This document shows positions 1 to 64,000 of a stretch of 64,000 bases of DNA, piece by piece. How positions within the stretch are numbered: position 1 is the stretch's first letter; each line of letters starts with the position of its first letter. The position numbers and the translations under genes were made by a program. The DNA is from Pelotomaculum isophthalicicum JI (GTDB lineage Bacteria; Bacillota; Desulfotomaculia; Desulfotomaculales; Pelotomaculaceae): positions 1 through 64,000 of the forward strand of contig NZ_JAKOAV010000013.1 of assembly GCF_029478095.1 (NCBI RefSeq). The letters run 5' to 3'. Under the pieces are notes generated by a model. It was not told the DNA's origin and searched no databases. It saw nothing but the letters and a program-made list of their open reading frames with translations.

Positions 1-1
1 T

Positions 2-82
2 AACTGGCTCGGTAAGATAGCCAGACGCGAACCAAAACTGTTCGTACACTGGCAAATGGGAATTTTTCCTGGGGCTGGATAA
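2..82 (+). CDS. C-terminal end of group II intron reverse transcriptase (inner intron), cut by window edge
   Basis: The frame is open from the window edge to TAA at 80-82 and encodes a 26-residue tail ending KLFVHWQMGIFPGAG. This looks like the extreme C-terminus of an intron-encoded maturase. The stop falls only 3 bases before a 34-nt domain V (86-119), as expected when the maturase gene fills domain IV and ends just before domain V. The rest of the protein (RT palm, YADD, thumb) lies outside the window. It would assist splicing and retromobility of the inner intron. Recognition rests on the short tail plus the adjacent domain V. Confidence 0.7.
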   Translation, partial: NWLGKIARREPKLFVHWQMGIFPGAG

Positions 83-85
83 TGG

Positions 86-158
86 GAGCCGGATGAGCTG
101 AGAGGTTCACGTCCGGTTCTGAGAGGGCCTGGGGGTGAGATTCCCCTGGGCTACTCAC
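86..158 (+). ncRNA. Domains V-VI and 3' end of the inner group II intron
   Basis: Positions 86-119 form a 34-nt domain V: GAGCCGGATGAGC opens the stem, a GAGA tetraloop caps it and GTCCGGTTC closes it, with the AGC catalytic triad at its base. Positions 121-150 fold as a domain VI stem (GCCTGGGG against CCCCTGGGC), and the intron ends near CTACTCAC at about 158. Immediately after, from 159, the reading frame of a second intron RT resumes (LIIGIIGSK...), so this intron is inserted in another intron's RT gene. The exact 3' splice site could shift by a few bases. Confidence 0.8.
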
Positions 159-1028
159 CTTATCATCGGCATCATCGGAAGCAAGCAGGATGCGGAAAAG
201 GTCAAAGCGGATGTAAAGGAGTTCCTGTGTCAAAAGCTAAAGCTTACCCTATCCGATGAAAAGACCAAAATCACAAACACGGAAGGTATGGCCAGATTTC
301 TGGGATACGACGTAACGGTATCCCACAGTCAAGACATCAAATACAATACAAAGGGCATACCGGCAAGGGTCTATACGGGAATGGTGAAGCTCTACGTGCC
401 GCACGAAAAATGGGTAGGAAAACTACAAGAGTACAAAGCTTTCAAGATTGAAACGGTAGATGGAAAGGAAAAATGGAAGCCTGTCCACCGTGGCCCGCTA
501 ACGAATAAGCTGGACATTGACATCATAAGCCAATACAACGCTGAAATCCGAGGACTTTATAACTTTTACAGGCTGGCATCCAATGCATCCGTCATCGGCA
601 AATTCGCATATATCATGGAATACAGCATGTACAAAACCTTTGGCCGTAAATACGAAAAAAGCATAAGAAAAATCATTCGCAAGTATAGCCGGGATGGCGT
701 GTTCGGGGTAAACTACGAGACGAAATCCGGCACAAAACGCTGTTCGTTTTACAACGAAGGTTTTGAGAAGCAGGAAGCACCTATTAAAGACTATAACGAT
801 ACCCTGCCTCAATACATGAAATATGACAGATTTAACAGTCTGTCAGCAAGACTGAAAGCCAAGAAATGCGAGTGTTGCGGACAACTGACAGATGATTTGC
901 GCATCCATCATGTAAGAACATTGAAGGACCTAACGGGTAAAACAAGTGCAGAAAGGCTTATGCTGCAAAAAAGGCGGAAATCGTTAGCTTTATGTCCAGA
1001 ATGCTTTCATAATCGTGAGATAAAATAA
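159..1028 (+). CDS. ltrA: 3' part of outer group II intron reverse transcriptase/maturase with HNH endonuclease domain, interrupted by the inner intron
   Basis: This is the C-terminal half of a group II intron RT. The translation starts LIIGIIGSKQDAE, the segment that directly follows the catalytic YADD box in LtrA-type RTs. It continues through the GYDV block, the maturase/thumb domain, and a C-terminal HNH nuclease domain: CECC near residue 250, an IHH motif, then CPEC near the end. The YADD-encoding 5' part is not next to it, because the inner intron ends at about 158, exactly at the junction. A GTG at 135 gives an open frame, but its first eight codons are inner-intron sequence and not RT. 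Whether the outer RT is functional depends on splicing of the inner intron. Confidence 0.85.
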   Translation, partial: LIIGIIGSKQDAEKVKADVKEFLCQKLKLTLSDEKTKITNTEGMARFLGYDVTVSHSQDIKYNTKGIPARVYTGMVKLYVPHEKWVGKLQEYKAFKIETVDGKEKWKPVHRGPLTNKLDIDIISQYNAEIRGLYNFYRLASNASVIGKFAYIMEYSMYKTFGRKYEKSIRKIIRKYSRDGVFGVNYETKSGTKRCSFYNEGFEKQEAPIKDYNDTLPQYMKYDRFNSLSARLKAKKCECCGQLTDDLRIHHVRTLKDLTGKTSAERLMLQKRRKSLALCPECFHNREIK

Positions 1029-1050
1029 CACAGGTTTATAGGTAAATGGA

Positions 1051-1141
1051 GAGCCGTATACGCCGAGAGGTGTACGTACGGTTCGGAAGGGAGTTGTGTT
1101 GATACCTACCAGCGTAAGCTGGAAAGGCGCAACATAGCTTA
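1051..1141 (+). ncRNA. Domains V-VI and 3' end of the outer group II intron
   Basis: Positions 1051-1084 form a canonical 34-nt domain V: GAGCCGTATACGC, a GAGA tetraloop, then GTACGTACGGTTC. It follows the RT stop (1028) by 22 bases. Downstream, GTTGTG (about 1092) pairs with CGCAAC (about 1128) around an internal CCAGC/GCTGG hairpin, consistent with domain VI. The 3' boundary is placed near 1141 because an SLH-type reading frame becomes recognisable immediately after; it could be off by about 10 bases. Confidence 0.75.
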
Positions 1142-1453
1142 CCTTGTGCGGTAACGCTCGGTATTATGCAACCCGGGGAAAAGCCCGATCCGGATGTTCC
1201 TGTCAATCGCGAAACATTGGCCCGTTTAGCCATCCAAACCATGGGTCTTAACAATGTAGCCCGGTTTAGTGACATCTATGTGCTTGATTTTCAGGATGCC
1301 GGTGATGTTTCCGAACACTTGAGAGGACATGCCGCCTTGTCCGTGGCGCTCGGCCTAATCAAGCCGGTGGAGGGGAAATTTGAGCCCAAAGCCGTCGTGA
1401 CCAGGGCCGAAGCGGCGGAAACGATTGTAAGGCTTTTGAAAAACGGCAAGTAG
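1142..1453 (+). pseudogene. 3' exon of an SLH-domain surface protein interrupted by the outer group II intron
   Basis: The frame runs through VTLGIMQPGEKPDPDVPV, then NRETLARLAIQTMGL, and a second SLH-like block (FSDIYVLDFQDAGDVSEH, VALGLIKPVEGKFEPK, VTRAEAAETIVRLL) to a stop at 1453. This is the C-terminal pair of S-layer homology motifs that anchor proteins to cell-wall polysaccharide. No start codon with a ribosome-binding site exists here, and the frame is open upstream of the first ATG (1166) into the intron end. It is therefore an exon of a larger gene whose 5' part lies beyond the intron and outside the window. If the introns splice efficiently the gene could still be expressed. Confidence 0.75.
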
Positions 1454-1565
1454 CACACCGATATGCACATTTTGTTGCAGAGATTAAAAATTAGTAGAAG
1501 GATAATGCATGCCCCTTGAAGAAAGATAGTATATTCTGTCGGACTTTCGGGGGTGTTTTTTATAT

Positions 1566-2360
1566 ATGTCGAAAACTCTTGATGAATTTCTGGACCAGAC
1601 GCTGCAGGAGGACTTTAAAAGCCTTAACAACGCCCACCGCAGCATGGTTAACGTGGTCAGGCGCGTGAAAACAGCGGGCGACGAGGGCAACCTGGAAGCC
1701 CTGCAGCAGGCTTTGGCCCGCTACGGAGAACTGCTGGACAGACAGCAGGAAACACTGCGGGGCCTGCTGGAGAAGCTGCCTTCTTTTAACCTGCAGTCTT
1801 ACCTGCAGGAAGAGTTTCACCGGGGCTTTATGGACGCCCTGGCGGCGGAAAGCCTGGCCGTGGAAGCGGAATACCCGGTTTACGAGGTTCTTCCTTATAA
1901 AGTGCGGGTGCTGCCGGAAAAAGAGATGGTCACCATCGACGACCGTGTCTACCGCAACTTGCGCCCCGGCGTCCTGGCCGGGCACTTAAGACGAAACCTC
2001 GACCGCTTAAACGCGGCTTCCTTCGATGCCCAGCGCTTTCTCCAGTCCCTGGCGGCTGCTTATGACACGGAGATGGCTAAACAGATCGCGAAGACAAAAA
2101 TTGACGTCAGCGAACAGGAAATACTGCTGAAAGACGTTTATAACACCCTCACCCCGCTGCCCCGGCAAAGACGCGACTACCCGGCGCAGCTTTTCGCCTT
2201 TGACCTGCACCGGGTGCTGCGAAGCGGCCAGATGAACGCGCCGGACGGCAGACGGCTCTGGCTGGGGAACGTGCGTAACAACAGGCAGGCGCTGGTGGTC
2301 CTGGACGCCCAGGGACAGCCCCAACGCTTTGGCGTGATGAAGTTTTACAGGGAGGGATAG
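1566..2360 (+). CDS. Unrecognised protein with helical N-terminus, first gene of a four-gene ATPase/helicase block
   Basis: This is a 264-residue soluble protein that I do not recognise. Residues about 1-75 are rich in heptad-like helix (EFLDQTLQEDFKSLNN, then ALARYGELLDRQQETLRGLL), suggesting a coiled coil or helical bundle. The remainder is mixed alpha/beta, with no signal peptide and no obvious catalytic motif. ATG at 1566 follows a GGGGGTG about 11 bases upstream, a so-so ribosome site. The stop at 2360 is followed three bases later by the next start (2364), so the two are almost certainly co-transcribed. It may be an adaptor or substrate-recognition subunit for the two following ATPases; that role is inferred only from position. 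Confidence 0.75.
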   Translation: MSKTLDEFLDQTLQEDFKSLNNAHRSMVNVVRRVKTAGDEGNLEALQQALARYGELLDRQQETLRGLLEKLPSFNLQSYLQEEFHRGFMDALAAESLAVEAEYPVYEVLPYKVRVLPEKEMVTIDDRVYRNLRPGVLAGHLRRNLDRLNAASFDAQRFLQSLAAAYDTEMAKQIAKTKIDVSEQEILLKDVYNTLTPLPRQRRDYPAQLFAFDLHRVLRSGQMNAPDGRRLWLGNVRNNRQALVVLDAQGQPQRFGVMKFYREG

Positions 2361-2363
2361 CCG

Positions 2364-3605
2364 GTGGAACCGGCAGTCAGAGAAGAAGCGCTGGAAAGCC
2401 TCCGACGCGGTAACCCGCCGCCGGATTTGCAGGCGCTTGAGGCAATCACGGTGGGCGAGCGGGAAGGGATTTGGAATTTCTGGCGGGACCACTACCTGAA
2501 TGATTATATTGCCTGTGGCGGCAGCAAGGTGAAGTTTCTCACCGGAAAGCCGGGCTCGGGTAAGACACACGCCCTCCTCCTGATGCTGGAGGAGGCCCGG
2601 CGGCTGGGCTACGTCACCTTTTTCACGAGTGCCCGCAGAGTGCGCCTAAATAAATTTGACTCGATTTACCAGACCGTATTGGACACGGTGGATGCGGAAA
2701 CCCTGGTGACAGCTTACTGTGATCGTGTGATAGGGAACCTGGGCTACCAGCCCGGGCAGCTTGAACCGGGACAGGATTTCTTTAGCTGGGCGCAGGCGCA
2801 GGGCCGGGCGGCGGACAGCTTGCGGCGCGAGATCCAGGAAAAGCTGGACGAGCTTTACCGGGACCGGAAAATAAACCACAACTTCGCAATGGCGTTTACC
2901 CAGCTCTGCGCCCACCACCTGGGCTCGCGCCGGTTGGCGGACGAGCAAAAGGAAATCCTGCAGGAGTGGCTGAAAGGCCGCCCCTTGCCGGCCAGGGCTT
3001 TAAAGCCTCTCAAAATTTTTACCCGCGTCGACAAATACAACGCCAGGCACATGATGGCGTCTTTCCTCCATTTGCTGCGCCTCTGCGGACACCGGGGGCT
3101 TTGCGTGGCGGTGGACGACCTGAGCGCCTTGCTGGAACGGGGGCCGGAAGGGCGAATGCTTTACGGCAGGTCCGCCCGCAACGAGGTCTACGAGAGTCTG
3201 CGGCAGCTCGTGGACGACTTCGCCGGATTCGAGGGGGCGTTTTTTGTCTTTGCCGGGCGGTCAGAGCTGATCTATGACGAAAAGGGAGGTTTTAAGTCCT
3301 ATGAGGCGTTGTGGATGCGTATCCAGAACGAGGTCTCGGGGGCGCGTCCGAACAAATTTGCCGATCTTTTCAACCAGGATCTTCTGGTGAAAGAATTTTT
3401 TACTGCCGAAACCTGCCTGGAACTACAACAAAGGCTGAACGAAACTTTCGGTCTCGGCTCTTGTATCCGGCAGGAGGATTTTCACTACCTGGTGGAAAGC
3501 GTCAGCATGCTTTCACCTGTGCGGCGGGCGGTGGAGGCAATTGTTAACTATTACGATGCGGGAGGTGAACGGGATGGAGAATTTTGCAGCCAGACAGATC
3601 ATTGA
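2364..3605 (+). CDS. P-loop ATPase resembling BREX-type ATP-binding DUF2791 family (first of two)
   Basis: This is a 413-residue AAA/STAND-like ATPase. It has a clear Walker A at about residues 61-68 (GKPGSGKT), a Walker B-like LCVAVDDL at about 246-253, and a sensor-type strand FFVFAGRSEL at about 293-302. The motif spacing and the segment between Walker A and B resemble the BrxC/BrxD (DUF2791) ATPases found with BREX and related defence loci. Family assignment is by recognition of pattern, not a search. GTG at 2364 is used. The 3' end overlaps the next gene by 32 bases, implying translational coupling. It probably acts in the cytoplasm with its paralogue and the helicase downstream. Confidence 0.7.
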   Translation: MEPAVREEALESLRRGNPPPDLQALEAITVGEREGIWNFWRDHYLNDYIACGGSKVKFLTGKPGSGKTHALLLMLEEARRLGYVTFFTSARRVRLNKFDSIYQTVLDTVDAETLVTAYCDRVIGNLGYQPGQLEPGQDFFSWAQAQGRAADSLRREIQEKLDELYRDRKINHNFAMAFTQLCAHHLGSRRLADEQKEILQEWLKGRPLPARALKPLKIFTRVDKYNARHMMASFLHLLRLCGHRGLCVAVDDLSALLERGPEGRMLYGRSARNEVYESLRQLVDDFAGFEGAFFVFAGRSELIYDEKGGFKSYEALWMRIQNEVSGARPNKFADLFNQDLLVKEFFTAETCLELQQRLNETFGLGSCIRQEDFHYLVESVSMLSPVRRAVEAIVNYYDAGGERDGEFCSQTDH

Positions 3606-4818
3606 ATACCTGCGTTCCGGAGTTTCCTCCCGAAACTTAAGCACCATTTTTTCCTACGGCCGGGAAGCCGCGTGTGAGCGAGTGGGGCGTGAACTGGAAC
3701 GGGTGAAACGGGATGGCGGCGCCTTTTCCCTGGTGGTTAAAGGCAACTTCGGCAATGGTAAAACACATTTTTTGAACATTATCGCCCACAAGGCGGAAGA
3801 AATGAATTTTGCCGTCAGTTTCGTGCCGCTTTCCAAGGAAACTCCTTTCGATAAACTGGACCGCCTGTACCGCCGGGCGGCAGCCGGCCTGTACCTGCCG
3901 GGCTGCTCCCAACCCGGCTTTGTCCCCTTGCTGGAAGCGCTGCAGCCGGACAGCGGTGAAGCGGATGAGATGCTGAATTATACCGCGCGTAACCTGCACC
4001 CGAAACTTGAGGCCGTGCTGAGAAACTACCTGGATGGCAGCGGTGACGCTTACAACCAGCATATCCTGGCCAGCGACCTGGCGGGTGACTTCGTTCCCAA
4101 CGCGCAGTTGAAATCCATCCACCGCCTGAACTTCGGGAAATCGCTGTCACTTACACCTTTTAAGATAAAAGAAAACACTTTCGATTACTTTCGCTTTCTA
4201 TCCCGCTTGATCCGGGCCGCCGGTTATGCCGGGTGGGTGATTCTGTTTGACGAGTTTGAACAGTTGATGTACCTGGGCATCACGGCCAGGGCCAACGCCT
4301 ACCTGAATGCCGCCCGTTTTATGTCACCATCTTTCGGCCTGACGGGAACTTATTCTGTATTTTCAGCCTCGTCCAACCTTTGGTCGGAATTGATTTGGAA
4401 ACAGAAAAACAGCGACTATGATGTTGTGCCGCAAAAGCTTGCGGCCAAAGAGAGACAATATGACATTCCCACGGTGCGGGAAGTTTTTGGCAGTTTTTTA
4501 AAAGAGAACCTCTTTCTGGACACTCTCTCCACTTTCGACATCCGCCGCATGCTCCAGGCCGTTCGCGACCAGCATGCCCTGGCTTACGGCTGGCAGGCGC
4601 CGGACGACATCAGCCGGGCGACGGCAGGTCTTCCTGCAGACCGGCCCTTGCGTACGGTGATCCGGGCCGTGGTGGAGTTCCTGGACCTGCAATATCTCTA
4701 CGGCGGCCGGCCGGAGATTGCGGCGGCGCTGCCGGATGAGATCCTGCCGGGGGAATTGCCGGAGGATGAGCGCGAAGAGCAGGAAAAGATTCAGGAGCAA
4801 GAGCACGAATGTCTATAG
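3574..4818 (+). CDS. P-loop ATPase of the DUF2791/BrxD-like family (second of two)
   Basis: This is a 414-residue ATPase starting at ATG 3574, chosen because GGGAGGTG lies just upstream; an in-frame TTG at 3541 has no ribosome site. Walker A is GNFGNGKT at about 57-64 and Walker B ILFDEFEQ at about 223-230. The N-terminal motif AARQIIEYLRSGVSSRNL and the region around the P-loop match what I know of BREX ATP-binding (DUF2791) proteins. The C-terminal 15 residues are very acidic (E/Q-rich). It is paralogous in architecture to the preceding gene, but sequence divergence suggests the two form a heteromer rather than a recent duplication. Confidence 0.75.
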   Translation: MENFAARQIIEYLRSGVSSRNLSTIFSYGREAACERVGRELERVKRDGGAFSLVVKGNFGNGKTHFLNIIAHKAEEMNFAVSFVPLSKETPFDKLDRLYRRAAAGLYLPGCSQPGFVPLLEALQPDSGEADEMLNYTARNLHPKLEAVLRNYLDGSGDAYNQHILASDLAGDFVPNAQLKSIHRLNFGKSLSLTPFKIKENTFDYFRFLSRLIRAAGYAGWVILFDEFEQLMYLGITARANAYLNAARFMSPSFGLTGTYSVFSASSNLWSELIWKQKNSDYDVVPQKLAAKERQYDIPTVREVFGSFLKENLFLDTLSTFDIRRMLQAVRDQHALAYGWQAPDDISRATAGLPADRPLRTVIRAVVEFLDLQYLYGGRPEIAAALPDEILPGELPEDEREEQEKIQEQEHECL

Positions 4819-4846
4819 CCCCGGGACCGGCGCCCGGGCATTTTTA
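4818..4846 (+). terminator. Stem-loop with T-run between ATPase and helicase genes
   Basis: CCCGGG (4820-4825) and CCCGGG (4833-4838) enclose a 7-base loop, followed by CATTTTTA. The stem is short but GC-only and starts right after the stop codon. It would partly uncouple the helicase gene from the three genes upstream. Confidence 0.5.
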
Positions 4847-4954
4847 TCATGAAGAGTTAGATTAAACGGGTCTTGGTTTTTCCCTCTATTGTATTTTTGC
4901 CCTTCTTTTCTCTTCCTACTTCCTACTTCTGACTTCTGAAAGAGAGGTGCCTTT

Positions 4955-7540
4955 TTGCACGCTACTGCATTAATCGATGCTTTCAATGAGGCGCTGGCGG
5001 AAGAAATAGCGTACCTGCGCAATGAAGGAGGCCGCCCCCTGGTGGTCTTGGATGGGGTGCTGGTTTACCGGGGCCAAGAAGGGTTTCTGTATGCCTTCGA
5101 GCTGGAGGTGGACGCTTTTCTCCTTGACGGTACGCCGGTGCGGCTGCGCTACGGCTCCCGCGAGACCGGGGGAGAGGTGGTGACTGTGCGCGGTTCAGAG
5201 TTGACCCTGGCGCTGCATGAGAACATGGGAGAACTCCTGGAGCGGGCCGAGGTGCTCTGCGAGCCCTGGTTTTTGCTGACCGCCCTGCAGGAACGGTTGC
5301 GCGAAACACCAGAGAGGAATTTGCGAATGGCCATGGCTGTGCTGGAAAAAGTACCGGCGCGCCGGCGGAGCTTCGTTTCGCTATCCGCCGCCGCAGGAGC
5401 CCAGGATGAAGCGTTGCGCCTGGCTGGCGAAAGGGAAATTACCTTTATCTGGGGACCGCCGGGCACCGGCAAGACAGAAACCCTGGCCCTGATCGCGAAG
5501 CTATTTTTTGAGCAGGGCGGACGGGTGCTGATCCTCTCTCATGCCAACGTAGCCGTGGATGGCGCGGTGCTGAGGGCGGCGGCCCGGATCGGGGCGCCGG
5601 CACGATCCGGTCTGGTGGCGCGTTACGGCTGGGCCAGGCTGCCGGAGTTACGGCAAAGCGGCCTGCAGGCCTCCAGCCAGGCTGCCGCCGGCCGCCCGGA
5701 AATGCAAGAGAGGCTTAGAGAACTGGAGGACGAGCGCAGCGAACTGCTGGCCGGGCTGCGCGCCGGCGGCGCCCGGGGCGGACGCCTGACCGAGGTGGAG
5801 CAGGCCTTGCGAGACATCAGGGAGGCCCTGAAAGAAGCAGCGGCGCATGTGTGCCGGGCAGCGCGGGTAGTCGGCTGCACCCTGTCCACGGCGGCCAACG
5901 ATCCGGTGATTTACAACGAACACTACGACTTCGTGCTGCTGGATGAGGCCAGCATGGCCTATATTCCCCAGGTGTTTTTTGCCGCCTCCCTGGCGGGGAA
6001 AAAGCTGGTGGTGAGCGGCGACTTCCGCCAGCTGGCGCCGGTGGCGCTGGCCGGGACGCCGGAGGTAAAACGCTGGCTGCGGCGGGACATCTTTGAGGAA
6101 GCCGGGATAACGTCCACTTTTGAAAACGGGCAGGCGCCGGACATCGCCGTGCTGCGCCTGCAGCGACGAATGCATCCATCCATTGCCGGGTTCGTGAACG
6201 ACTTTGTATACGGCGGGCTGCTTTACAACGCTCCGGAGACATCCGGACGCGCCGCGCTGGCCGCTGCCGGGCCATGCCCGGGAGCGGCGCTGACGTTGGT
6301 GGACCTGAGCGAGTTGCCCGCCTTCTGCTACCGGCACGGCTCTTCCCGCTTCAACCCTTTATCTGCTTTCTTGGCTCTGACGCTGGCCGGACAGATCAGG
6401 CCGGGCGGCCTAACGGTGGGCCTGCTTACGCCCTACGCGGCCCAGGCCAGGCTGCTAAACGCGTTGACGGCGGGATTTTTAGGAGTTACCGGCGCCCGTT
6501 CCGAGGCTGCCGGCTTGGTGGCCGCCACGGTGCACCGCTTTCAGGGAGCGGAGCAGGACGCGGTGGTGCTGGACCTGGTAGACTCCTTTCCCCAGCGCGG
6601 ACCCGGCGGCCTGCTTTCCCGCCGAGAAGGGAGCGCGGGGCAGCGGCTGATTAACGTCGCCGTCACCAGGGCGCGGGGCAAGCTTTTCGTTCTGGCCTGC
6701 CGTGATTTTCTGGAGAGCAGGCTGCCAGGCGATTCTGCCGTGTGCGGACTTTTTCGCTTCATCAGAGAAAACGGCCGGGTGATCGGGGGCAAAGAACTCC
6801 TGGCCAACCTACCCGTCCACGTTACGGGCGAAGAAATGGAAATTGAATGGCATGCCGGGCGCCGGCCGGCCATGGAAGCCTGGGAGGCCGACGTCCGCCA
6901 CGCGGCGTCCGTTCAAGTGGATTGGCCTGCCGCAGCCGGCCCGCCTGAGAGGTTGGTAGTGAACGCCTTGCGGCGGGCGCGAGCGGGCGGCGCCCGCCTT
7001 TCCCTGCGCGCCGGCCGGCCGTCGCTTTTTCCGCCAGACCTGCAGCCATACGCTATAAAGTATACCGCCGCACACACGCCACTGACGGCGGTGGACAGGG
7101 ACATCTTTTGGTACGGCAGCCCCTGGCCGGGAGACGACAAAGTGGACCGCTGCAGCGTCCGGGTGGCGGGGGAGAAAGTGTGCCGTAACTTGATTTACCT
7201 GCTGGAGATGGATCTGCGCGGGGGATTTTACAGGGGGCGCTACGCCGGCCTGAAGGCATATGTGGAAAACCGGTTTACCTGCCCCCGCTGCGGTGCCCCG
7301 CTGACTGTACGCTCGGGAACCGGCGGCGGTCATTTTCTAGGCTGTACCGCCTACCCGCGCTGCGATCTTCCGGTTGACAAGCTTACGTTGGAAATTATAG
7401 AAGATTACCTGATTGCAGCCGGGCTGACCTGCCCGGCCGGCCACCTTTTAAAGACAGTTCCGTCAAAACACGGGCCCCTGGCAATCTGCTCCCACAACCC
7501 GGCCTGCCGCTGTGTTTATCAGGTGAGGGACCTGCTTTAG
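4955..7540 (+). CDS. Large superfamily 1 (UPF1/DNA2-like) helicase with C-terminal zinc ribbons
   Basis: This is an 861-residue protein. TTG 4955 is the start, preceded by AGAGAGGTG at good spacing. Helicase motifs appear in order: Walker A GPPGTGKT (about 167-174), DEAS box (about 330-333), GDFRQLAP motif III (about 355-362), QRRMHP motif IV, TVHRFQGAEQD motif V and NVAVTRARGKLFVL motif VI. The insert between motifs Ia and II is a predicted coiled coil. The C-terminal part carries a topoisomerase-type zinc ribbon (CPRCGAPL...GC...YPRC) followed by a second cysteine cluster (CPAGH...CSHNPACRC). The family unwinds DNA or RNA. Context suggests it works with the upstream ATPases in nucleic-acid surveillance. 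A 29-base match to positions 6717-6745 occurs at 32484-32512. Confidence 0.85.
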   Translation: MHATALIDAFNEALAEEIAYLRNEGGRPLVVLDGVLVYRGQEGFLYAFELEVDAFLLDGTPVRLRYGSRETGGEVVTVRGSELTLALHENMGELLERAEVLCEPWFLLTALQERLRETPERNLRMAMAVLEKVPARRRSFVSLSAAAGAQDEALRLAGEREITFIWGPPGTGKTETLALIAKLFFEQGGRVLILSHANVAVDGAVLRAAARIGAPARSGLVARYGWARLPELRQSGLQASSQAAAGRPEMQERLRELEDERSELLAGLRAGGARGGRLTEVEQALRDIREALKEAAAHVCRAARVVGCTLSTAANDPVIYNEHYDFVLLDEASMAYIPQVFFAASLAGKKLVVSGDFRQLAPVALAGTPEVKRWLRRDIFEEAGITSTFENGQAPDIAVLRLQRRMHPSIAGFVNDFVYGGLLYNAPETSGRAALAAAGPCPGAALTLVDLSELPAFCYRHGSSRFNPLSAFLALTLAGQIRPGGLTVGLLTPYAAQARLLNALTAGFLGVTGARSEAAGLVAATVHRFQGAEQDAVVLDLVDSFPQRGPGGLLSRREGSAGQRLINVAVTRARGKLFVLACRDFLESRLPGDSAVCGLFRFIRENGRVIGGKELLANLPVHVTGEEMEIEWHAGRRPAMEAWEADVRHAASVQVDWPAAAGPPERLVVNALRRARAGGARLSLRAGRPSLFPPDLQPYAIKYTAAHTPLTAVDRDIFWYGSPWPGDDKVDRCSVRVAGEKVCRNLIYLLEMDLRGGFYRGRYAGLKAYVENRFTCPRCGAPLTVRSGTGGGHFLGCTAYPRCDLPVDKLTLEIIEDYLIAAGLTCPAGHLLKTVPSKHGPLAICSHNPACRCVYQVRDLL

Positions 7541-7642
7541 CTCCAGCGAACGAACTACAATTCAACTGTTTATTGAATGAGATCAAGAGATGGTTTGTTA
7601 AAAAAACTGGCAGAGCTAAAAAATGAAAACCCCAACATAATA

Positions 7643-7672
7643 TTAACATATTTATTAACATATTTATTGATA
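7643..7672. promoter_or_regulatory. Tandem 12-bp direct repeats upstream of the antitoxin (candidate operator)
   Basis: TTAACATATTTATT occurs at 7643-7656 and again at 7655-7668, a 12-base period, and continues as GATATTAC. The same arrangement recurs at 13677-13702 in front of the second antitoxin copy. Type II antitoxins commonly bind such repeats to autoregulate; binding here is inferred. Confidence 0.4.
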
Positions 7673-7739
7673 TTACATAGAATAATATTAAGAATAAATA
7701 AAATACTTATGAACGAAGCTGTTGGAAAGGATTGATATT

Positions 7740-8069
7740 ATGCTTGATAATATTTCTATAAGTAATATTATGAATTCTCTTGTGCCCATTTCACGTTTTA
7801 ATAAAGGTGAAGCCAATAAGATCTTTGAGGAACTGCGTGAAACTGGCTTTAAAATCGTGCTTAAAAATAATTCACCGGCTTGTATTCTACTGACTCCCGA
7901 AGCCTATGATCAGATGCTTGAAACGATTGAAAATTACCGTTTGTTTATAGAAGCAGAAAAACGTATGTCAAGTGCAACGGCGGAGGATTTTATCGCGGCT
8001 GACAAAGCTATGCAGGAGCTTGGCATTAATGATGCAGATTTAGAAGACACAGATGTGGAGCTTGAATAG
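7740..8069 (+). CDS. Orphan Phd/YefM-like antitoxin (duplicate copy)
   Basis: This is a 109-residue antitoxin-like protein starting at ATG 7740, with GGAAAGGA eight bases upstream. The N-terminal part (VPISRFNKGEANKIFEELRE, then a short beta hairpin and LLTPEAYDQMLE) is the Phd/YefM DNA-binding fold; the C-terminus is acidic. It is nearly identical to the antitoxin at 13773-14102, including about 130 bases of upstream DNA. Its toxin is absent: a few bases after the stop (at about 8085) the sequence switches abruptly into a TolB-like gene fragment. It may act only as an anti-toxin against the other copy's toxin, or simply be a relic. Confidence 0.8.
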   Translation: MLDNISISNIMNSLVPISRFNKGEANKIFEELRETGFKIVLKNNSPACILLTPEAYDQMLETIENYRLFIEAEKRMSSATAEDFIAADKAMQELGINDADLEDTDVELE

Positions 8070-8085
8070 AATGTGGAAGGTAGAT

Positions 8086-9256
8086 TTCCGTGGTGCCTAT
8101 TAACCGTCCGGAAAAAACGGTAACACTCACCCCCGAAGGTTACGTCGACCGCGACCCGGCCTGGTCGCCGGAAGGTGATTTCATTGCGGTTAGCCGGGCG
8201 GAATCATCGCAAGGGATTAGTGACCGGCGCGAGGAGTGGCCGCCGTCTTCAATCTGGCTGGCCAGCCCGGATGGTTCCGGGGCGAGGCAGATCAGTAACG
8301 GAGAAGTCCCCGGCTGCTTAGACTGCAATCCCTGGTGGGTCGAAGGTGGCAAAAGCCTGATGTGGGTGCGGCTGCAGGGAGAAAATGCCTCGATCTGGCA
8401 GGCCGGGGCGGATGGAAAAGACACCGTAAAAGTATTTGAGGAACTGGATATCCCCCAGGACTATTACGGCACTTATAAATGGGACGAAGTATTGGCCTAG
8501 CATCCAGGCGGGTTTTATCACCCCCTGCCTTTTCCCGATGAACAGGCGGGGGAAATCAGATCTATCGGCGACAGTTATGTACTAATAGATAGGAAAACTT
8601 ATGATGAGCACAATTACTACCTCGATCATCCTTCGTTTGACGGAATGAGACTCATCATCGGTTTTATTGAAACAGCGGAGTTTAAGGAATATAAAGAAGG
8701 TGAACTTATTTTCAGGGCAAGGGGAGGCGACGATACCGGCTACTTCCAGTTTCCCTACCTGTTGATTTACAATCCCGTCAAAGGAGAGTTGAGAAATGAG
8801 GAACTTTTCTTACCATTAAATGAACAGGAACAGGTTTCCTTCGGAAAACGCACCTGGAAGCAGGTTATTACCAATTTTGAAATAGCAGATCCGACTATTC
8901 ATTTCGACTTTAAGCCGGCGCCGGGAGAAGAGCTTGCCGGTGGCCATCCCCTGCCCGAAACAACTGTCCGGTACAATGAGGAAGCAAACGAATTTGTGCT
9001 CAGCTTTTTCAACGTGGAATTTGCTGATACTTTCAAGGATAATACGCATTTTGAAAGCCACGGCCTGAAATTTGCGAAGGAGTTCAATTTTGAGCAACTG
9101 CCGGGACGGCCTGGAGACGGTCAAAATCCATCTCAGCCACCGGTGGTGAGAGTGAGGATTTCGTTAGAAGGAAATCCTCAGTATAACGCCGCGATATCAT
9201 ATTCCGGGGGAATCGGTTATGATCGAACTATTCGGTGCACGGTAAACTTTCGGTAG
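8086..9256 (+). pseudogene. 5'-truncated, amber-interrupted duplicate of the TolB-like lipoprotein gene at 44524
   Basis: From about 8085 to 9269 the sequence is a close copy of positions 45470-46652. It starts in the middle of that gene (VVPVNRPEK homologue) and runs to its stop. A TAG at 8498-8500 replaces the TGG (Trp) codon of the intact copy; the same frame then continues to 9256. The first half, with signal peptide, lipobox and early propeller blades, is missing. With no signal sequence and one nonsense codon it is a pseudogene, joined downstream of the orphan antitoxin. Confidence 0.85.
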
Positions 9257-9349
9257 TGAAGGAGAATTCCAGTAATGAAGGACTGTCGTGATATACTGAA
9301 TGTTTGCTGCGTATGATATCAAGAATCACGTATATTCTTTCAATGACAG

Positions 9350-9390
9350 AAACGACCCGTCCACTGCAGGTGAGCAGGTCGCTTCTTTTA
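9350..9390 (+). terminator. Imperfect stem-loop followed by T-rich tract
   Basis: CGACC (9353-9357) pairs with GGTCG (9377-9381), with an inner CAC/GTG stem, followed by CTTCTTTTA. It is a plausible terminator after the TolB-like remnant; the weak outer stem lowers confidence. Confidence 0.4.
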
Positions 9391-9434
9391 TCATTATACC
9401 AATTTAGCTATCCAGGAAATTAATATATCCTTCC

Positions 9435-9482
9435 TACCATATAAAGAGAAAAAAGGAAGCCGTTTTGATACCTCTATCTAAA
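9435..9482 (-). terminator. Copy 1 of a GGTATCAAAA-type terminator repeat (minus strand)
   Basis: Read on the minus strand, GAGGTATCAAAACGGCTTCC is followed by TTTTTTCTCTTTATATGG. The same block recurs at about 12058-12100 and 13030-13070, where the hairpins are stronger. No minus-strand gene remains upstream of this copy, so it is probably a remnant. Confidence 0.45.
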
Positions 9483-9552
9483 ATAAATTTACACTTGCAC
9501 CATCCAGATGAACGTTTTCCTGCGTCATATTATATGAGGAGGTGAAGGATGC

Positions 9553-10119
9553 GTGGGTAATAAAAGTGAGCAATACATCACATCTGAAATGATATCGCGT
9601 ATTTGCTCAGGAGATATCGCTGCTTATGAAGAATTTGTCCGGGAGCAGTGGGCGGCTGCCGTTCGCACCTGCTGGCTGGTTTTACGCAACGTATACGACG
9701 CGGAAGAAGCCGCGCAAAACGCTTTCGTCAATTTATACAAGTCTCGTGGTCAGCTAAAGGACCACAATAAGTTCCGCATATGGTTTTATCAGATTCTGCT
9801 GAACGCGGCTCGCCAACAGTGGCGCCGCCGGCCGAATACTTCATTCGTGCCTGATATGGAGATCCTAGACCCTGCGGATAAGATTGATCAGACAGAGACC
9901 AGGATTGCGGTACGAGAAGCCATGCGTAGTCTGGGCAAGCAGGAAAGAATCGCGCTGGTTTTATGTTACTTTTGCGATTTAACTGACAGAGAAGCAGCAA
10001 TTGTGGCAGGTTGGTGTCTTGGCACATATAAGTGGCGACTAGCCAAGGCCCGTCGCTGGCTTATCAGAAAGCTTAAAGATGACGGTCAAGCTTTAAAAGA
10101 GCAATTTGTAAAGGAGTGA
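9553..10119 (+). CDS. ECF-type RNA polymerase sigma factor
   Basis: This is a 188-residue sigma-70 family protein of ECF size. Region 2 is recognisable (SGDIAAYEEFVREQW, then VYDAEEAAQNAFVNLYKSR), and region 4 near 130-170 has the helix-turn-helix LTDREAAIVAGWCLGTYKWRL. GTG 9553 is the start, with a strong AGGAGGTG eight bases upstream. The gene is followed after seven bases by a membrane protein of the DUF4179 type, the usual anti-sigma-like partner. The same pair architecture recurs at 37029-38569. It would redirect polymerase to an envelope-stress or surface regulon. Confidence 0.9.
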   Translation: MGNKSEQYITSEMISRICSGDIAAYEEFVREQWAAAVRTCWLVLRNVYDAEEAAQNAFVNLYKSRGQLKDHNKFRIWFYQILLNAARQQWRRRPNTSFVPDMEILDPADKIDQTETRIAVREAMRSLGKQERIALVLCYFCDLTDREAAIVAGWCLGTYKWRLAKARRWLIRKLKDDGQALKEQFVKE

Positions 10120-10126
10120 ATGATTC

Positions 10127-11158
10127 ATGGATGAGTTGATTAAACAGAGAATACAACAAGATGCCGGTTGCTGCCAGGTTCATTCCATTCCATGGGACAA
10201 AATTCGTGAGCGCGCTTTTGACGATACCATACCCGCCGTACCTTTTCGCAAGAACACAATGAAATGTAAAATCGGATACAGTATCGCTGCCATGGTCGTA
10301 ATCGGCGGGCTTCTAATCATGTCCGGTTTTATTTCCCCGGTTATAGCCAAGGCGTTGGAGCAAATTCCTATAGTTAAATCAGTGTTTAATTTTTATGGGG
10401 AAAAATGGGGGCTGCAAACCGCAATCAATGAAAAGTTTAGTACAACAGTTCAAAACACAGCAACGGATAAAGATATTTCAGTAACTATTACAGATGTGTT
10501 ATATGACCAGGGGAGAATTGTCATTGGCTATACAGTAACGACGTCCAGACCTAACCTGTATCTTAAAGATACTTTGCCTTATTCTATTCCGTTACCTATT
10601 GCAGAAATGCATTTTTTTATTAACGGCAAAGCCATCCATGATACGATGCAAGGAACAGCTGAAAGGATTGACAACGGTAATGTTTGGATCGTAAATATCT
10701 ACCACCACGGGGAGCTCCCTGAGAGTTTTAACTTGCAGATTGCGATTTACCAAATCGGGGACCAATACGGAGAATGGTTGTTTACGGTTCCAGTGTCGAG
10801 GCACTACACTGATGAAGCTACCAGAACATTTTTACCAATGAAGACGTGGATGATTGGACAAACCACTGTTATAGTAAAACAAGTGCAAATCTGTCCGACG
10901 GATATTGTGATTTATTATCAGACGATACAGCCGGTAGGCGCTCAACTTTGGGATGACTACTTACCAGATCGTGTTGTCGATGATACAGGGCATAATAGTT
11001 ATTTCGGTCCAGGTTTTTCTTCCGTGGAAAGCGAAGAGATTGAAGGAAACACGGAGATAAGGGAGATTCGGGTGGTGCTTGCTGCTTCTTTAAAAAGTAT
11101 GCCCGAATATCTTATCTTTGTCTATCCGACCCAAGAAATGAAGGTCTTTTTAAACTAA
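10127..11158 (+). CDS. DUF4179-type membrane protein, putative anti-sigma partner
   Basis: This is a 343-residue protein. The N-terminal cytoplasmic segment (about 1-45) is followed by one transmembrane helix (about 49-75: KIGYSIAAMVVIGGLLIMSG) and a large extracytoplasmic region with beta-rich Ig-like folds. The segment AKALEQIPIVKSVFNFYGE after the helix is a typical DUF4179 signature. AAGGAG precedes ATG 10127. Such proteins hold their cognate ECF sigma at the membrane and are thought to sense an external signal. The protein at 37574-38569 has the same layout. Confidence 0.8.
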   Translation: MDELIKQRIQQDAGCCQVHSIPWDKIRERAFDDTIPAVPFRKNTMKCKIGYSIAAMVVIGGLLIMSGFISPVIAKALEQIPIVKSVFNFYGEKWGLQTAINEKFSTTVQNTATDKDISVTITDVLYDQGRIVIGYTVTTSRPNLYLKDTLPYSIPLPIAEMHFFINGKAIHDTMQGTAERIDNGNVWIVNIYHHGELPESFNLQIAIYQIGDQYGEWLFTVPVSRHYTDEATRTFLPMKTWMIGQTTVIVKQVQICPTDIVIYYQTIQPVGAQLWDDYLPDRVVDDTGHNSYFGPGFSSVESEEIEGNTEIREIRVVLAASLKSMPEYLIFVYPTQEMKVFLN

Positions 11159-11162
11159 GTTA

Positions 11163-11189
11163 AGCCGAGGGCTAACAATGCCCTCGGCT
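11163..11189. terminator. Bidirectional stem-loop between convergent genes
   Basis: AGCCGAGGGC (11163-11172) and GCCCTCGGCT (11180-11189) form a perfect 10-bp stem with a 7-base loop. It lies between the stop of the DUF4179 gene and the stop of the convergent gene at 11214. No long T-run follows on either strand. Confidence 0.65.
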
Positions 11190-11213
11190 AAGAGTTATAT
11201 TCAACTGTCAGAC

Positions 11214-11528
11214 TTAATAATATATATAGCCATTCCCATATGCACCATTAATGTCCGTTGCTGTATTGCGTATCTTTAGTCTATGGGTTCCTGCTGATAC
11301 ACTTGGAAATGTAATCGTTGTGGATTGGCTCTTAAATATTCCATCGACATGGTTTAGTATGTCTCCAATTTTATAATCTATGTGAGCCGGAACCAAATAA
11401 CCATTGCTATCATACGCGTACTGCACTAAAACAACATCAACATCTTCTTCCGATAGCACATTAAATTCTTGAGACTCGGTGGTCTGTCCACGGCCTAAAT
11501 CATTTATTGGATAATACAGAGTGGGCAT
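11214..11528 (-). CDS. Small unrecognised beta-rich protein at the end of the split-sigma cluster
   Basis: This is a 104-residue protein that I do not recognise. It has no signal peptide or membrane helix. Composition and pattern (alternating hydrophobics, VSAGTHRLKIRNTATD near the C-terminus, ending in NGYIYY) suggest a beta sandwich. ATG 11528 is preceded by AAGGAGGT at nine bases, a very strong ribosome site. It follows the sigma region-4 gene by 57 bases in the same direction and may be the product that the cluster controls or exports. Some phage or pilus-like structural proteins have similar composition, but nothing here is decisive. Confidence 0.6.
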   Translation of the reverse strand: MPTLYYPINDLGRGQTTESQEFNVLSEEDVDVVLVQYAYDSNGYLVPAHIDYKIGDILNHVDGIFKSQSTTITFPSVSAGTHRLKIRNTATDINGAYGNGYIYY

Positions 11529-11585
11529 AAAATAATAACCTCCTTAATTCTACTTTGGATTTGATTGATTAGCAGGTAATTCATT

Positions 11586-12029
11586 TCATCTAAGAAAATA
11601 CTTCCGCAACTTTTTCAACGCACGCTCTTTCGCGCGATGAACCACAGGCTGTGATATCCCCAGTTCCTTGGCTGCCTCTCGCTCGGTAAATCCATCCAGA
11701 ATCGTTGCCTGCACCACTCTTTGCTCTTGTGGCGTTAACAACAAGAGGGCTTCCTGGATAAATATCATACCCTCGGCTTCACCGGGAACATCTACGGCAG
11801 CAGGAATGACATCAATCATGGTCAACTTATCGGGATCAGTGCTTTGAGACGTCGGACCATTCAGGAGCAAAAGCTCGTGTTCATTCAGTTGCCGGTACTT
11901 TTTAGTTAATCTGATTGCTTCATGGTGCAGGCCGGTTAGAAACCAGGCAATTGCCCGGGCTTCCTCCGGATCAAAATCATGAACACCAGATTTTTCAGAA
12001 GAAACGTCAAGTATAGTTAATAATCTCAC
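11586..12029 (-). CDS. Sigma factor-like protein with only the region 4 (-35 binding) domain
   Basis: This is a 147-residue protein. The C-terminal 60 residues match sigma region 4: LLLLTPQEQRVVQATILDGFTEREAAKELGISQPVVHRAKERALKKLR, with a clear helix-turn-helix. The N-terminal half has no region 2. A separate gene (12137-12337) encodes a region-2-like domain, so together they look like a two-subunit sigma factor, as known for Bacillus SigO/RsoA. GTG 12029 is the only practical in-frame start, but GGAGG abuts it too closely, so the true start is uncertain. A terminator lies between this gene and the region-2 gene. Confidence 0.7.
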   Translation of the reverse strand: MRLLTILDVSSEKSGVHDFDPEEARAIAWFLTGLHHEAIRLTKKYRQLNEHELLLLNGPTSQSTDPDKLTMIDVIPAAVDVPGEAEGMIFIQEALLLLTPQEQRVVQATILDGFTEREAAKELGISQPVVHRAKERALKKLRKYFLR

Positions 12030-12064
12030 CTCCTATCATGGTAGCTAACTTGCCCTCTTACCAT

Positions 12065-12100
12065 ATAAAGAGAAAAAAAGGAGGCTTTTTGATACCCCCC
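12065..12100 (-). terminator. Copy 2 of the GGTATCAAAA-type terminator repeat (minus strand)
   Basis: On the minus strand GGGGGTATCAAAAAGCCTCC is followed by TTTTTTTCTCTTT. It lies just downstream of the small region-2-like gene (stop at 12137) and would attenuate read-through into the sigma region-4 gene. Confidence 0.65.
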
Positions 12101-12136
12101 TGTCCTAAAAATTTTTCTGTTTTTATCTTCAAGTTT

Positions 12137-12337
12137 TTAAGCCGGATATTGATGAATCGCGCTCATTAACCAAATTACCAGATCCGAATAACATTCAACA
12201 TGATGACCCGACCTGCGGCTATATTTTTTAACTGCCGGATTTAATCGATAAACCAGTTGAATAAAAGCCTTCTCATCACCACTTTTAGCCCGGGCAACTA
12301 GCTCATGAAACTTAGGTTTTCTTTTCAAGGCACTCAA
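12137..12337 (-). CDS. Small helix-turn-helix / sigma region-2-like protein
   Basis: This is a 66-residue protein. FHELVARAKSGDEKAFIQLVYRLNPAVKKYSRR followed by DLVIWLMSAIHQY has the spacing of sigma region 1.2/2 helices (compare the canonical pattern of RAKxGDxxAFxxLxxxxxPxIxxxA and DLxQxxxxxLxxAIxxF). Proteins of this size belong to the helix_turn_helix_16 (PF12645) type. Its start overlaps the stop of the upstream membrane protein by four bases, so the two are coupled. It may be the core-binding half of a split sigma factor with 11586-12029. Its last 14 codons recur as a remnant at 13124-13168. Confidence 0.7.
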   Translation of the reverse strand: MSALKRKPKFHELVARAKSGDEKAFIQLVYRLNPAVKKYSRRSGHHVECYSDLVIWLMSAIHQYPA

Positions 12338-12636
12338 CCTCCCTTTGCCTTTTCAGAACTACCAAACAATCGATCATGAATCACCTGCCAGCTTCCCATG
12401 GCGGAAGCCGCCACCAGCAAACCATTAAGAGCACAAAGCGGAACATTTTTTACCGTAAAACTCCCTGCGGCGATATCGGCCAGGAAAACGATTCCTTCAG
12501 CTACCACCACCACAAGACAGCGAGTGGAAAATCGCTTCAGAAAGCCAAATTCCTTAATGGAATCAACCACCAGAACAGTCGCGGCCACCGCGCCAGCTAA
12601 GGTGCCAAGAGTCGCATAGGTAAACAAATCCTGCAT
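12334..12636 (-). CDS. Small multi-spanning membrane protein, holin-like
   Basis: This is a 100-residue protein from ATG 12636, chosen because GGGAGGTG lies eight bases upstream; a longer frame to 12660 would translate the ribosome site. It has three hydrophobic stretches (about 5-24, 34-53 and 62-82) and a charged C-terminal tail (SSEKAKGG), the profile of a small phage-type holin. It is the first gene of the minus-strand cluster containing the split sigma factor. Holin-plus-sigma gene pairs are known in clostridial toxin and bacteriocin release loci (tcdE/tcdR, uviB/uviA); a similar role here is inference. Confidence 0.6.
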   Translation of the reverse strand: MQDLFTYATLGTLAGAVAATVLVVDSIKEFGFLKRFSTRCLVVVVAEGIVFLADIAAGSFTVKNVPLCALNGLLVAASAMGSWQVIHDRLFGSSEKAKGG

Positions 12637-13023
12637 TCCATCACCACCTCCCGAAGACAAAAAGTATCTATATGTATAAAAACGGGCAGATCAAAATAAC
12701 ATTGGCGGAGCTGTTATAAAGTATTACATACCTTAGATCCAATGGTTTACACTTTTATCTTTCGACAGGCTTCGACTTATTTCCTGTATTTAACTGATTT
12801 TCTATAATATAGACGATTTATAAGCGTAATAAGTTCTACATATTTTTCAGCCAGATCTAAAATAGTTTTTCAAATCAATCGCCATACCTTGGCTACAACA
12901 TCACTTATTCCTGGTACTCACGGATCATATCCATGGAGCGCGAAAACAAACTTCGGATTTTCTCAACTCAAAAGGCACTAGCTTTTCAAGGTATTTACCT
13001 CCAAATCCAACGCATTTTATTAA
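12637..13023. other. Intergenic stretch with no recognisable gene
   Basis: AT-rich DNA upstream of the holin-like gene. It may hold the promoter of the minus-strand cluster, but no convincing -35/-10 pair or gene is visible. A forward frame at 12933-13133 has no ribosome site or protein-like composition. Confidence 0.4.
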
Positions 13024-13029
13024 CTCTCT

Positions 13030-13070
13030 ACTGTACAAAGAGAAAAAAGAGGGGCTTTTTGATACCCCTC
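13030..13070 (-). terminator. Copy 3 of the GGTATCAAAA-type terminator repeat (minus strand)
   Basis: On the minus strand GAGGGG (13070-13065), a 10-base loop, and CCCCTC (13054-13049) are followed by TTTTTTCTCTTT: a textbook intrinsic terminator. It sits downstream of the remnant of a second small helix-turn-helix gene. Confidence 0.7.
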
Positions 13071-13123
13071 CCTTCCAAAATTATCTATTTTTTTATCTTC
13101 AAGTTCCCAGCGTTCTTTGAAAC

Positions 13124-13168
13124 TCAAGCCTGATGCTGATAAATCGTACTCATTAACCAAATTACCAG
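13124..13168 (-). pseudogene. Remnant: last codons of a second copy of the small sigma region-2-like gene
   Basis: On the minus strand the sequence reads LVIWLMSTIYQHQA then TGA, matching LVIWLMSAIHQYPA at the end of the gene at 12137-12337. Homology stops at 13168. The adjoining terminator (13030-13070) is also a copy, so a second cluster once existed here. Confidence 0.7.
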
Positions 13169-13317
13169 GGGAGAGGACAGGGGGAGAGGAGGGTGCCCCT
13201 CTACTGGGCAAGGGGACACTGAGTAAAGGCACTGAACAGAGGGGAATGGTTCCATTGTCCGGTACCTATGAGTATATAGGATTATCAACAAATGTGAATA
13301 TTAATTACGTCTGAGGA

Positions 13318-13383
13318 ATGTTATCTAAATATAAGGCCAAAGCGGTTGAGTTATTAATCAAATATATGAATGAGCAAACTGAA
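13318..13383 (+). repeat. Repeat A, copy 1 (short remnant shared with 49475-49545)
   Basis: The tract TCTAAATATAAGGCCAAAGC and the following 40 bases are nearly identical to DNA at about 49475-49545. Read forward it encodes SKYKAKAVELLIKYMNEQTE, so it is probably the start of a decayed gene present in two places. The gene is unidentified. Confidence 0.55.
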
Positions 13384-13449
13384 GAGTCAGTTATCACGCT
13401 GGCTGCTTCGGCTCTGGTGACAGCTTCATAGGGTTTACATTTTCTGTCA
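13384..13449 (-). pseudogene. Remnant of an SLH domain
   Basis: The minus strand encodes KCKPYEAVTRAEAASVITDS, matching KFKPYEAVTRAEVASAIADS in the intact SLH-propeller protein at 51379-53259. Only about 22 codons remain, with no start codon. Confidence 0.75.
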
Positions 13450-13676
13450 GCAAGCCGTTTTTAAACATTGTGAGGGAAATGTGAGACAATGCAATTGGTG
13501 TTGGAAAAATGCCATTTGGAAATAGCCACCTTAAGACATATTATATACCAATCACCGGATTCAGTGTTAATAAAGTGTTTAGGGCGTGAAAACCATCCCC
13601 ATTGTTTTCCGGAAATTTGCCAACCGCTATACAATAAAAAACTGAGAGCTAAAAAATTGAAAACCTTAGCATAATA

Positions 13677-13706
13677 TTAACATATTTATTGACATATTTA
13701 TTGATA
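13677..13706. promoter_or_regulatory. Direct repeats upstream of the second antitoxin (candidate operator)
   Basis: TTAACATATTTATT (13677-13690) and GACATATTTATT (13691-13702) parallel the repeats at 7643-7668. They are part of a duplicated block that includes the antitoxin gene. Confidence 0.4.
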
Positions 13707-13772
13707 TTACATAGAATAATATTAAGAATAAATAAAAACTTATGAACGAAGCTGTTGGAAAGGGTTGATATT

Positions 13773-14102
13773 ATGCTTGATAATATTTCTATAAGTAATA
13801 TTATGAATTCTCTTGTACCCATTTCACGTTTTAATAAAGGTGAAGCCAATAAGATCTTTGAGGAACTGCGTGAAACTGGCTTTAAAATCGTGCTTAAAAA
13901 TAATTCACCGGCTTGTATTCTACTGACTCCCGAAGCCTATGATCAGATGCTTGAAACGATTGAAAATTACCGTTTGTTTATAGAAGCAGAAAAACGTATG
14001 TCAAGTGCAACGGCGGAGGATTTTATCGCGGCTGACAAAGCTATGCAGGAGCTTGGCATTAATGATGCAGATTTAAAAGACACAGACGTGGAGCTTGAAT
14101 AG
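13773..14102 (+). CDS. Phd/YefM-like antitoxin of a type II toxin-antitoxin pair
   Basis: This 109-residue antitoxin is nearly identical to the orphan copy at 7740-8069. ATG 13773 follows GGAAAGGG at eight bases. It has an N-terminal DNA-binding domain (RFNKGEANKIFEELRETG, LLTPEAYDQMLE) and an acidic C-terminal tail (EDFIAADKAMQEL, DLKDTDVELE) expected to wrap the toxin. The toxin start lies at or just before its stop. This is the intact version of the duplicated module. Confidence 0.85.
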   Translation: MLDNISISNIMNSLVPISRFNKGEANKIFEELRETGFKIVLKNNSPACILLTPEAYDQMLETIENYRLFIEAEKRMSSATAEDFIAADKAMQELGINDADLKDTDVELE

Positions 14103-14421
14103 AGTGTGGACGGTAGAATATTTAAGAGATGCTTTGAAGGATATAAGGCAACTTGATCAAGCCCAGCGTGTGCAGGTCATCAAAGCCATTAACAAGGTGT
14201 CAGCTAATCCTCTACCACAGGCAGAAGGAGGTTATGGTAAGCCACTTGGCAATAAAGGCGGTACCAATTTAGCAGGCTACTGCAAAATTAAGCTTCTTAA
14301 ACTAGGGCTTAGGGTGGTATACAAAGTAGTGCGGGAAAACAATATCATGAAAATCATTATAGTTTCTGCGAGATCGGATGATGAGGTTTATATTATTGCA
14401 CAAAAACGTATAGAGGAGTGA
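14095..14421 (+). CDS. RelE/ParE-superfamily toxin
   Basis: This toxin of about 105 residues belongs to the RelE-like mRNA interferase/ParE fold. WTVEYLRDALKDIRQLDQAQRVQVIKAINK is the two-helix start, and LKLGLRVVYKVVRENNIMKIIIVSARSDDEVY gives the C-terminal beta strands. The frame can start at TTG 14095 (overlapping the antitoxin by 8 bases) or GTG 14104 just after its stop; the latter gives MWTVEYL, closer to the family norm. In the duplicated locus at 8070 only its first few codons survive. Confidence 0.8.
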   Translation: MNRVWTVEYLRDALKDIRQLDQAQRVQVIKAINKVSANPLPQAEGGYGKPLGNKGGTNLAGYCKIKLLKLGLRVVYKVVRENNIMKIIIVSARSDDEVYIIAQKRIEE

Positions 14422-14426
14422 ATCGT

Positions 14427-14698
14427 CCGGTTTTCTCTGATCATAGGAGACGTATTCATGGTTTTTGACTGATCATTTACATAGTAAGTTGACTGGCCAA
14501 TGTATAATTTAATCAAGACTTCCGCTGTACTGTATGTGGTGGCGCTTTTCTCATTGGAGTAGTCTGAATCCCCGTATAAGTTGTAAGCCCGCACCCGGTA
14601 GTAGTACTCGATGTTGTTGTTCAATCCATAGGAACTACCCAGAAGACGACGAAGATTAAATAGCACAGTATAATCGCAAGTAGTTTGGTTTTCCTCAT
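14427..14698 (-). pseudogene. Internally deleted copy of the FN3/copper-amine-oxidase-like gene
   Basis: The minus strand begins with the same signal peptide as the gene at 21277-22866 (MRKTKLLAIILCYLIF). It runs off frame after VVPMD, and then continues with the end of the last FN3 repeat (YYYRVRAYNLYGDSDYSNE) and the first strand of the CuAO-N domain (KLYIGQSTYYVNDQSKTM), stopping abruptly at RENRTI beside the toxin gene. Roughly 1.1 kb of FN3 repeats and the whole C-terminus are missing, so it is non-functional. Confidence 0.85.
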
Positions 14699-14958
14699 CT
14701 TACCACGCCCCTTTTTCTGAAAATATATATTTAGCTTAGATAACACTAACTGATCAGTTATCTGAAATTAAGACGAATATAGTGTTGATAAAGTTCTGTA
14801 TTTAAGATAAACATCAATATTTACCGATAATTTTCCGGACGCCTTACCACAGGAAGTTTTTATTTAGTAATATTCCCAAGGGGTAGTATATTGTAGTATA
14901 TTATGGTTGTTTTTGGTGAACTAGTTAGTTCTTAACACCGTCTAAAATATAGAGGCAT
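14699..14958 (-). repeat. Duplicated 5' control region of the CuAO-like gene, copy at the pseudogene
   Basis: About 260 bases upstream of the pseudogene are closely similar to 22867-23125 upstream of the intact gene. Both copies keep a perfect 14-bp palindrome (TAACTGATCAGTTA, 14747-14760 and 22917-22930) embedded in AGATAAC...GTTATCT, and a GGGGTAGTATATT motif. The end at TTTTGGTGAAC...CGTC also has a third copy near 49615-49665. Confidence 0.8.
14747..14760. promoter_or_regulatory. Perfect palindrome, candidate operator (copy 1)
   Basis: TAACTGATCAGTTA is a 14-bp perfect inverted repeat located about 50 bases before the pseudogene start. It is conserved in the duplicate region at 22917-22930, which suggests a protein-binding site; the regulator is unknown. 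Confidence 0.45.
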
Positions 14959-15010
14959 ATTAAACTGATATATTACAGACGTTACAGATAAATGCAGAGA
15001 GGTGAAGAGG

Positions 15011-16291
15011 ATGAAGGCAACAAAATTACTGGGGCTGCTGCTGGCAATGATATTTATTTTTACCGGATGCGGCAATTCTTCAACTAACATACAATTCAAA
15101 AAGCAGGCTGAGCTTAAAAGAATAGAAAATCCCAGCATATCCAATGAAGATAAGCTATACATGGCATCCAACACGGCAGGTATTCAGCTCCTACAAAAAA
15201 TATCTGCGGAAAGCGAGGGGGAAAACACTATCTTCTCCCCTGTCAGTTTCTCTACCATACTTGCCGTTCTTGAGAATGGAGCGGCCGGCAAAACCCGTGA
15301 TGAAATAGATGCAATCATCAATCCGGAGAGGCTTTCCACTGCGGAAGTGAATGAAAAATACTGCAATACCATCAATTACCTCATGAATTTGGGCTATAAG
15401 GAAAACGGTAATAAAACCACCCTTGTAGAACTCGCCAATTCTTTATGGATACAGGAAAATCTCCAGGTAAAAGACATCTTTTTAAAAGACTCCAATACCT
15501 ATTACGGTGCCGAAGCATACAATGTCAATTTTGCGAATGATATCTGTATAAGTGCCATGAACCGTTGGATTGAAGACAAAACTCACGGCAGGATACGAAA
15601 CTATTTATCCAAAGTTGAGCCCGGGACAGCCATGATTGCATTTAATTCCCTGTACTTTAAGGGAAAGTGGCAAAGCCCGTTTGATAAATCCAAAACGCAA
15701 AAGGAAGATTTCCATTTGAACAACGGTAATACTGTCAAGGTAGATATGATGAATGCTGAAAAACAGATTGGTTATTACGAAGATGAGCAAATCCAGGCCG
15801 GCAAGTTCAACTATCACGGCTGCAATATGCTGGTCATACTTCCGAAGGACAGTACTGATGAATATGCCCGTAATCTTAATTATGCCGATATTCAAAAAGC
15901 ATACAGCAACTCAGAGAATATGAAAGTAAAAATAAAATTCCCCAAATTCAGCTTCAAGCAGAAAAACGAACTGGGCAGTCACCTGAAAAACATGGGAATG
16001 GTCACCGCCTTTGACAACAGAAGCGCGGATTTTACGGGGATTGCGGACCGGTCCGGGGACTTCAACCTATTTGTCAGCGATATATCCCAGGAATGCTTTA
16101 TCAGTGTGGATGAGGAGGGTACCGAAGCTGCCGCCCTCACATCAGTAGCTTTAATGGGAGCTGCCTTACCCAAGGAAAACGCCCCCCCCGAGTTCTATTT
16201 AGACAAGCCATTTATATTTGTCATCAGTGACGACCGGACTGGATTGGTCCTATTTATAGGAAAGGTGGAAAACCCGTTGGGCAGTGAGTAA
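15011..16291 (+). CDS. Serpin-family protease inhibitor, predicted lipoprotein
   Basis: This is a 426-residue protein. ATG 15011 is chosen because GAGAGG lies eight bases upstream; an in-frame GTG at 15002 sits within that site. The signal peptide ends in a lipobox (FTGC, Cys20), so the inhibitor is tethered to the outer face of the membrane. Serpin landmarks are clear: NSLYFKGKWQSPFDKSKT, the hinge DEEGTEAAAL before the reactive loop, and the C-terminal FYLDKPFIFVISDDRTGL with GKVENP. Assuming the usual 17-residue loop, the P1 position would be an alanine in MGAAL, suggesting an elastase- or subtilisin-like target; that is inference. Full length for the family. Confidence 0.93.
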   Translation: MKATKLLGLLLAMIFIFTGCGNSSTNIQFKKQAELKRIENPSISNEDKLYMASNTAGIQLLQKISAESEGENTIFSPVSFSTILAVLENGAAGKTRDEIDAIINPERLSTAEVNEKYCNTINYLMNLGYKENGNKTTLVELANSLWIQENLQVKDIFLKDSNTYYGAEAYNVNFANDICISAMNRWIEDKTHGRIRNYLSKVEPGTAMIAFNSLYFKGKWQSPFDKSKTQKEDFHLNNGNTVKVDMMNAEKQIGYYEDEQIQAGKFNYHGCNMLVILPKDSTDEYARNLNYADIQKAYSNSENMKVKIKFPKFSFKQKNELGSHLKNMGMVTAFDNRSADFTGIADRSGDFNLFVSDISQECFISVDEEGTEAAALTSVALMGAALPKENAPPEFYLDKPFIFVISDDRTGLVLFIGKVENPLGSE

Positions 16292-16324
16292 TTTTACTCT
16301 TTATAAGTCGTCCTCGTTGAGGTT

Positions 16325-16363
16325 AGGCGGTTTGCACCTTGAATAAGGGTGCAAGGTTTGCCT
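16325..16363. other. Two-part stem-loop between serpin and lipoprotein genes
   Basis: An outer AGGC/GCCT pair and an inner TTGCACC/GGTGCAA stem surround GAATAA. No T-run follows on the plus strand. It could be a weak terminator or a structured leader for the gene at 16415. Confidence 0.4.
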
Positions 16364-16414
16364 TTAAGTCCTAGTAGATGGGTAAACTTAACGAAAAGAA
16401 GTGACATTAGTTAA

Positions 16415-18142
16415 ATGCCTCAAAAAATTAAAACCGTAATTGTTTTCTCGCTTATTGCGTTCATCGTTGTTATAATAACAGGTTGCTCGACTCAGTCCGC
16501 GGCGCCGGACGGGTCCGGGATGGCCGGACGGTTTAGCCGGGCGGAAAGGCTCGGCCAATTTACCGAGGTCAACAGGTCCGTGGACTGCCAGGGAACCACT
16601 GTTACCATAGAAAAAGTCCTGTTAGACAAGACGGGTACGTTTATGATTGCCGCTGTTGAGGGAGAGATCAGGGGAAAGTTGGACCCGCTTAACGTCAAGC
16701 TTTTTGACGGGGAGGGCCGGAATCTGGGCTGGAATTCTTTCCAGCAAGAATATCCCGCAAAATTGCCCGGAGGTGAAACACTTTTAACCTTCGATCCGGT
16801 TGAAAGTCCTAATGAACCACTGCGTCTGGAATTTTCCGGCGGGCCGGTGGAGCACGAGAATGGGCCTGTTGTTCTGGACTTGAAAGATATCAAGTTTAAA
16901 AAAGTGGACAATAAATACGTCCATACATATCAACTGACTGAACTGGTGGAGAAAAACGGCTATAGTCTGCTGGTGGACGCCATTACTGCAGGCGTCAGTG
17001 AAACCCAGGTACATTACAAACTGACAGCGCGGGGAGATTATGACGGTGTAGCGCACGGCTGGCTGAATAATTGGGACAACCACCCGAAAGAAGATGCGCC
17101 GGCCATGTTTGACGGCGGGCGAAAGCTGGAAAGCCACTTGTCCAGCATCGACCACATCGGCCCGACCTACAAGTATTCCTTAAATGGAAAGACGGCAGTC
17201 GGCCGGGCTAATTTTGACGCGCTGGAAACGCGCGAGGAGCGGCTCAATCTTACGAATGTTTACAGCTATTATTCCATTGACCAAATAATTCCCCTGGAAG
17301 AGATCACGGACAAGGTCTGCATCAATAAAAAAATACCTGTCAAAGATTATACCGTTTGTCTCAATTCGTTAGTTAAAGAAGACGATGAAACCAGGTCGCT
17401 GGAATATGTTGTCCTGGATTCTGCCGGAAACAGCGTGGACGCTGTTATTGACGCCTGCGTATATACGTGCTCGCATGATTACAGGATGCCGCTTACTTAT
17501 TTCAGACAGTTTAAAAATGCGCCCGGCGGGGGCAGGCGTCTGGTTATGGGTTGGCCGCCGGGCGAAAGCGAGGCGGAGATCTTGGAACAAAAGCCCGTTA
17601 TAAAAATAACCAGGCTTGGTTTTAGGCAGGAAGACGCCGTATTGGACATAAACCTGGACAGTCCCTCAAAGCACCCGGATAACCATGAGGAAAAAGCGGT
17701 TATGGTCACTGTCAACAATTATTACAAAATTTTGGGCGACGCCCTGGCCAAAGATGACCAGGCTGCTTTTGAGAAGGAATACGGCTATCTTGAGCCGACA
17801 AGTGAATGGAGAGACGGCATCAACGGCTGGCGGCGGCTGTTTGACGCCTGGAGGCCGCTGGGGGTGAAGAAATACAGCGTTTCTTTTGAAGAACCTATTG
17901 TAACCATTACCGAAAATAACGCTACCGTGGAATTGGACGTGGTTGAAACAATATTAAGGAAAGGAGACAAGGAAACCGAGTCCCCTCATTTTTACAATTA
18001 CTTGAAATTAAAAAACGGAGAAAAGTCTGCCAGGACCTTTAGCGCGGTGTTTTGCCTGGCAAAGGAACAAAATAAATGGAAGATAACCAAGGTTGATGAG
18101 TTAACCATATTCGAAGAAATGCAGGGAGTCAATTCATTTTAA
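16415..18142 (+). CDS. Large lipoprotein with DUF4179/Ig-like domains
   Basis: This is a 575-residue exported lipoprotein with a signal peptide and lipobox at Cys24 (IITGC). The mature part has two beta-rich segments: residues about 50-300 resemble the extracytoplasmic part of DUF4179 proteins (VTIEKVLLDKTGTFMIAAVEG, then a second similar strand set). The C-terminal 150 residues resemble a small NTF2/SnoaL-like or nuclear-transport-type domain (DALAKDDQAAFEKEYGYL, then VTITENNATVELDVVE), though this is only pattern recognition. The ribosome site is weak (GAAGTGAC). The gene at 18219 follows in the same direction after 76 bases. Confidence 0.75.
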   Translation: MPQKIKTVIVFSLIAFIVVIITGCSTQSAAPDGSGMAGRFSRAERLGQFTEVNRSVDCQGTTVTIEKVLLDKTGTFMIAAVEGEIRGKLDPLNVKLFDGEGRNLGWNSFQQEYPAKLPGGETLLTFDPVESPNEPLRLEFSGGPVEHENGPVVLDLKDIKFKKVDNKYVHTYQLTELVEKNGYSLLVDAITAGVSETQVHYKLTARGDYDGVAHGWLNNWDNHPKEDAPAMFDGGRKLESHLSSIDHIGPTYKYSLNGKTAVGRANFDALETREERLNLTNVYSYYSIDQIIPLEEITDKVCINKKIPVKDYTVCLNSLVKEDDETRSLEYVVLDSAGNSVDAVIDACVYTCSHDYRMPLTYFRQFKNAPGGGRRLVMGWPPGESEAEILEQKPVIKITRLGFRQEDAVLDINLDSPSKHPDNHEEKAVMVTVNNYYKILGDALAKDDQAAFEKEYGYLEPTSEWRDGINGWRRLFDAWRPLGVKKYSVSFEEPIVTITENNATVELDVVETILRKGDKETESPHFYNYLKLKNGEKSARTFSAVFCLAKEQNKWKITKVDELTIFEEMQGVNSF

Positions 18143-18218
18143 AATTTAAATAAAGATGACAAATTGTTCCCCTAAAAGCAGGAAATATAGAATAAGATTG
18201 CACCAGGAGGTGGCTGAC

Positions 18219-20858
18219 ATGATTAAACCCGGCAAGATTGCCGTTTTCCCGGTTGTATTTTTATTGATTTTCGTTATTTTCACTGGGTTGGCCGGCAACC
18301 CCACGGATGTTTGGGCCGCTGAACAAAACTTGCTGGCCAACGAGGCTGGAGCGGCGGCAGCCGGTGAGTCATTAGATGAATTAAAGGCAAAACTGTGGCA
18401 GGCCACAAGCGATTATGAATTAGCAATGGTTGTTGGCGCTTTTGACACCCTGCCCGGACCGGACCCTGACGCGGCGCAGGTTTTGCTGGACTACCTGAGA
18501 GATAACAATACAAATGACGCCTTTAGCATCAAAAACATCTTGATCAGGTTAATGACTGACGAGCAGGTTTCTCAACTGGCCAAGGATATCGGCGCTTATC
18601 AAGAAGCCAATTCCATCCGTTACTTGATTCCTGTTTTGACGGAGCGCATTAAAAATTCAAATGATTTGACCAGCGCGGTTCTTTCCCTGCGAGGCAATTG
18701 TTTTTTTGACCAGGCATGGCAAAGGATTTTTGCCAATCCAACCGATATGGTGCGGTGGCTGGATGAGACTTACGTTAAACTAAGCGATCCAATCGCCAAG
18801 CGGCGTCTTGTCGACACGGTCGGGGGGTTTGCTCAAAGACAGATTGACAATGCCGGCCGCGCGGCTGTCACCGGCTGGCTGTGGCGCGCGCAGGAAAATG
18901 AACCGGATCCGGTTTACCGCTCCGACCAGCTTTGCACCCTCTATCAATTGGGAGAAACGAAAGCCTTGGAAACGTTAGGCAGCCTCTATTCCAGCCTTGC
19001 TTCCGTCAGGGATAGAGCCGGCTTGATTGATAGAATCGCCGGCATCGCTCACTGGCGATTAGCGGGAGCCGATAGGGAGGGCTGGATTGACTGGCTATGG
19101 AAAATCGCCGAAACGGACGCGTCGCCATACTGCCGCCAGGAATGCCTTGCAGCCCTCTACATGGATTTGGGCCAGGAAAAGGCCTTGGAACAGTATGTGC
19201 GGGACACGGACCGAAACGGAGTGGCTACTTTGGCGCAAGAAGATCATGCTTTCCGAATCGACGGGCTGAACTGGCGATTGTTGAGGGACGCTGGCCAGAA
19301 GTATCCGCAAAGCTACCTGGGGCGAGGGATCAAGGCGTATGAAGCAGTGCGGGGTATACCCTATTTTGAAATAGAGCGTGCCGAGGAACCATCATATAAT
19401 GGCGTCTGGGCGCCTCCTTACGGGGACGAGGAGTATGATCCGGACCGGGAAATCCCTGGCTGGGAAAATTTTCTGGCAGAATTTCCCCGCCACCCGGCCG
19501 CGGACGACGCGGCTTACCGCTTGACGCGCTGTTACGAGATCAAGGGGCGTTTTACCGACGCTGTCAAAACGATGCAGAAAGTCCGTTTCTTGCCTGACGG
19601 AGACATGCGCTACGCGGCCGCCGGAAGATTGGTTTACATCCTGGATGTAAGGATGACTTATGAGCAGCTTGAGTCGCTGTCCGCGGAAAAACTGGAGCCG
19701 CCCCTGCAGGCGTTTGTCAGCTATTCCCTGGCTATAAAGGAGGTCCGCCGGGAGAATTACGCGCGGGCCGTTGCCGGGCTGAAGGAATTTTTAAAACAGG
19801 AGGAAGCTCTGACAGCCGATCAGTTTATTTTGCCCTTTGACTACCTCAACGATTATGACTATCTCAGTGAGAATGATAAATACGATTTTCGCGGATCAGT
19901 CGAAAAGCAGTTGGCCGAGGTAAAGAAGCTTGCCGGTTTACAATCTCAGTGGGCTGAATCAAAGGACCCGGCTGATTTATACCAATTAGCGGCGGCGATC
20001 TTTCATAACGAGATGCTTTACTATAACCACTTATGGGCAGGGGAGCGGCAATACTACAACTGGCTGGGATATATCAACGAAACGGGCCACGGACACGCGC
20101 CGGCGGAAATGGCTGTTTTCGTCCGGGATCTGATCAACTACAACCATAGCCTGCCGTATTTTCAGCAGGTCTGCCAGGATCAGTCCGTAGCGCCGGAGCT
20201 AAGGGCTAAAGCGCTTTACTCCACCGGCCTTTGTTACATCGGCCTGGACGAGTGGGGAGAGGACGCCTCGTTCGCCTTCAACTCGTCTGATATTCAGGGG
20301 AAAATCATTTCCACCTACCAGCAATTTGTCAAAGAATACCCGGATAGCAACATGGCCGACGATGCGCTACTGGCGCTCGGCGCATACACCGGAGATGTCA
20401 CTTACCCGCAAAGAATATTGAAAGAGTACCCTGAGAGCGACACAGTAGAAAAAGCGAACGACCTGATCAAAGACCTTACAAAAGGGATGGGATCACCATA
20501 TCATTGGTCTACTAACCAGTCAGTGCCTTTCAAGATCATGTCCCTGGATGACAAAAGCGTCCCGCGGGAAATCAGAAATTGGGCGGCTGCCAACGCCACG
20601 CGGCTTTATACCGGCTCTAAAACCTTTGGCGAATGGAGCTATTTTTGCGTCTCGGCAGGGGAAAAGTCCACCGCCGGTTATAGCGTGGGGATAATCGATA
20701 TTATTAGTGAAGGCAGCGGCAAGCTGAAGGTTTATTACCGGATTGACAACCCGGCGCCCGGGGAGGTGGCGGCGCAGGTAATAACCCATCCGTCTGTCTT
20801 AGTCCGCATCCCGGCGACCGGCGCGGCGGTGGAATTTGCGGAAGGATTCCCGCAATGA
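18219..20858 (+). CDS. Large exported helical-repeat (TPR-like) protein
   Basis: This is an 879-residue protein. ATG 18219 is preceded by AGGAGGTG at six bases; the frame extends upstream to 18156 without a ribosome site. The N-terminal signal peptide ends near DVWAAEQ. The rest is almost all helix in repeated pairs. In the second half TPR-like units are visible (FPRHPAADDAAYRLTRCYEI; YPDSNMADDALLALGAY; YPESDTVEKANDLI), like the outer-membrane-type YbgF/BamD TPRs but here extracytoplasmic in a Gram-positive. It probably mediates protein-protein contacts at the cell surface. A decayed copy of its signal-peptide region lies at 29640-29722. Confidence 0.8.
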   Translation: MIKPGKIAVFPVVFLLIFVIFTGLAGNPTDVWAAEQNLLANEAGAAAAGESLDELKAKLWQATSDYELAMVVGAFDTLPGPDPDAAQVLLDYLRDNNTNDAFSIKNILIRLMTDEQVSQLAKDIGAYQEANSIRYLIPVLTERIKNSNDLTSAVLSLRGNCFFDQAWQRIFANPTDMVRWLDETYVKLSDPIAKRRLVDTVGGFAQRQIDNAGRAAVTGWLWRAQENEPDPVYRSDQLCTLYQLGETKALETLGSLYSSLASVRDRAGLIDRIAGIAHWRLAGADREGWIDWLWKIAETDASPYCRQECLAALYMDLGQEKALEQYVRDTDRNGVATLAQEDHAFRIDGLNWRLLRDAGQKYPQSYLGRGIKAYEAVRGIPYFEIERAEEPSYNGVWAPPYGDEEYDPDREIPGWENFLAEFPRHPAADDAAYRLTRCYEIKGRFTDAVKTMQKVRFLPDGDMRYAAAGRLVYILDVRMTYEQLESLSAEKLEPPLQAFVSYSLAIKEVRRENYARAVAGLKEFLKQEEALTADQFILPFDYLNDYDYLSENDKYDFRGSVEKQLAEVKKLAGLQSQWAESKDPADLYQLAAAIFHNEMLYYNHLWAGERQYYNWLGYINETGHGHAPAEMAVFVRDLINYNHSLPYFQQVCQDQSVAPELRAKALYSTGLCYIGLDEWGEDASFAFNSSDIQGKIISTYQQFVKEYPDSNMADDALLALGAYTGDVTYPQRILKEYPESDTVEKANDLIKDLTKGMGSPYHWSTNQSVPFKIMSLDDKSVPREIRNWAAANATRLYTGSKTFGEWSYFCVSAGEKSTAGYSVGIIDIISEGSGKLKVYYRIDNPAPGEVAAQVITHPSVLVRIPATGAAVEFAEGFPQ

Positions 20859-20913
20859 AAACCAGATTAAATAACAGAATAAAGACCTTACACTGGCAAA
20901 GGAGTGTCGATGC

Positions 20914-21195
20914 ATGACCAAAAAGGCTATTATCCTGGGTATCATTATTTCGTTGGTCCTGTACATAAATGCGTATGGTTTTGCGGCAGATGACAGTCAA
21001 CCTGCAATAGTGCTGGACGGTGCTAAAATAGAGGCCGCCGCTTATATTTGCGGAGGAAATGTTTACCTGCCGTTGCGGGCGGTTGGTGAAGCGCTCGGCT
21101 ATGAAATACAGTAGTCGGGAGAGGATAAAACGGAAGATCATAATAAACGGCGGCTGGCTAAAAGTCACGTATTAGCCGGATTAAATATAAGTTAA
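20914..21195 (+). pseudogene. Truncated copper-amine-oxidase-N-terminal-type exported protein
   Basis: The first 66 codons encode a signal peptide (MTKKAIILGIIISLVLY...) and the first half of a CuAO-N domain (GGNVYLPLRAVGEALGYEIQ). A TAG at 21112-21114 falls where this family has Trp (the usual motif being ALGYxVxW), and the frame continues SGEDKT and then loses similarity, to a stop at 21195. The most economical reading is a nonsense mutation plus frame damage. The remaining short protein could still be made, since GGAG and ATG are intact. Confidence 0.65.
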
Positions 21196-21206
21196 ATATA
21201 ATAAAA

Positions 21207-21232
21207 GGGAAACGGTAGGCGTTCCGTTTCCC
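21207..21232. terminator. Bidirectional terminator
   Basis: GGGAAACGG (21207-21215) and CCGTTTCCC (21224-21232) form a perfect 9-bp stem. On the minus strand it is followed by TTTTATTATATTT, serving the FN3/CuAO gene that ends at 21277. Confidence 0.8.
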
Positions 21233-21276
21233 TGATACGTTTATTCCTCTGACATACGCAAACTTTGATAGCCTGT

Positions 21277-22866
21277 TTACGGTGCTGGATATGTCACCGT
21301 AACCTCTTGCTTATCCTGGTCCCAGTCCACCTTAGAGCCCAGGCTTTCCGCGATGAAACGCAAAGGTAACATGGTTCTTCCCGGCGGGATGATAATGGGT
21401 GTTACGTTAGGGTTGGCAGGATCGATGAGCATGTATTGACCGTTGATCCGGGCTATGTTCTTATCGATCCAAAGTTCAATCACCTTATCTTTAAGAGATA
21501 TGGTTACCTTTTCCTCACTATCATTCCAGGTCACCGAGGCCCCAATGGCTTCAGCAATAAACCGAATGGGCAAAACCGTCCGGTTTTCTCTGATCAGAGG
21601 AGACGTATCCATGGTCTTTGACTGATCATTCACATAATAAGTTGACTGGCCAATGTATAATTTAATCAAGACTTCCACTGAGCTGTATGTGGTGGCGCTT
21701 TCTTCATTGGAGTATTCCGAATCACCGTATGAGTTGTAAGCCAGCACCCGGTAGTAGTACTTAGTGTTATCGGTCAATCCATAATCAGTGTAACTAGTAG
21801 TGTTGGCATCTATCGTGGCAACCCGGGTGTAACTCCCGCCCGCTTCTTTACGCTCTACTATAAAATCGGTTTCGTTGCTGGAATTGTCATCCCAGGTTAG
21901 CATGATCGAAGTTGAAGACAGTACTGTGGCAGTCAGGTCGGAAGGTGCTGCCGGCACAGTTCCGGTGGTAACATTGACTTCGTTGGAATAGACGGAATTG
22001 CCGGATGAATTGTAAGCCAGCACCCGGTAGTAATACTTAGTGTTGCCAGCCAATCCAGAGATTGTGCAAGTAGTAGTGTTGGCATCCACCGTGGCAATCT
22101 GGGTGTAACTTCCGCCCGCTTTTTTGCGCTCGATTATAAAACCGGTTTCGTTGCTGGAATTGTCATCCCAGGTTAGTGTGATTATTGTTGAAGACAACAC
22201 CGTTGCAGTCAGGTCGGAAGGTGCTGCCGGTACTGTCCCGGTGGCAACATTGACTTCGTTGGAATAGGCGGAATTGCCTGATGAATTGTAAGCCAGCACC
22301 CGGTAGTAGTATTTGGTGTTGTCAGCCAATCCCGTATCGTTATAGCTGGTTGCATTGGCCCCAACTGTGGCAATCTGGGTGTAACTTCCGCCCGCTATTT
22401 TACGCTCGATTTTAAAACCGGATTCGTTGCTGGAATAGTCATTCCAGGTTAAATCAATCCGGGAAGAAGACACTGCCGTAGCGGTCAGGTAGGCTGGTGC
22501 CGCCGGAACAGCCCCGGTGGTAGTGGCGCTATATTCATTGGAATAGTCGGAATCGCCGGATGAATTGTAGGCCCGCACCCGGTAGGTGTAGGTAGTATTA
22601 GCGGCCAGGCCGGTATCAGAAAATGCGGTGACGTTATCCACCACTGCAATTTCGGTATAACCATTACTCCCTTCAGCACGCTCAATTTTAAATCCTGATT
22701 CGTTGTTAGAGTTATCTGTCCAGGTCAGGTTGATCTGGCTCATAGAAACCGCGACCGCCGTCAAGTTGCTTGGTGCCGTGATTTCCGCCGCTTCCACAGA
22801 AACCACCCAAGATACGGCGAAGATTAAACAGCACAGCGTAATCGCAAGCAATTTGGATTTCCTCAT
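21277..22866 (-). CDS. Exported protein with four FN3 repeats and a copper-amine-oxidase-N-type domain
   Basis: This is a 529-residue secreted protein. ATG 22866 follows AAAGGAG at nine bases. The signal peptide ends near VSVEAA. Four fibronectin type III repeats of about 90 residues follow, each with LTWxDNSxNExGF and YYYRVxAYNSSG motifs; repeats 3 and 4 are nearly identical at DNA level. The C-terminal 130 residues form a CuAO-N domain in two halves (KLYIGQSTYYVNDQSK, then PPGRTMLPLRFIAESLGSKV). CuAO-N domains in these Firmicutes are surface modules without oxidase activity. A decayed second copy is at 14427-14698. Confidence 0.92.
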   Translation of the reverse strand: MRKSKLLAITLCCLIFAVSWVVSVEAAEITAPSNLTAVAVSMSQINLTWTDNSNNESGFKIERAEGSNGYTEIAVVDNVTAFSDTGLAANTTYTYRVRAYNSSGDSDYSNEYSATTTGAVPAAPAYLTATAVSSSRIDLTWNDYSSNESGFKIERKIAGGSYTQIATVGANATSYNDTGLADNTKYYYRVLAYNSSGNSAYSNEVNVATGTVPAAPSDLTATVLSSTIITLTWDDNSSNETGFIIERKKAGGSYTQIATVDANTTTCTISGLAGNTKYYYRVLAYNSSGNSVYSNEVNVTTGTVPAAPSDLTATVLSSTSIMLTWDDNSSNETDFIVERKEAGGSYTRVATIDANTTSYTDYGLTDNTKYYYRVLAYNSYGDSEYSNEESATTYSSVEVLIKLYIGQSTYYVNDQSKTMDTSPLIRENRTVLPIRFIAEAIGASVTWNDSEEKVTISLKDKVIELWIDKNIARINGQYMLIDPANPNVTPIIIPPGRTMLPLRFIAESLGSKVDWDQDKQEVTVTYPAP

Positions 22867-23125
22867 CTTACCACGCTCCTTTTTCTAAAAAGATATATAT
22901 TTAGCTTAGATAACACTAACTGATCAGTTATCTGAAATTAAGACGGATATAGTGCTGATAAAGTTCTGTATTTAAGATAAATGGCAATATTTACCGATAA
23001 TTTCCCGGACGCCTTACCGTAGGAAACGTTTATTCTGTAATATCCCAAGGGGTAGTATATTCTAGTATATTGTGGTTGATTTTGGTGAACCAGTTAGTTC
23101 TTTGCACCGTCTAAAATATAAAGGC
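22867..23125 (-). repeat. 5' control region of the FN3/CuAO gene, duplicated at 14699-14958
   Basis: This region is closely similar to 14699-14958 and contains the palindrome TAACTGATCAGTTA (22917-22930). It probably contains the gene's promoter. Conservation of the whole region between copies reflects a segmental duplication rather than selection alone. Confidence 0.75.
22917..22930. promoter_or_regulatory. Perfect palindrome, candidate operator (copy 2)
   Basis: TAACTGATCAGTTA lies about 50 bases upstream of the FN3/CuAO start, at the same relative position as the copy at 14747-14760. Confidence 0.45.
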
Positions 23126-23576
23126 AGTCCTTCTAGTTTCGGTATGGGTGGCTTGTTCCATTTAATGTTTTCCGTTGCTAGCTTATCGGCTGAGTTGCTC
23201 TGCCTGCTCTTGAGCCTGGTCTTGGTCAAAGCCTACGGAAATAATCTTTTTAAATTCCTGTTCGTGGTTTACACAATACCCCTTGGTGTTACGGTTTGTT
23301 GCCGGTTTATTGGTATACGCCCTTTTTGCTTATAGGGAGTCACGATAGTGATTTCCGCATAATTAGCAAATTAGTCAACCTTTTAGAACTAGATTATACT
23401 CGCCAGAAAATAGCATGGGAGTTATTTTTATATATTTAACGTTACATTTTGGATGCCTGGCCGTCTATATGGTAGACAGGCCGAACAGTAAATTTATATA
23501 TAAGTTTTTTAAGTTTTCACAATCTGAGATTGTAGTGTTTAAGCAGCATGGAGGGTTTTTGGGGGAGTGTTTTATA
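23126..23576. other. Intergenic stretch with no supported gene
   Basis: A forward frame at 23072-23335 encodes hydrophobic segments but starts inside the duplicated control region and lacks a ribosome site. It might be a membrane-protein fragment. Nothing else recognisable precedes the sigma gene. Confidence 0.4.
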
Positions 23577-24161
23577 ATGATGCCAGGAATTGGGCCGGAG
23601 CATGTTCTCGGTGTTTCCTTTGAGGAGCTTTACGACCTGCATTTTGATGCTGTAAACAGGTATTTGCGTTACCGGATCAGCAGTTCCTGGGATGCCGACG
23701 ACCTCACTGCCGCGGTTTTTTTGAAAGCGCTGGAGAATTTCCATAAGTACCGGGGGGATGCTCCTTTCGCGGTATGGCTTTTCCGGATAGCCCATAACGC
23801 GTATGTTGATTACCTGCGGGGACGCCGGGAAAGGCCCTTCCCAGAAAGTCAGTTGGTGGTCCCAAACGCCATACAGTCCAGCCCTGAAGAAGAACTGTTG
23901 CAGGATGAAGAAGTGAAGCTGTTAAGAGACATGCTGGGGCGGCTTCCCCCGGAACAGCGGGATGTGGTTTCTCTGAGGTATGCCGGGGAATTAAGGTTTG
24001 GCCAGATTGCCCAGGTGTTGGGGAAAACGGAACCGGCTGTTCGCATGATTCACTACCGTGCGTTAAAGGCACTGCGAAATGAATATTTCAGCAACAGAGA
24101 GGGGGGTGAAAGGATTGCGCGGGAAAATCACTCCATTGAACGCACATTGCAACAAGGGTAA
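23577..24161 (+). CDS. ECF-type RNA polymerase sigma factor, first gene of a five-gene operon
   Basis: This is a 194-residue protein from ATG 23577, nine bases after GGGGGAG; the open frame upstream to 23415 is not expected to be translated. Region 2 is FEELYDLHFDAVNRYLRYRIS with DADDLTAAVFLKALENFHKYRG, then FAVWLFRIAHNAYVDYLR. Region 4 is MLGRLPPEQRDVVSLRYAGEL with GQIAQVLGKTEPAVRMIHYRALKALR. Its 3' end overlaps the next gene, whose membrane-anchored propeller protein is the probable anti-sigma factor. Confidence 0.9.
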   Translation: MMPGIGPEHVLGVSFEELYDLHFDAVNRYLRYRISSSWDADDLTAAVFLKALENFHKYRGDAPFAVWLFRIAHNAYVDYLRGRRERPFPESQLVVPNAIQSSPEEELLQDEEVKLLRDMLGRLPPEQRDVVSLRYAGELRFGQIAQVLGKTEPAVRMIHYRALKALRNEYFSNREGGERIARENHSIERTLQQG

Positions 24162-25524
24162 AAACCGGGTTCAGCCGGATATTAAGTCCGGTGGAAGTTC
24201 ACTGGACGAACTTTTGAACCACATGCGGCGAGTGCGGGAAGCCGTCCCGGTCAACGAGCGGCTGAGAGGAGAGTTGAGGGCGCGGTTGGCCGGGATGCAG
24301 GTTGAAGACGGCGCGGACCGGGGACGACCAGCCGCGGCATCAGGCGCGAAGGGTGGAATGCCTTCCTTTTTCCTCGCACGTAGCTTGAGCAGGCGTCCGG
24401 GTTTGTTGTGGTTGATCCCGGCAATGCTGCTGCTTGTGATTGTATGCTGGATATGTTGGTTGCTGATGGCGCCAAAATTTTTGGAGGCCGGGCACTCCAG
24501 AGAAATAGTACGTTTCTGGCTGGAAAAAAGCCCGCTGGATTTTACCTGCGGAACGCAAGAGCAAGGTTTTATTGCCATAAGGGGTGGGTCCTTGCATCTG
24601 CTGGACCAATACGGCAATCAAACTGGCGCGGTTAAGCCTCCCAAAGGTCAGTCCTATACTTCACCCGCCCTGTCCCGGACCGGTGACAAGCTGGCGCTGG
24701 TACGGCGTTGCGATACAGGCGGCGAGGAAATTATCACGGCGCTCATGCCGCCGGGCCCGTTGGGCACCGGCGCCGCGCAACAGGTGGAAGTAGCTTTGAC
24801 GAAAGATGAAGTATTGCTGGCAGCCGGGCAGGAGAAGGACTTTTCCAGCCTGGCCTGGTCGCCCGACGGGCAAACCCTGGCTTATGTCCAGAGTGAACCC
24901 GGAGGGCAGAATGAGGTATACTTGCTGGCAAAGGGTAAGGAACCGGTATCCCTGGGTATGGGAAATCATCCCGCATGGTCCCCGGACGGTTCCCGGCTGG
25001 TGGTGGAACGGGCTGGAGACAACGGGCAGCCGGAGCTTTGGATAACTGGTCCCGGAGAGAACGGCGCGGTCTTTCTTACGGAAGGGGAACGGCCGGCGTG
25101 GGGAGCACAGGGATACCTTGTTTATATCAAGTCTACAACTACCGAACGGGTACTCACCTACAGCCCAGACGGCGCACCACTGTTCACAGTACGGCAGGAG
25201 CAGGGGGAAATCAGAACAATCAACCTGGGCCGTAGAGGAGATATTGTGTTTAAACAGCCGGGCCGACGTTCCTGGCCCGGTGACCGGTTGCTATTGGCTC
25301 CGGATTCCAGGTCCGGGGCGGAAGAACTGAATTGGCTGCGAAATTTGGAGCTTGAAGGTATACGGGAACCCCGGACATTGTTAATGGGTAAGGCAAATAA
25401 TTTTCAAAAAATTGGTTTTAGCCCGGAAGGTAAAACCATGCTGGTAGCCCGCCAGGATGGTGGGACGGTGGCGCTGTTACGGGTGGATTTACAGGAAAGA
25501 TTGACCAGAGGTGAACGGTTATGA
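24115..25524 (+). CDS. Membrane-anchored WD40/TolB-like propeller protein, putative anti-sigma factor
   Basis: This protein of about 469 residues is taken from TTG 24115, behind GGGGGGTG; the frame is open from 24079, so the start is uncertain. The cytoplasmic N-terminus (about 1-100) includes SLDELLNHMRRVREAVPVN, similar to the zinc-less anti-sigma N-domains. One transmembrane helix (LLWLIPAMLLLVIVCWICWLL) leads to an external beta propeller with TolB-type blades (SLAWSPDGQTLAYVQSE, HPAWSPDGSRLVVERAG, IGFSPEGKTMLVARQ). The overlap with the sigma gene supports sigma/anti-sigma pairing; the propeller could be the sensor. Confidence 0.75.
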   Translation: MRGKITPLNAHCNKGKNRVQPDIKSGGSSLDELLNHMRRVREAVPVNERLRGELRARLAGMQVEDGADRGRPAAASGAKGGMPSFFLARSLSRRPGLLWLIPAMLLLVIVCWICWLLMAPKFLEAGHSREIVRFWLEKSPLDFTCGTQEQGFIAIRGGSLHLLDQYGNQTGAVKPPKGQSYTSPALSRTGDKLALVRRCDTGGEEIITALMPPGPLGTGAAQQVEVALTKDEVLLAAGQEKDFSSLAWSPDGQTLAYVQSEPGGQNEVYLLAKGKEPVSLGMGNHPAWSPDGSRLVVERAGDNGQPELWITGPGENGAVFLTEGERPAWGAQGYLVYIKSTTTERVLTYSPDGAPLFTVRQEQGEIRTINLGRRGDIVFKQPGRRSWPGDRLLLAPDSRSGAEELNWLRNLELEGIREPRTLLMGKANNFQKIGFSPEGKTMLVARQDGGTVALLRVDLQERLTRGERL

Positions 25525-27833
25525 GAAAAAACTTTCTATCATTTGGTAATATTTTAATTTGCGCTGTCCTGGCTATGGCAGTTGTATTCGCGGCTTTTCC
25601 TTCTTGTGCCGCGGCGGCGGTGGGAATGAAAGTACGGCCCGGCCTGGGCGGTTTGTATAAAACGGATCAGCCCCTGGAGTTGATGGTCACTGTGGAAAAC
25701 TCGGGTCCGGGGTTTGCCGGCCTGCTCAGGGTAAGACATTATGATGAGCGTATACCTGACGTGTCCCGGTTTATCATTGACGTAAACGTCCCGGCGGATG
25801 CCCTGGCGCAATACCGTATGGTGATACCAGGCGAACTGGCCGCGGAGATGCCGGTTGTTGAGCTTGTTTCCGGCGACCTGGTGCTGGCCAAGTCACGGGT
25901 GGAAGGCGCGGCGGTGAGTGGCGGCCGGGTTGCCCTGGCCTTAAGTGGGGAGATCATGGGAAGCGGCTTACAGGCATGGCTGTCCAAAAGCACGGACTCT
26001 AAAATAAATTTGAAGTACTTGTCGCCTGGAGAATTGCCCGCGGATAGCCTGGTATTGAACGCCGCGGACATCATTATGGTCGATGTCTCCAGCATGACGG
26101 CTTTGACTGACGGACAGATCCGGGCGTTGAAAAATTGGGTATACCCAGGCGGCACGCTTGTGCTGTTTGGCGGCGCAGGGGCCGGAGAAGGCGGGGTATT
26201 TTCGGAAATTAGCCCGGTCCTGGTTACCAGGAAGAAGATGGTGGGCGGAGAACTGGCCGGCCTGCGTTCAGGCGGGCCGCTGGAAGTGGCCTCCGGTGAG
26301 CTAGTGGCCGGAAATGCCCTGGCCGTGGATACCGGCGTCCCGGTGTTGGCCAGCCGCGAGTTGGGGCGCGGGCAGGTGTTTTACTGTGGAGCAGCCTCGC
26401 GGGATCTAGGCAGCGAAGCCCAGGGGATCTGGTCGGCTTTGTTTGGCACAACTTCAGACCAGGGCAATGTAACGGGTAAACTCAAACGGTCTTCCCTGCC
26501 GCATATAAACATTCAAGACAACCTCACCCAGGCAAGTTCGTATATACCAGGGCTGGCAGGCCCGCCGCTCCCGGTGCTGGCGTTGTTATGGTTAGTCTAC
26601 GCGGCAATTGTGGGACCACTGCTGTACTTCCTCCTGCGCCGCGCGGACCGGAGGGATTGGGCCTGGGCGCTGGCGCCCGCGGTGGCGCTGGTTGTCGCCG
26701 GTTGTTTCTACCTGCTGGCGCCTGGCAACCGGCTGCAGAATTACCTGTCCCAAACACTTGCCATAGTTGAAATATTTACACCAGAGTTGGCCGAGGTACA
26801 GGCAGGAGCCTCCGTTGTGGCTTCGAAGGGCGGTGATTTTATCCTCAATGTCGCTGAAAATATGTATGCCTTACCGGCAGGAAACAACGGCGACCCTTCC
26901 ATTGCGCCCGCCCTGGTCCATCAGGGTGGCGAGAGGATCAGCATCGACTTTAATGGAATCGAATACGGAACTCTAAAAGGGGTTTACGCTTACGGGCTGC
27001 AACGGGGTTTTGGCAGCATTGAAGGCAGCATATACCTAAACGGGAGTACTATAGAAGGTGATCTGGTAAATAAAACCGGCCTGGATTTGCGGGACAGCTC
27101 ACTGCTTTTGGGCGGCCGGGCGGTTAAAATCGGCGAATTTCCCGCCGGGGGAAAGACGCATATTGAAGAAACACTGGAGAGATGGGATGGAATAGTCAGC
27201 AGCCCGCAAACGCTCTTGTTCGGGATGAGCGGTGATGACCAGGCGGTGGGTCCGTTTTTCCGTGAACGCCAGATGATATCCAGCGCTGTAAGCCAGGGAT
27301 ACGGCAAACTGGCCGGTATTCAATTTTGGGGGTGGCATGACGGGCCGCCCGGAGTTATTGAAGTGGCCGGCAAACCAGGCTTGAAAGAGGAACACGGGCT
27401 GGTTCTGGTAAAACAGGTGATTAACATGGACTTAAAAGGAGAGTTCCACCTTCCAGCCGGTTCTATAATACCCTATTCCGTGGATGATAACGGCAGACTC
27501 GGATACGGCGCTGAAGGAAGATTGATGATGACTGGCAGATCGCAGGAACTTATTTATGATCTCAGAGACGCAAAGATCGGGTCGGACTGCCGGATTGACG
27601 CCCTGGATTTTCAGACAGTCCAGGGGCAAGTTCCCTACTCGGCGGAAATATATAACCGGCAGCAGGACAAGTGGGAGCCGCTTCCCGGCGAGGGGAGAAA
27701 AATTGTCGCCGATGAATTATCGCGGTACTTGGACGACTATAAGGTGAGGGTAAAGTGCACACGAACAGGCGATATATACGAGCCCTATCCGGTATGGCCG
27801 GGGCTGGCGGTGGAAGGGGCGTGTCTATTATGA
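25521..27833 (+). CDS. Large membrane protein of an ABC-associated operon
   Basis: This is a 770-residue protein, not assigned to a named family with confidence. A signal peptide (about 1-33, ending CAAAAVG) is followed by an extracytoplasmic beta domain starting KVRPGLGGLYKTDQPLELMVTVEN. A Rossmann-like segment has ADIIMVDVSSMTALTD and WVYPGGTLVLFGG, as in class I glutamine-amidotransferase-like membrane proteins. Two transmembrane helices lie near residues 340-395, and a further beta-rich domain follows. It overlaps the previous gene by 4 bases (ATGA) and the ABC ATPase by 4. It probably forms the external part of the ABC complex. Confidence 0.75.
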   Translation: MRKNFLSFGNILICAVLAMAVVFAAFPSCAAAAVGMKVRPGLGGLYKTDQPLELMVTVENSGPGFAGLLRVRHYDERIPDVSRFIIDVNVPADALAQYRMVIPGELAAEMPVVELVSGDLVLAKSRVEGAAVSGGRVALALSGEIMGSGLQAWLSKSTDSKINLKYLSPGELPADSLVLNAADIIMVDVSSMTALTDGQIRALKNWVYPGGTLVLFGGAGAGEGGVFSEISPVLVTRKKMVGGELAGLRSGGPLEVASGELVAGNALAVDTGVPVLASRELGRGQVFYCGAASRDLGSEAQGIWSALFGTTSDQGNVTGKLKRSSLPHINIQDNLTQASSYIPGLAGPPLPVLALLWLVYAAIVGPLLYFLLRRADRRDWAWALAPAVALVVAGCFYLLAPGNRLQNYLSQTLAIVEIFTPELAEVQAGASVVASKGGDFILNVAENMYALPAGNNGDPSIAPALVHQGGERISIDFNGIEYGTLKGVYAYGLQRGFGSIEGSIYLNGSTIEGDLVNKTGLDLRDSSLLLGGRAVKIGEFPAGGKTHIEETLERWDGIVSSPQTLLFGMSGDDQAVGPFFRERQMISSAVSQGYGKLAGIQFWGWHDGPPGVIEVAGKPGLKEEHGLVLVKQVINMDLKGEFHLPAGSIIPYSVDDNGRLGYGAEGRLMMTGRSQELIYDLRDAKIGSDCRIDALDFQTVQGQVPYSAEIYNRQQDKWEPLPGEGRKIVADELSRYLDDYKVRVKCTRTGDIYEPYPVWPGLAVEGACLL

Positions 27834-28771
27834 TAGAGTTTAACGGGGTAAGCAAAAATTTCGGAGCCGCCAGGGCGCTGGACCAATTCAGCCTGACAGT
27901 CCGCGAAGGCCTGGTTTACGGACTGATCGGGCCTAACGGCGCCGGTAAGACCACGGCTATGAGCATCCTGGCCACCCTGCAACTGCCTGACGCGGGCACG
28001 GTCACGGTGGACGGCCGGGATGTCGTCAGAGAAGCGGGGGAAGTGCGGGGCAGGATCGGGTATATGCCCGACTTTTTCGGTGTATACGACGATCTGCGGG
28101 CTGCCGAGTACTTGGAGTTCTTCGCCGCCGCCTACCACATACCCGCCGGGCGGCGGTCCCGCTTGGCGGCGGGGCTGCTGGAACTGGTCGACCTGCCGGA
28201 TAAGGCCGGTGTATATGTTGACTCCCTGTCCAGAGGGATGAAACAGCGGCTGGCGTTGGCGCGCTGCCTGGTGCATGACCCGAAGGTGTTGATTTTGGAT
28301 GAGCCGGCTTCCGGACTTGATCCCAGGGCCAGGGCGGAGATGAAAGAAATTATCAGACACTTAAAACAGATGGATAAAACGGTTTTGATCAGTTCGCACA
28401 TTTTACCGGAACTTGCGGAGATCTGTGACGAGGTAGCCATTATGGACCAAGGAAAGCTGATTGCCTGCGGCACAGTGGCGGAAATAACCGCCTTCTCCCG
28501 CGGCGCCAGGCAGATGAGGATAGAGGTCTTGGACAGGGTGAAGGAACTGGCCGATTACTTGGCCACCCGGCCTGGTGTCAGCGATTCTCACGCGGACGGG
28601 CCGACGGTGCAGTTCATTTTCAGCGGGGAACAGGCGGAGCAGGCAGAACTCTTGCAGGTAATAATCACTGCCGGTTGGCCGGTGACTGAATTTGGAGAAG
28701 TTAAGCGCAACCTGGAAGAAGCCTTTATGGCCGTAACCGGTGGGGAGGTGGAGAACGATGGCGGAAATTAA
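27830..28771 (+). CDS. ABC transporter ATP-binding protein (ABC-2 type)
   Basis: This is a 313-residue ATPase. ATG 27830 overlaps the upstream stop by 4 bases; frames upstream to 27755 read through the previous gene. Walker A is GPNGAGKT (34-41), the Q-loop region MPDFFGVYDDL follows, the signature is LSRGMKQR, and Walker B VLILDEPASGLDP with a downstream ISSHILPE switch. The C-terminal regulatory extension is typical of CcmA/NatA-like exporters. It pairs with the permease that follows. Confidence 0.95.
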   Translation: MIEFNGVSKNFGAARALDQFSLTVREGLVYGLIGPNGAGKTTAMSILATLQLPDAGTVTVDGRDVVREAGEVRGRIGYMPDFFGVYDDLRAAEYLEFFAAAYHIPAGRRSRLAAGLLELVDLPDKAGVYVDSLSRGMKQRLALARCLVHDPKVLILDEPASGLDPRARAEMKEIIRHLKQMDKTVLISSHILPELAEICDEVAIMDQGKLIACGTVAEITAFSRGARQMRIEVLDRVKELADYLATRPGVSDSHADGPTVQFIFSGEQAEQAELLQVIITAGWPVTEFGEVKRNLEEAFMAVTGGEVENDGGN

Positions 28772-29609
28772 TCCGGTAATGCTGAAAGAGTTGCGCCAGC
28801 GCTTTCGCAATAAAAAAGCGTCATGGCTGCTGGCGCTTTACCTGCTGGTTATCGGCGCTTTTGTTCTGGGTTTCACCTACTTGAATTGGCGTAACGCTCC
28901 TGGGTTCTACCAACCCTCCCGGAGCCGGGAAATTTTTATTTTTCTCAGCGTCGCCCAACTGGTCCTGCTGGCTTTCGTCACACCGGGGCTGACCGCCGGT
29001 GTGATCAGCGGGGAGCGTGAGCGGCAGACACTAAATGTACTGCTGACCACCCGGCTGACCGCCTGGCAAATCATCTGGAGCAAACTGGTTTCCTCCAGTG
29101 CTTTCGTGGCGCTGCTGGTGGCAGCCACCCTGCCTCTTTACAGCATTGTTTTTCTGTACGGCGGCGTCTCGCCTGGGCAGGTGACGGGGGTATTCGGTTT
29201 TTACCTGGTGACCATGTTTCTGTTTGGCTGTATCGGTGTGGCCTGCTCAGCTTTTTTTAAAAAAACGGGAGTCAGCACTGTCACGGCGTACGGGCTGACC
29301 TTTGCCCTGTCGGCAGGCACTGCGTTGCTATCCATATTCCTAATATTGCTGGACCGTTCCCACCGGATGACGACATCAGCGACGTCGGGCCTTCCCTTGC
29401 CCCCTGACTTTACTACCGGAGTGGCGCAGTTTTTACAAGAAACCAACCCTATCTACGTACTGATGGAGATACTCGGGACAAAAGGGATGGAAAAGGGGTT
29501 TAATTTCGGCTTGCCGTACTGGGGTGTTTATGCCATTGTATACTTAGTTGCCGGAGCCCTGCTTTTATATTGGAGCGCCCGCCTGCTGTCCCCCCGGAAG
29601 AAAGATTGA
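28758..29609 (+). CDS. ABC-2 type transporter permease
   Basis: This is a 283-residue permease from ATG 28758, with GGGGAGGTGGAG upstream, overlapping the ATPase gene by 14 bases. It has about six transmembrane helices. The N-terminal amphipathic segment NPVMLKELRQRFRNKK, the SGERERQTLNVLLTTRLTAWQIIWSKL loop and the last helices are characteristic of ABC-2 permeases. Last gene of the operon that begins with the sigma factor at 23577; the substrate is unknown. Confidence 0.93.
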   Translation: MAEINPVMLKELRQRFRNKKASWLLALYLLVIGAFVLGFTYLNWRNAPGFYQPSRSREIFIFLSVAQLVLLAFVTPGLTAGVISGERERQTLNVLLTTRLTAWQIIWSKLVSSSAFVALLVAATLPLYSIVFLYGGVSPGQVTGVFGFYLVTMFLFGCIGVACSAFFKKTGVSTVTAYGLTFALSAGTALLSIFLILLDRSHRMTTSATSGLPLPPDFTTGVAQFLQETNPIYVLMEILGTKGMEKGFNFGLPYWGVYAIVYLVAGALLLYWSARLLSPRKKD

Positions 29610-29639
29610 TTTTAATAAAACGGAAAAATGCTAAAGAAA

Positions 29640-29722
29640 CTACTCCCGGTTAATTTTTTATTGATTTACACTATTTTCACTGGATTAACCGGCAAACCCA
29701 AGGATGTCCGGGCTGCTGAATA
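29640..29722 (+). pseudogene. Remnant of the signal-peptide region of the TPR-like gene at 18219
   Basis: The sequence closely matches 18240-18325. It encodes PVNFLLIYTIFTGLTGKPKD and then VRAAE and a stop, against PVVFLLIFVIFTGLAGNPTDVWAAE in the intact protein. No start codon or downstream sequence is retained. Confidence 0.75.
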
Positions 29723-29764
29723 AAGCATATCTTTAATAAATAATTATGAAAAGGAGGAGGTTTT

Positions 29765-31525
29765 TTGAAAAGGGTTAAAGGAGCAGCCATTGTAGTGCTG
29801 GCCGTGGGCATGTTGTTGTCCGCGACCGCCTGGGCGGCGGAAAAAGAGGCGTCGGGCGTGCGGGAAGCGCAAGGCGGTGTGGAAACTCTAGAGTTGAAAG
29901 ACGGGGCTGCCAAACAGCCGGTTGTAAAGACGGCGTTGAATGAGTCGCAGCGGCAGGCGCTGGAAAAAATCTATCAAATCGTGCCCGAACTAAAGGAACT
30001 CTCTGTAAAAGGCGTGAGTGACGAGGGGGATTCCACTTGGGAAGTATTTTTGAGCGACAGCGCCGGGGATGCGGCGCCTATGCATACTTTCGCCAGACTT
30101 GCTTTTGAAACTGATACGGGGGAATTGATCATGTTCGATATCCAAAACCCGGATTGGGCTTCCGCTGAGCTTCCGGCTTCCGGACTGGCCAAGGAAAAGG
30201 CGGCTGATTTCGCCCGGCGGGTTCTGGGAGACAAAATGAAGGACTATCAGATGAACAATCAGATAAGCTACAGCGGCGGAGGTTCACAGGACGACAAAGG
30301 GAACAAGATAACGTGGGCCTCGGCGAATGTGCAGTTTGAGCGTCTGATCAACGGCATACCCTTTCTGAACAGTGGCATTCGGGTGGGTGTCGACGCTGCC
30401 GGGCATGTTACCGAATATTATACTGAAGGATATTTCAAGAGAAATGACAAAGACAGCATTAAGGACGGCGAGCCGGATCCGGCGGTGTTCCCCGATCCCG
30501 CGCTGGCGGTGACGAAGCAAGCGGCGGAAGAGGTTTATGCCGATCTGCTGAAAATGAAGCTTAACTACGTAGAGCGGCAGCCTCTGCGGTATCTTAAGCC
30601 GGGCGAAGAAGAGGTCGAAACCCGGCCGGTTTTGGAATATATTCCTACTACGTATGCGTTCATAGACGCTGTAACAGGGAAGCCGCTGGATGAATCTCAG
30701 GAGCAGCAGTCGACCAGCCTGATCAGCCTGGCTGGAGAGGGCAAGAAACTGGTCGCCGGGACTCCTGAAGAAGCAGCCGCTCTACTTGCCGCTGAAACCG
30801 GCATAGATATTTCCGGCATGAAGTTAATGAGGGAAGATGAGATGGAAGATCACCTTAAGTCAGGGATTAAGGTGAAAGAGTACAGCTGGCGTTCTGAACC
30901 GCAGACGGGGAATAAAGACGTGCCGGATTACAACACAATGCGTTATTTGGATCTCAACATGCTGGCAGACACAGGCCAGATTATAGGCTTTAGCCTCTAT
31001 GATGAATCCGGACGCGGCAAAAAAGCGACAATATCCAGAGAAACCGCACAGGAAACAGCGATTCAATTCGTGCAAAAGTATCTGGAGCAGGGCACGGCTG
31101 AACTGGAGATGTGCGTTTACTCAACGCAAGAAACAATTCCCAACTGGGTGGACATGAACAAGTTGAAAGATAACGGGGTACGGCCGGCATTTCATTTTAC
31201 CTTCACATATACCCACCAGGGTGTCCCGGTTTCGGATCGTTTGTACAGCGTTACTGTAGACGGAATTACAGGCAGGGTTAGGGCATATTATAACGGGAAC
31301 AGCAGTTCACCCGTCACCCTGCCCGACAGCAAAAATATTGTGACGGCTGAAGCGGCAAAGGCTGAATTTTTGAAAAGCCTGCCGTTGCGTCTGGTTTACG
31401 TCTGGCCTGAATTTTTCGACCAGAAAGCGCCCAAGCCCCTCCTGGTTTACATGCCTGACTACAGCTATGGTGGGCAATACATCGACGCCTTAACCGGAAA
31501 AACTATGACTTTGGAGACGAAATAG
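29765..31525 (+). CDS. Exported YcdB/YcdC-repeat protein
   Basis: This is a 586-residue secreted protein. TTG 29765 is the start, directly behind AAAGGAGGAGG. The signal peptide ends at about ATAWAAE. The body has repeated PepSY/YcdB-YcdC-type domains: an N-terminal unit with FDIQNPDW and the motif INGIPFLNSGIRVGVDAAGHV; a central segment with YAFIDAVTGKPLD; and a C-terminal unit with YTHQGVPVSDRLYSVTVDG and YIDALTGKTMTLE. In related species YcdB-type proteins are surface or spore-associated. A decayed second copy of its C-terminal unit lies at 38653-39120. Confidence 0.85.
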   Translation: MKRVKGAAIVVLAVGMLLSATAWAAEKEASGVREAQGGVETLELKDGAAKQPVVKTALNESQRQALEKIYQIVPELKELSVKGVSDEGDSTWEVFLSDSAGDAAPMHTFARLAFETDTGELIMFDIQNPDWASAELPASGLAKEKAADFARRVLGDKMKDYQMNNQISYSGGGSQDDKGNKITWASANVQFERLINGIPFLNSGIRVGVDAAGHVTEYYTEGYFKRNDKDSIKDGEPDPAVFPDPALAVTKQAAEEVYADLLKMKLNYVERQPLRYLKPGEEEVETRPVLEYIPTTYAFIDAVTGKPLDESQEQQSTSLISLAGEGKKLVAGTPEEAAALLAAETGIDISGMKLMREDEMEDHLKSGIKVKEYSWRSEPQTGNKDVPDYNTMRYLDLNMLADTGQIIGFSLYDESGRGKKATISRETAQETAIQFVQKYLEQGTAELEMCVYSTQETIPNWVDMNKLKDNGVRPAFHFTFTYTHQGVPVSDRLYSVTVDGITGRVRAYYNGNSSSPVTLPDSKNIVTAEAAKAEFLKSLPLRLVYVWPEFFDQKAPKPLLVYMPDYSYGGQYIDALTGKTMTLETK

Positions 31526-31570
31526 AAAAGGCTGGATACCGGGTAAACTGAAAGAGAAAACTTGCCGAGA

Positions 31571-31596
31571 GTTAGCCCGCTGGTTAGCGGGCTAAC
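31571..31596. terminator. Strong stem-loop downstream of YcdB gene
   Basis: GTTAGCCCGCT (31571-31581) and AGCGGGCTAAC (31586-31596) form a perfect 11-bp stem with a 4-base loop; only ATTTAT follows, so the T-run is poor. Confidence 0.65.
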
Positions 31597-31609
31597 ATTT
31601 ATAAAGCTA

Positions 31610-31690
31610 TTGAAGCGCGGGAAGGATGTTAACGACTATTTGAAAATTGTATTGGGAATACAGCGGCTGCGGGAACGCGAACTGCCGTAA
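31610..31690 (+). pseudogene. Short gene-end remnant
   Basis: The frame encodes LKRGKDVNDYLKIVLGIQRL then RERELP and a stop, with no ribosome site or start. It looks like the C-terminus of a lost gene that I cannot identify. Confidence 0.35.
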
Positions 31691-31765
31691 AGAGAAATAT
31701 TAATTGATCTGATAGTATGAAATAAGTATAATATGGTTGAAATATTACTATAAGGGGCTGATGCC

Positions 31766-32056
31766 ATGCAAATTAAACCGTCCGCAAGCATCCGGCAGAA
31801 TTACAACGAAATTGCGGCATTGTGCAAGTCCACCGGAGAGCCTGTGTATCTTACAAAAAACGGTGAGGGCGATCTTGTGGTCATGGATATTGAGGCGTTT
31901 ACCCGTCGGGAGAAAATGCTGAAGTTGCGGGAAGAACTGTTGGCTGTTGAGGAAGACCGTCTGGCTGGCCGCATGGGATGCACGCCGGATGAATTGGATA
32001 GCTATTTAGACAGTATTATTAACGAGGTGGAGCATGGAAAAGGCACCTCAATATAA
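31766..32056 (+). CDS. Phd/YefM-family antitoxin
   Basis: This is a 96-residue antitoxin. ATG 31766 lies behind AAGGGGCTGATGCC. The N-terminal Phd fold is clear (KPSASIRQNYNEIAALCKST, VYLTKNGEGDLVVMDIEAF), with a C-terminal helical, acidic tail. Its end overlaps the toxin gene by 23 bases. It neutralises the toxin and probably represses the operon. Confidence 0.9.
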   Translation: MQIKPSASIRQNYNEIAALCKSTGEPVYLTKNGEGDLVVMDIEAFTRREKMLKLREELLAVEEDRLAGRMGCTPDELDSYLDSIINEVEHGKGTSI

Positions 32057-32351
32057 GGTCATTGTTTCCGACCGTTCCCGTCAAATGCTGGCAAGCCATG
32101 TCCGGTTCATGGCACAAAAAAGTCCATCCGCCGCTCGAAAAATAAAAAACGAATTAATGGACGCCATTCGCTCTCTTCACCAAATGCCGGAGCGTTTTCC
32201 GTTTCTGGAGGTGGAATTTGTCCCGCCCAACAAATATCACAAGATGTTCGTAGAAAAATGGTATCTGGTTTTGTATCAGATTAAGGACCAGACGGTGTGC
32301 GTTGATTATATTGTGGATTGCAGGCAGGATTATGGGTGGTTGGTGCGGTAG
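32034..32351 (+). CDS. RelE/ParE-family toxin
   Basis: This is a 105-residue protein. It has the helical start VSDRSRQMLASHVRFMAQKSPSAARKIKNELMDAI followed by the ParE-type beta sheet (MFVEKWYLVLYQIKDQTVCVDYIVDCRQDY). The lone IVDCRQD near the C-terminus matches the ParE/RelE consensus for this group. Full length. With the overlapping antitoxin it forms a complete type II module, different in sequence from the other two in the window. Confidence 0.88.
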   Translation: MEKAPQYKVIVSDRSRQMLASHVRFMAQKSPSAARKIKNELMDAIRSLHQMPERFPFLEVEFVPPNKYHKMFVEKWYLVLYQIKDQTVCVDYIVDCRQDYGWLVR

Positions 32352-32709
32352 ATTTTGCTATGTGACATAAACAACCCCTTGCTCCTTTGCACATAGTGGA
32401 CTTGCTCAGGTTCGTGGATATCTGCGGTTGCCGGACGGTAAAATTAAACCTGCAAATAAGCCCGCGCATATTGTATGGTTAGCGCAGGCTGCCCGGCGAC
32501 TCTGCCGTGTGCTTACTAAATTCCTACCCAAAATTATCCCCTGTTTTTTTTAATATTACAAAACCGTTCGCAAGTATTCTAAATCTATATAAAGTATAAG
32601 GCTAATTAAGACCATAATAGACGTACGGGTGGCCCGGGCTGAATTACTATGGTGGCGGGGCTGCCGGAAACCATGAAGTGCCCAATTGAGAGAGGGAGAA
32701 AAGATACAA
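32352..32709. other. Intergenic region with a 29-base helicase-like match and a repeated control region
   Basis: Positions 32484-32512 match 6717-6745 of the SF1 helicase gene in about 27 of 29 bases. From 32518 to 32609 the sequence is a copy of 36900-36988, including a polypyrimidine CCCC-T8 tract and TATATAAAGTATAAGG. No gene is apparent. Confidence 0.55.
32518..32609 (+). repeat. Repeat C, copy 1: control region upstream of the TolB-like gene
   Basis: About 90 bases closely match 36900-36988, which precedes the ECF sigma gene at 37029. Shared parts include AAATTCCT..CCC, a T-run, GTATTCTAA and CTATATAAAG. Because one copy feeds a sigma gene and the other a TolB-like gene, the pair may be co-regulated; the promoter itself is not proven. 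Confidence 0.6.
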
Positions 32710-34059
32710 GTGAAAATAACAATAAAATTTATGCTTTTAATTCTGCTCATATCCTTCTTGTTAATTTTTGTGGGTTGCAATAAATCAAAAGTCGTTCCGG
32801 CTGATTCGAGCCAGCAGGATTTTTCCAGTTCGCCTCAAGTCAACATTGATGCGTTCAAAGATCAAGGGCGGGTAGCGTTTGTCTGGAACGGCCTGCTCTA
32901 TGTTCTGGATGGCGGCAAAGGCGCTCTTGCAAAGCTGAGTGATGCCGGTCAGGCCAGGTGGCCGAAGTGGTCCCCTGACGGGCAGTGGCTGGCGTACATT
33001 CGCTACAGCGACGCCCAGGAGAAAAGAGGCGTGCTATGCGTCGTTAAGCCGGACGGGAGCCAATCATATGAAGTGGACGGTTTGCCCTTGCTGGTTGATA
33101 CAAATGGAATCACCTGGTTGCCCGCTTCCGATGAGTTTATTGTCTCACCCGGAGGATATGTTTTACCCGAAGAGCAGGACTTATATCGGAAATTATATGT
33201 GGTCCGCCCGGGTGAAACGCCCCGTAAGATTGACGCTCAGGCGGGCTGCTTGTCCCCGGACGGCAAAATCATAGCTTATGGTGATATATTGCCGGATTCT
33301 GACAACAAACAATATCCCGGGATGCGCAGCGACGCCCTGTATGTCGTTCCCATAGAAGGCGGGGAGTCGGTTCAGTTGTATGCCGCCAAAGGTGACGGAA
33401 TGATTAATGGGGCAAGATGGTGGCCTGACGCCAAAGGGCTGCTTTTCCGGATGGCCGTTCAGCATTCTGCCTCCATTATGGCCGACGGAATGGAACTTTA
33501 CAGTATGCCGTTAACCGGCGGAGAACCGCGGCTGCTTGCAAAATCTTTGATATATCCGGAGTGGCTGTCCTGGTCGCCTGACGGGAGCACACTGCTTGCC
33601 GTTAAAGGCGCCGGGCGGGAGATTTGGCGGAACAAGTCGCTTGTGGCATGTGATGTAAAAACCGGGGAAAGCGTTGATCTGCCTCGGAGACCCAATACGG
33701 TATCCCTCGACCCGGACTGGTCCCCCGACGGGAAACACATCGCGTATGTGGAAGCTGCTGAGGAAGAAGATCTCGCGGAAGCCGGGGAAGTCTCCGCCTG
33801 GCAGCAGACACGAACTCTTTGGGTAGCGGACGCCGGCGGTAAAAACGCCCGCCAGGTAAGTGAGGCCGGGACAGGAATCAGCCGCCCGCTCTGGTCACGG
33901 GACGGTGCTCATATCATTTACCTGAAAGAAAATTCCATCTGGCTGATTGATATCAACGGCGGCAGCCCCGTAAAACTTGTCGGGCCTTTTCCCAACGCCC
34001 CCGACTCTCAGGGCTACTATGGTTATGTTTCCTGGTCTAATATTTTAGCCTTGTATTAG
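32710..34059 (+). CDS. TolB/WD40-like propeller lipoprotein
   Basis: This is a 449-residue lipoprotein, start GTG 32710 (an upstream frame to 32686 reads across AGAGGGAG, the likely ribosome site). The lipobox is FVGC (Cys23). The body is a beta propeller with TolB-type blades: ARWPKWSPDGQWLAYIR, YPEWLSWSPDGSTLLAV, SLDPDWSPDGKHIAYVE, SRPLWSRDGAHIIYL. It shares AFKDQG and GLLYxLDG segments with the SLH-propeller at 51379-53259. The repeated control region C lies just upstream. Confidence 0.9.
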   Translation: MKITIKFMLLILLISFLLIFVGCNKSKVVPADSSQQDFSSSPQVNIDAFKDQGRVAFVWNGLLYVLDGGKGALAKLSDAGQARWPKWSPDGQWLAYIRYSDAQEKRGVLCVVKPDGSQSYEVDGLPLLVDTNGITWLPASDEFIVSPGGYVLPEEQDLYRKLYVVRPGETPRKIDAQAGCLSPDGKIIAYGDILPDSDNKQYPGMRSDALYVVPIEGGESVQLYAAKGDGMINGARWWPDAKGLLFRMAVQHSASIMADGMELYSMPLTGGEPRLLAKSLIYPEWLSWSPDGSTLLAVKGAGREIWRNKSLVACDVKTGESVDLPRRPNTVSLDPDWSPDGKHIAYVEAAEEEDLAEAGEVSAWQQTRTLWVADAGGKNARQVSEAGTGISRPLWSRDGAHIIYLKENSIWLIDINGGSPVKLVGPFPNAPDSQGYYGYVSWSNILALY

Positions 34060-34153
34060 ATGGTTAAGCCCGCATATCTTAGGGAAACGCGGGATGAGGT
34101 TGCCTATACTTAATATATCGGTGTAATTATGGCTGAAATGGTAAGATACTTTT

Positions 34154-34978
34154 TTAACGCTGCTCGTCGGAGCCGCTGTCAAGGAGTTTTTTACCGCCGG
34201 TATATGCCGATATTGGCAGGGATTTCTGCGGGCGGTTAAACTCGGTCATGTATTTCCAGTAGCGCTTTGGCATATGACTCATACGGCACTGGGGGTTATG
34301 ACGCCCCTTCACCTCAATGGTCTTGTAAAAGAGTCGCCACAGTTCACGGAAAGACTGTTCCTTTTTATCAGGTTCGGGCAGTACCAGATCTTCAACAGCA
34401 ATAATTGCGGACTGGTAAGGGTGATACGCCAGTGCCATACCATGGGTTTTGTCAAAAATTAAAAAGCGTTCCTCCGGATAGCGTTGGCAGAAATGCTGCC
34501 TCAGTAAAGGGAGTACATAGTTGTTAGGCTCTATTTCGCCTACGAGGACGTTGTTAAAAACAGAAAAGCGCAGGAACCCTTTAAACAGGTGGCTTTCATT
34601 TTTCAAATGCTTTACGGCTTTAAAGAGTATATTCACTGCGTCATTGGCCAGCATATCCATCACGGAGGGGCCATGACAGTAGCCCATACGCATAAACCGC
34701 AGGATATACAGTTCCTTTTGAGGAAGACAGGTTAAAAAGGCCTGCCGCACGAAATCCAGGGCCTCATGCCCCATTTTTTTCGGAATAGAGACCAGCACCC
34801 GGTTCACTTTCTGCGGATCGGTCATAATTTCTTTAACCGGAAAGAGTATGGCTTGTGGTATGTCCGGCGCTAAAATCTCCACCGGTATTTCTTTCTTGTC
34901 ATAACTCTCAAAAACGCAGCACAGCAATCCATTGAAGCTGCCGTCGTAAAGATAAATCATATTTGACCGGTCAAGCAT
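34154..34978 (-). CDS. Putative DNA metabolism protein, TIGR03915/DUF4130-type
   Basis: This is a 274-residue protein of the SAM_7_link_chp type that accompanies the radical-SAM gene upstream. It starts MIYLYDGSFNGLLCCVFESY, the family signature, and ends with RHNPQCRMSHMPKRYWKYM (the DUF4130 region). ATG 34978 follows CAGGAGG and overlaps the previous gene by 22 bases. Proteins of this family are associated with uracil-DNA-glycosylase-like repair; biochemical activity is not established. Confidence 0.9.
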   Translation of the reverse strand: MLDRSNMIYLYDGSFNGLLCCVFESYDKKEIPVEILAPDIPQAILFPVKEIMTDPQKVNRVLVSIPKKMGHEALDFVRQAFLTCLPQKELYILRFMRMGYCHGPSVMDMLANDAVNILFKAVKHLKNESHLFKGFLRFSVFNNVLVGEIEPNNYVLPLLRQHFCQRYPEERFLIFDKTHGMALAYHPYQSAIIAVEDLVLPEPDKKEQSFRELWRLFYKTIEVKGRHNPQCRMSHMPKRYWKYMTEFNRPQKSLPISAYTGGKKLLDSGSDEQR

Positions 34979-36279
34979 TTCTGAACATCCTCCTGACAGG
35001 ATGACGGCTCATCAAAAAGAAAAAGCTGCTCCGCTTCCGGATGCGGGGGGAATTTCTCGTTATACATGGCCCAGGCTTTTTTAGACATCAAAGCCCTCAG
35101 CACCGCATCCCGTGTGATTTTCAAGCCGTCCGCGATTTTACCGCCGCAGGTGATGAAATACTGGGCACGTTTAAGTGCAACCCCCAGCTTTTTGAGCGCG
35201 TCAAAATTGAGAGTGGCGGTGCGGCGGGCAGTTGTAATCCGCTTAACACTTGTTACGCCGATGCCCGGCACTCGCAGCAGGTCGTTATAAGACGCACGGT
35301 TTACGTCCATTGGGAAAAACTCCATATGGTTAAGGGCCCAGTTGCATTTGGGATCTAAATAGGGATTAAAGCTCTGGTGCTGCTCGTCCAAAAGTTCGTG
35401 GGCGGTAAAACCGTAAAACCGCAGCAGCCAGTCCGCCTGGTAAAGGCGGTGCTCCCGCAAAAGCTGCGGTTTTGTGCCCATGGCGGGTAGAAGGGCGTTT
35501 TCAGCTACCGGCATATAAGCAGAAAAGAAAACCCGCTTTAGCTTGTATTTTTCATATAGGCTTTCGGTTAAATTTAAAATCTGAAAATCCGTGTCCGGCG
35601 TGGCTCCTATAATCATCTGGGTACTCTGGCCGGCAGGGGCGAACTCTGGTCCATGCCGATATCTTTTCCTGCCTGAGGAACTCTCTTTTATGTGGTTATG
35701 AATATATCCCATCGGCCCCAAAATAGCGTGCTTTGATTTGTCCGGTGCCAGCAACCGCAAACTGCTTTGAGAGGGAAGCTCAATATTCACACTTATCCGA
35801 TCCGCCAGCACGCCGATTCGGTCAATCAGTTGGCTGTCGGCTCCCGGAATAATTTTGGAGTGAATATACCCGGCAAAACGGTACTCCTCCCGCAGTATGC
35901 GCAGAGCCTCCAGCATTTGCTCACAGGTATAGTCGGGATTTTTAAGCACTCCTGAACTCAGAAAAAGACCTTCAATGTAATTGCGGCGGTAAAAGTTGAA
36001 GGTCAGTTCCGCCAGCTCACGAGGTGTAAAGGCTGTCCGCGGCAGGTCGTTAGAACGGCGGTTGACGCAGTATTGGCAATCATAGACGCAAACATTGGTC
36101 ATCAGCACCTTTAACAGTGAAACACATCGCCCGTCCGCCGCGAAGCTGTGGCATACGCCGCAGGATACTGCGCTGCCAATACCCCCGGCAGAAGCCTTTC
36201 TATCCACTCCGCTGGAAGTACAGGCCACGTCATATTTTGCCGCACCGGTCAATATTTCCAGCTTATGAAAAGCATCCAA
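34957..36279 (-). CDS. Putative DNA modification/repair radical SAM protein (TIGR03916-type)
   Basis: This is a 440-residue radical SAM enzyme. The start is TTG 36279 behind TAAGGAG; the family begins at this position, and the frame open up to 36645 carries no family sequence. The 4Fe-4S motif is C64-x3-C68-x2-C71 (CVYDCQYC), preceded by the CTSSGVDRK and CGVCHSF segments with extra cysteines. A C-terminal helix-hairpin-helix region (DLLRVPGIGVTSVKRI) suggests DNA binding. It is paired with the TIGR03915 gene downstream, an arrangement well known in Firmicutes. Confidence 0.93.
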   Translation of the reverse strand: MDAFHKLEILTGAAKYDVACTSSGVDRKASAGGIGSAVSCGVCHSFAADGRCVSLLKVLMTNVCVYDCQYCVNRRSNDLPRTAFTPRELAELTFNFYRRNYIEGLFLSSGVLKNPDYTCEQMLEALRILREEYRFAGYIHSKIIPGADSQLIDRIGVLADRISVNIELPSQSSLRLLAPDKSKHAILGPMGYIHNHIKESSSGRKRYRHGPEFAPAGQSTQMIIGATPDTDFQILNLTESLYEKYKLKRVFFSAYMPVAENALLPAMGTKPQLLREHRLYQADWLLRFYGFTAHELLDEQHQSFNPYLDPKCNWALNHMEFFPMDVNRASYNDLLRVPGIGVTSVKRITTARRTATLNFDALKKLGVALKRAQYFITCGGKIADGLKITRDAVLRALMSKKAWAMYNEKFPPHPEAEQLFLFDEPSSCQEDVQKCLTGQI

Positions 36280-36488
36280 CCCGACCAACTCCTTACAGTC
36301 TTTATTATATTGCAGAACATATGTTCTTGTAAAGAAGTTTGTCATGTGTGCGGACAATTTAAAGACAAGGCTTAAAGGGATTCTGAGACGATTATTTTGG
36401 TAATTTATCGGATTGTGCCAGAATATTTGCCAAGGAAAGAGCCTCCCAATGTCGAAGTAATTAGGAAATATTCGGAAGGAGTGGTTAC

Positions 36489-36692
36489 TTGAAAGAGATA
36501 CAAGGCGTTCATGAGTGCTATGTTTGTGGAGCAAGCAATAGCTGGAAAGCAAAGTGGCAAAGTGAGAATAGGCCGAACGTTTCAATGGTTTCCGTAAAAA
36601 GACCTGTGGCTGTTGATAAAGGGGTATTCGAAATAACATATTCATGTAACAATTGTAATACTGATAATAAATTTGAAATAAGTTTTAAATAA
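36489..36692 (+). CDS. Small zinc-ribbon-like protein
   Basis: This 67-residue protein starts at TTG 36489, seven bases after AAGGAG. Two CxxC pairs (C10-C13, C53-C56) are spaced as in zinc ribbons. I do not recognise the family. It is followed at once by a good terminator, so it is a single-gene unit. Confidence 0.65.
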   Translation: MKEIQGVHECYVCGASNSWKAKWQSENRPNVSMVSVKRPVAVDKGVFEITYSCNNCNTDNKFEISFK

Positions 36693-36714
36693 GAGCCTCC
36701 GGGCTCTTTTACTT
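36690..36714 (+). terminator. Intrinsic terminator
   Basis: AAGAGCC, a 3-base loop, and GGGCTCTT followed by TTACTTT lie right after the zinc-ribbon gene's stop. Confidence 0.85.
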
Positions 36715-36773
36715 TATTAAAACGCAGACCGGCGCGCAGTGCCTTAAGTGGAGACTCTCGGGGAGAGACGGGT

Positions 36774-36905
36774 ATTAATGCCTTCCTGAACGTATTCTAT
36801 TTTGTATTAGCTGGCTTATTTGAGATTGGCGGAGGGTATCTTGTCTGGATCTGGATACGAGAAGGTAAGCCGATTTGGCTTGGAGTGCTTGGAGCTATAA
36901 AATTC
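36774..36905 (+). pseudogene. N-terminal remnant of a YnfA/UPF0060 membrane protein gene
   Basis: The frame reads [20 protein letters not shown], then [17 protein letters not shown], the strongly conserved start of YnfA-type small membrane proteins. Similarity ends at about 36900, exactly where repeat C begins, and no start codon is visible in frame. Confidence 0.85.
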
Positions 36906-36988
36906 CTTCCCCAAATTACCCCCTTTTTTTAATATGACAAAACTGTTTATAGGTATTCTAAGTCTATATAAAGTGTAAGGCTTATTAA
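36900..36988 (+). repeat. Repeat C, copy 2: control region upstream of the ECF sigma gene
   Basis: This copy matches 32518-32609. Its left end interrupts a ynfA-like gene and its right end leads to the sigma gene at 37029, so the duplicated unit carried the sigma-type control region with it. Confidence 0.65.
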
Positions 36989-37028
36989 CCGGTTAGAGCT
37001 TTAAACGTAGAAACACGGGAGGCGTTTT

Positions 37029-37577
37029 ATGATTCCTGTAGAGCCGGACAAGGTTAGAAAGGCGTGCCGGGGTGACTCCAACGCTTTTTCAGAGCTTTTC
37101 CAAGAGAGAAAGGACGATATATACAAACTGGCGTACACCTATGTAAAGAATAGAGAAGATGCCCTGGCTGTTCTGCATGATGTTGTGTACAAAGTGTTTA
37201 TATCCCTAAAGAAGCTTAAAAACCCGGAGTCCTTTAATACCTGGTTAATCAGAATCACGGTGAACTGCTGTATCGATCATTTGAAAAAGAGCAAGAAAAT
37301 AGTCAGCTTCGAAATAAAATATGACAATCCTGAGGCACTGGAGCGAATCGCTGACAACAGTCAGGATTACGAGGACTTAGTCTCAAGCATTGACTTATTC
37401 GATGCTATCGACAAACTCAGCATAGAGCAGCGAACCGTAGTCGTCTTGAAATACTATCAGGATTTTACCCTGCTCCAGGTGGCGGAGATATTGGCATGCC
37501 CGGTTGGGACAGTCAAAACCCGGCTAAACAAGGCATTGAACTATTTAAGACGGGAACTGAAGGAGGGATATGAATGA
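37029..37577 (+). CDS. ECF-type RNA polymerase sigma factor
   Basis: This is a 182-residue sigma factor. ATG 37029 is preceded by GGGAGG. Region 2 (FSELFQERKDDIYKLAYTYVKN, DALAVLHDVVYKVF) and region 4 (QRTVVVLKYYQDFTLLQVAEIL with GTVKTRLNKALNYLR) are intact. The downstream DUF4179 gene overlaps by 4 bases, so the two are translated in a coupled fashion. It may recognise repeat-C-like promoters, given that one lies just upstream. Confidence 0.92.
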   Translation: MIPVEPDKVRKACRGDSNAFSELFQERKDDIYKLAYTYVKNREDALAVLHDVVYKVFISLKKLKNPESFNTWLIRITVNCCIDHLKKSKKIVSFEIKYDNPEALERIADNSQDYEDLVSSIDLFDAIDKLSIEQRTVVVLKYYQDFTLLQVAEILACPVGTVKTRLNKALNYLRRELKEGYE

Positions 37578-38569
37578 AAGCTTATAAAGACGTTTTCGAC
37601 AATATAGTGGTTCCTGCTGAAGAGGTGGACATGGTTATCCAGAAGGCCATCAATAAAGGCAAAAGGCAATTGAAAATGAAAAGGCGGATCATCATTAGCG
37701 CGTCGGTGGTCTTGCTCTGCGCTTGTATTTTGGGCAGCGGCTTTGTATCAGCTTCGATGGCCAGGGTGTTGGTAAACATACCTTTTATAGGTTCGGTATT
37801 CGCAAGAGAGAAGTTTGCCGGGAGCGGCCTGCAGAATATAGACATAGATGATATAGCAAAATACGATGACATGCAGATTACCGACCAAGGGATAACCGTG
37901 GCCATTAGGGAAGCCTATTACGACCAATCAGGCTTTGCTATCGGTTATGTGGTAAGCGGCGCGGAGTTGTCGGATGAAAAGATTTTCCATGCGAGTTTTT
38001 ATTATAATGGACGGCCTATCTCCGGGGGAGGCGGTGGCAGTTACGATAAGATATCAGATGAACTGTACGTTGGTTTGCAGCAACACCACCCCCATGCCGG
38101 ATTATCTTTCCCGGATAGTCTTGAACTGGAAGTGGTATTGGCCAATGACTTAAATAAAATAAGAGAAAGCCCTTACCGTTTCAAAATCCCGGTTTCCCGC
38201 CGCAGCGCCGATGAAAAAACCAGGGAATTGCTGGTGATGAAAGCTGTGGAGACTGGAGACAGGACCATTCTGGTGAAGAAGATACTCTTTGCTCCTGCTG
38301 CCACAGTGGTGGAGTATGAATACACCCATCCGATCAGCGATAGGAAAAAAGATGGTGGAGTTGACCTCTATGATGTCAAGCTGATCAACGGCAGCGGCGC
38401 TGAATTAAACCCCGGTTCTTTCGGCCGGGATGGCAGTATAAATGGAGAAAAATGGGTTGATAACTGCCGGGTCGACTTCCCGGCTATCAACGAACCCGCC
38501 GGCAATATGGCTTTTGAAGTAATATTGCCGGAAGACCAAAGGATCAGGGTGAATTTTGAAATAGAATAG
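37574..38569 (+). CDS. DUF4179-type membrane protein, putative anti-sigma partner
   Basis: This is a 331-residue protein: a cytoplasmic segment of about 35 residues, one membrane helix (IIISASVVLLCACILGSGF), then the DUF4179-type external domains. AKYDDMQITDQGITVAIREAYYDQ and SRRSADEKTRELLVMKAVE are characteristic. It is paralogous to 10127-11158 with the same gene order after a sigma factor. Confidence 0.85.
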   Translation: MKAYKDVFDNIVVPAEEVDMVIQKAINKGKRQLKMKRRIIISASVVLLCACILGSGFVSASMARVLVNIPFIGSVFAREKFAGSGLQNIDIDDIAKYDDMQITDQGITVAIREAYYDQSGFAIGYVVSGAELSDEKIFHASFYYNGRPISGGGGGSYDKISDELYVGLQQHHPHAGLSFPDSLELEVVLANDLNKIRESPYRFKIPVSRRSADEKTRELLVMKAVETGDRTILVKKILFAPAATVVEYEYTHPISDRKKDGGVDLYDVKLINGSGAELNPGSFGRDGSINGEKWVDNCRVDFPAINEPAGNMAFEVILPEDQRIRVNFEIE

Positions 38570-38652
38570 TCTGTTGACCATAGACACGACACGAGGAGTT
38601 GTTTGACAGGAAATTGCGCTTTTCAGCAAGAGATGCCCTTTTTACTTAGAGA

Positions 38653-39120
38653 GTGAAACAAACGTCTTGTTTTTGGTACAGCATTTATGAAAAGATGTGC
38701 GTGTCCTTAACGCAGGAAGACAGCATTCCCGGTTGGGTGGACAGGAGCAAGCTGGCGGGCGATGAACAGCGGCCGGAATGTTATTTTACCTTCACGCGCA
38801 CACACCAGGGCATTCCGGTTTCGGACCGCTCGTACTCTGTCAATGTGGACGGGCTGACAGGCAGAGTTACAGCTTTTCATGACAGGAACAGCGGTTCACC
38901 CGTCACCCTGCCGGACAGCAAGAATGTGGTGACGGCCGAAGCGGCAAAAGCCGAGTTTTTACAAAGCAACCCGCTGCGCCTGGTTTACACCTGGCCTGAA
39001 TACTGCGGCCAGAAAGCGCCCAAACCCCCTTCTGGTTTACATACCGGACTACGGTTACGGTGCAAGCGGGGGTATATCGATGCCTTAACCGGAAAAACAG
39101 TGACTTTGGAGATGAATTAG
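38653..39120 (+). pseudogene. C-terminal fragment of a YcdB-like gene with frameshifts
   Basis: The sequence matches the last third of the YcdB-type gene at 29765-31525 (SIPGWVDRSKL, THQGIPVSDRSYSVNVDGLT, SPVTLPDSKNVVTAEAAKAEF). Around 39035 one extra C in AAACCCCCTTCTGG shifts the frame, and it is restored near YIDALTGKTVTLE. Signal peptide and N-terminal domains are absent. Confidence 0.85.
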
Positions 39121-39146
39121 AAATGGCCGGATGCGGGAGGAACGCC

Positions 39147-39239
39147 ATGAAGTCCTTAAAATTTTGCGCCTTAATCTTCTTGTTTTTGTTGTTTGCGGTG
39201 GCCATGGTTTTTACGGCAATTACTATCCTGAATGGCTGA
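39147..39239 (+). CDS. Tiny membrane peptide (30 residues)
   Basis: ATG 39147 follows CGGGAGGAACGCC, giving MKSLKFCALIFLFLL then FAVAMVFTAITILNG and a stop. One transmembrane helix; no known family. The ribosome site is good, so translation is plausible. Confidence 0.45.
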   Translation: MKSLKFCALIFLFLLFAVAMVFTAITILNG

Positions 39240-39325
39240 GTATTTACTGGGAAAGGTACTAAGATTAAGCCGTGGGATGCGGAAAAACTTAATGTGGTGG
39301 TGTAATTTGTGGAAGGAGGCCCGCA

Positions 39326-39868
39326 ATGAAAACTGCCCGATTGATCATCGCACTTTTAATATTTACTTCTATAAGCGGCTGCGCTATGGATGAGAAGAAG
39401 TTGTCTGACGACCAGGGGAGGAAAACAATTGTTACTATGGACCAGGCGATAACAGAGTACCTGGAAAATAGTATTATCCCCATTCTACCTCCCCCCGGCG
39501 TGAAAACATTTGCGGCGTACGACCTTCTCGGGGTGTCCGAAAACGGGGATGAAAAAACAGCCTACATGTTGGCAGACATATGGACATATGGGGTTGAGCC
39601 AAGCGTCGGCATCGGCCCCCGCAGCGCCAGCTTCCTGCCCTTGGCGCTAATCTTAAGAGAGGAAAACGGCGGTTTTACAGTCGTTGGGCACCGGCAACCG
39701 CGCGACGGCTCGAACAATTGGCCGGATATAAAACAAATTTTCCCAGAAGAATACCACGAGAGAATTTTAGACTACCACAAAACGGGGAAGGGTCAAGAAA
39801 TGGAACAATCAATCAGAGAAAGAGTAAACAATTATTTAAAGACGGTAGGAATAGAAAATACTGTTTGA
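39326..39868 (+). CDS. Small lipoprotein of unknown function
   Basis: This is a 180-residue lipoprotein with a GGAAGGAGG site and a lipobox at Cys19 (SISGC). The mature part is mixed alpha/beta with no motif I can name; AYDLLGVSENGDEKTAYMLADIWTY looks like a cystatin/NTF2-type start. I do not recognise the family. Confidence 0.7.
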   Translation: MKTARLIIALLIFTSISGCAMDEKKLSDDQGRKTIVTMDQAITEYLENSIIPILPPPGVKTFAAYDLLGVSENGDEKTAYMLADIWTYGVEPSVGIGPRSASFLPLALILREENGGFTVVGHRQPRDGSNNWPDIKQIFPEEYHERILDYHKTGKGQEMEQSIRERVNNYLKTVGIENTV

Positions 39869-40054
39869 TTTTGTACGTAACAAAGGATGTCCTATTGATT
39901 TAAGAACCAATATTTATTACAGTTTCCAAGCTTTAAAAATTATTTCAGGGGTGCTTCTTTTTCACACGGGCTATCCGGGACCCTTAAAATCAACTAATCG
40001 TGATTTTGCTTATTCATGGTGTTGGCTCTGTTTTTGCTTTTTATTAAATTTGTG

Positions 40055-40082
40055 TTGACCTTCTAAAGATTACATTTATAAT
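40055..40082 (+). promoter_or_regulatory. Sigma-A-type promoter of the PadR gene
   Basis: TTGACC (40055-40060), a 16-base spacer and TATAAT (40077-40082). The -10 box abuts a long inverted repeat that would overlap the transcription start. Confidence 0.75.
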
Positions 40083-40085
40083 TAT

Positions 40086-40117
40086 ACCTAGATTAACTAA
40101 GCATAGTTTATCTAGGT
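40086..40117. promoter_or_regulatory. Inverted repeat, probable PadR operator
   Basis: ACCTAGATTAACTA and its near-exact complement (one mismatch) flank AGCA, giving a 32-base operator-like palindrome just downstream of the -10 box and about 30 bases before the PadR start. PadR regulators commonly autoregulate through such sites. Confidence 0.75.
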
Positions 40118-40147
40118 AATATTTTAAACGTCAAAAGGAGGGCAGTC

Positions 40148-40483
40148 ATGAAGGTTAACAAGGAGTTGCTAAAAGGGAGCACAGTTGCCATAATCCTAGC
40201 GATGCTTGACCAGCAACCTATGTACGGCTATCAGATGATTAAGGAAATTGAAAAACATTCTGAAGGGGTTTTTGTGTTTAAAGAGGGGACGCTTTATCCA
40301 ATTTTACATTCCCTGGAATCAGAAGGCATGGTTGAATCCTACTGGACTGAGACCGAGGGGAACCGCCGGAGAAAATATTATAAAATCACTGGTGAGGGGC
40401 GGTCGCAATTGAAGGAAAAACGAAATGAATGGGCTGCCTTCTACAAAGCGGTTAATCAGGTTCTAGGGGAGGGGATTGTATGA
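40148..40483 (+). CDS. PadR-family transcriptional regulator
   Basis: This is a 111-residue winged-helix protein, full length for the short PadR class. ATG 40148 lies behind AAAAGGAGG. LLKGSTVAIILAMLDQQPMYGYQMIKEIEKHSEG, then LYPILHSLESEGMVESYW and RRKYYKITGEG are classic PadR. It overlaps the next gene by 4 bases and probably represses it via the inverted repeat at 40086-40117. Confidence 0.95.
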   Translation: MKVNKELLKGSTVAIILAMLDQQPMYGYQMIKEIEKHSEGVFVFKEGTLYPILHSLESEGMVESYWTETEGNRRRKYYKITGEGRSQLKEKRNEWAAFYKAVNQVLGEGIV

Positions 40484-41886
40484 GGTTGGAACAGAATCAG
40501 AAGGTCCAACAATATCTAAATGCTGTTTGCTCGCAAATAAAATGCCGTGAAGTACACGGGCAAATCAGGCTGGAATTGCTGGGACACATTGAAGAAAACG
40601 TCGAAGAGCTTTTACAGACGAATATTCCGGAAGAGGAAGCCATTGATCAGGCGATTGCGCAGATGGGAGATGCCCTGAGTTTGGGAAAACAACTGCACCA
40701 GGCCCACAAGCCGAGAACTGAGTGGAGCTTGTTGGCGCTGGTCGGCTCATTTATCGGCTTTGGATTGCTGAGTATGTATACGATTGAAAAGGGTGGTTTG
40801 TTAAAGTCGGTCTCGGGATACACAAATAATCTTTTATTCTCGGATTATACGTCAGTATCGGTATTTACAAACAGCCTTGTTTTGTTTTTACTGGGAGTGA
40901 TGATAGCGGCTGGGATGTATTTTTTTGATTATCGAAAAATAAAATCCTGTTCCCTGTATTTATATCTGGGGACTCTCCTGGTTTGGCTAACCGTCTTCTT
41001 CTTTGGACCCGAACTCAACGGTAGACAAATGTTGAACTTGTTTTGGATAAGAATAGATTTTGTTATGGTTACCCCGTTTTTATTGACGATAGCTCTGGCC
41101 GGTATCTTTTCCGAGTGGAACTGGAATCAAGAGAAAGGATCGTTAAAGGTTTTTTTTCTCCTGGCTACCGGGAGGAGAAAGTGCAAATTTAATTACCGGG
41201 CCGGTTCGTTATTAAAAGCTTTTGTTCTTTTGATTATCCCTTGCCTTTTTTATATTAATAGCGCTGTTATGGCGGGCGCTATTTTATATACGATTGTGTT
41301 TTTGATCCTCATGCGGGTATCCGGCGCGAAACTGTCGCGTGTTTTCCTGGTATCAATGCCCATTATAAGCTATATCCTTTTCTTTTTTTTAGGACATCCC
41401 TATCGACTTGATCGAATTACCGTGTTTATGCACCCGTACAGAGACCCGGACGGCGCCGGCTATCTATACACACGGTTAACCGAGACAATCCATGCCGCCG
41501 GTCTTTGGGGGCAGGGTTTTACTTTACCTGCCGGGACACTCCCTGAAGTCCATGCCGATTCAATTTTCGCCTATGTGGTGTATACCTTCGGCTGGATTAC
41601 GGGTCTGGCCGTTTTGACTTTAGCCGTGACCTTGATCATCCGGATGAACCATGTCGCCAGACAGGCCAAAGATTTATATGGCCGATTGCTGGTGACCGGG
41701 CTGGCCGGCATTTTTGCTGTCCAGTTTTTCTGGAACATCCTCATGACGTTGGGATTGGCCCCGGCCTTTGGTTTTAGCCTTCCGTTCATTAGTTATACCG
41801 GTTCTCAACTAATCATTCAAATGGCTGCCGTGGGCCTGGTGTTAAGCGTTTACCGACGCAAAGACATGGTAGGAATATTAAAGTAG
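40480..41886 (+). CDS. HAAS-domain / FtsW-RodA-SpoVE-family membrane protein
   Basis: This is a 468-residue protein. The N-terminal about 75 residues (LELLGHIEENVEELLQ, EEEAIDQAIAQMGDALSLGKQLHQAH) form a HAAS-type cytoplasmic domain, typical of proteins cotranscribed with a short PadR. About ten membrane helices follow; the C-terminal part has PFISYTGSQLIIQMAAVGLVLS, the FtsW/RodA signature. Such proteins are predicted SEDS-family members; enzymatic activity is not shown. The start overlaps the PadR stop. Confidence 0.85.
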   Translation: MRLEQNQKVQQYLNAVCSQIKCREVHGQIRLELLGHIEENVEELLQTNIPEEEAIDQAIAQMGDALSLGKQLHQAHKPRTEWSLLALVGSFIGFGLLSMYTIEKGGLLKSVSGYTNNLLFSDYTSVSVFTNSLVLFLLGVMIAAGMYFFDYRKIKSCSLYLYLGTLLVWLTVFFFGPELNGRQMLNLFWIRIDFVMVTPFLLTIALAGIFSEWNWNQEKGSLKVFFLLATGRRKCKFNYRAGSLLKAFVLLIIPCLFYINSAVMAGAILYTIVFLILMRVSGAKLSRVFLVSMPIISYILFFFLGHPYRLDRITVFMHPYRDPDGAGYLYTRLTETIHAAGLWGQGFTLPAGTLPEVHADSIFAYVVYTFGWITGLAVLTLAVTLIIRMNHVARQAKDLYGRLLVTGLAGIFAVQFFWNILMTLGLAPAFGFSLPFISYTGSQLIIQMAAVGLVLSVYRRKDMVGILK

Positions 41887-41887
41887 C

Positions 41888-42197
41888 TTTTGACGCGGGT
41901 GCCGGCATTGGACTAGTCCCCAAAATTGGAAGAGCGATAAAAGTAAATGATATCAGTAAATGTGTGGGAAATGATTTACACCAATGCATGCTTCACGGAA
42001 TGAAGGCTCTGGCATATGGTATGGAAGAATGTGAATTTTGGGCTGAGAGCGAGAAGCGGAAAGAATTTGTGATTCCTTTGTTCTACTGGCTGACGGAAAA
42101 CTGGTCGCTCAAGGAAATCTGGCGCGAATCCGTGAAACCTGCCGGATGCCGGGGGCGTCCCTTTTTGATTGCTTTAATAAAATCCTGGAGAACTTAG
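41888..42197 (+). pseudogene. Unidentified gene fragment
   Basis: One frame reads FDAGAGIGLVPKIGRAIKVN and on through VGNDLHQCMLHGMKALAYGM to a stop at 42197. There is no start with a ribosome site, and no family is recognised. It seems to be a decayed remnant between the SEDS-like gene and the broken ABC permease gene. Confidence 0.35.
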
Positions 42198-42198
42198 A

Positions 42199-43080
42199 AT
42201 GATTTCGGCAGCACAAATATTTTTCAGGCGGGTTAAATCGGAATGGAAATTTCAATACAAGGTTTGGAAGACGGCGATTGATTGGACGGTCGGTTTATAT
42301 ATCTTGCTACCCGCCGTACTGATTAGCCTGGACGGCTATGTCTCGTTGTGGAAAAATCAATATGGCTGGATTGAGACGCTGCCGTTTTATTGGCCTTTAA
42401 CGGCCATTTATATATTTGCCTGGGCGGGCGGCACCAGGACGTTTTTGGAAGAAGGGGACCAGCTTTTCTTGTTGCAGCGCAAGAGCTGGATTAGAAGAAT
42501 TATGGCGCTCGGCGCCGGCTATACCACTATGCTGAATTTCTTATTGAGCCTTTTGGTTTTTTTCCTTGTTTGCCCCGTTATTATTCATCAATTATAAGCT
42601 TTCCACAGTCCAGTTTACCCTGCTTCTTGTGTTTGTCTTTTTGTTCAAAACGAATACAGGCATGGCAAGACAGCTTTTTGAATTACGTTTTCAAGGCTGG
42701 AAACAGGTATTTACCATAAAAATAGCTTTTGTTTTAATGAGCTTTATTTTTATTAAAGTCATACTTTCCCTTATAGGCCAACCTCGCTTGCTTTTGATCA
42801 CCTGCGCAATATTTTTAATTACTCTCGGGTTCTTGACTAAAATCAGAATTGATATGAAAGGATGTTTCTTCGACGATGTTGCCCGGGAGCAGCGACACAG
42901 GTTAAGATATGCTTCCCTTTTGCTGAGCATGTCGGGCATAAGCGTGAAAAGGCCAAAATCACCAAAGAGGCGTCCTTTATTCTTGCGCAATTCAAATCAC
43001 CTGTTCCGAAAACGCGATGCTGTTAATTTGTTGGTTGAACTTTGCCTTAAATCAGTTTTGCGAAATAACAATACAATTCC
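42199..43080 (+). pseudogene. ecsB: Frameshifted and truncated EcsB-like ABC permease gene
   Basis: The first part (to about 42585) encodes SAAQIFFRRVKSEWKFQYKVW and several membrane helices in frame; the second part continues in another frame from about 42570 (LLFINYKLSTVQFTLLLVF) to RRPLFLRNSNHLFRKRDAVN and LCLKSVLRN, typical of the end of EcsB. The frameshift falls near CTTGTTTGCCCCG. After about 43075 the sequence changes into a minus-strand ABC gene. Not functional. Confidence 0.75.
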
Positions 43081-43546
43081 CATAGCCATATTAGCAAAAA
43101 GCACTGCTATTCCTACAAACCACTCACTATGTGTCAACCAGGCCGCCAGACCCCCGGCAATTAGAGCAGGAATGCCGACAAGCAAGAGTTCCACAAACAA
43201 CATTAAGGGATAAAAGGATATGGTTGGGCTCCAGCGGAGATGGAAACAGAAGATTGACATCCCTCATTTGAAAAGAATATGATAATTTTACTAGAGAGGA
43301 GAAAAAGGATGCAAACATGATAGATCCGGTAAACAGCGTGTAAACGGCAAGAATAATATTCGCGGTGTCGGCTGTTACTGTGAATGCCCGTTGACCGCTA
43401 TGTTTAATTGCAGGAAACATTATTAGAGCAATCCAGGCGACAAAAAGAAAATAGCTTACGAGCTTCTTGGGATTGCGGCGAATTTCCAATATGTAGTTTT
43501 TTAGTTTAAGCACGTCATAGCGGAGAAGAACGGCGTAATCATGCAT
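43080..43546 (-). pseudogene. Truncated ABC exporter permease gene with frameshift
   Basis: The minus strand from 43546 reads LRYDVLKLKNYILEIRRNPKKL and several hydrophobic helices. Near 43200 the frame shifts (FPSPLEPNHIL to PLMLFVELLLVG), then continues to the junction with the ecsB remnant. The ATPase pseudogene lies upstream on the same strand. It is an ABC exporter-type permease, broken at its 3' side. Confidence 0.7.
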
Positions 43547-44161
43547 CAGCGGTTACCCCCAGGAAAACTTCCTCCAAAGAGGCTTGTTCTTCTCCCAAAC
43601 GCGACCGGAGTTTCTCAAGACTTCCGTCGGCTATGATCTTTCCTCTTTTTAAAACGATAATGCGGCTGCATATATTTTCAATGGGGTCCAGCAGGTGTGT
43701 GCTGACAAAAAGGGTTTTTCCCTCGTCTTTTAGCTCTTTAATTAAATCTTTGAGGTTCTTAATGGTTAGTAAATTCGTCGCGTTGTTCCCAGATTTCAAA
43801 AAGCCTTAGCAATTGTTCCGCTTTTTCTTCCCAACGTTCTATTTCATAAGCATCGGTGATAAAACGCAGGTGTTCCCATACCGTCAGCATATTGTAAAGT
43901 TGGGGTGCTTCCGGGACGTACGCTGTGATCTGCCTGGCTTTCCGGGAGCCCCGCGGATTCCCTGCTATTAAAATATCGCCGCCAGTGGGCCTGAGCAAGC
44001 CGGCAATACATTTGATCAGTGTACTTTTCCCTGCGCCGTTGGGGCCGCTGAGAAGTCCTACTGTTTCTCCTTTACAAGGGAAAAGTTTAAATCGTCCACT
44101 GCTGTTTTCTTGCTAATTTTTTAGTAAGGTGTCGAATCTCCAGGATAATTTCATCTTTCAT
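43539..44161 (-). pseudogene. Decayed ABC transporter ATPase gene lacking its signature/Walker B segment
   Basis: Start ATG 44161 with AAGAAGGG. MKDEIILEIRHLTKKL is followed by two frame changes before GPNGAGKSTLIKCIAGLLRPTGGDILIAG. After RLFEIWEQRDEFTN, about 35 codons that should contain LSxGMKQK and the DEP Walker B are missing, and the frame resumes at TIKNLKDLIKELKDEG and FVSTHLLDPIEN. The join lies in a CTAACCATTAA microhomology. It cannot bind/hydrolyse ATP normally. Confidence 0.8.
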
Positions 44162-44523
44162 TAAAACCCTTCTTTCCGGGCTCTCAATTATTCTTAGGCA
44201 TATAGGCATCAACTGTGGAATAACCCAAAATTTCTGTGACGATGCCGGATAAAAAACGGCGGAAACAAAATTTAATTTTTCAAGAGTAACCTCATGTTTA
44301 TCTGTGTTTAGGTGGTATAAAGACGAACTAACACTAAATTCTACAATAATATTACATTTCCTCCAACTTGGATGGTTTATTCCAAATAACCCTTTGCAAC
44401 TTCACATAGCGAAAATAAGCCACTTGTTCACAGCATCTCTTGCGCAACAAGTTAAGGAAGAAATGTTTAACGCTTACCAGTTAGTTTGGATGAAATAAAT
44501 TATATGGGGAGTAGGATAGTAAA
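44162..44523. other. Intergenic stretch without recognisable gene
   Basis: AT-rich sequence between divergent units. A forward frame at 44304-44498 lacks a ribosome site. It should contain the promoter of the TolB-like gene at 44524, but no strong -35/-10 match stands out. Confidence 0.35.
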
Positions 44524-46641
44524 ATGTTTTCAAAGACTCTTGCAAGGGCCATTCTTTTGAGCCTTGCGCTTGCCGTTTTTTTAAGCGGCTGTGAGGGCGG
44601 CGGGCTCGGTGAAAAAGATCTTGCCGGCGGTGTGCGCGTTACGCTGAACCCATCGGAAAATTTGCCTGTATTCCCCGGGCGCCTGGCTGTAATTCGCCAG
44701 GGAGACCTCTGGGTGCTGGAAAGCGGCAAGGAATCTCTGCGCCTGACCGGCGACGGCTGCAACAGTTGCCCGGCCTGGTCCCCGGATGGGCAATGGCTGC
44801 TCTTTTACAAATATGATCCTAAAAAATGGGATAGACATTACTCTTTATGGGTTGCCCGCGCCGACGGCGGGGGAGTTTACAGCATCGATGAGGGAAAACA
44901 GGTGCTGGATGCCCGGTGGTCCCCGGTGGCGAACAGCATAGCCTACCTTACGGCAAAACAGGGCGAAAGTGCAGGGAGCGAGGAATTTAAGCTGGCCGCA
45001 GTCACTGACAAAGGCCCCGGGGCTCCTCTGTCTCTAAAGGACGCGTCTGAAAAAATAATGAGCTTTGGCTGGCAGCCCACCGGCGAAAAGCTTGTTTATA
45101 CAATAGCGGGAGAGTATCCAAATACAAAAGAAAATCTCACTGTCAAGGTTATGCCAGCCGGCGGAGGCGAAACCAAAAACCTCCTTGCCGCAGAGCCGGG
45201 ATTTCTGCCGGATGCGGGAACTTCCACTGCTTATCTGGGTGGTATTAAGTTTTCTCCCAATATCATTGACTTCAGCTTTTTCAGTTATCCTTTCTCGGCG
45301 TCCCTGGCTGCTGATGGTGTGCCTTTATTTACAACTACGATGATGGGAAAAGACCCCAAACAACTTGCGACCACGCTCGCTTACCCTGACTGGATTGACT
45401 GGTCTCCCGGCGGCGACCGCCTGGCGTTCATAGACGGTGGTGAGAGGAAATCTTTTTTCAACAAGCGGCTTTCCGTGGTGCCCGTTAACCGTCCGGAAAA
45501 AGCGGTAACACTTACCCCTGAAGGCTATGCCGACCGCGACCCGGCCTGGTCGCCGGAAGGTGATTTCATTGCGGTCAGCCGGACGAAATCGTCTCAAGGA
45601 ATTAGCGACCAGCGTGAGGAGTGGCCGCCGTCTTCAATCTGGCTGGCCAGCACGGACAGTTCCGGGGCGAGGCAGATCAGCGACGGTGAAGTCCCCGGTT
45701 GCTTAGACTACAACCCCTGGTGGGTCGAGGGCGGCAAAAGCCTGATGTGGGTGCGGCTGCAGGGTGAAAAAGCCTCGATCTGGCAGGCCGGGACGGATGG
45801 AAAAGATACCGTAAAAGTTTTTGAGGAACTGGATATCCCCCAGGGCTATTATGGCGCTTATAAATGGGACGATGTATTGGCCTGGCATCCGGGCGGGTTT
45901 TATCACCCCCTGCCTTTCCCTGGTGAACAGGCGGGAGAAATCAGATCTGTCGGCGACAGTTACGTGCTAATAGATAGGACAACGTATGGTGATCACAATT
46001 ACTACCTCGATCACCCTTCGTTAGACGGAATGAAACTCATCGTCGGTTTTATTGAAACAGCGGAATTCAAGGAATATAAAGACGGAGAACTTATTTTCAG
46101 GGCAAGAGGAGGCGACGATACCGGCTATTTCAAGTTTCCCTACCTGTTGATTTACAATCCCGTCAAAGAAGAGTTAAGAAATGAAGAACTTTTCTTACCC
46201 TTAAATGAACAGGAACAGGTTTCTTTCGGAAAACGCACCTGGAAACAAGTTATTACCAATTTTGAAATGGAAGATCCCGCTATTCATTTCGACTTTAAGC
46301 CGGCGCCGGGAGAAGCGCTTGCCGGTGGCCATCCCCTGCCGGAAACAACCGTCCAGTACAGTGAAGAAACTAACGAATTGGTGTTCAGCTTTTTTAACGT
46401 GGAATTTGCTGATACTTTCCAGGATAATACGCATTTTGAAAGCCCCGGCCTGAAATTTGCGAAAGAGTTCAATTTTGAGCAACTGCCGGGGCGACCGGGA
46501 GACGAGCATACTCCGTCTCAGCCGCCGGTGGTGAGAGTGAGGATTTTGTTGGAAGGAAATCCTCAGTATAACGCCGCGATATCATATTTCGGGGGAATCG
46601 GTTATGAGCGAACTGTCCGGTGCACGGTAAACTTTCGGTAG
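44524..46641 (+). CDS. TolB/WD40-like propeller lipoprotein (intact parent of the 8086 pseudogene)
   Basis: This is a 705-residue protein with a GGGGAGTAGG site. The lipobox is FLSGC (Cys23). The mature protein carries WD40/TolB blades (SCPAWSPDGQWLLFYK, DARWSPVANSIAYL, DWIDWSPGGDRLAFI, DRDPAWSPEGDFIAVS), then a C-terminal beta domain with GFIETAEFKEYKDGEL and FNVEFADTF that has no known name. Its 3' half is duplicated at 8085-9269. Followed after 18 bases by another lipoprotein gene. Confidence 0.9.
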   Translation: MFSKTLARAILLSLALAVFLSGCEGGGLGEKDLAGGVRVTLNPSENLPVFPGRLAVIRQGDLWVLESGKESLRLTGDGCNSCPAWSPDGQWLLFYKYDPKKWDRHYSLWVARADGGGVYSIDEGKQVLDARWSPVANSIAYLTAKQGESAGSEEFKLAAVTDKGPGAPLSLKDASEKIMSFGWQPTGEKLVYTIAGEYPNTKENLTVKVMPAGGGETKNLLAAEPGFLPDAGTSTAYLGGIKFSPNIIDFSFFSYPFSASLAADGVPLFTTTMMGKDPKQLATTLAYPDWIDWSPGGDRLAFIDGGERKSFFNKRLSVVPVNRPEKAVTLTPEGYADRDPAWSPEGDFIAVSRTKSSQGISDQREEWPPSSIWLASTDSSGARQISDGEVPGCLDYNPWWVEGGKSLMWVRLQGEKASIWQAGTDGKDTVKVFEELDIPQGYYGAYKWDDVLAWHPGGFYHPLPFPGEQAGEIRSVGDSYVLIDRTTYGDHNYYLDHPSLDGMKLIVGFIETAEFKEYKDGELIFRARGGDDTGYFKFPYLLIYNPVKEELRNEELFLPLNEQEQVSFGKRTWKQVITNFEMEDPAIHFDFKPAPGEALAGGHPLPETTVQYSEETNELVFSFFNVEFADTFQDNTHFESPGLKFAKEFNFEQLPGRPGDEHTPSQPPVVRVRILLEGNPQYNAAISYFGGIGYERTVRCTVNFR

Positions 46642-46659
46642 TGAAGGAGAATTATAATT

Positions 46660-47283
46660 ATGAAAAGGGTTTTTATCGCTATAACGATCCTGTTGACAAT
46701 AATATATCTGGCGGGCTGTTCTACTGAAAAAACAGCAGGTCAATCCACCGTCAAAGGCAAAACGATAGAAGAAGCTCTTAATAAAAGTAACAGGAATATT
46801 AGTTCAATATTGCATAAAGAAGAGCTGCCAAATGGTGCCTTGGTTTTCTATGTACCCGGTTTTACTGATAATGAGGCCAAGTCAAAGCTTGGCTTGGAAT
46901 ATCTGAAGCGAACGCCAAATGGTTGGGAAATGTCTTACCAAGGCGGAATGTATTCTACAAATGTTGAGCAAGCAATATATTTTGAATTTTTCCCTGACGA
47001 CAAGGATGAGGGTACACCGCTCCCTCTAATTTATGGAGAAATTAAAGACCGGAATATTACGCAAGTGTTGGTGAATGATTTAAAGTATCAGACACAACAA
47101 CAAGCTAAAATTATCAATGTAGATAGAGAACCGGGTTTGCAAAGCGATATTCGCGTCTGGTACGCTGCCTCGGAAATACAAGGTTCTAAATTCGAAATTA
47201 TAGGAAAGGGAGATGCCGGCGAAATTTTGTTTTTACAGAAGGTAAATGCTTTAGTTGGTTGCGAGACCAGTAATGAATCCTAG
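46660..47283 (+). CDS. Small lipoprotein of unknown function
   Basis: This is a 207-residue lipoprotein. ATG 46660 lies behind GTGAAGGAG, only 18 bases after the TolB-like gene, so it is likely in the same operon. The lipobox is YLAGC (Cys20). The rest is beta-rich with no family I recognise. The duplicated copy of the upstream gene at 8086-9256 is not followed by it, because homology stops just before its start. Confidence 0.75.
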   Translation: MKRVFIAITILLTIIYLAGCSTEKTAGQSTVKGKTIEEALNKSNRNISSILHKEELPNGALVFYVPGFTDNEAKSKLGLEYLKRTPNGWEMSYQGGMYSTNVEQAIYFEFFPDDKDEGTPLPLIYGEIKDRNITQVLVNDLKYQTQQQAKIINVDREPGLQSDIRVWYAASEIQGSKFEIIGKGDAGEILFLQKVNALVGCETSNES

Positions 47284-47362
47284 AATGATCCAATAATAGA
47301 TAAATATATAAATGGGCTTAGCCGGGAAGACTACAGCGCTTCAAAGGACTGGAGATGTCAAT

Positions 47363-47680
47363 GTGGAAATTCAGGCGGCAGCTCTATATAGTAAAGGAGA
47401 AAAATTCAAAATTGAACCGGTGACCCTTGATGAGCCGAAAGCGGGAGAGGTATTGGTCAAGATTGTCGCTTCCGGGATCTGTCCTACCGATATCCATGTG
47501 CAAAACCAGGAGTACTGGTTTCCTCTTCCCGCTGTTTTGGGGTACGAGGGCGCCGGCATTGTGGAAAAAGCGGGGGAAGGGGTGTCCGCAGTGAAACCAG
47601 ACGATCACGTTGTATTAGGATACGCGTACTGTGGAAAATGCCAACCTTGTCTTACCGGCGCGCCGTATCAAAAGCTATAA
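47363..47680 (+). pseudogene. Truncated zinc-dependent alcohol dehydrogenase gene
   Basis: From GTG 47363 (behind GGAG) the sequence reads AGEVLVKIVASGICPTDIHV with PAVLGYEGAGIVEKAGEGV and YCGKCQPC, the N-terminal catalytic domain of MDR alcohol dehydrogenases. It stops at residue 105 after only two of the structural-zinc cysteines; the NAD-binding domain is missing. The catalytic Cys and the GYEGAG motif are present, but the protein is too short to work. Confidence 0.8.
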
Positions 47681-47681
47681 T

Positions 47682-47709
47682 AAGGAGGCTGCGCCAGCGT
47701 AGCCTCCTT
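47682..47709. terminator. Stem-loop beyond the dehydrogenase fragment
   Basis: AAGGAGGCT (47682-47690) and AGCCTCCTT (47701-47709) form a 9-bp stem; no T-run follows on the plus strand (GCGGTATTT). Confidence 0.5.
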
Positions 47710-48109
47710 GCGGTATTTCAGGGGAGATACGCCCAACTGGCTCAAGTACTGTGATTGGTTCATGATTATTCCCGGGGCGTTCGGCAGCCTGATTACAGGG
47801 GTTTGGCTTTCCGTGCGAACGCATTGTGGACTCACAAAATACTATTGGATCATGGTTAAAACAATCGGAAATAAAGGTACAATCCTTTTCGGCAGTACCT
47901 TTATGCGAATCTGGTTTGACCAAACAGTCGCCCTGAGTTCTGTTGGTCAAGTGAATTTCCTGCAAAATCCGGCCTATTTCCATAATCGGCAGATGTTAAT
48001 AATTGGCGCTATAATCTCAGCCATGTTCTTAACCTTCTTTTTAATTATCTCAATTTTAAAGCCATGGGGAAAAAGAAGTATTCATAACAACTTGCATCTT
48101 TTTTGTTAA
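47708..48109 (+). pseudogene. 5'-truncated membrane protein gene
   Basis: The frame encodes NWLKYCDWFMIIPGAFGSLI then a polar loop and two further membrane helices up to LHLFC. No ribosome site or signal-like start is present, so the N-terminus is missing. It resembles DUF2269-type or similar four-helix membrane proteins, but the match is uncertain. Confidence 0.4.
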
Positions 48110-48181
48110 CATGAGCGCCTTTAGTCGCCCACTGTCCATGTTTGAAAAAATTTTCTAAAGGTGTGTAATGAAAACACAGTA

Positions 48182-48340
48182 ATGATCCCTTTCCAGAAAA
48201 AAGACGGCTCTTTCGGCAGCCCTCTGGAAACAGCCTTGGCCGCCAACACCCTGATGAACTTTGATTGCAATTTAAAGGAAGCGGGCCAGGCAATTGAATA
48301 TATCTGCCAAACCCGTGGTAACGACTACCCCTGGCGATAG
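48182..48340 (+). pseudogene. Fragment of a prenyltransferase/terpene-cyclase-repeat gene
   Basis: The frame MIPFQKKDGSFGSPLETALA, then ANTLMNFDCNLKEAGQAIEY, ICQTRGNDYPWR and stop carries the QxxDGSFG...AL repeat of squalene cyclase/prenyltransferase alpha-alpha barrels. Only about one and a half repeats survive, with no ribosome site. Confidence 0.55.
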
Positions 48341-48370
48341 GCTCTTTTTTCCCGTAGCGCCACTCAGGTT

Positions 48371-48559
48371 TCACTGGGGTTCCTCCGGATATTGCTGCCG
48401 GTCGCACCAAGTGTAAATCATCAACCATGCAAAGAATACTTCAAGTCCTATTACGTTCATCCAGTGATCTACATGGTGAAAGATTAGAGCAGGCAGAGAT
48501 AACTCTCGCCTTGGTTTGTTATACCTAGCCTTGAATATTATTTTCGACTCATCTACCAT
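48371..48559 (-). CDS. Small protein with one hydrophobic segment
   Basis: This 62-residue protein has ATG 48559 with GGAGGT at five bases, an excellent site. It contains HHVDHWMNVIGLEVFFAWLMIYTW, probably one membrane helix. No family is recognised. Confidence 0.55.
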   Translation of the reverse strand: MVDESKIIFKARYNKPRRELSLPALIFHHVDHWMNVIGLEVFFAWLMIYTWCDRQQYPEEPQ

Positions 48560-48641
48560 AAGTTACCTCCAAAATAGATCAGCCACAGGTACATTGATTT
48601 CATATGGCTTTTTATGTATTATTATTTTGAGGTGATTTTTA

Positions 48642-48902
48642 ATGGCCGCGAATATCGATCGTTTAATTGAGGAAATCAAAGGTTTATCACAGACTGAAAA
48701 ATTTGAGCTTGCCCGCCGTCTAGATAAAGAAGCAATTTTTGATGACCAATCATGGTACTGGACACCTGAATGGCAAGCAGCGGAAAAAGAGGCCGACGAA
48801 GATATAGCAGCCGGCCGGGTTCACCGTTTTGACAACGTTGACGAAGCAATAAAATTTTTACATCAAGAGGTTGAAAAGACTACGGAGAATAAGGATGTTT
48901 AA
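48642..48902 (+). CDS. Antitoxin of a type II module
   Basis: This is an 86-residue acidic protein: MAANIDRLIEEIKGLSQTEKF, LARRLDKEAIFDDQS and an acidic C-terminal helix (DEAIKFLHQEVEKTTENK). It matches the small alpha-helical antitoxins paired with RelE-like toxins. ATG 48642 lies behind GAGGTG. Its stop overlaps the toxin start. Confidence 0.75.
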   Translation: MAANIDRLIEEIKGLSQTEKFELARRLDKEAIFDDQSWYWTPEWQAAEKEADEDIAAGRVHRFDNVDEAIKFLHQEVEKTTENKDV

Positions 48903-49161
48903 AATTGAATTCAGTAACAGATTTATCAGGACATATAAAAAACTCGATCGGGAAACGCGTATACAGGTGGACAGAACACTTCAAGCAATAGTTTTGAATC
49001 CTAAGCATCCCTTACTGCGTCTGAAAAGGGTACAAGGCACAAAAGATATTTGGGAAGCTAGCGTAAGTATGTCCATCAGAATCACCTTCCGTTTTTCAGA
49101 AGATATTATCCAACTAAGGAACGTTGGCACCCATGATCAAGTTTTTAAGCCCCCTTATTAA
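48895..49161 (+). CDS. RelE/YafQ-family mRNA interferase toxin
   Basis: This 88-residue toxin starts at ATG 48895, overlapping the antitoxin stop by 8 bases (the frame extends upstream to 48871 without support). FKIEFSNRFIRTYKKLDRETRIQVDRTLQAI, then LLRLKRVQGTKDIWEASVSM and IRITFRF...LRNVGTHDQVF follow the RelE/YafQ fold, with the basic cleft and the C-terminal THDQV segment. Confidence 0.85.
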   Translation: MFKIEFSNRFIRTYKKLDRETRIQVDRTLQAIVLNPKHPLLRLKRVQGTKDIWEASVSMSIRITFRFSEDIIQLRNVGTHDQVFKPPY

Positions 49162-49854
49162 TTCCTTCTACCGCTTTTTCTGCCATCAGCCTTTTATAAC
49201 CCAATTTAACCGAGTTAAAAGAAATATCGTTGAGTCGTCCGAACCGCGTAAATTGTGGACTCAGCGATATTTATTTAACACCCGTTACTAGCTTTGGATG
49301 AAACTCAAAAACCGCCACCCGCCGGGAATTCGAAAGTGAAATTGTCAAGAAAGCCTTGGTGAGCAATCCTGGAGAAGCTTTGGACAATTAGGCGTTCAGC
49401 TTCCCAAAAGAAGCAGAGATTGAAATCGCTGGAGCGATTTTATAATATACCATGTTGTTGACGTATTGGTAATATTTTCTAAATATAAGACCAAGGCGGT
49501 TGAGTTGTTAATCAAATATATGAATGAGCACACTGAGTATAAGTGTTTAGAAAATGATGGAAAGTACCGAATAAAAGAACAGAATAATATTCCCTAAAGG
49601 ATGGTCCATTATGGGATTTTGGTGAACCCGTCTGTTTCTCACAACGTCTTATATATAGAGGCTCATGAATTATAAATCAGTTGAGGCGATAGCTTGGCAA
49701 AACGAACAGTATTGATGCCAAGGGGAATCTCCTTAACGAGGTTGTCAGATTGCCGGACAAGTATTATCAAAGAGCAAAGCATGAATTTGAAGACGTTGAT
49801 TGGTCGCAAGAGGTTTATCTTTGACAGGTTAGTAAATGTAAGGGGTAAGCAGTG
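49162..49854. other. Long intergenic stretch of gene and control-region remnants
   Basis: It contains repeat A copy 2 (about 49475-49545), and a remnant of the CuAO-gene control region (TTTTGGTGAAC...CGTC...ATATAGAGGC, about 49615-49665). It also holds short unassigned frames such as RLPDKYYQRAKHEFEDVDWS (ending 49824). No intact gene is visible. Confidence 0.5.
49475..49545 (+). repeat. Repeat A, copy 2
   Basis: TCTAAATATAAGACCAAGGC and the following bases encode SKYKTKAVELLIKYMNEHTE, nearly identical to 13318-13383. The frame here runs on to a stop after YRIKEQNNIP. Remnant of an unidentified gene. Confidence 0.5.
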
Positions 49855-50571
49855 ATGAGTACGGTGAGGTTGAAAAATATCTACTGGTCAGTGGCCTTGG
49901 CAAGCCTCGTTCTTGGAGTAATTCTGGCCGTGCAATTCCGCATTACCAGTGATATGCAGCATAATGAGGCTATCCAGAGAACACAGGAATTGGCGCAACA
50001 GGTGGAACAGATGAAAAAAGAACACGAAGTATTACAAACGCAATTACTCAGGATGCGCGGGCAACTGGAAAGTTTGTCCACTGAATCTCTCACGCCACAA
50101 ATTAAAGAAGAGATGGAACTCGCGACGATTTTCGCAGGTATAACCAAACTTACCGGCAGCGGCGTGGAAGTGACTTTAAGAGACAATAACGCCTCACCCA
50201 AATTCACCGACAATCCCAACGCCAATCTCGTTCATGATGAAGACATATTAAGAGTAGTGAACGAACTGAAAGCGGCGGGGGCCGAGGCTGTCGCGATTAA
50301 TGGCCAGCGTGTGATAGCCGCCACCGAGATCAGCTGCAACGGACCCACTATCAGAATAAATAAAAAGGCGCTTGCTCCTCCTTTTGTCATAACTGCCATT
50401 GGCAGCCCTGAAACCTTGGAAAGCGCCTTGAAGATGAGGGGCGGTGTAGTTGACTACTTGCAGTTTTTCGGCATCCAGATTTCAGTTAAGAAGCTGGAAC
50501 AGCTTACAATCCCGGCTTATTCCGGGAGCATCAAGTCGGATTATATAGTTGAAAAGGATATTGACACTTAG
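49855..50571 (+). CDS. DUF881-family membrane-associated protein (first of two)
   Basis: This is a 238-residue protein. ATG 49855 is preceded by AAGGGGT; a GTG is just upstream in frame. The N-terminal membrane anchor (YWSVALASLVLGVILAVQF) is followed by a coiled coil (about 30-85), then the DUF881 domain (VEVTLRDNN, DEDILRVVNELKAAGAEAVAINGQRV, FVITAIGSPETLESAL). DUF881 proteins are linked to division or cell-wall loci in Firmicutes; here they stand alone with the next gene. Confidence 0.9.
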   Translation: MSTVRLKNIYWSVALASLVLGVILAVQFRITSDMQHNEAIQRTQELAQQVEQMKKEHEVLQTQLLRMRGQLESLSTESLTPQIKEEMELATIFAGITKLTGSGVEVTLRDNNASPKFTDNPNANLVHDEDILRVVNELKAAGAEAVAINGQRVIAATEISCNGPTIRINKKALAPPFVITAIGSPETLESALKMRGGVVDYLQFFGIQISVKKLEQLTIPAYSGSIKSDYIVEKDIDT

Positions 50572-50584
50572 GGTGATGCGTTAA

Positions 50585-51334
50585 GTGAAATCAAAAATAG
50601 AGAGATCAGAGAGAGGTTTTAATCTGAATAAGGTTTTTTTCTTGTCAATTTCCTTCGTTGCCGTTTTGTCCGGAGTGCTCCTGGGCTACCAGTTTCGCGC
50701 CACCAGCGCCGGCAATATTGTTGTCCCCCGGGATAGAGAGCAGGAATTGGCTTTGGAGAAAAAAAGCTTGGTAGAGGATTTGCATGAGCTGCAGGTTGAA
50801 ATTTCTGATCTGTCAGTCAAACTGGAGCAAGCCGGGATAGGGCAAAGCGAGGCTAATGAAGCGATGGAAAGAGAACTAGCCAGAATAAGACGATTTGCCG
50901 GTTTAGCCCCAGTGTCCGGGCCGGGAGTGGAGTTGGTTGCGCAAATTCGCCCGGAACAGGACGGGTCCGGTACCGCCTATGAACTAAAAGATATTGCAGA
51001 CCAACATCTTTTAACAATTGTTAACGAATTGAACAAGGCGGGGGCGGAAGCCATAGCCATAAATGGCCAGCGGATCACGCCCATCAGCGAGATACGCCTG
51101 GCCGGCAACCACATCAACGTTAACGGGACTCCCATATCACCTCCTTACCATATCATCGCCATCGGCAATGCCTCTGCTCTGAAGAGCAGGCTGGAATTGA
51201 AAGGTGGCCTTGCCGAAAGTCTCCTAAGCAATTATGGCATTTCAGTCGAAACGCAGGAAAAAAATGAGGTTGTGATACCGGCTTTTGCAGGGGAGCTGAA
51301 TTTTGAATATGCGAAACCTGTTAAAGAGAATTAA
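50585..51334 (+). CDS. DUF881-family membrane-associated protein (second of two)
   Basis: This 249-residue protein, from GTG 50585, is only 13 bases after the first DUF881 gene. Same layout: membrane helix (FFLSISFVAVLSGVLLGYQF), coiled coil, then DUF881 (VELVAQIRPEQDGSG, HLLTIVNELNKAGAEAIAINGQRI, HIIAIGNASALKSRLELKGG). The pair is clearly paralogous and probably acts as a heterodimer. Confidence 0.9.
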   Translation: MKSKIERSERGFNLNKVFFLSISFVAVLSGVLLGYQFRATSAGNIVVPRDREQELALEKKSLVEDLHELQVEISDLSVKLEQAGIGQSEANEAMERELARIRRFAGLAPVSGPGVELVAQIRPEQDGSGTAYELKDIADQHLLTIVNELNKAGAEAIAINGQRITPISEIRLAGNHINVNGTPISPPYHIIAIGNASALKSRLELKGGLAESLLSNYGISVETQEKNEVVIPAFAGELNFEYAKPVKEN

Positions 51335-51378
51335 TCCCGTACGGTTATTCGACGACAATGGCGGCAATCGTTTTTCTT

Positions 51379-53259
51379 CTAAGTCTGGCGCCAGGCCATA
51401 AAATCCCGGCACGAAGTATAACCGTAAAAACCGAACAGATCCTCCCTTGCGGGAAGCAATTCCACTACCTTTTCCGGCTGTCCGCCGTTGGCCCCGATTA
51501 TCCAGATGGCATTATCCCGTACATACAGGACATGGTCTCCATCTTTTGACCAGACTGGCTGGTACACGCCCGTTCCGGCGTCCGTCAGGGGGTGAGCGCC
51601 GGAGCCGTCCGAATTCTGGACCCAGAGTGTGCGTGTCGCCACCCAGGCAGCCAGTTCCCCGTCGTTATCAAAGCCCCACACCTGATCGCCCAGGTTCTTG
51701 GCGGCCACGAAAGCGATGCGGCTGCCGTCCGGAGAGAATGAGGGGTCGATAGCGACACTGCCTTCTGGATTCTTAAGCTTCTGAACGATCCCGGACGCCA
51801 GGTCTATAGTGGCCAGGCTTTTTCTTGACCAGACAATACGCCAGTCGCCCGTCACCATCAGCAGGCTCCCCTGCGGTGACAAGGACTGCCACCCTTTGTG
51901 AGCAAGACCGGTACTGAGGAGTTTAGGTTCGGCATCTCCCAGCCGAAAGCTCCATAAACCCATTCCGTCAGCCGCCAAGGAAGCTGAGTGTAATGGGTCC
52001 AACCAATATAGCAAACCTTTACCGTCGGGCCACCAGGCAGCTACCTGTATACCGGCCTGTGGAACCACCAGTCGCTGAACAGGCTGACCGCCATCAACAT
52101 CAATGGTATAAAGTGCATCACTGCGGTCCTGTGGTTCATCCGACGGCAGCGTAACATTGTAAGCCAGGGACTTGCCGTCAGGCGACCAGGTCAAATGAAA
52201 CGTTCCTTCGGACTGGACCAGCCGGCGCGGTTCACCGTTCGCCGGTACCAACCAGACGCCATTTTGTATGGCTACCGCCAGCACGTTATCAATGGGCGAC
52301 CAAAAAAATCTCTGGCGACCGACAGGCTCGGGCAGCCCCTGAACCTGGTGGGCCAGCGAACCGTCCCGGCGTACCAGCCAAAGCGGGCCGGTACCGGCAT
52401 CTTGATCGGTGACGCGGATAAACGCCAGCCACTGGCCGTCGTAAGACCAGGCTGGTTGCAACGCCCTGCCGGACCCGGTCAGTTGCTTGACCTCTCCCGT
52501 TTCGCCATCAAGCGCGTAGAGCAAACCCTGCCGGATGAAAGCCAGGTCGCCTTGATCCTTGAAGGCGGCTGTATTCACATCCGGGGGATCCGTTACTGGA
52601 TTGCTGGAGTCCACTGGTGTTGCTACAGCCAGGGTTTTTAAAGTTTGATTTAAAATGGTCGCTAGCTCCGCGCGAGTTATCTTTTCGTCAGGTTTGAATT
52701 CGCTGCCGGTGTACCTCATTATACTGGTGTTGAAGACAAAGCTGATATCAGATTGTTGTTTTTGGGTCAAATTAGTTGTATCAATATAATTCGGCCACAT
52801 CATGGTGGTAATAACCGACAGCTTTTTTGCCGCAAAAGAGTCAGCTATCGCACTGGCTACTTCTGCTCTAGTGACAGCTTCATAAGGTTTAAACTTTCTG
52901 CCGGTGATATTAAAGATATTTTTATAGCCCATAATCATTGAAGCTTTACTATACCATATATTGTCCTCCACATCGTCATACAAGTCAGAAGGGACAGGTG
53001 CTTTTATAAACTTTAAGTCATCATAATTCAAATCGAAGGTTTTAATTAAACATACTGCCAGTTGCGCCCGGTCAACAAATTCGTCCGGGTTGAATTTATT
53101 GCCTCCTGTACCAATCATTATCCCTTTTTCGTAAACGGCTTCAATGTCAGCGGAAGCCTGGTGCGACTGAATGTCGTCAAAGGGTATCCGGGCAAAACCC
53201 GCGTGCGGGACTATCAGAAGAGTTGATACTAACAAAAAAATTAACAAAGCTCTTTTCAT
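51379..53259 (-). CDS. SLH-anchored TolB/WD40-propeller surface protein
   Basis: This is a 626-residue exported protein. The signal peptide ends at about HAGFARI. Three SLH motifs (about 30-200; NKFNPDEFVDRAQLAVCLIK, KFKPYEAVTRAEVASAIADS, EFKPDEKITRAELATILNQ) anchor it to the cell wall. They are followed by a propeller whose blades (PAWSYDGQWLAFIR, LTWSPDGKSLAYN, DPSFSPDGSRIAFVA, QPVWSKDGDHVLYV) resemble those of the lipoprotein at 32710. A remnant of this type of SLH segment is at 13384-13449. Confidence 0.93.
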   Translation of the reverse strand: MKRALLIFLLVSTLLIVPHAGFARIPFDDIQSHQASADIEAVYEKGIMIGTGGNKFNPDEFVDRAQLAVCLIKTFDLNYDDLKFIKAPVPSDLYDDVEDNIWYSKASMIMGYKNIFNITGRKFKPYEAVTRAEVASAIADSFAAKKLSVITTMMWPNYIDTTNLTQKQQSDISFVFNTSIMRYTGSEFKPDEKITRAELATILNQTLKTLAVATPVDSSNPVTDPPDVNTAAFKDQGDLAFIRQGLLYALDGETGEVKQLTGSGRALQPAWSYDGQWLAFIRVTDQDAGTGPLWLVRRDGSLAHQVQGLPEPVGRQRFFWSPIDNVLAVAIQNGVWLVPANGEPRRLVQSEGTFHLTWSPDGKSLAYNVTLPSDEPQDRSDALYTIDVDGGQPVQRLVVPQAGIQVAAWWPDGKGLLYWLDPLHSASLAADGMGLWSFRLGDAEPKLLSTGLAHKGWQSLSPQGSLLMVTGDWRIVWSRKSLATIDLASGIVQKLKNPEGSVAIDPSFSPDGSRIAFVAAKNLGDQVWGFDNDGELAAWVATRTLWVQNSDGSGAHPLTDAGTGVYQPVWSKDGDHVLYVRDNAIWIIGANGGQPEKVVELLPAREDLFGFYGYTSCRDFMAWRQT

Positions 53260-53607
53260 GGTTCTCCTCTTTCTTCACTTGTATTTAAAATGTTGGACGA
53301 TTGAGAGTACTAAAAGGTTCATCATGTCATGGTAAAATAGCGTGGAAAAAGGGGACATGGCTTACGTTCATGGCCCCGGTGGGTGGAACGCATGGGTTTA
53401 TAAAAAAGATATCGTCTTTCATCCTTTTTGATCCTTAATGATCACCAGGAGGATGAGCGACGCCTCGTTGATTAAAATAATGCCAGCTGTGCTTCGCATA
53501 ACAGTTTTTTTCTGTAAAGGTTATTTGTTTCAGAGGCTAACAGAGCTTGGGTGGAGAAATTATATTTTTAAAATGCTTTCTGGTAAAATTATGGAGGTAA
53601 TCCTTAT
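53260..53607. other. Intergenic stretch with a possible fragment
   Basis: A short forward frame from 53357 reads MAYVHGPGGWNAWVYKKDIV to a stop; I do not recognise it. Nothing else obvious precedes the methyltransferase gene, apart from its ribosome site (ATGGAGG). Confidence 0.35.
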
Positions 53608-54366
53608 ATGTATGAGACAATACGATTTGATCAAGTGGCAGACTTGTATGATCACTATGTGAATGTCGATTTTGATATTGATTTCTTTCTTAAAGAAGCT
53701 AAGAAGGCAAAAGGCAAGATATTAGAATTAACATCGGGTACCGGCAGAGTATCCATGCCCCTGTTAAACGCCGGTATAGATCTAACTTGTGTCGATTACT
53801 CAGGAGAGATGCTGGCAGTTCTGAAAAAGAAAATAGAGAAAAGCGGGTTGAACTGCCAAGTGCATAATATGGATATTACCGAGCTTTCATTGGAGAATAA
53901 ATATGATCTTATTTTAATTCCGTTTAATTCATTATCAGAAATAACAGAGAAAAGAAAACATAAAAAAACTCTTGAAGGAGTATATAATCACCTGACTGAA
54001 ACCGGGGTGTTTATTTGTACGTTGCATAACCCCAAAATACGTCTTAAGACTATTGATGGTACACTTAGGCATATGGGAAAGTACCAAATTAGTAATGACA
54101 GAACATTGATTATGCAGTATATTTTTAATTATAGTGATAAGTCTCAAATAGTAAGCGGGCTGCAATTTTATGAGATTTATGATAATAATAACAATTTAAT
54201 TGGGAAAAGATATCTTGATGTGAACTTTTATTTGTTTCAAAAGAAAGAATTTGAAGAACTGATAAAATTAGTGGGTTACCAAATTATAGATTTGTACGGA
54301 GACTATTCTTATTCCAGATTCGACGAAGAGACCAGTCCATATATGATTTGGAAACTGAAACGATGA
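53608..54366 (+). CDS. Class I SAM-dependent methyltransferase
   Basis: This is a 252-residue protein. ATG 53608 follows TGGAGG. Motif I is ILELTSGTGRVSMPLL (about 38-53), then the acidic end of strand 2 (LTCVDYSGEML) and NMDITELSL, the fold of small class I methyltransferases. The substrate is unknown. The gene at 54397 follows in the same direction after 30 bases. Confidence 0.88.
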   Translation: MYETIRFDQVADLYDHYVNVDFDIDFFLKEAKKAKGKILELTSGTGRVSMPLLNAGIDLTCVDYSGEMLAVLKKKIEKSGLNCQVHNMDITELSLENKYDLILIPFNSLSEITEKRKHKKTLEGVYNHLTETGVFICTLHNPKIRLKTIDGTLRHMGKYQISNDRTLIMQYIFNYSDKSQIVSGLQFYEIYDNNNNLIGKRYLDVNFYLFQKKEFEELIKLVGYQIIDLYGDYSYSRFDEETSPYMIWKLKR

Positions 54367-54396
54367 CAGCAATGATTAGGAAGTGGGGAGTAAAAA

Positions 54397-54906
54397 ATGG
54401 TTGCTAAAATGCCCGTTCCCGTTCTGATTGAGAAGCAGCCACAGCTTATGGCTGTAATCACCACTAAAGGTGATCCAAACGTTGTTATGGAAAAAGCTAT
54501 GCCTGCCTTGTATGGAGCGGTCTATCATTTGAAGTTCCAATTGAAAAAGCAGGGAATAGATTTCAAAGTCGGGAAGTTAATCGGCCGTTGGCCGGATGCT
54601 CATCTGGTTCCCCAAAATGAGTGGACGGGCATTTGGGGTTTGCCGGTGCCGTCAGGGACAACTGAGTTGCTGCAAAAGAGTGATGAATATCCAGTGCGGA
54701 TTGAACTTTGGGAGTATGGCACAGTAGCGGAGATTTTACATGTTGGCCCTTATTCAGAAGAAGGTCCCGCAGTCGAACGCCTGCATAATTTTATCGAAGA
54801 AAACGGCTTTGAAATTACCGGGTCACATGAAGAGGAGTATTTAACCAAACCGACATCCAAAGTTGTAAAAACGATTATCAGATATCCGGTTGGGAAGAAG
54901 GCGTAG
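54397..54906 (+). CDS. GyrI-like small-molecule-binding domain protein
   Basis: This is a 169-residue protein, ATG 54397 behind AAGTGGGGAG. It matches the GyrI/SHS2 duplicate-like fold: PVLIEKQPQLMAVITTKGDPN, PVPSGTTELLQKSDEYPVRIELWEYGTVAEILHVGPYSEEGPAVERLHNFIEENGFEI. The last part is the AraC-effector-binding half. A sensor of drug-like ligands or simply a cytosolic binding protein. Confidence 0.88.
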   Translation: MVAKMPVPVLIEKQPQLMAVITTKGDPNVVMEKAMPALYGAVYHLKFQLKKQGIDFKVGKLIGRWPDAHLVPQNEWTGIWGLPVPSGTTELLQKSDEYPVRIELWEYGTVAEILHVGPYSEEGPAVERLHNFIEENGFEITGSHEEEYLTKPTSKVVKTIIRYPVGKKA

Positions 54907-54917
54907 AAATGGTTAGG

Positions 54918-55727
54918 TTACAACGAGCCCTCTTTGCTCTGCCGGATGGACTGTTGCAGCGCGCCGTCCCCGTTAAACAGCTTTTTGTAAGAAAGACCGA
55001 CGAGGATGATGCAGCCAATAGCCACGGCGGCTGAAATCATCAGCATGACTACAATTTGATAACGCACGGCTTCCCGCGGATCAGCCCCGCCCAGGATCTG
55101 GCCGGTCATCATGCCCGGCAGACTGACCAATCCCACCACCATCAACGAATTGATGGTAGGAGTCATACCGGCTCTAACGGCTTCGCGGACACTGGTCTGG
55201 ATGGCCTCCCAGGGGGTGGCTCCAAAAGTGAGCATGGTCTCGATTAAAGCCGAGCCGGACCTGGCCTCGCTGTACAAACGGTCCAGGGAGACGGCTATTC
55301 CGTTCATTGCGTTGCCCAGAATCATCCCGAAAATGGGAATGACAATTCTGGCGGAATACCAGGGCTCCGGGGCGATTATCAGAACGGTAACGATCGAACC
55401 GACCAGAAAGGTACTGGCCAGAAGAGAGGCGAAAGCCAGCACGGTGGGGTAGTTGGGGACGTTCGGTGTTCTTGTTACCGCTGTTTTTGCGGCGATGTAG
55501 CACATCAGGGTCACTATGGCAATAATCAGGAAGAGGTTATTAATTTTAAAGATATAGGTGAGAGCGTAGCCGACGAGCACGAGTTGGACGAAGGTCCGGA
55601 TAGTACCCCAGATTAGGGGCCTTAGCAAGCCCAGTTTTAAGAAAGAGGAGATTCCCCCGGTTATAAGCACCAATAAGACTGTAAAAGCCAGTTGAAAGTT
55701 TGAAATGGGTATAGTGGCGTTTTCCAT
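54918..55727 (-). CDS. fetB: FetB/YbbM-type ABC exporter permease (UPF0014)
   Basis: This is a 269-residue permease, ATG 55727, with about seven membrane helices. ATPWEAIQTSVREAVRAGMTPTINSLMVVGLVSLPGMMTGQILGG is the UPF0014 signature. It follows the FetA-like ATPase by one base. In E. coli FetAB exports iron; the substrate here is inferred. Confidence 0.93.
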   Translation of the reverse strand: MENATIPISNFQLAFTVLLVLITGGISSFLKLGLLRPLIWGTIRTFVQLVLVGYALTYIFKINNLFLIIAIVTLMCYIAAKTAVTRTPNVPNYPTVLAFASLLASTFLVGSIVTVLIIAPEPWYSARIVIPIFGMILGNAMNGIAVSLDRLYSEARSGSALIETMLTFGATPWEAIQTSVREAVRAGMTPTINSLMVVGLVSLPGMMTGQILGGADPREAVRYQIVVMLMISAAVAIGCIILVGLSYKKLFNGDGALQQSIRQSKEGSL

Positions 55728-55728
55728 G

Positions 55729-56382
55729 TTATTCCCCCCTTTGCTGTTTCCCTATATCCAGGAAGGAAACATGGCGCAAACCTTCATAATCATTATTATG
55801 GGTCACCAGCAAAGCGGCACGGGAAGGGCCTTCCAGCCATTGGGACAGAGTCAGGTGCAGGGCCCGGCGCGATTCTTCGTCCAAAGCCGCGGCGGGCTCG
55901 TCCAGCAGCATAACCTTGGGGCCGATTAGCAATGCCCTGACGAAGGCCAGCCTGGCGGCCTCACCTCCGGAAAGCGTTCTGGCGTCCTGTTCCCATAGAC
56001 TATCACTAAGCAGCAATTTCTTCATATAAATCCTGGCTTGGTCCAGATTCAATCCTCTTTTGGACAGCAGCTTTGTCTCAAAGGGTTTGGCCAGGTTGCC
56101 GGCAACCGTTCCGTCGAAGAGGGCCGGCTTTTGGGCCAGGTAGTGCACGTCAGCTCTCCAGGTGGTCCCCGGTATCTGCAGCCAGTTCTGTCCTTCCAGG
56201 AAGACATCCCCGCTGTCACAGGGCTGTAGCCTGGCCAGGATCCGGAGCAAGGTGGATTTCCCCGACCCCGAATAGCCTTGCACCACCAGGATATTGCCGG
56301 ACGCTACCGAGCCGGAAACAGTAACTTGGCGCGATTGGCCAAAACCAAGGGTGTAGGTTACGTCGTTAAATTGAAAATGCAT
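55729..56382 (-). CDS. fetA: FetA/YbbL-type ABC exporter ATPase
   Basis: This is a 217-residue ATPase, ATG 56382. Walker A is GYSGSGKS (36-43), signature LSGGE, Walker B VMLLDEPAAALDEES, H-loop LLVTHNN. It pairs with the FetB-like permease immediately downstream. No metal-responsive site was recognised in front of it. Confidence 0.93.
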   Translation of the reverse strand: MHFQFNDVTYTLGFGQSRQVTVSGSVASGNILVVQGYSGSGKSTLLRILARLQPCDSGDVFLEGQNWLQIPGTTWRADVHYLAQKPALFDGTVAGNLAKPFETKLLSKRGLNLDQARIYMKKLLLSDSLWEQDARTLSGGEAARLAFVRALLIGPKVMLLDEPAAALDEESRRALHLTLSQWLEGPSRAALLVTHNNDYEGLRHVSFLDIGKQQRGE

Positions 56383-56455
56383 TTTTTATACCTGCCTAAA
56401 TTCCGATAAATATCTCCCGGTGATCCAATACTAATATTCATTGTGCGCTTCAAGC

Positions 56456-56893
56456 CTATGTTTCTTCTTCTTTTACCAGGCGAATAGACCAGGAAGATAT
56501 TTTACCGGCCGCATTGTATAAGACGCCTTTTCCGATATACTCTGAGTCATTAATTTTTGTCAAAAATTCAGAGCCGAATAAATCTCCTTTTTCAGTGCTG
56601 AACAAGGAAATAATTGAATCGTCAATGACCACGAATCTTCCTAATAATGTCCCCAGCCCTGGGTTAAAGGATTTCCACGAAGTAAAGTCCTTTTCGAAGG
56701 GGACGATTTCATAGTCGTTTCTTAATTCTACCGGGTCTTCTCCTGAAAGAGTCATATAACTATTATTTAACCACAAATCATTAAGGTGGGTTATTTCGGA
56801 CTGTCCTTCAACATTTGATGGATTACCGTTTTCATCATAATAGATCCCTTTTGCGAGCCATATGCCTTCTAAAAATAAATAAGTATGTTTCAT
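56456..56893 (-). CDS. Small cytoplasmic protein, possibly lipocalin-like
   Basis: This is a 145-residue protein from ATG 56893 (GGAGGTTATTT upstream); the frame up to 56929 is not supported. It begins MKHTYLFLEGIWLAKGIYYDENG and has many short strands (VEGQSEITHLN, YMTLSGEDPVEL, LGRFVVIDDSIISLF). It resembles lipocalin-type DUF1579-like proteins, but I cannot name a family. Confidence 0.6.
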   Translation of the reverse strand: MKHTYLFLEGIWLAKGIYYDENGNPSNVEGQSEITHLNDLWLNNSYMTLSGEDPVELRNDYEIVPFEKDFTSWKSFNPGLGTLLGRFVVIDDSIISLFSTEKGDLFGSEFLTKINDSEYIGKGVLYNAAGKISSWSIRLVKEEET

Positions 56894-57032
56894 AAATAAC
56901 CTCCAAAATTTTATACTATCGGTGAACATAATTGTGAATGAACACTAAACACTTTTTAACATGGAATTAGTCAAAAGGCAAGATGAACAGTGAAAAAACA
57001 GCCGTTTATATAAACGGGGGAGGGGCCGTTGT

Positions 57033-57713
57033 ATGAGCAATGACATTAAAATGAAGTTCGACCATGTTTCTATGAATTATGACCGTCAAAGAAAGCAGTT
57101 GATTCCTTGTTTCAATGATTTTTACGGTATCGCCGTATCATTAATCGAGCCGGTATGCGAAAGGCCAACTGTTTTAGACATCGGCGCCGGAACCGGACTT
57201 TTCTCTTCATTCCTCCTGGGCAAAATTCCTGAGGCAAGGTTAACTTTAATCGATATCTCGGAAAAGATGCTGCAGGTCGCTAAAGATAGATTTAAGAATG
57301 TAAGTGACGTAAAGTATATAGCCGGTGATTACACTAATTACGTTTCACCCCGGAAATATGACATGATCATTTCAGCTTTATCCATCCATCATCTTGATGA
57401 CGATCAGAAGCTCAAATTGTACAAGCAGTGTTACTTGATGCTCAAACCAAACGGGATATTCATAAACGCTGATCAAGTAAGAGGAAACACGCCATATACT
57501 GACTCCATCTTTAAAAAACATTGGAAATCAGGTGTTGAAAACAGTGGACTATCAAGAGAAGAGATAGCGTCCGGCTACGAGAGAATCAAGCTGGATAAGG
57601 AAGCTACCCTTCCCCAACAACTAAGCTGGCTTGAAGAAGCCGGTTTCTCGGATGTTGACTGTGTTTATAAATACTATCATTTCGCGGTTATGTTCGGGAG
57701 AAAGCTGGTTTGA
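57033..57713 (+). CDS. Class I SAM-dependent methyltransferase
   Basis: This is a 226-residue protein. ATG 57033 lies behind GGGGGAGGGG. Motif I is VLDIGAGTGLFSSFLLG, strand 2 ends LTLIDISEKML, and AGDYTNY and MIISALSIHHLDDDQK match the UbiE-like methyltransferase fold. The C-terminal WLEEAGFSDVDCVYKYYHFAVM is typical. Independent of the 53608 methyltransferase, with which it shares no particular similarity outside the fold. Confidence 0.9.
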   Translation: MSNDIKMKFDHVSMNYDRQRKQLIPCFNDFYGIAVSLIEPVCERPTVLDIGAGTGLFSSFLLGKIPEARLTLIDISEKMLQVAKDRFKNVSDVKYIAGDYTNYVSPRKYDMIISALSIHHLDDDQKLKLYKQCYLMLKPNGIFINADQVRGNTPYTDSIFKKHWKSGVENSGLSREEIASGYERIKLDKEATLPQQLSWLEEAGFSDVDCVYKYYHFAVMFGRKLV

Positions 57714-57727
57714 TTTAATCATGTGGC

Positions 57728-57949
57728 TTAAGGTTTTCTTAAAAAATCAGCCAGAGGCTTGAACAGCGCCTCGATCGGCGCATTGGGCTTGAATGGCCGT
57801 ATGCCGTATACCTGCGGGATGGTAAGGGCCATGCCGATGACCAGAAAGACTGAAAAAGCCGCCAATTCCCGCCACATCTTCTTCCGTACCAGGCCGGGCA
57901 CCTCAAGCCAAATAATCAGCGCAAAAGCCAGCAGCACCAATATTATCAT
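57728..57949 (-). CDS. Small two-helix membrane protein at the end of the germination operon
   Basis: This is a 73-residue protein with two membrane helices (MIILVLLAFALIIWL, ELAAFSVFLVIGMALTI) and a basic loop. It follows the second GerB gene by 31 bases. Small proteins of this kind are found at the ends of ger operons (GerD/E-like 'fourth subunits'); assignment is by context. Confidence 0.65.
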   Translation of the reverse strand: MIILVLLAFALIIWLEVPGLVRKKMWRELAAFSVFLVIGMALTIPQVYGIRPFKPNAPIEALFKPLADFLRKP

Positions 57950-57980
57950 AAAACTTGTCAGCTCCCTTTCAGCGTTTTCT

Positions 57981-59078
57981 TCAATTCTGCTTTACTCCCT
58001 GCCCCCTGATTACGGCAACGACCAGCAGCAGGAGGGGGATGCCCGCCATAAATATCAGTTCGGCAGGCGCGAACAAACTCAGGAAAGCGAATAAATCCAT
58101 AATACTGTCATGCGCCATGATGGACAGGGCCAAAAGGATTACCCCCACAGGCAAGACCAGCGGCTTGTAATCCTTCAGTTCCAGCCACTGGACGCTGCCC
58201 AGCACCGCCGCCCTGTATAGAATGCTGATTTTGATCAGGGCTCCGGCCACCCAGATAATCATAATGATAGGCTCCAGGCGATCCAGAAAATTGGCCAGGT
58301 GAATCATCCTGGCCCCGTTTAAGGCGGGGAAAAACCACCCGGCAGTGACCTCCGGACCGAATATAGCTATAATGTCAACAAATGCAATAATCATAAAAAA
58401 CCTGGTGATTATAGTGGCCGACGCGGCAATTTTAAACGCTTCTTTTGTTTTATTCAAGTAAGGAATAAGTACAGCCATGATGAAGATTTCCCCCATCCAG
58501 AGAGCAGGCATTGCGGCGCCTTTGATAATAGGCACGGATCCGTTGTCAACAAAAACCGGCAGTAGTTTTTTCAAGTCCATTTCCGGGGTGGCCATAATCA
58601 CCAGAAGAATATTCGACACCAGGATGACGGGCAGGACAATCTCATTTGCCCGGGTGAACACCTCCAGGCCGTTGCGCACAGCATAAGCGGCTATCCCAAC
58701 AATTAGTATCATAAAAACAATCATTGGTGTTTCAGGCATAAAGGCGGAGACCAAAAAAGTGCCGTACTCCCTGATGATTTCGCCATTGATATGGATATAA
58801 AACCAGATGTACAGGAGAGCGACAACCTTCCCCGGCCATCTGCCCAGGATTGCCTCCGGATACTGAAAAATGGTTTTGCCCGGAAAACGCAAGCTTAGGT
58901 TTACCGCCAGCCAGGCGATTAGTAGACCCAAAAGGATGGCCAGCAGCATTGAGATCCAACTGTCCTGCTTGGCTAAACGAGCGACTGAGGAGGTAATAAA
59001 AATTGAGGCAGTGGCTATAACCATGCTCACCATCAAGAAAATTGCTTGTTTGCCCTCAATTTTGCCCCTTTCAAGCAT
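57981..59078 (-). CDS. Spore germination permease, GerB/GerKB family (second copy)
   Basis: This is a 365-residue, ten-helix permease of the endospore germination (GerAB/ArcD) family: GKIEGKQAIFLMVSMVIATASIF, then SMLLAILLGLLIAWLAVNLSLRFPGKTIFQYPEAILG and GLEVFTRANEIVLPVILVSNI. ATG 59078. It is a near paralogue of the permease at 60329-61429 in the same operon. B-subunits determine nutrient specificity, so two could extend the receptor's range. Confidence 0.93.
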   Translation of the reverse strand: MLERGKIEGKQAIFLMVSMVIATASIFITSSVARLAKQDSWISMLLAILLGLLIAWLAVNLSLRFPGKTIFQYPEAILGRWPGKVVALLYIWFYIHINGEIIREYGTFLVSAFMPETPMIVFMILIVGIAAYAVRNGLEVFTRANEIVLPVILVSNILLVIMATPEMDLKKLLPVFVDNGSVPIIKGAAMPALWMGEIFIMAVLIPYLNKTKEAFKIAASATIITRFFMIIAFVDIIAIFGPEVTAGWFFPALNGARMIHLANFLDRLEPIIMIIWVAGALIKISILYRAAVLGSVQWLELKDYKPLVLPVGVILLALSIMAHDSIMDLFAFLSLFAPAELIFMAGIPLLLLVVAVIRGQGVKQN

Positions 59079-59141
59079 GACCGCTCACCGCCTTCATTGC
59101 TTCATACTTACCTCCCCGCCGGGGTTGAAGTTTTATCCGGG

Positions 59142-60332
59142 CTATTCTTTTTCACTTGTTTTTCCAGCCTCTAAACCGCTGCGTCTCAAATGAGCTTCCA
59201 CTGTAAAGTTAACCCCGGCGCCGGCGAATACCTCATCCCACCTGTCTTTCAACTCCGCCCACGCTTTGGGATACTTCCGGTGGAAAGCCGCCCCGAAATC
59301 AAAGATGTCCACCCCGTATTCCCGCTGGGCCTTCTCCAGGGTAAGTCTCGCTTTTTCTTCCACTTCTCCGGCCATTTCTTTTTCTACGGCCTCCCGCACC
59401 TCACGCTCCATGATTTCCTCGCCGGACTGCTGCTCCAATAAATCCCCTTCTACAACTATTTTCACATTAAACCATACCGACTCCCCGTCATACTGCGGTT
59501 GCGCTTCCGTATGACCACGGATAATATCGATAGACATTTCCTTACCCGGCTCGGTGAGGGAAGGGACACTGATAATCCCTTTCAAGACCTTGCCCCTGAG
59601 CCAGAGCAGCCCCCGGGTTTCCGATTCGTCCAGCCACCCCGCCAGCGTTTCACCACGAAACACAGCCGTCCCCGTTAGGGCGGCTCCTTTCTGCTGAACA
59701 GGTTTACCCGGTACCAATCCCCCCAAAGTAACTCCACGCTCGACAACGTCAACCCGGGAGGCGATGGGGTTGCTCCCTTTGGTGGCCAGCATAATGAGAA
59801 AATCTTTTAAGTTAACGGAATAGCCCGTTTTAGCCCTGGCCAAGTAACCGATGTCCTGTGCTGAAGTTTTTTCCAGTTCCGAATAGGTTTCCAGGATATC
59901 TTTAGCCTCCCCTTTGGCCACCATGACCCATATGGTTTCGCGGGGCTGCGGCGCGCGGGAGAAAAAATCCATATAGCGGCGTATGCCGCAGCGGGCCGCT
60001 TCTTCCCCAAAAACCAAAATCACGTTGTGTGCCCAGTAGATGTGACGGGAGATCCGGTTGGCCAGTTTTCTCTGGGCGTCGAGAACGGTTTCGCCTGTCC
60101 CGGAAACCACCCAGGTAGGCGGTTCCGTTCCAACAGCCCCCCCTGCAGACCCGCCGGCAGAAGCGCTGGGCTTGGCCAACTGTAAAGTCAGCCGGACTTG
60201 AGCATCGGGGGTGCGGTCAACCCCCGCTCCCAGTACAATAGCCAGTTCGTTGAGTTCTTTGCGGCTCCAGCAGCCGCTTGAGACGCCGGCCATAAAGAAC
60301 AGCAATAATAAGCAAGCCAGCAGTTTCTTCAT
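59142..60332 (-). CDS. gerC: Spore germination lipoprotein, GerC family
   Basis: This is a 396-residue lipoprotein with lipobox SSGC (Cys21) and the family start WSRKELNELAIVLGAGVD. YWAHNVILVFGEEAAR, RYMDFFSRAPQPRETIWVMVAKG and the C-terminal YGVDIFDFGAAFHRKYPKAW are GerC landmarks. It overlaps the GerB gene by 4 bases and is followed by the second GerB gene after 63 bases. Confidence 0.95.
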   Translation of the reverse strand: MKKLLACLLLLFFMAGVSSGCWSRKELNELAIVLGAGVDRTPDAQVRLTLQLAKPSASAGGSAGGAVGTEPPTWVVSGTGETVLDAQRKLANRISRHIYWAHNVILVFGEEAARCGIRRYMDFFSRAPQPRETIWVMVAKGEAKDILETYSELEKTSAQDIGYLARAKTGYSVNLKDFLIMLATKGSNPIASRVDVVERGVTLGGLVPGKPVQQKGAALTGTAVFRGETLAGWLDESETRGLLWLRGKVLKGIISVPSLTEPGKEMSIDIIRGHTEAQPQYDGESVWFNVKIVVEGDLLEQQSGEEIMEREVREAVEKEMAGEVEEKARLTLEKAQREYGVDIFDFGAAFHRKYPKAWAELKDRWDEVFAGAGVNFTVEAHLRRSGLEAGKTSEKE

Positions 60333-61429
60333 TGTCTCGCTCCTCCCTGTCCCCTGAATACGGCAACAACCAGCAGCAGGAGGGGGATACCCGCCTGAAA
60401 TACGATTGATAAAGGTAGCGCGGACGTACTCAAGTAAGTGTATAAATCCAGAATACTGTCATGCGCCATGACGGACAGAGCCAAAAGGATTACCCCCACC
60501 GGCAGGACCAGCGGCTTGTAATCATTCAGTTCCAGCCACTGGGCGCTGCCCAGCGCCGCCGCCCAGTAAAAAATGCAGATTTTCACCAGACCTCCGGCCA
60601 CCCAGACGAACATAATAATTGCTTCCAGCCGTTCCAGAAATGTGGCTATATGGACCATTCTGACCTTGTTCAAGCTTGGAAAAATCCACCCGGCGACGGC
60701 CTCGGGACCATATAATGCCATACTGTTGACGTATGAAAAGATTAGAATGCCGCCAGTAATTATAGTGGCTGCCGCAGCCACCCGGTAAGCCTCTTTTGCT
60801 TTGTTCAGGCAGGGGATGAGCACTGCCATGACGGCGATCTCCCCCAGCCAGACGGCGGGCATGACAGAACCTTTTATAACAGGCACGACTCCGTTGTCGA
60901 TATAAACCGGCAGTAATCTTTTCAAGTCCAATTCGGGGATAAGGAGAATATTCACAACAAGAACCATTCCCAAAATAACCGGCAAGAGGACCTCATTCGC
61001 CCGGGTAAACACCTCCAGGCCGTTCCGCACGGCATAGGCGGCTATAACCATAATAAGTAATTCAAAAACAATGATCGGTGTTTCAGGCATAAAGGCGGCA
61101 ACCATAAAAGAACCAAACTGCCGGAGGATTTCGGAATTCAAATTGATCAACCACCAGATATACAATAAGGCGATAACTTTCCCCGGCCACCTGCCCAGGA
61201 TTACCTCGGGGAACTGAAATATGGTCTTCCCCGGAAACCGCAGGCTTAAGTTTACCACCAGCCGGGCAATCAGCAGCACGGCAAGGGTGGCCAGCAGCAG
61301 CGAGATCCAGCCGTCCTGTTTGGCCAAACGGGCAGTTACGGAGGCCATGAAAAGAAAGGCCGTGGGCAGGACCATGCTCACCATCAAGAATATGGCCTGT
61401 TTGCTGCTGATTTTTCCCCCTTCAAGCAT
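60329..61429 (-). CDS. Spore germination permease, GerB/GerKB family (first copy)
   Basis: This is a 366-residue, ten-helix germination permease: GKISSKQAIFLMVSMVLPTAFLF, LLARLVVNLSLRFPGKTIFQFP, GLEVFTRANEVLLPVILGMVLVV. ATG 61429 lies six bases after the GerA stop. It overlaps gerC by 4 bases. In the classical receptor this permease sits with the A and C subunits in the inner spore membrane. Confidence 0.94.
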   Translation of the reverse strand: MLEGGKISSKQAIFLMVSMVLPTAFLFMASVTARLAKQDGWISLLLATLAVLLIARLVVNLSLRFPGKTIFQFPEVILGRWPGKVIALLYIWWLINLNSEILRQFGSFMVAAFMPETPIIVFELLIMVIAAYAVRNGLEVFTRANEVLLPVILGMVLVVNILLIPELDLKRLLPVYIDNGVVPVIKGSVMPAVWLGEIAVMAVLIPCLNKAKEAYRVAAAATIITGGILIFSYVNSMALYGPEAVAGWIFPSLNKVRMVHIATFLERLEAIIMFVWVAGGLVKICIFYWAAALGSAQWLELNDYKPLVLPVGVILLALSVMAHDSILDLYTYLSTSALPLSIVFQAGIPLLLLVVAVFRGQGGARQ

Positions 61430-61435
61430 TGCCGC

Positions 61436-63082
61436 TCACCGCCTTCGCTTGCCCCCGGCCGGGGGCGGAGTCGGTTTAAGCCCTCTCGCCGCCCGCTGCG
61501 GGTTTGCCATGCCGACCAGCCTGGGACGGCGCAGCATGGCCCACCAGGGTACCCGCACGGCCACGTCTTTCAGATCGCCTGTATTTAGCGGCGCCACCGG
61601 CGACAGGTAGGGAACGCCAAAAGAGCGCAGGGTGGCCAGGTGCACCAGGATGGCCAGCGCTCCGCAGATCACTCCGTACAGCCCCAGGGTGCCTGCCAGC
61701 ACCATGACGGGAAACCTCAAGATGCGCAAGGTAGTACTGATGTAATAATAAAAAATAAAGGAGGCAATACCTGTCAGGGCCACCAGTATTACCGTTCCCG
61801 CGGCGACAAGCCCGGCCCGCACGGCGGCCTCCCCGATGACCAGCGCGCCCACGATACTGACCGCCTGGCCCACCTGCCGCGGCAGGCGGATACCGGCTTC
61901 CCTCAGGATTTCAAAAATAAACTCCATCATGATTGTCTCGACAAAAGCCGGGAAGGGCACCGTTTCCCGCTGGGCCGCCAGACTCAAAAGCAAGGCCGTC
62001 GGCAGCATCTCGTGGTGAAAAGTGACAATGGCAATATACAATGAAGGGGCAAAAAGGGAAATGGCCATGGAAACCCAGCGGACCAACCTGACCGTTGAAC
62101 TGTAAAGCGACCGCTCGTAGTAGTCCTCAGGTGATTGCAGGGCTTCCACAAACAAAAACGGTACAGTCAACGCGTAGGGAGTGCCGTCGACCAGGATGGC
62201 CACCCGCCCTTCCAGCAACTGCGCCGCCACTTTGTCCGGCCGCTCGGTGTGGCCGACGGTGCTGAATGGGCTCCAGGGGTTGTCCTCGATCAGTTCCTCT
62301 ATGTAACTGGTTTCCAGAATGGCATCAATATTTATCCTGTTTAACCGCTCCTTGACCTCGGCAACCACTTTATCATTAACAATGCCGTTGATATAAACTA
62401 CCGCCACGTCAGTTTTAGTTACCCGCCCCAGCTTCATTGCTTCAATTTTCAGGTTGGAATTCTTGATCTTGCGGCGGATTAAGGATATATTAACCCGAAT
62501 GGTTTCGATAAAAGCTTCCCGGGGACCGCGCACCACCAATTCCGTCTGGGATTCCTCCACTTTCCGGCTTTCCCAACCCCTGGTGGCGTTGATGATGGCA
62601 CACGCGTGCCCGTCCACAAGCAAAACGGCGTCCCCCGATAACACGGCGTCAATGACCCGGCCCAGATTGTTTGTTTCCTCAATCTGTTGAATGGGCAGAA
62701 GCTTCTTTTTGATCAGCGCGAATACCCGGGCTCTGGTGAATTCCCCGCCCCGTTCCGCCAGCGGGGCGTCAAGCATCAGGCTGCGCATAATCTGGGCACT
62801 GATCTGGATTTTATCAGCCATACCGTCCAGATAGATGATCGCCAGCTTGATCCGTTCGTCCTGGGCAAAGTCAAACTCCCGGTAGATCACGTCGCTGCAT
62901 TCACTTAAAATTGCTCTGATTTGCCGCAGGTTGGCTTGCAGATCCGCGCTTAATTCCATATTCTGCAGTTTCTGATTTGAGATAGTGTTATCCCTCTGGA
63001 AGTCCTTGGGGGCATTGTCCTGCCCTGGATTTGATTTGCTGCGCCACGGCAACCTAAATCCAAGAGGTTTAATGAATCTCAT
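61436..63082 (-). CDS. gerA: Spore germination receptor A subunit (GerA family)
   Basis: This is a 548-residue protein starting at ATG 63082. The long hydrophilic N-terminal part (about 50-250) has FDFAQDERIKLAIIYLDGMADK and VDGHACAIINATRGWESR. A conserved membrane half follows: RPDKVAAQLLEGRVAILVDGTPYALTVPFLFVEALQSPEDYYER and GIRLPRQVGQAVSIVGALVIGEAAVRAGLV. The C-terminal tail is Pro/Lys/Arg-rich (TPPPAGGKRR). First gene of the operon, so the promoter (not identified; a SigG-type site would be expected) lies upstream. Confidence 0.95.
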   Translation of the reverse strand: MRFIKPLGFRLPWRSKSNPGQDNAPKDFQRDNTISNQKLQNMELSADLQANLRQIRAILSECSDVIYREFDFAQDERIKLAIIYLDGMADKIQISAQIMRSLMLDAPLAERGGEFTRARVFALIKKKLLPIQQIEETNNLGRVIDAVLSGDAVLLVDGHACAIINATRGWESRKVEESQTELVVRGPREAFIETIRVNISLIRRKIKNSNLKIEAMKLGRVTKTDVAVVYINGIVNDKVVAEVKERLNRINIDAILETSYIEELIEDNPWSPFSTVGHTERPDKVAAQLLEGRVAILVDGTPYALTVPFLFVEALQSPEDYYERSLYSSTVRLVRWVSMAISLFAPSLYIAIVTFHHEMLPTALLLSLAAQRETVPFPAFVETIMMEFIFEILREAGIRLPRQVGQAVSIVGALVIGEAAVRAGLVAAGTVILVALTGIASFIFYYYISTTLRILRFPVMVLAGTLGLYGVICGALAILVHLATLRSFGVPYLSPVAPLNTGDLKDVAVRVPWWAMLRRPRLVGMANPQRAARGLKPTPPPAGGKRRR

Positions 63083-63247
63083 CTAAGAAAAATATCCCTT
63101 CCAAAAAATTTTATCCCGGTATAGAAGATGGTTTATATTATTACCCTTAAATGGAATTATATTTATTTCCCTTTTAAACTGTTGACTGTCCCGACCGAAT
63201 ACCCCGCTTTCACCTCCCCCGTTTTTTTGACAAGCTCTGTCATTAGC

Positions 63248-63276
63248 TTGACAATTTTTATTAATCGGGATATAAG
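63248..63276 (+). promoter_or_regulatory. Sigma-A-type promoter of the Fur-family gene
   Basis: TTGACA (63248-63253), a 17-base spacer, and TATAAG (63271-63276), followed by GAATATATATTATT, which could contain a metal-regulator site near the start. Confidence 0.8.
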
Positions 63277-63325
63277 TAATATTGAGTTGCAAATAAGAAT
63301 ATATATTATTTAGGGGGCAGCCCAG

Positions 63326-63763
63326 GTGAAAGAGGACTATGTGATTGAGCTGTTTCGTAAAAACGGCTATAAGATTACACCGCAGAGGCAGGAAATTTTA
63401 AAGGCCTTCACGGGGAATCACGATAACCATCCCCTTAGCGCTGAAGAAGTTCACCAGAAGATTATTGAAAGTTATCCCAATATCGGCATTGACACAATCT
63501 ACCGCAACCTGATTGTTTTCTTAAACTTGGGAATTATCAATAAGCTAAACTTCAGGGAAGGCAAAAGCCGGTACGAGTTGAATTCGGGAAAACACCACCA
63601 TCATCTAGTTTGTTTGAAGTGCGGCATCACCGAAGAGATTGACTACTGCCCATTTAAGACGCTTGACTGGGAAAAAATAGAAGAAGAAAAAAAGTTTGAA
63701 ATTAAGAAGCATAGTTTTGAGCTCTTCGGCTACTGCGAATTATGCAGAGAAAAGAAACATTAA
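63326..63763 (+). CDS. Fur-family metal-responsive regulator, probably Zur/PerR-like
   Basis: This is a 145-residue Fur-type protein. GTG 63326 follows TAGGGGG. The N-terminal winged helix is ITPQRQEILKAFTG, SAEEVHQKIIESYPNIGIDTIYRNLIVFLNLGII; the C-terminal part has HHHH (90-93), C96-xx-C99 and C137-xx-C140, the structural zinc site. An ABC ATPase of the metal-transport type starts 26 bases later, favouring a zinc (Zur) or similar role. Confidence 0.93.
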   Translation: MKEDYVIELFRKNGYKITPQRQEILKAFTGNHDNHPLSAEEVHQKIIESYPNIGIDTIYRNLIVFLNLGIINKLNFREGKSRYELNSGKHHHHLVCLKCGITEEIDYCPFKTLDWEKIEEEKKFEIKKHSFELFGYCELCREKKH

Positions 63764-63788
63764 ACATTGGAAGAGGCGTTGAAATAAG

Positions 63789-64000
63789 ATGACCTATACT
63801 GGTATCATGCGAAAATTGCATAGAGAATCCTGTGGATTGTGCCGCACGGAGTTAAAAAACTTCGGTGTCACCATAGGTAAGACAGAAATATTGCGCGATA
63901 TTGATCTCCACATTCACTGTGGCGAGCTGACGGCTCTAGTCGGCCCGAACGGAGCAGGCAAGACGACATTGTTAAAGGCGATTCTCGGGGAAATCAGTCA
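63789..64000 (+). CDS. Metal-type ABC transporter ATP-binding protein, cut by window edge
   Basis: From ATG 63789 the frame is open to the window end: [20 protein letters not shown], then [21 protein letters not shown] and Walker [18 protein letters not shown] (ZnuC/MntB-like). It sits in the operon of the Fur-family gene. The rest is outside the window; a start at ATG 63807 is possible. Confidence 0.85.

Follow-up and report, generated by a model that had tools for sequence, protein, structure and literature searches.

Gene content and layout of the locus

Two neighbouring ATPases of the BREX type that occur outside BREX, next to a large helicase, raise the question of what system they belong to and what they do there. 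Their genes lie in the window, i.e. the whole stretch of 64,000 nucleotides of Pelotomaculum isophthalicicum JI that was analysed, within a block of four real and intact ORFs on the forward strand. We confirmed the ORFs of g1 (1566..2360; 264 aa), g2 (2364..3605; 413 aa) and g4 (4955..7540; 861 aa). The start of g3 (3574..4818; 414 aa) is most likely ATG 3574, behind a putative ribosome-binding site (GGAGGTG), and an alternative, longer ORF begins at TTG 3541. With the ATG start, g2 and g3 overlap by 32 bp and g3 and g4 lie 136 bp apart, so that the earlier description of the genes as overlapping or abutting fits the former pair and not the latter; the operon structure of the block is supported. 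Remnants of group II introns lie upstream of the block, where mobile introns had been noted, and are uninformative either way on a defence role.

The Pfam profile search in the window covered nine ORFs from its first 9.3 kb. The product of g1 had been put down as unrecognised, which was borne out: no family was found above cut-off in Pfam or NCBIfam, PADLOC gave no match, and TerB was not matched in Pfam up to an E-value of 1. The AlphaFold2 model (mean pLDDT 93.1 for the whole protein and 94.3 for the domain alone) has an N-terminal helical hairpin (residues ~5-73) and an alpha/beta domain (~76-264). Foldseek comparison of the whole model and of the domain alone with the PDB yielded nothing at E ≤ 0.001, which by itself does not make the fold a new one. 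In the VIA-align 2 results for the whole model at least 48 of the 50 rows span only the hairpin (residues ~1-79), and the solved chains retrieved with the g1 profile were mostly coiled coils and designed helices. What is brought to light here is a protein family without a name in any library used.

The products of g2 and g3 are ATPases of the BrxC/BrxD family (PF10923; 112.7 and 88 bits, gathering cut-off 22.2) and the only matches to this profile in the whole genome, and they score 84.1 and 75.9 bits with the BrxD equivalog NF033438, which has a cut-off of 350 bits. PglZ, the phosphatase by which a BREX locus is recognised, was not found in the locus: the three PglZ matches of the genome (G000) are on contigs C7, C11 and C16 and none is on C13, the contig of the block. 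Six of the 15 genomes that have the block with an SF1 helicase (among them G027, G042, G064 and G088) have no PglZ match. The initial annotation was right both on the missing PglZ and on the presence of BREX-type ATPases outside BREX. It had taken both ATPases as canonical, which is correct for g3 (Walker A GNFGNGKT, Walker B DE) and not for g2 (Walker A GKPGSGKT), whose Walker B reads DD and lacks the catalytic Glu. Family membership and the BrxD literature (accessible text of PMC12839542) suggest an ORC/Cdc6-like fold for the two.

The product of g4 matches AAA_11, AAA_12 and Zn_ribbon_Top1 in Pfam and has UPF1 as its best solved relative (E 4.1e-21, over residues 150-580). With both RecA-like domains and its similarity to UPF1/SMUBP2 it is a UPF1-like SF1 helicase; a zinc ribbon of the Topo I type at its C-terminus and one more Cys cluster agree with the zinc ribbons described before.

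The conserved unit and its partners

All 65 assembled triads have g1, g2 and g3 on one strand and in this order. They were chosen solely for containing the three genes nearly complete in length, and the order is conserved well beyond chance. The length filter was passed by 68 triads, from which L156, L157 and L158, repeats of organisms already included, were removed and among which the identical pair L042/L112 was kept in the tree. Loci in which the triad is truncated or partial were not used (e.g. L035, L043, L048, L062, L071, L075 and L076, and also L103, L117, L144, L146, L160 and L161). Among 46 loci, three show no g1: L048 and L075, which lie at the start of a contig, and L076, for which there is no explanation. 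In two others, L043 and L062, all or most of g3 is missing at a contig end.

The gene accompanying the triad varied over the 65 rows: an SF2 ResIII-type helicase (31), an SF1 zinc-ribbon helicase of the type seen here (14), cas genes (6), an SNF2 ATPase (3), an HTH protein (3) and BrxL (2), with six rows lacking an assignment. The SF1 and SF2 labels follow from family matches in the locus; the others and the window were labelled by hand (Pfam, clustering). A helicase-type or ring ATPase is, or is within, the partner in five of the six assigned classes. On the triad tree the labels are nearly clade-like, with 10 changes as compared to 31.6 for shuffled labels; the tree was built quickly, some of its branches are long, and the shuffles are uncorrected for near-copies. 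The HTH partner (L151-L153) is no obvious motor, and in L113, a member of the CRISPR clade, a convergent SNF2-type gene was seen in place of cas genes.

The widely conserved unit is thus g1-g2-g3, with an exchangeable helicase; in taking the four genes as the unit, the initial annotation took the system to be what is only one of its motor variants, as the partner changes by clade. The predicted recurrence of the four-gene order holds within the clade of the window, where a close g4 homologue lies on the contig of g1 in all 15 genomes having one (own genome included), and outside it the unit is the triad.

The active-site motifs of the two ATPases differ in their conservation. In g3 the P-loop (GKT/GKS) is present in 64 of the 64 rows having sequence there and the DE Walker B in 65 of 65, and in g2 the P-loop is lost in 11 of 65 rows, every one a CRISPR clade or SNF2 row. 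On these motifs g3 is likely the catalytic ATPase of the pair, and g2 probably a nucleotide-binding or regulatory subunit.

Distribution and genomic neighbourhood

The module is patchy: it occurs in 32 of 150 relatives and in 18 of 398 genomes of the phylum (own genome included in both), and of 149 genomes sampled around a carrier among the Spirochaetes none has it but that carrier. Block identity does not track RpoB identity and, judged by its sequences, the block moves horizontally. It is under purifying selection (dN/dS 0.07-0.24 across 24 gene comparisons). In two genomes, G029 and G057, all that is left of g1 are broken pieces containing stops, accompanied in G057 by a g4 fragment of 57 aa; these are decayed copies. 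We found no g2 homologues in plasmids or in phages, and of the 14 pattern matches between the g1 alignment and viral contigs none was confirmed; on these grounds, carriage of the element by phages or plasmids was no longer considered.

For the defence-island comparison, 128 neighbour ORFs (26 SF1/SF2 loci) and 128 control ORFs were searched with PADLOC (E ≤ 1e-15). The neighbours derive from 161 ORFs in 30 loci, of which 150 were sampled and from which L118, L142, L143 and L161 were then left out; the controls derive from 12 other stretches of the carrier genomes (150 sampled of 167, last 22 removed). The neighbours matched 104 PADLOC families, with Wadjet JetA/JetB, Septu PtuA/PtuB and a number of PDC candidates among the best 25, and the controls 79, the best 25 being mostly UvrD-like GajB models. 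This enrichment of defence genes around the SF1/SF2 variants is suggestive only, because the counts are of members per family and not of distinct proteins.

Association with CRISPR-Cas and BrxL

The triad was found inside type I loci, namely I-A (L108), I-B (L114, L145) and I-D (L109, L120), and BrxL lies directly 3' of g3 in L106 and L149. The link to defence that had been proposed is supported by these positions, and some CRISPR-Cas loci of types I-A, I-B and I-D have the triad as an accessory module. Taking the longest ORF, the distance between g3 and cas1 is 2 bp (L109) or 8 bp (L114). Five linked Cas1 were tested; all fall into a single subfamily, with Csa1 and Cas4, and that of L103 adjoins g1 alone. 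No Cas1 was found within the stretch examined for L108, only a truncated Csa1. In the CRISPR loci, the adaptation genes adjoin the triad as much as Cas3 does. The presence of Cas1 in the same genome was not counted as evidence, since 113 of the 150 relatives have a Cas1 match anyway.

Functional interpretation

The occurrence of the triad beside varying DNA motors suggests that it is a component which bacterial defence systems have in common. The reading we prefer, and to which we give an even chance, is that g1-g2-g3 forms the core of a module against mobile elements, in which an ORC/Cdc6-like hetero-ATPase loads or licenses an exchangeable DNA motor. We infer complex formation, a loader role, recognition of foreign DNA and anti-element activity, as follows. 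The complex would recognise foreign or replicating DNA and then load or license a separate motor, which would remodel or block that DNA. In it g3 would be the ATP-hydrolysing subunit and g2 its sister, probably ATP-binding in most lineages and devoid of even the P-loop in others, while g1, made up of a hairpin and a compact domain, probably links the ATPases with DNA or with the partner. The motor would be g4 in the window and, elsewhere, an SF2 helicase, an SNF2 ATPase, the MCM-like BrxL or type I CRISPR-Cas with Cas3. This loader model is supported by the fixed triad order, the clade-like labels and mostly motor-type nature of the partners, the position in type I loci and before BrxL, the motifs kept in g3 and degenerate in g2, the low dN/dS, the RpoB incongruence, and the loading proposals for BrxHI and BrxL in the accessible text of PMC12839542 and PMC10164562. 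Counted against it are the HTH partner, the six rows without assigned partner, L113, the adaptation genes adjoining the triad as much as Cas3, the defence enrichment that is no more than suggestive, and the source of the ORC/Cdc6 fold of g2 and g3, which is taken from family membership and the literature.

The triad might instead be a sensor switch with STAND-like logic, in which g2/g3 detect an infection cue and release a variable effector without any loading, which we consider rather unlikely. Such switches mostly act through nucleases, membrane toxins or NADases as effectors, whereas most of the assigned partners are DNA motors. The varying partner identity would suit a switch, as would the degeneration of g2 in some branches while g3 stays active, expectable for sensing paralogues, and the inactive STAND/ORC-like members of BREX with proposed sensor roles (PMC12839542, accessible text). 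An origin of the triad as a CRISPR adaptation helper, assisting substrate generation or integration for Cas1-Cas2-Cas4-Csa1, with the helicase-linked forms in related DNA processing, would suit the short g3-cas1 distances and the finding that effector types differ (I-A, I-B, I-D) while the five linked Cas1 tested are of one subfamily. It seems improbable, given that the Cas1-Cas4-Csa1 cassette occurs without the triad in five of five background loci inspected (one on a short contig), that SF1-block genomes such as G027, G047, G080 and G088 have no Cas1 match, that L108 lacks Cas1 in the stretch examined, and that the triad and Cas1 trees place L120 and L145 differently.

ORC-like ATPases and UPF1/Dna2-like helicases also act in replication and repair, and the relatives of g4 would fit a host accessory of DNA repair or replication restart with no defence role. 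The patchy occurrence, the RpoB incongruence and the location in cas operons and beside BrxL make this very unlikely.

Pairs of an ATPase and a helicase are found in many defence systems, and a constant core with a changing motor, in CRISPR operons and next to BrxL too, would allow the way in which motors get onto the right DNA to be tested by swapping of parts. It is possible, if somewhat doubtful, that g1-g2-g3 acts in prokaryotic immunity as a motor adaptor of general use, a single ORC-like hetero-ATPase serving stand-alone helicases, BrxL and type I CRISPR-Cas (Cas3 target destruction or Cas1 spacer acquisition). If true, this would be an unrecognised step common to innate and adaptive bacterial immunity.

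Comparison with known systems

No description or earlier name of the triad was found in searches of the open literature. The SF2 partner in L047 matches PADLOC PbeA best, and PbeABCD was considered for this reason. It was discarded since PbeC belongs to the ABC ATPases and PbeD is DndE-like (accessible text of PMC10853773 and PMC6459918), and g1-g3 have no Pbe match. The BrxD-BrxHI dyad of type 2 BREX likewise combines a PF10923-type ATPase with a helicase, and BrxD was proposed as a possible loader of BrxHI (PMC12839542, accessible text); the block differs in having two ATPases instead of one, the extra g1, no PglZ on the contig, another helicase type, and g2 and g3 scores under the BrxD cut-off. 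For the MCM-like BrxL, loading by other factors, perhaps BREX components, was proposed (PMC10164562, accessible text). The helicase core of g4 matches Mokosh MkoA (165.6 bits), but covers only 628-1081 of the 1112 profile positions, i.e. not the full length, and g1, g2 and g3 have no Mokosh match. Shango consists of SngA with TerB, the SngB ATPase and the SngC helicase, and resembles the block in combining a small protein, a PF10923-type ATPase (SngB profile: g2 64.8 and g3 49.1 bits) and a helicase. The block, however, has two ATPases, a g1 without TerB match and, in g4, an SF1 helicase with no SngC among its 23 PADLOC matches. Compared to ORC/Cdc6-MCM licensing, the triad is accessory and patchy, its partner is exchangeable and there is no sign of an origin function; the likeness would be one of working and not of membership, in that active and inactive AAA+ subunits together serve a DNA motor.

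The gene block and its surroundings

The four genes of the block lie on the plus strand of the window, which is the first 64 kb of contig C13 of the genome (G000): g1 (1566-2360), g2 (2364-3605) and g3 (3574-4818), the latter two encoding BrxC/BrxD-type ATPases (PF10923), and g4 (4955-7540), encoding a UPF1-like SF1 helicase that carries a zinc ribbon of the Topo I type. The start of g3 is most plausibly the ATG at 3574, with GGAGGTG ahead; the statement in the initial annotation that the genes overlap or abut thus holds for g3, which overlaps g2 by 32 bp, and not for g4, which follows after a gap of 136 bp. The closest named relative of the block was found in Pelotomaculum propionicicum (93% identity across the concatenated g1-g2-g3 triad), and the comparison with six relatives (24 gene comparisons) yielded dN/dS values of 0.07-0.24, with synonymous sites close to saturation for locus L045.

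A near-identical repeat (7618-8000 and 13652-14033; 99% over 300 nt, 94% over 86 nt) holds a Phd/YefM-like antitoxin ORF (under the Pfam cut-off); its first copy starts about 78 bp past g4 and the second lies 6.03 kb downstream. Two group II intron matches of equal score (84-159 and 1049-1147) lie at the two ends of a maturase/HNH ORF (135-1028) right where the contig begins, ahead of an SLH-domain fragment; the introns may be tandem or nested, or the arrangement may reflect an assembly edge.

The triad as conserved unit

The four genes had been taken as one unit; our comparison reduces the conserved unit to the triad g1-g2-g3, with an exchangeable partner adjoining it. A g2 scan of genome contigs recovered 46 loci, 41 with all three genes near full length or partial, and five in which g1 or g3 was absent (four at contig ends, and L076 without explanation). 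The order g1-g2-g3 on a single strand was found in all 65 assembled triads. In 150 related genomes the g1 search was positive for 32, including its own. A g4-like match (E <= 1e-30) was found in 21 relatives, on the same contig as g1 in 15; the remaining six matches showed 30-42% identity and did not adjoin g1. The helicase thus accompanies the triad in the close clade; in L104 its gene precedes g1 rather than lying downstream. G029 and G057 (L105 and L111) contain decayed copies of the block: in both, g1 is broken into pieces interrupted by stop codons, and G057 also has a 57 aa g4-like fragment.

The distribution of the triad is patchy: it occurs in 18 of 398 sampled genomes of the phylum, its own included, and in a sample of 149 genomes around a Spirochaete carrier in that carrier alone. 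Block identity does not track RpoB, which, over unequal stretches of 814 and 499 aa, is 93% identical in G001 of the same genus versus 77% for g1, and 83% in G064 of another family versus 89% for g1.

No Pfam or NCBIfam family matches g1 at a score above cut-off, and PADLOC yielded no match. Its confident models (pLDDT 93 and 94) predict a helical hairpin and an alpha/beta domain, for which structure searches found no resembling solved fold; five residues (P110, P134, F153, L162 and Y205) do not vary in either alignment (50 and 65 rows). The ATPases differ in their motifs. In g3 the P-loop is GKT or GKS in all 64 rows with sequence there, and the Walker B is DE in 65 of 65. Both ATPases had been described with an acidic Walker B; that of g2 lacks the catalytic Glu, and a canonical DE occurs in only one of 64 rows (L143). 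The g2 P-loop is lost in 11 of 65 rows: the three SNF2 rows and, within the CRISPR clade, L107, L113 and every one of the six rows with the CRISPR label. In ORC, an active subunit stands beside degenerate sisters; likewise, g3 keeps its ATPase motifs beside a degenerate sister, g2.

Exchangeable partners

An SF2 ResIII-type helicase (449-618 aa, one split into two ORFs; assignment by Pfam run on three) neighbours the triad in 31 tree rows, at most 433 bp away, encoded in the opposite direction in 24 and in the same direction in 7; L068, the only SF2-clade row without it, starts 322 bases from a contig end. The neighbour in L116, L119 and L147 is an SNF2 ATPase, with a 185-193 aa protein encoded ahead of it (assigned by Pfam for the L119 pair and by clustering for the others). 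BrxL adjoins the triad in L106 and L149, with, by longest ORF, a gap of 12 bp after g3 and an overlap of one base, respectively; the genome of L149 (G313) gave no PglZ match and that of L106 (G031) one, on a different contig. An HTH_3 protein is the neighbour in L151-L153 (Pfam on two). Its gene (346-418 aa; L151:10461-11717, L152:8985-10058, L153:10758-11798) precedes the triad in the same orientation, at the place of the motor in other clades. Six rows carry no partner label (L068, L107, L113, L148, L150, L154); L113 carries an SNF2-type gene in convergent orientation, and in L150 (3901-6947) a divergent triad precedes two genes, one for a 437 aa protein that matches no Pfam family and one for an HSP70-like protein. 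The concatenated-triad tree requires 10 label changes, versus 31.6 when labels are shuffled; in this quick tree the SF1 and CRISPR clades are sisters (SH-aLRT 99).

Relation to CRISPR and BREX

In five loci the triad is embedded in type I cas genes that share its strand; these loci were typed with PADLOC profiles as I-D (L109, L120; Cas10d, Cas11d, Cas7d), I-B (L114, L145; Cas8b, Cas7b) and I-A (L108; Cas8a, Cas7). In L109 it is followed by Cas1, Cas2, Cas4 and Csa1. By longest ORF, the end of g3 lies 2 bp ahead of cas1 in L109 and 8 bp in L114; small ORFs separate the two in L120 and L145, and the stretch fetched for L108 contained no cas1, only a truncated Csa1. Repeat arrays comprise 46 repeats in L114 and 44 in L120. 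The sixth CRISPR-labelled row, L110, has Cas6 alone beside g3, at a contig end. In the I-B locus L103 (9440-11043), g1 occurs with neither g2 nor g3 detectable and precedes a CARF-PDDEXK-like fragment of 215 aa; this g1 could be a remnant or could function by itself. The linked Cas1 proteins of L103, L109, L114, L120 and L145 belong to a single subfamily of eight members, the other three being without the triad. These loci thus contain the triad as an optional component, since the same Cas1-Cas4-Csa1 cassette also occurs without it (5 of 5 background loci inspected, L250 being on a contig of 5.7 kb). In I-A and I-D loci (L108:10780-11148, L109:10270-10674, L120:6890-7249) a small protein is encoded next to either cas1 or the triad; in L248 (10108-10464), which has no triad, it adjoins cas1. 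Pfam identifies the L109 protein as DUF4282, and the others were assigned by clustering or profile.

Among block carriers, no Cas1 match was found in G027, G047, G080 and G088, and no PglZ match in 6 of 15 tested genomes (among them G027, G042, G064 and G088); the block in this clade therefore does not need CRISPR or BREX. Its own genome has three Cas1 and three PglZ matches, all on other contigs. The PglZ-domain genes lie on C7, C11 and C16, though no PF10923 proteins besides g2 and g3 were found in the genome.

Functional interpretation and relation to known systems

A 2026 survey places BrxD among the ORC-Cdc6-type ATPases and raises the possibility that it loads BrxHI (PMC12839542); for BrxL, the structure paper describes MCM-like folds and considers other factors as possible loaders (PMC10164562). 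Most triad partners fit a shared theme of ATP-driven machines on nucleic acid. Because of these proposals and this theme, we favour, at about an even chance, the reading in which the triad would act as a loader or licensing complex for an exchangeable motor. It is preferred over three others: that the triad is a sensor switch, which we consider unlikely; that it originated as a CRISPR adaptation helper, which seems quite improbable; and, least probable, that it is a repair factor.

No description of the triad was found in the open papers searched. Both the ATPase family and the theme of an ATPase combined with a helicase are already known.
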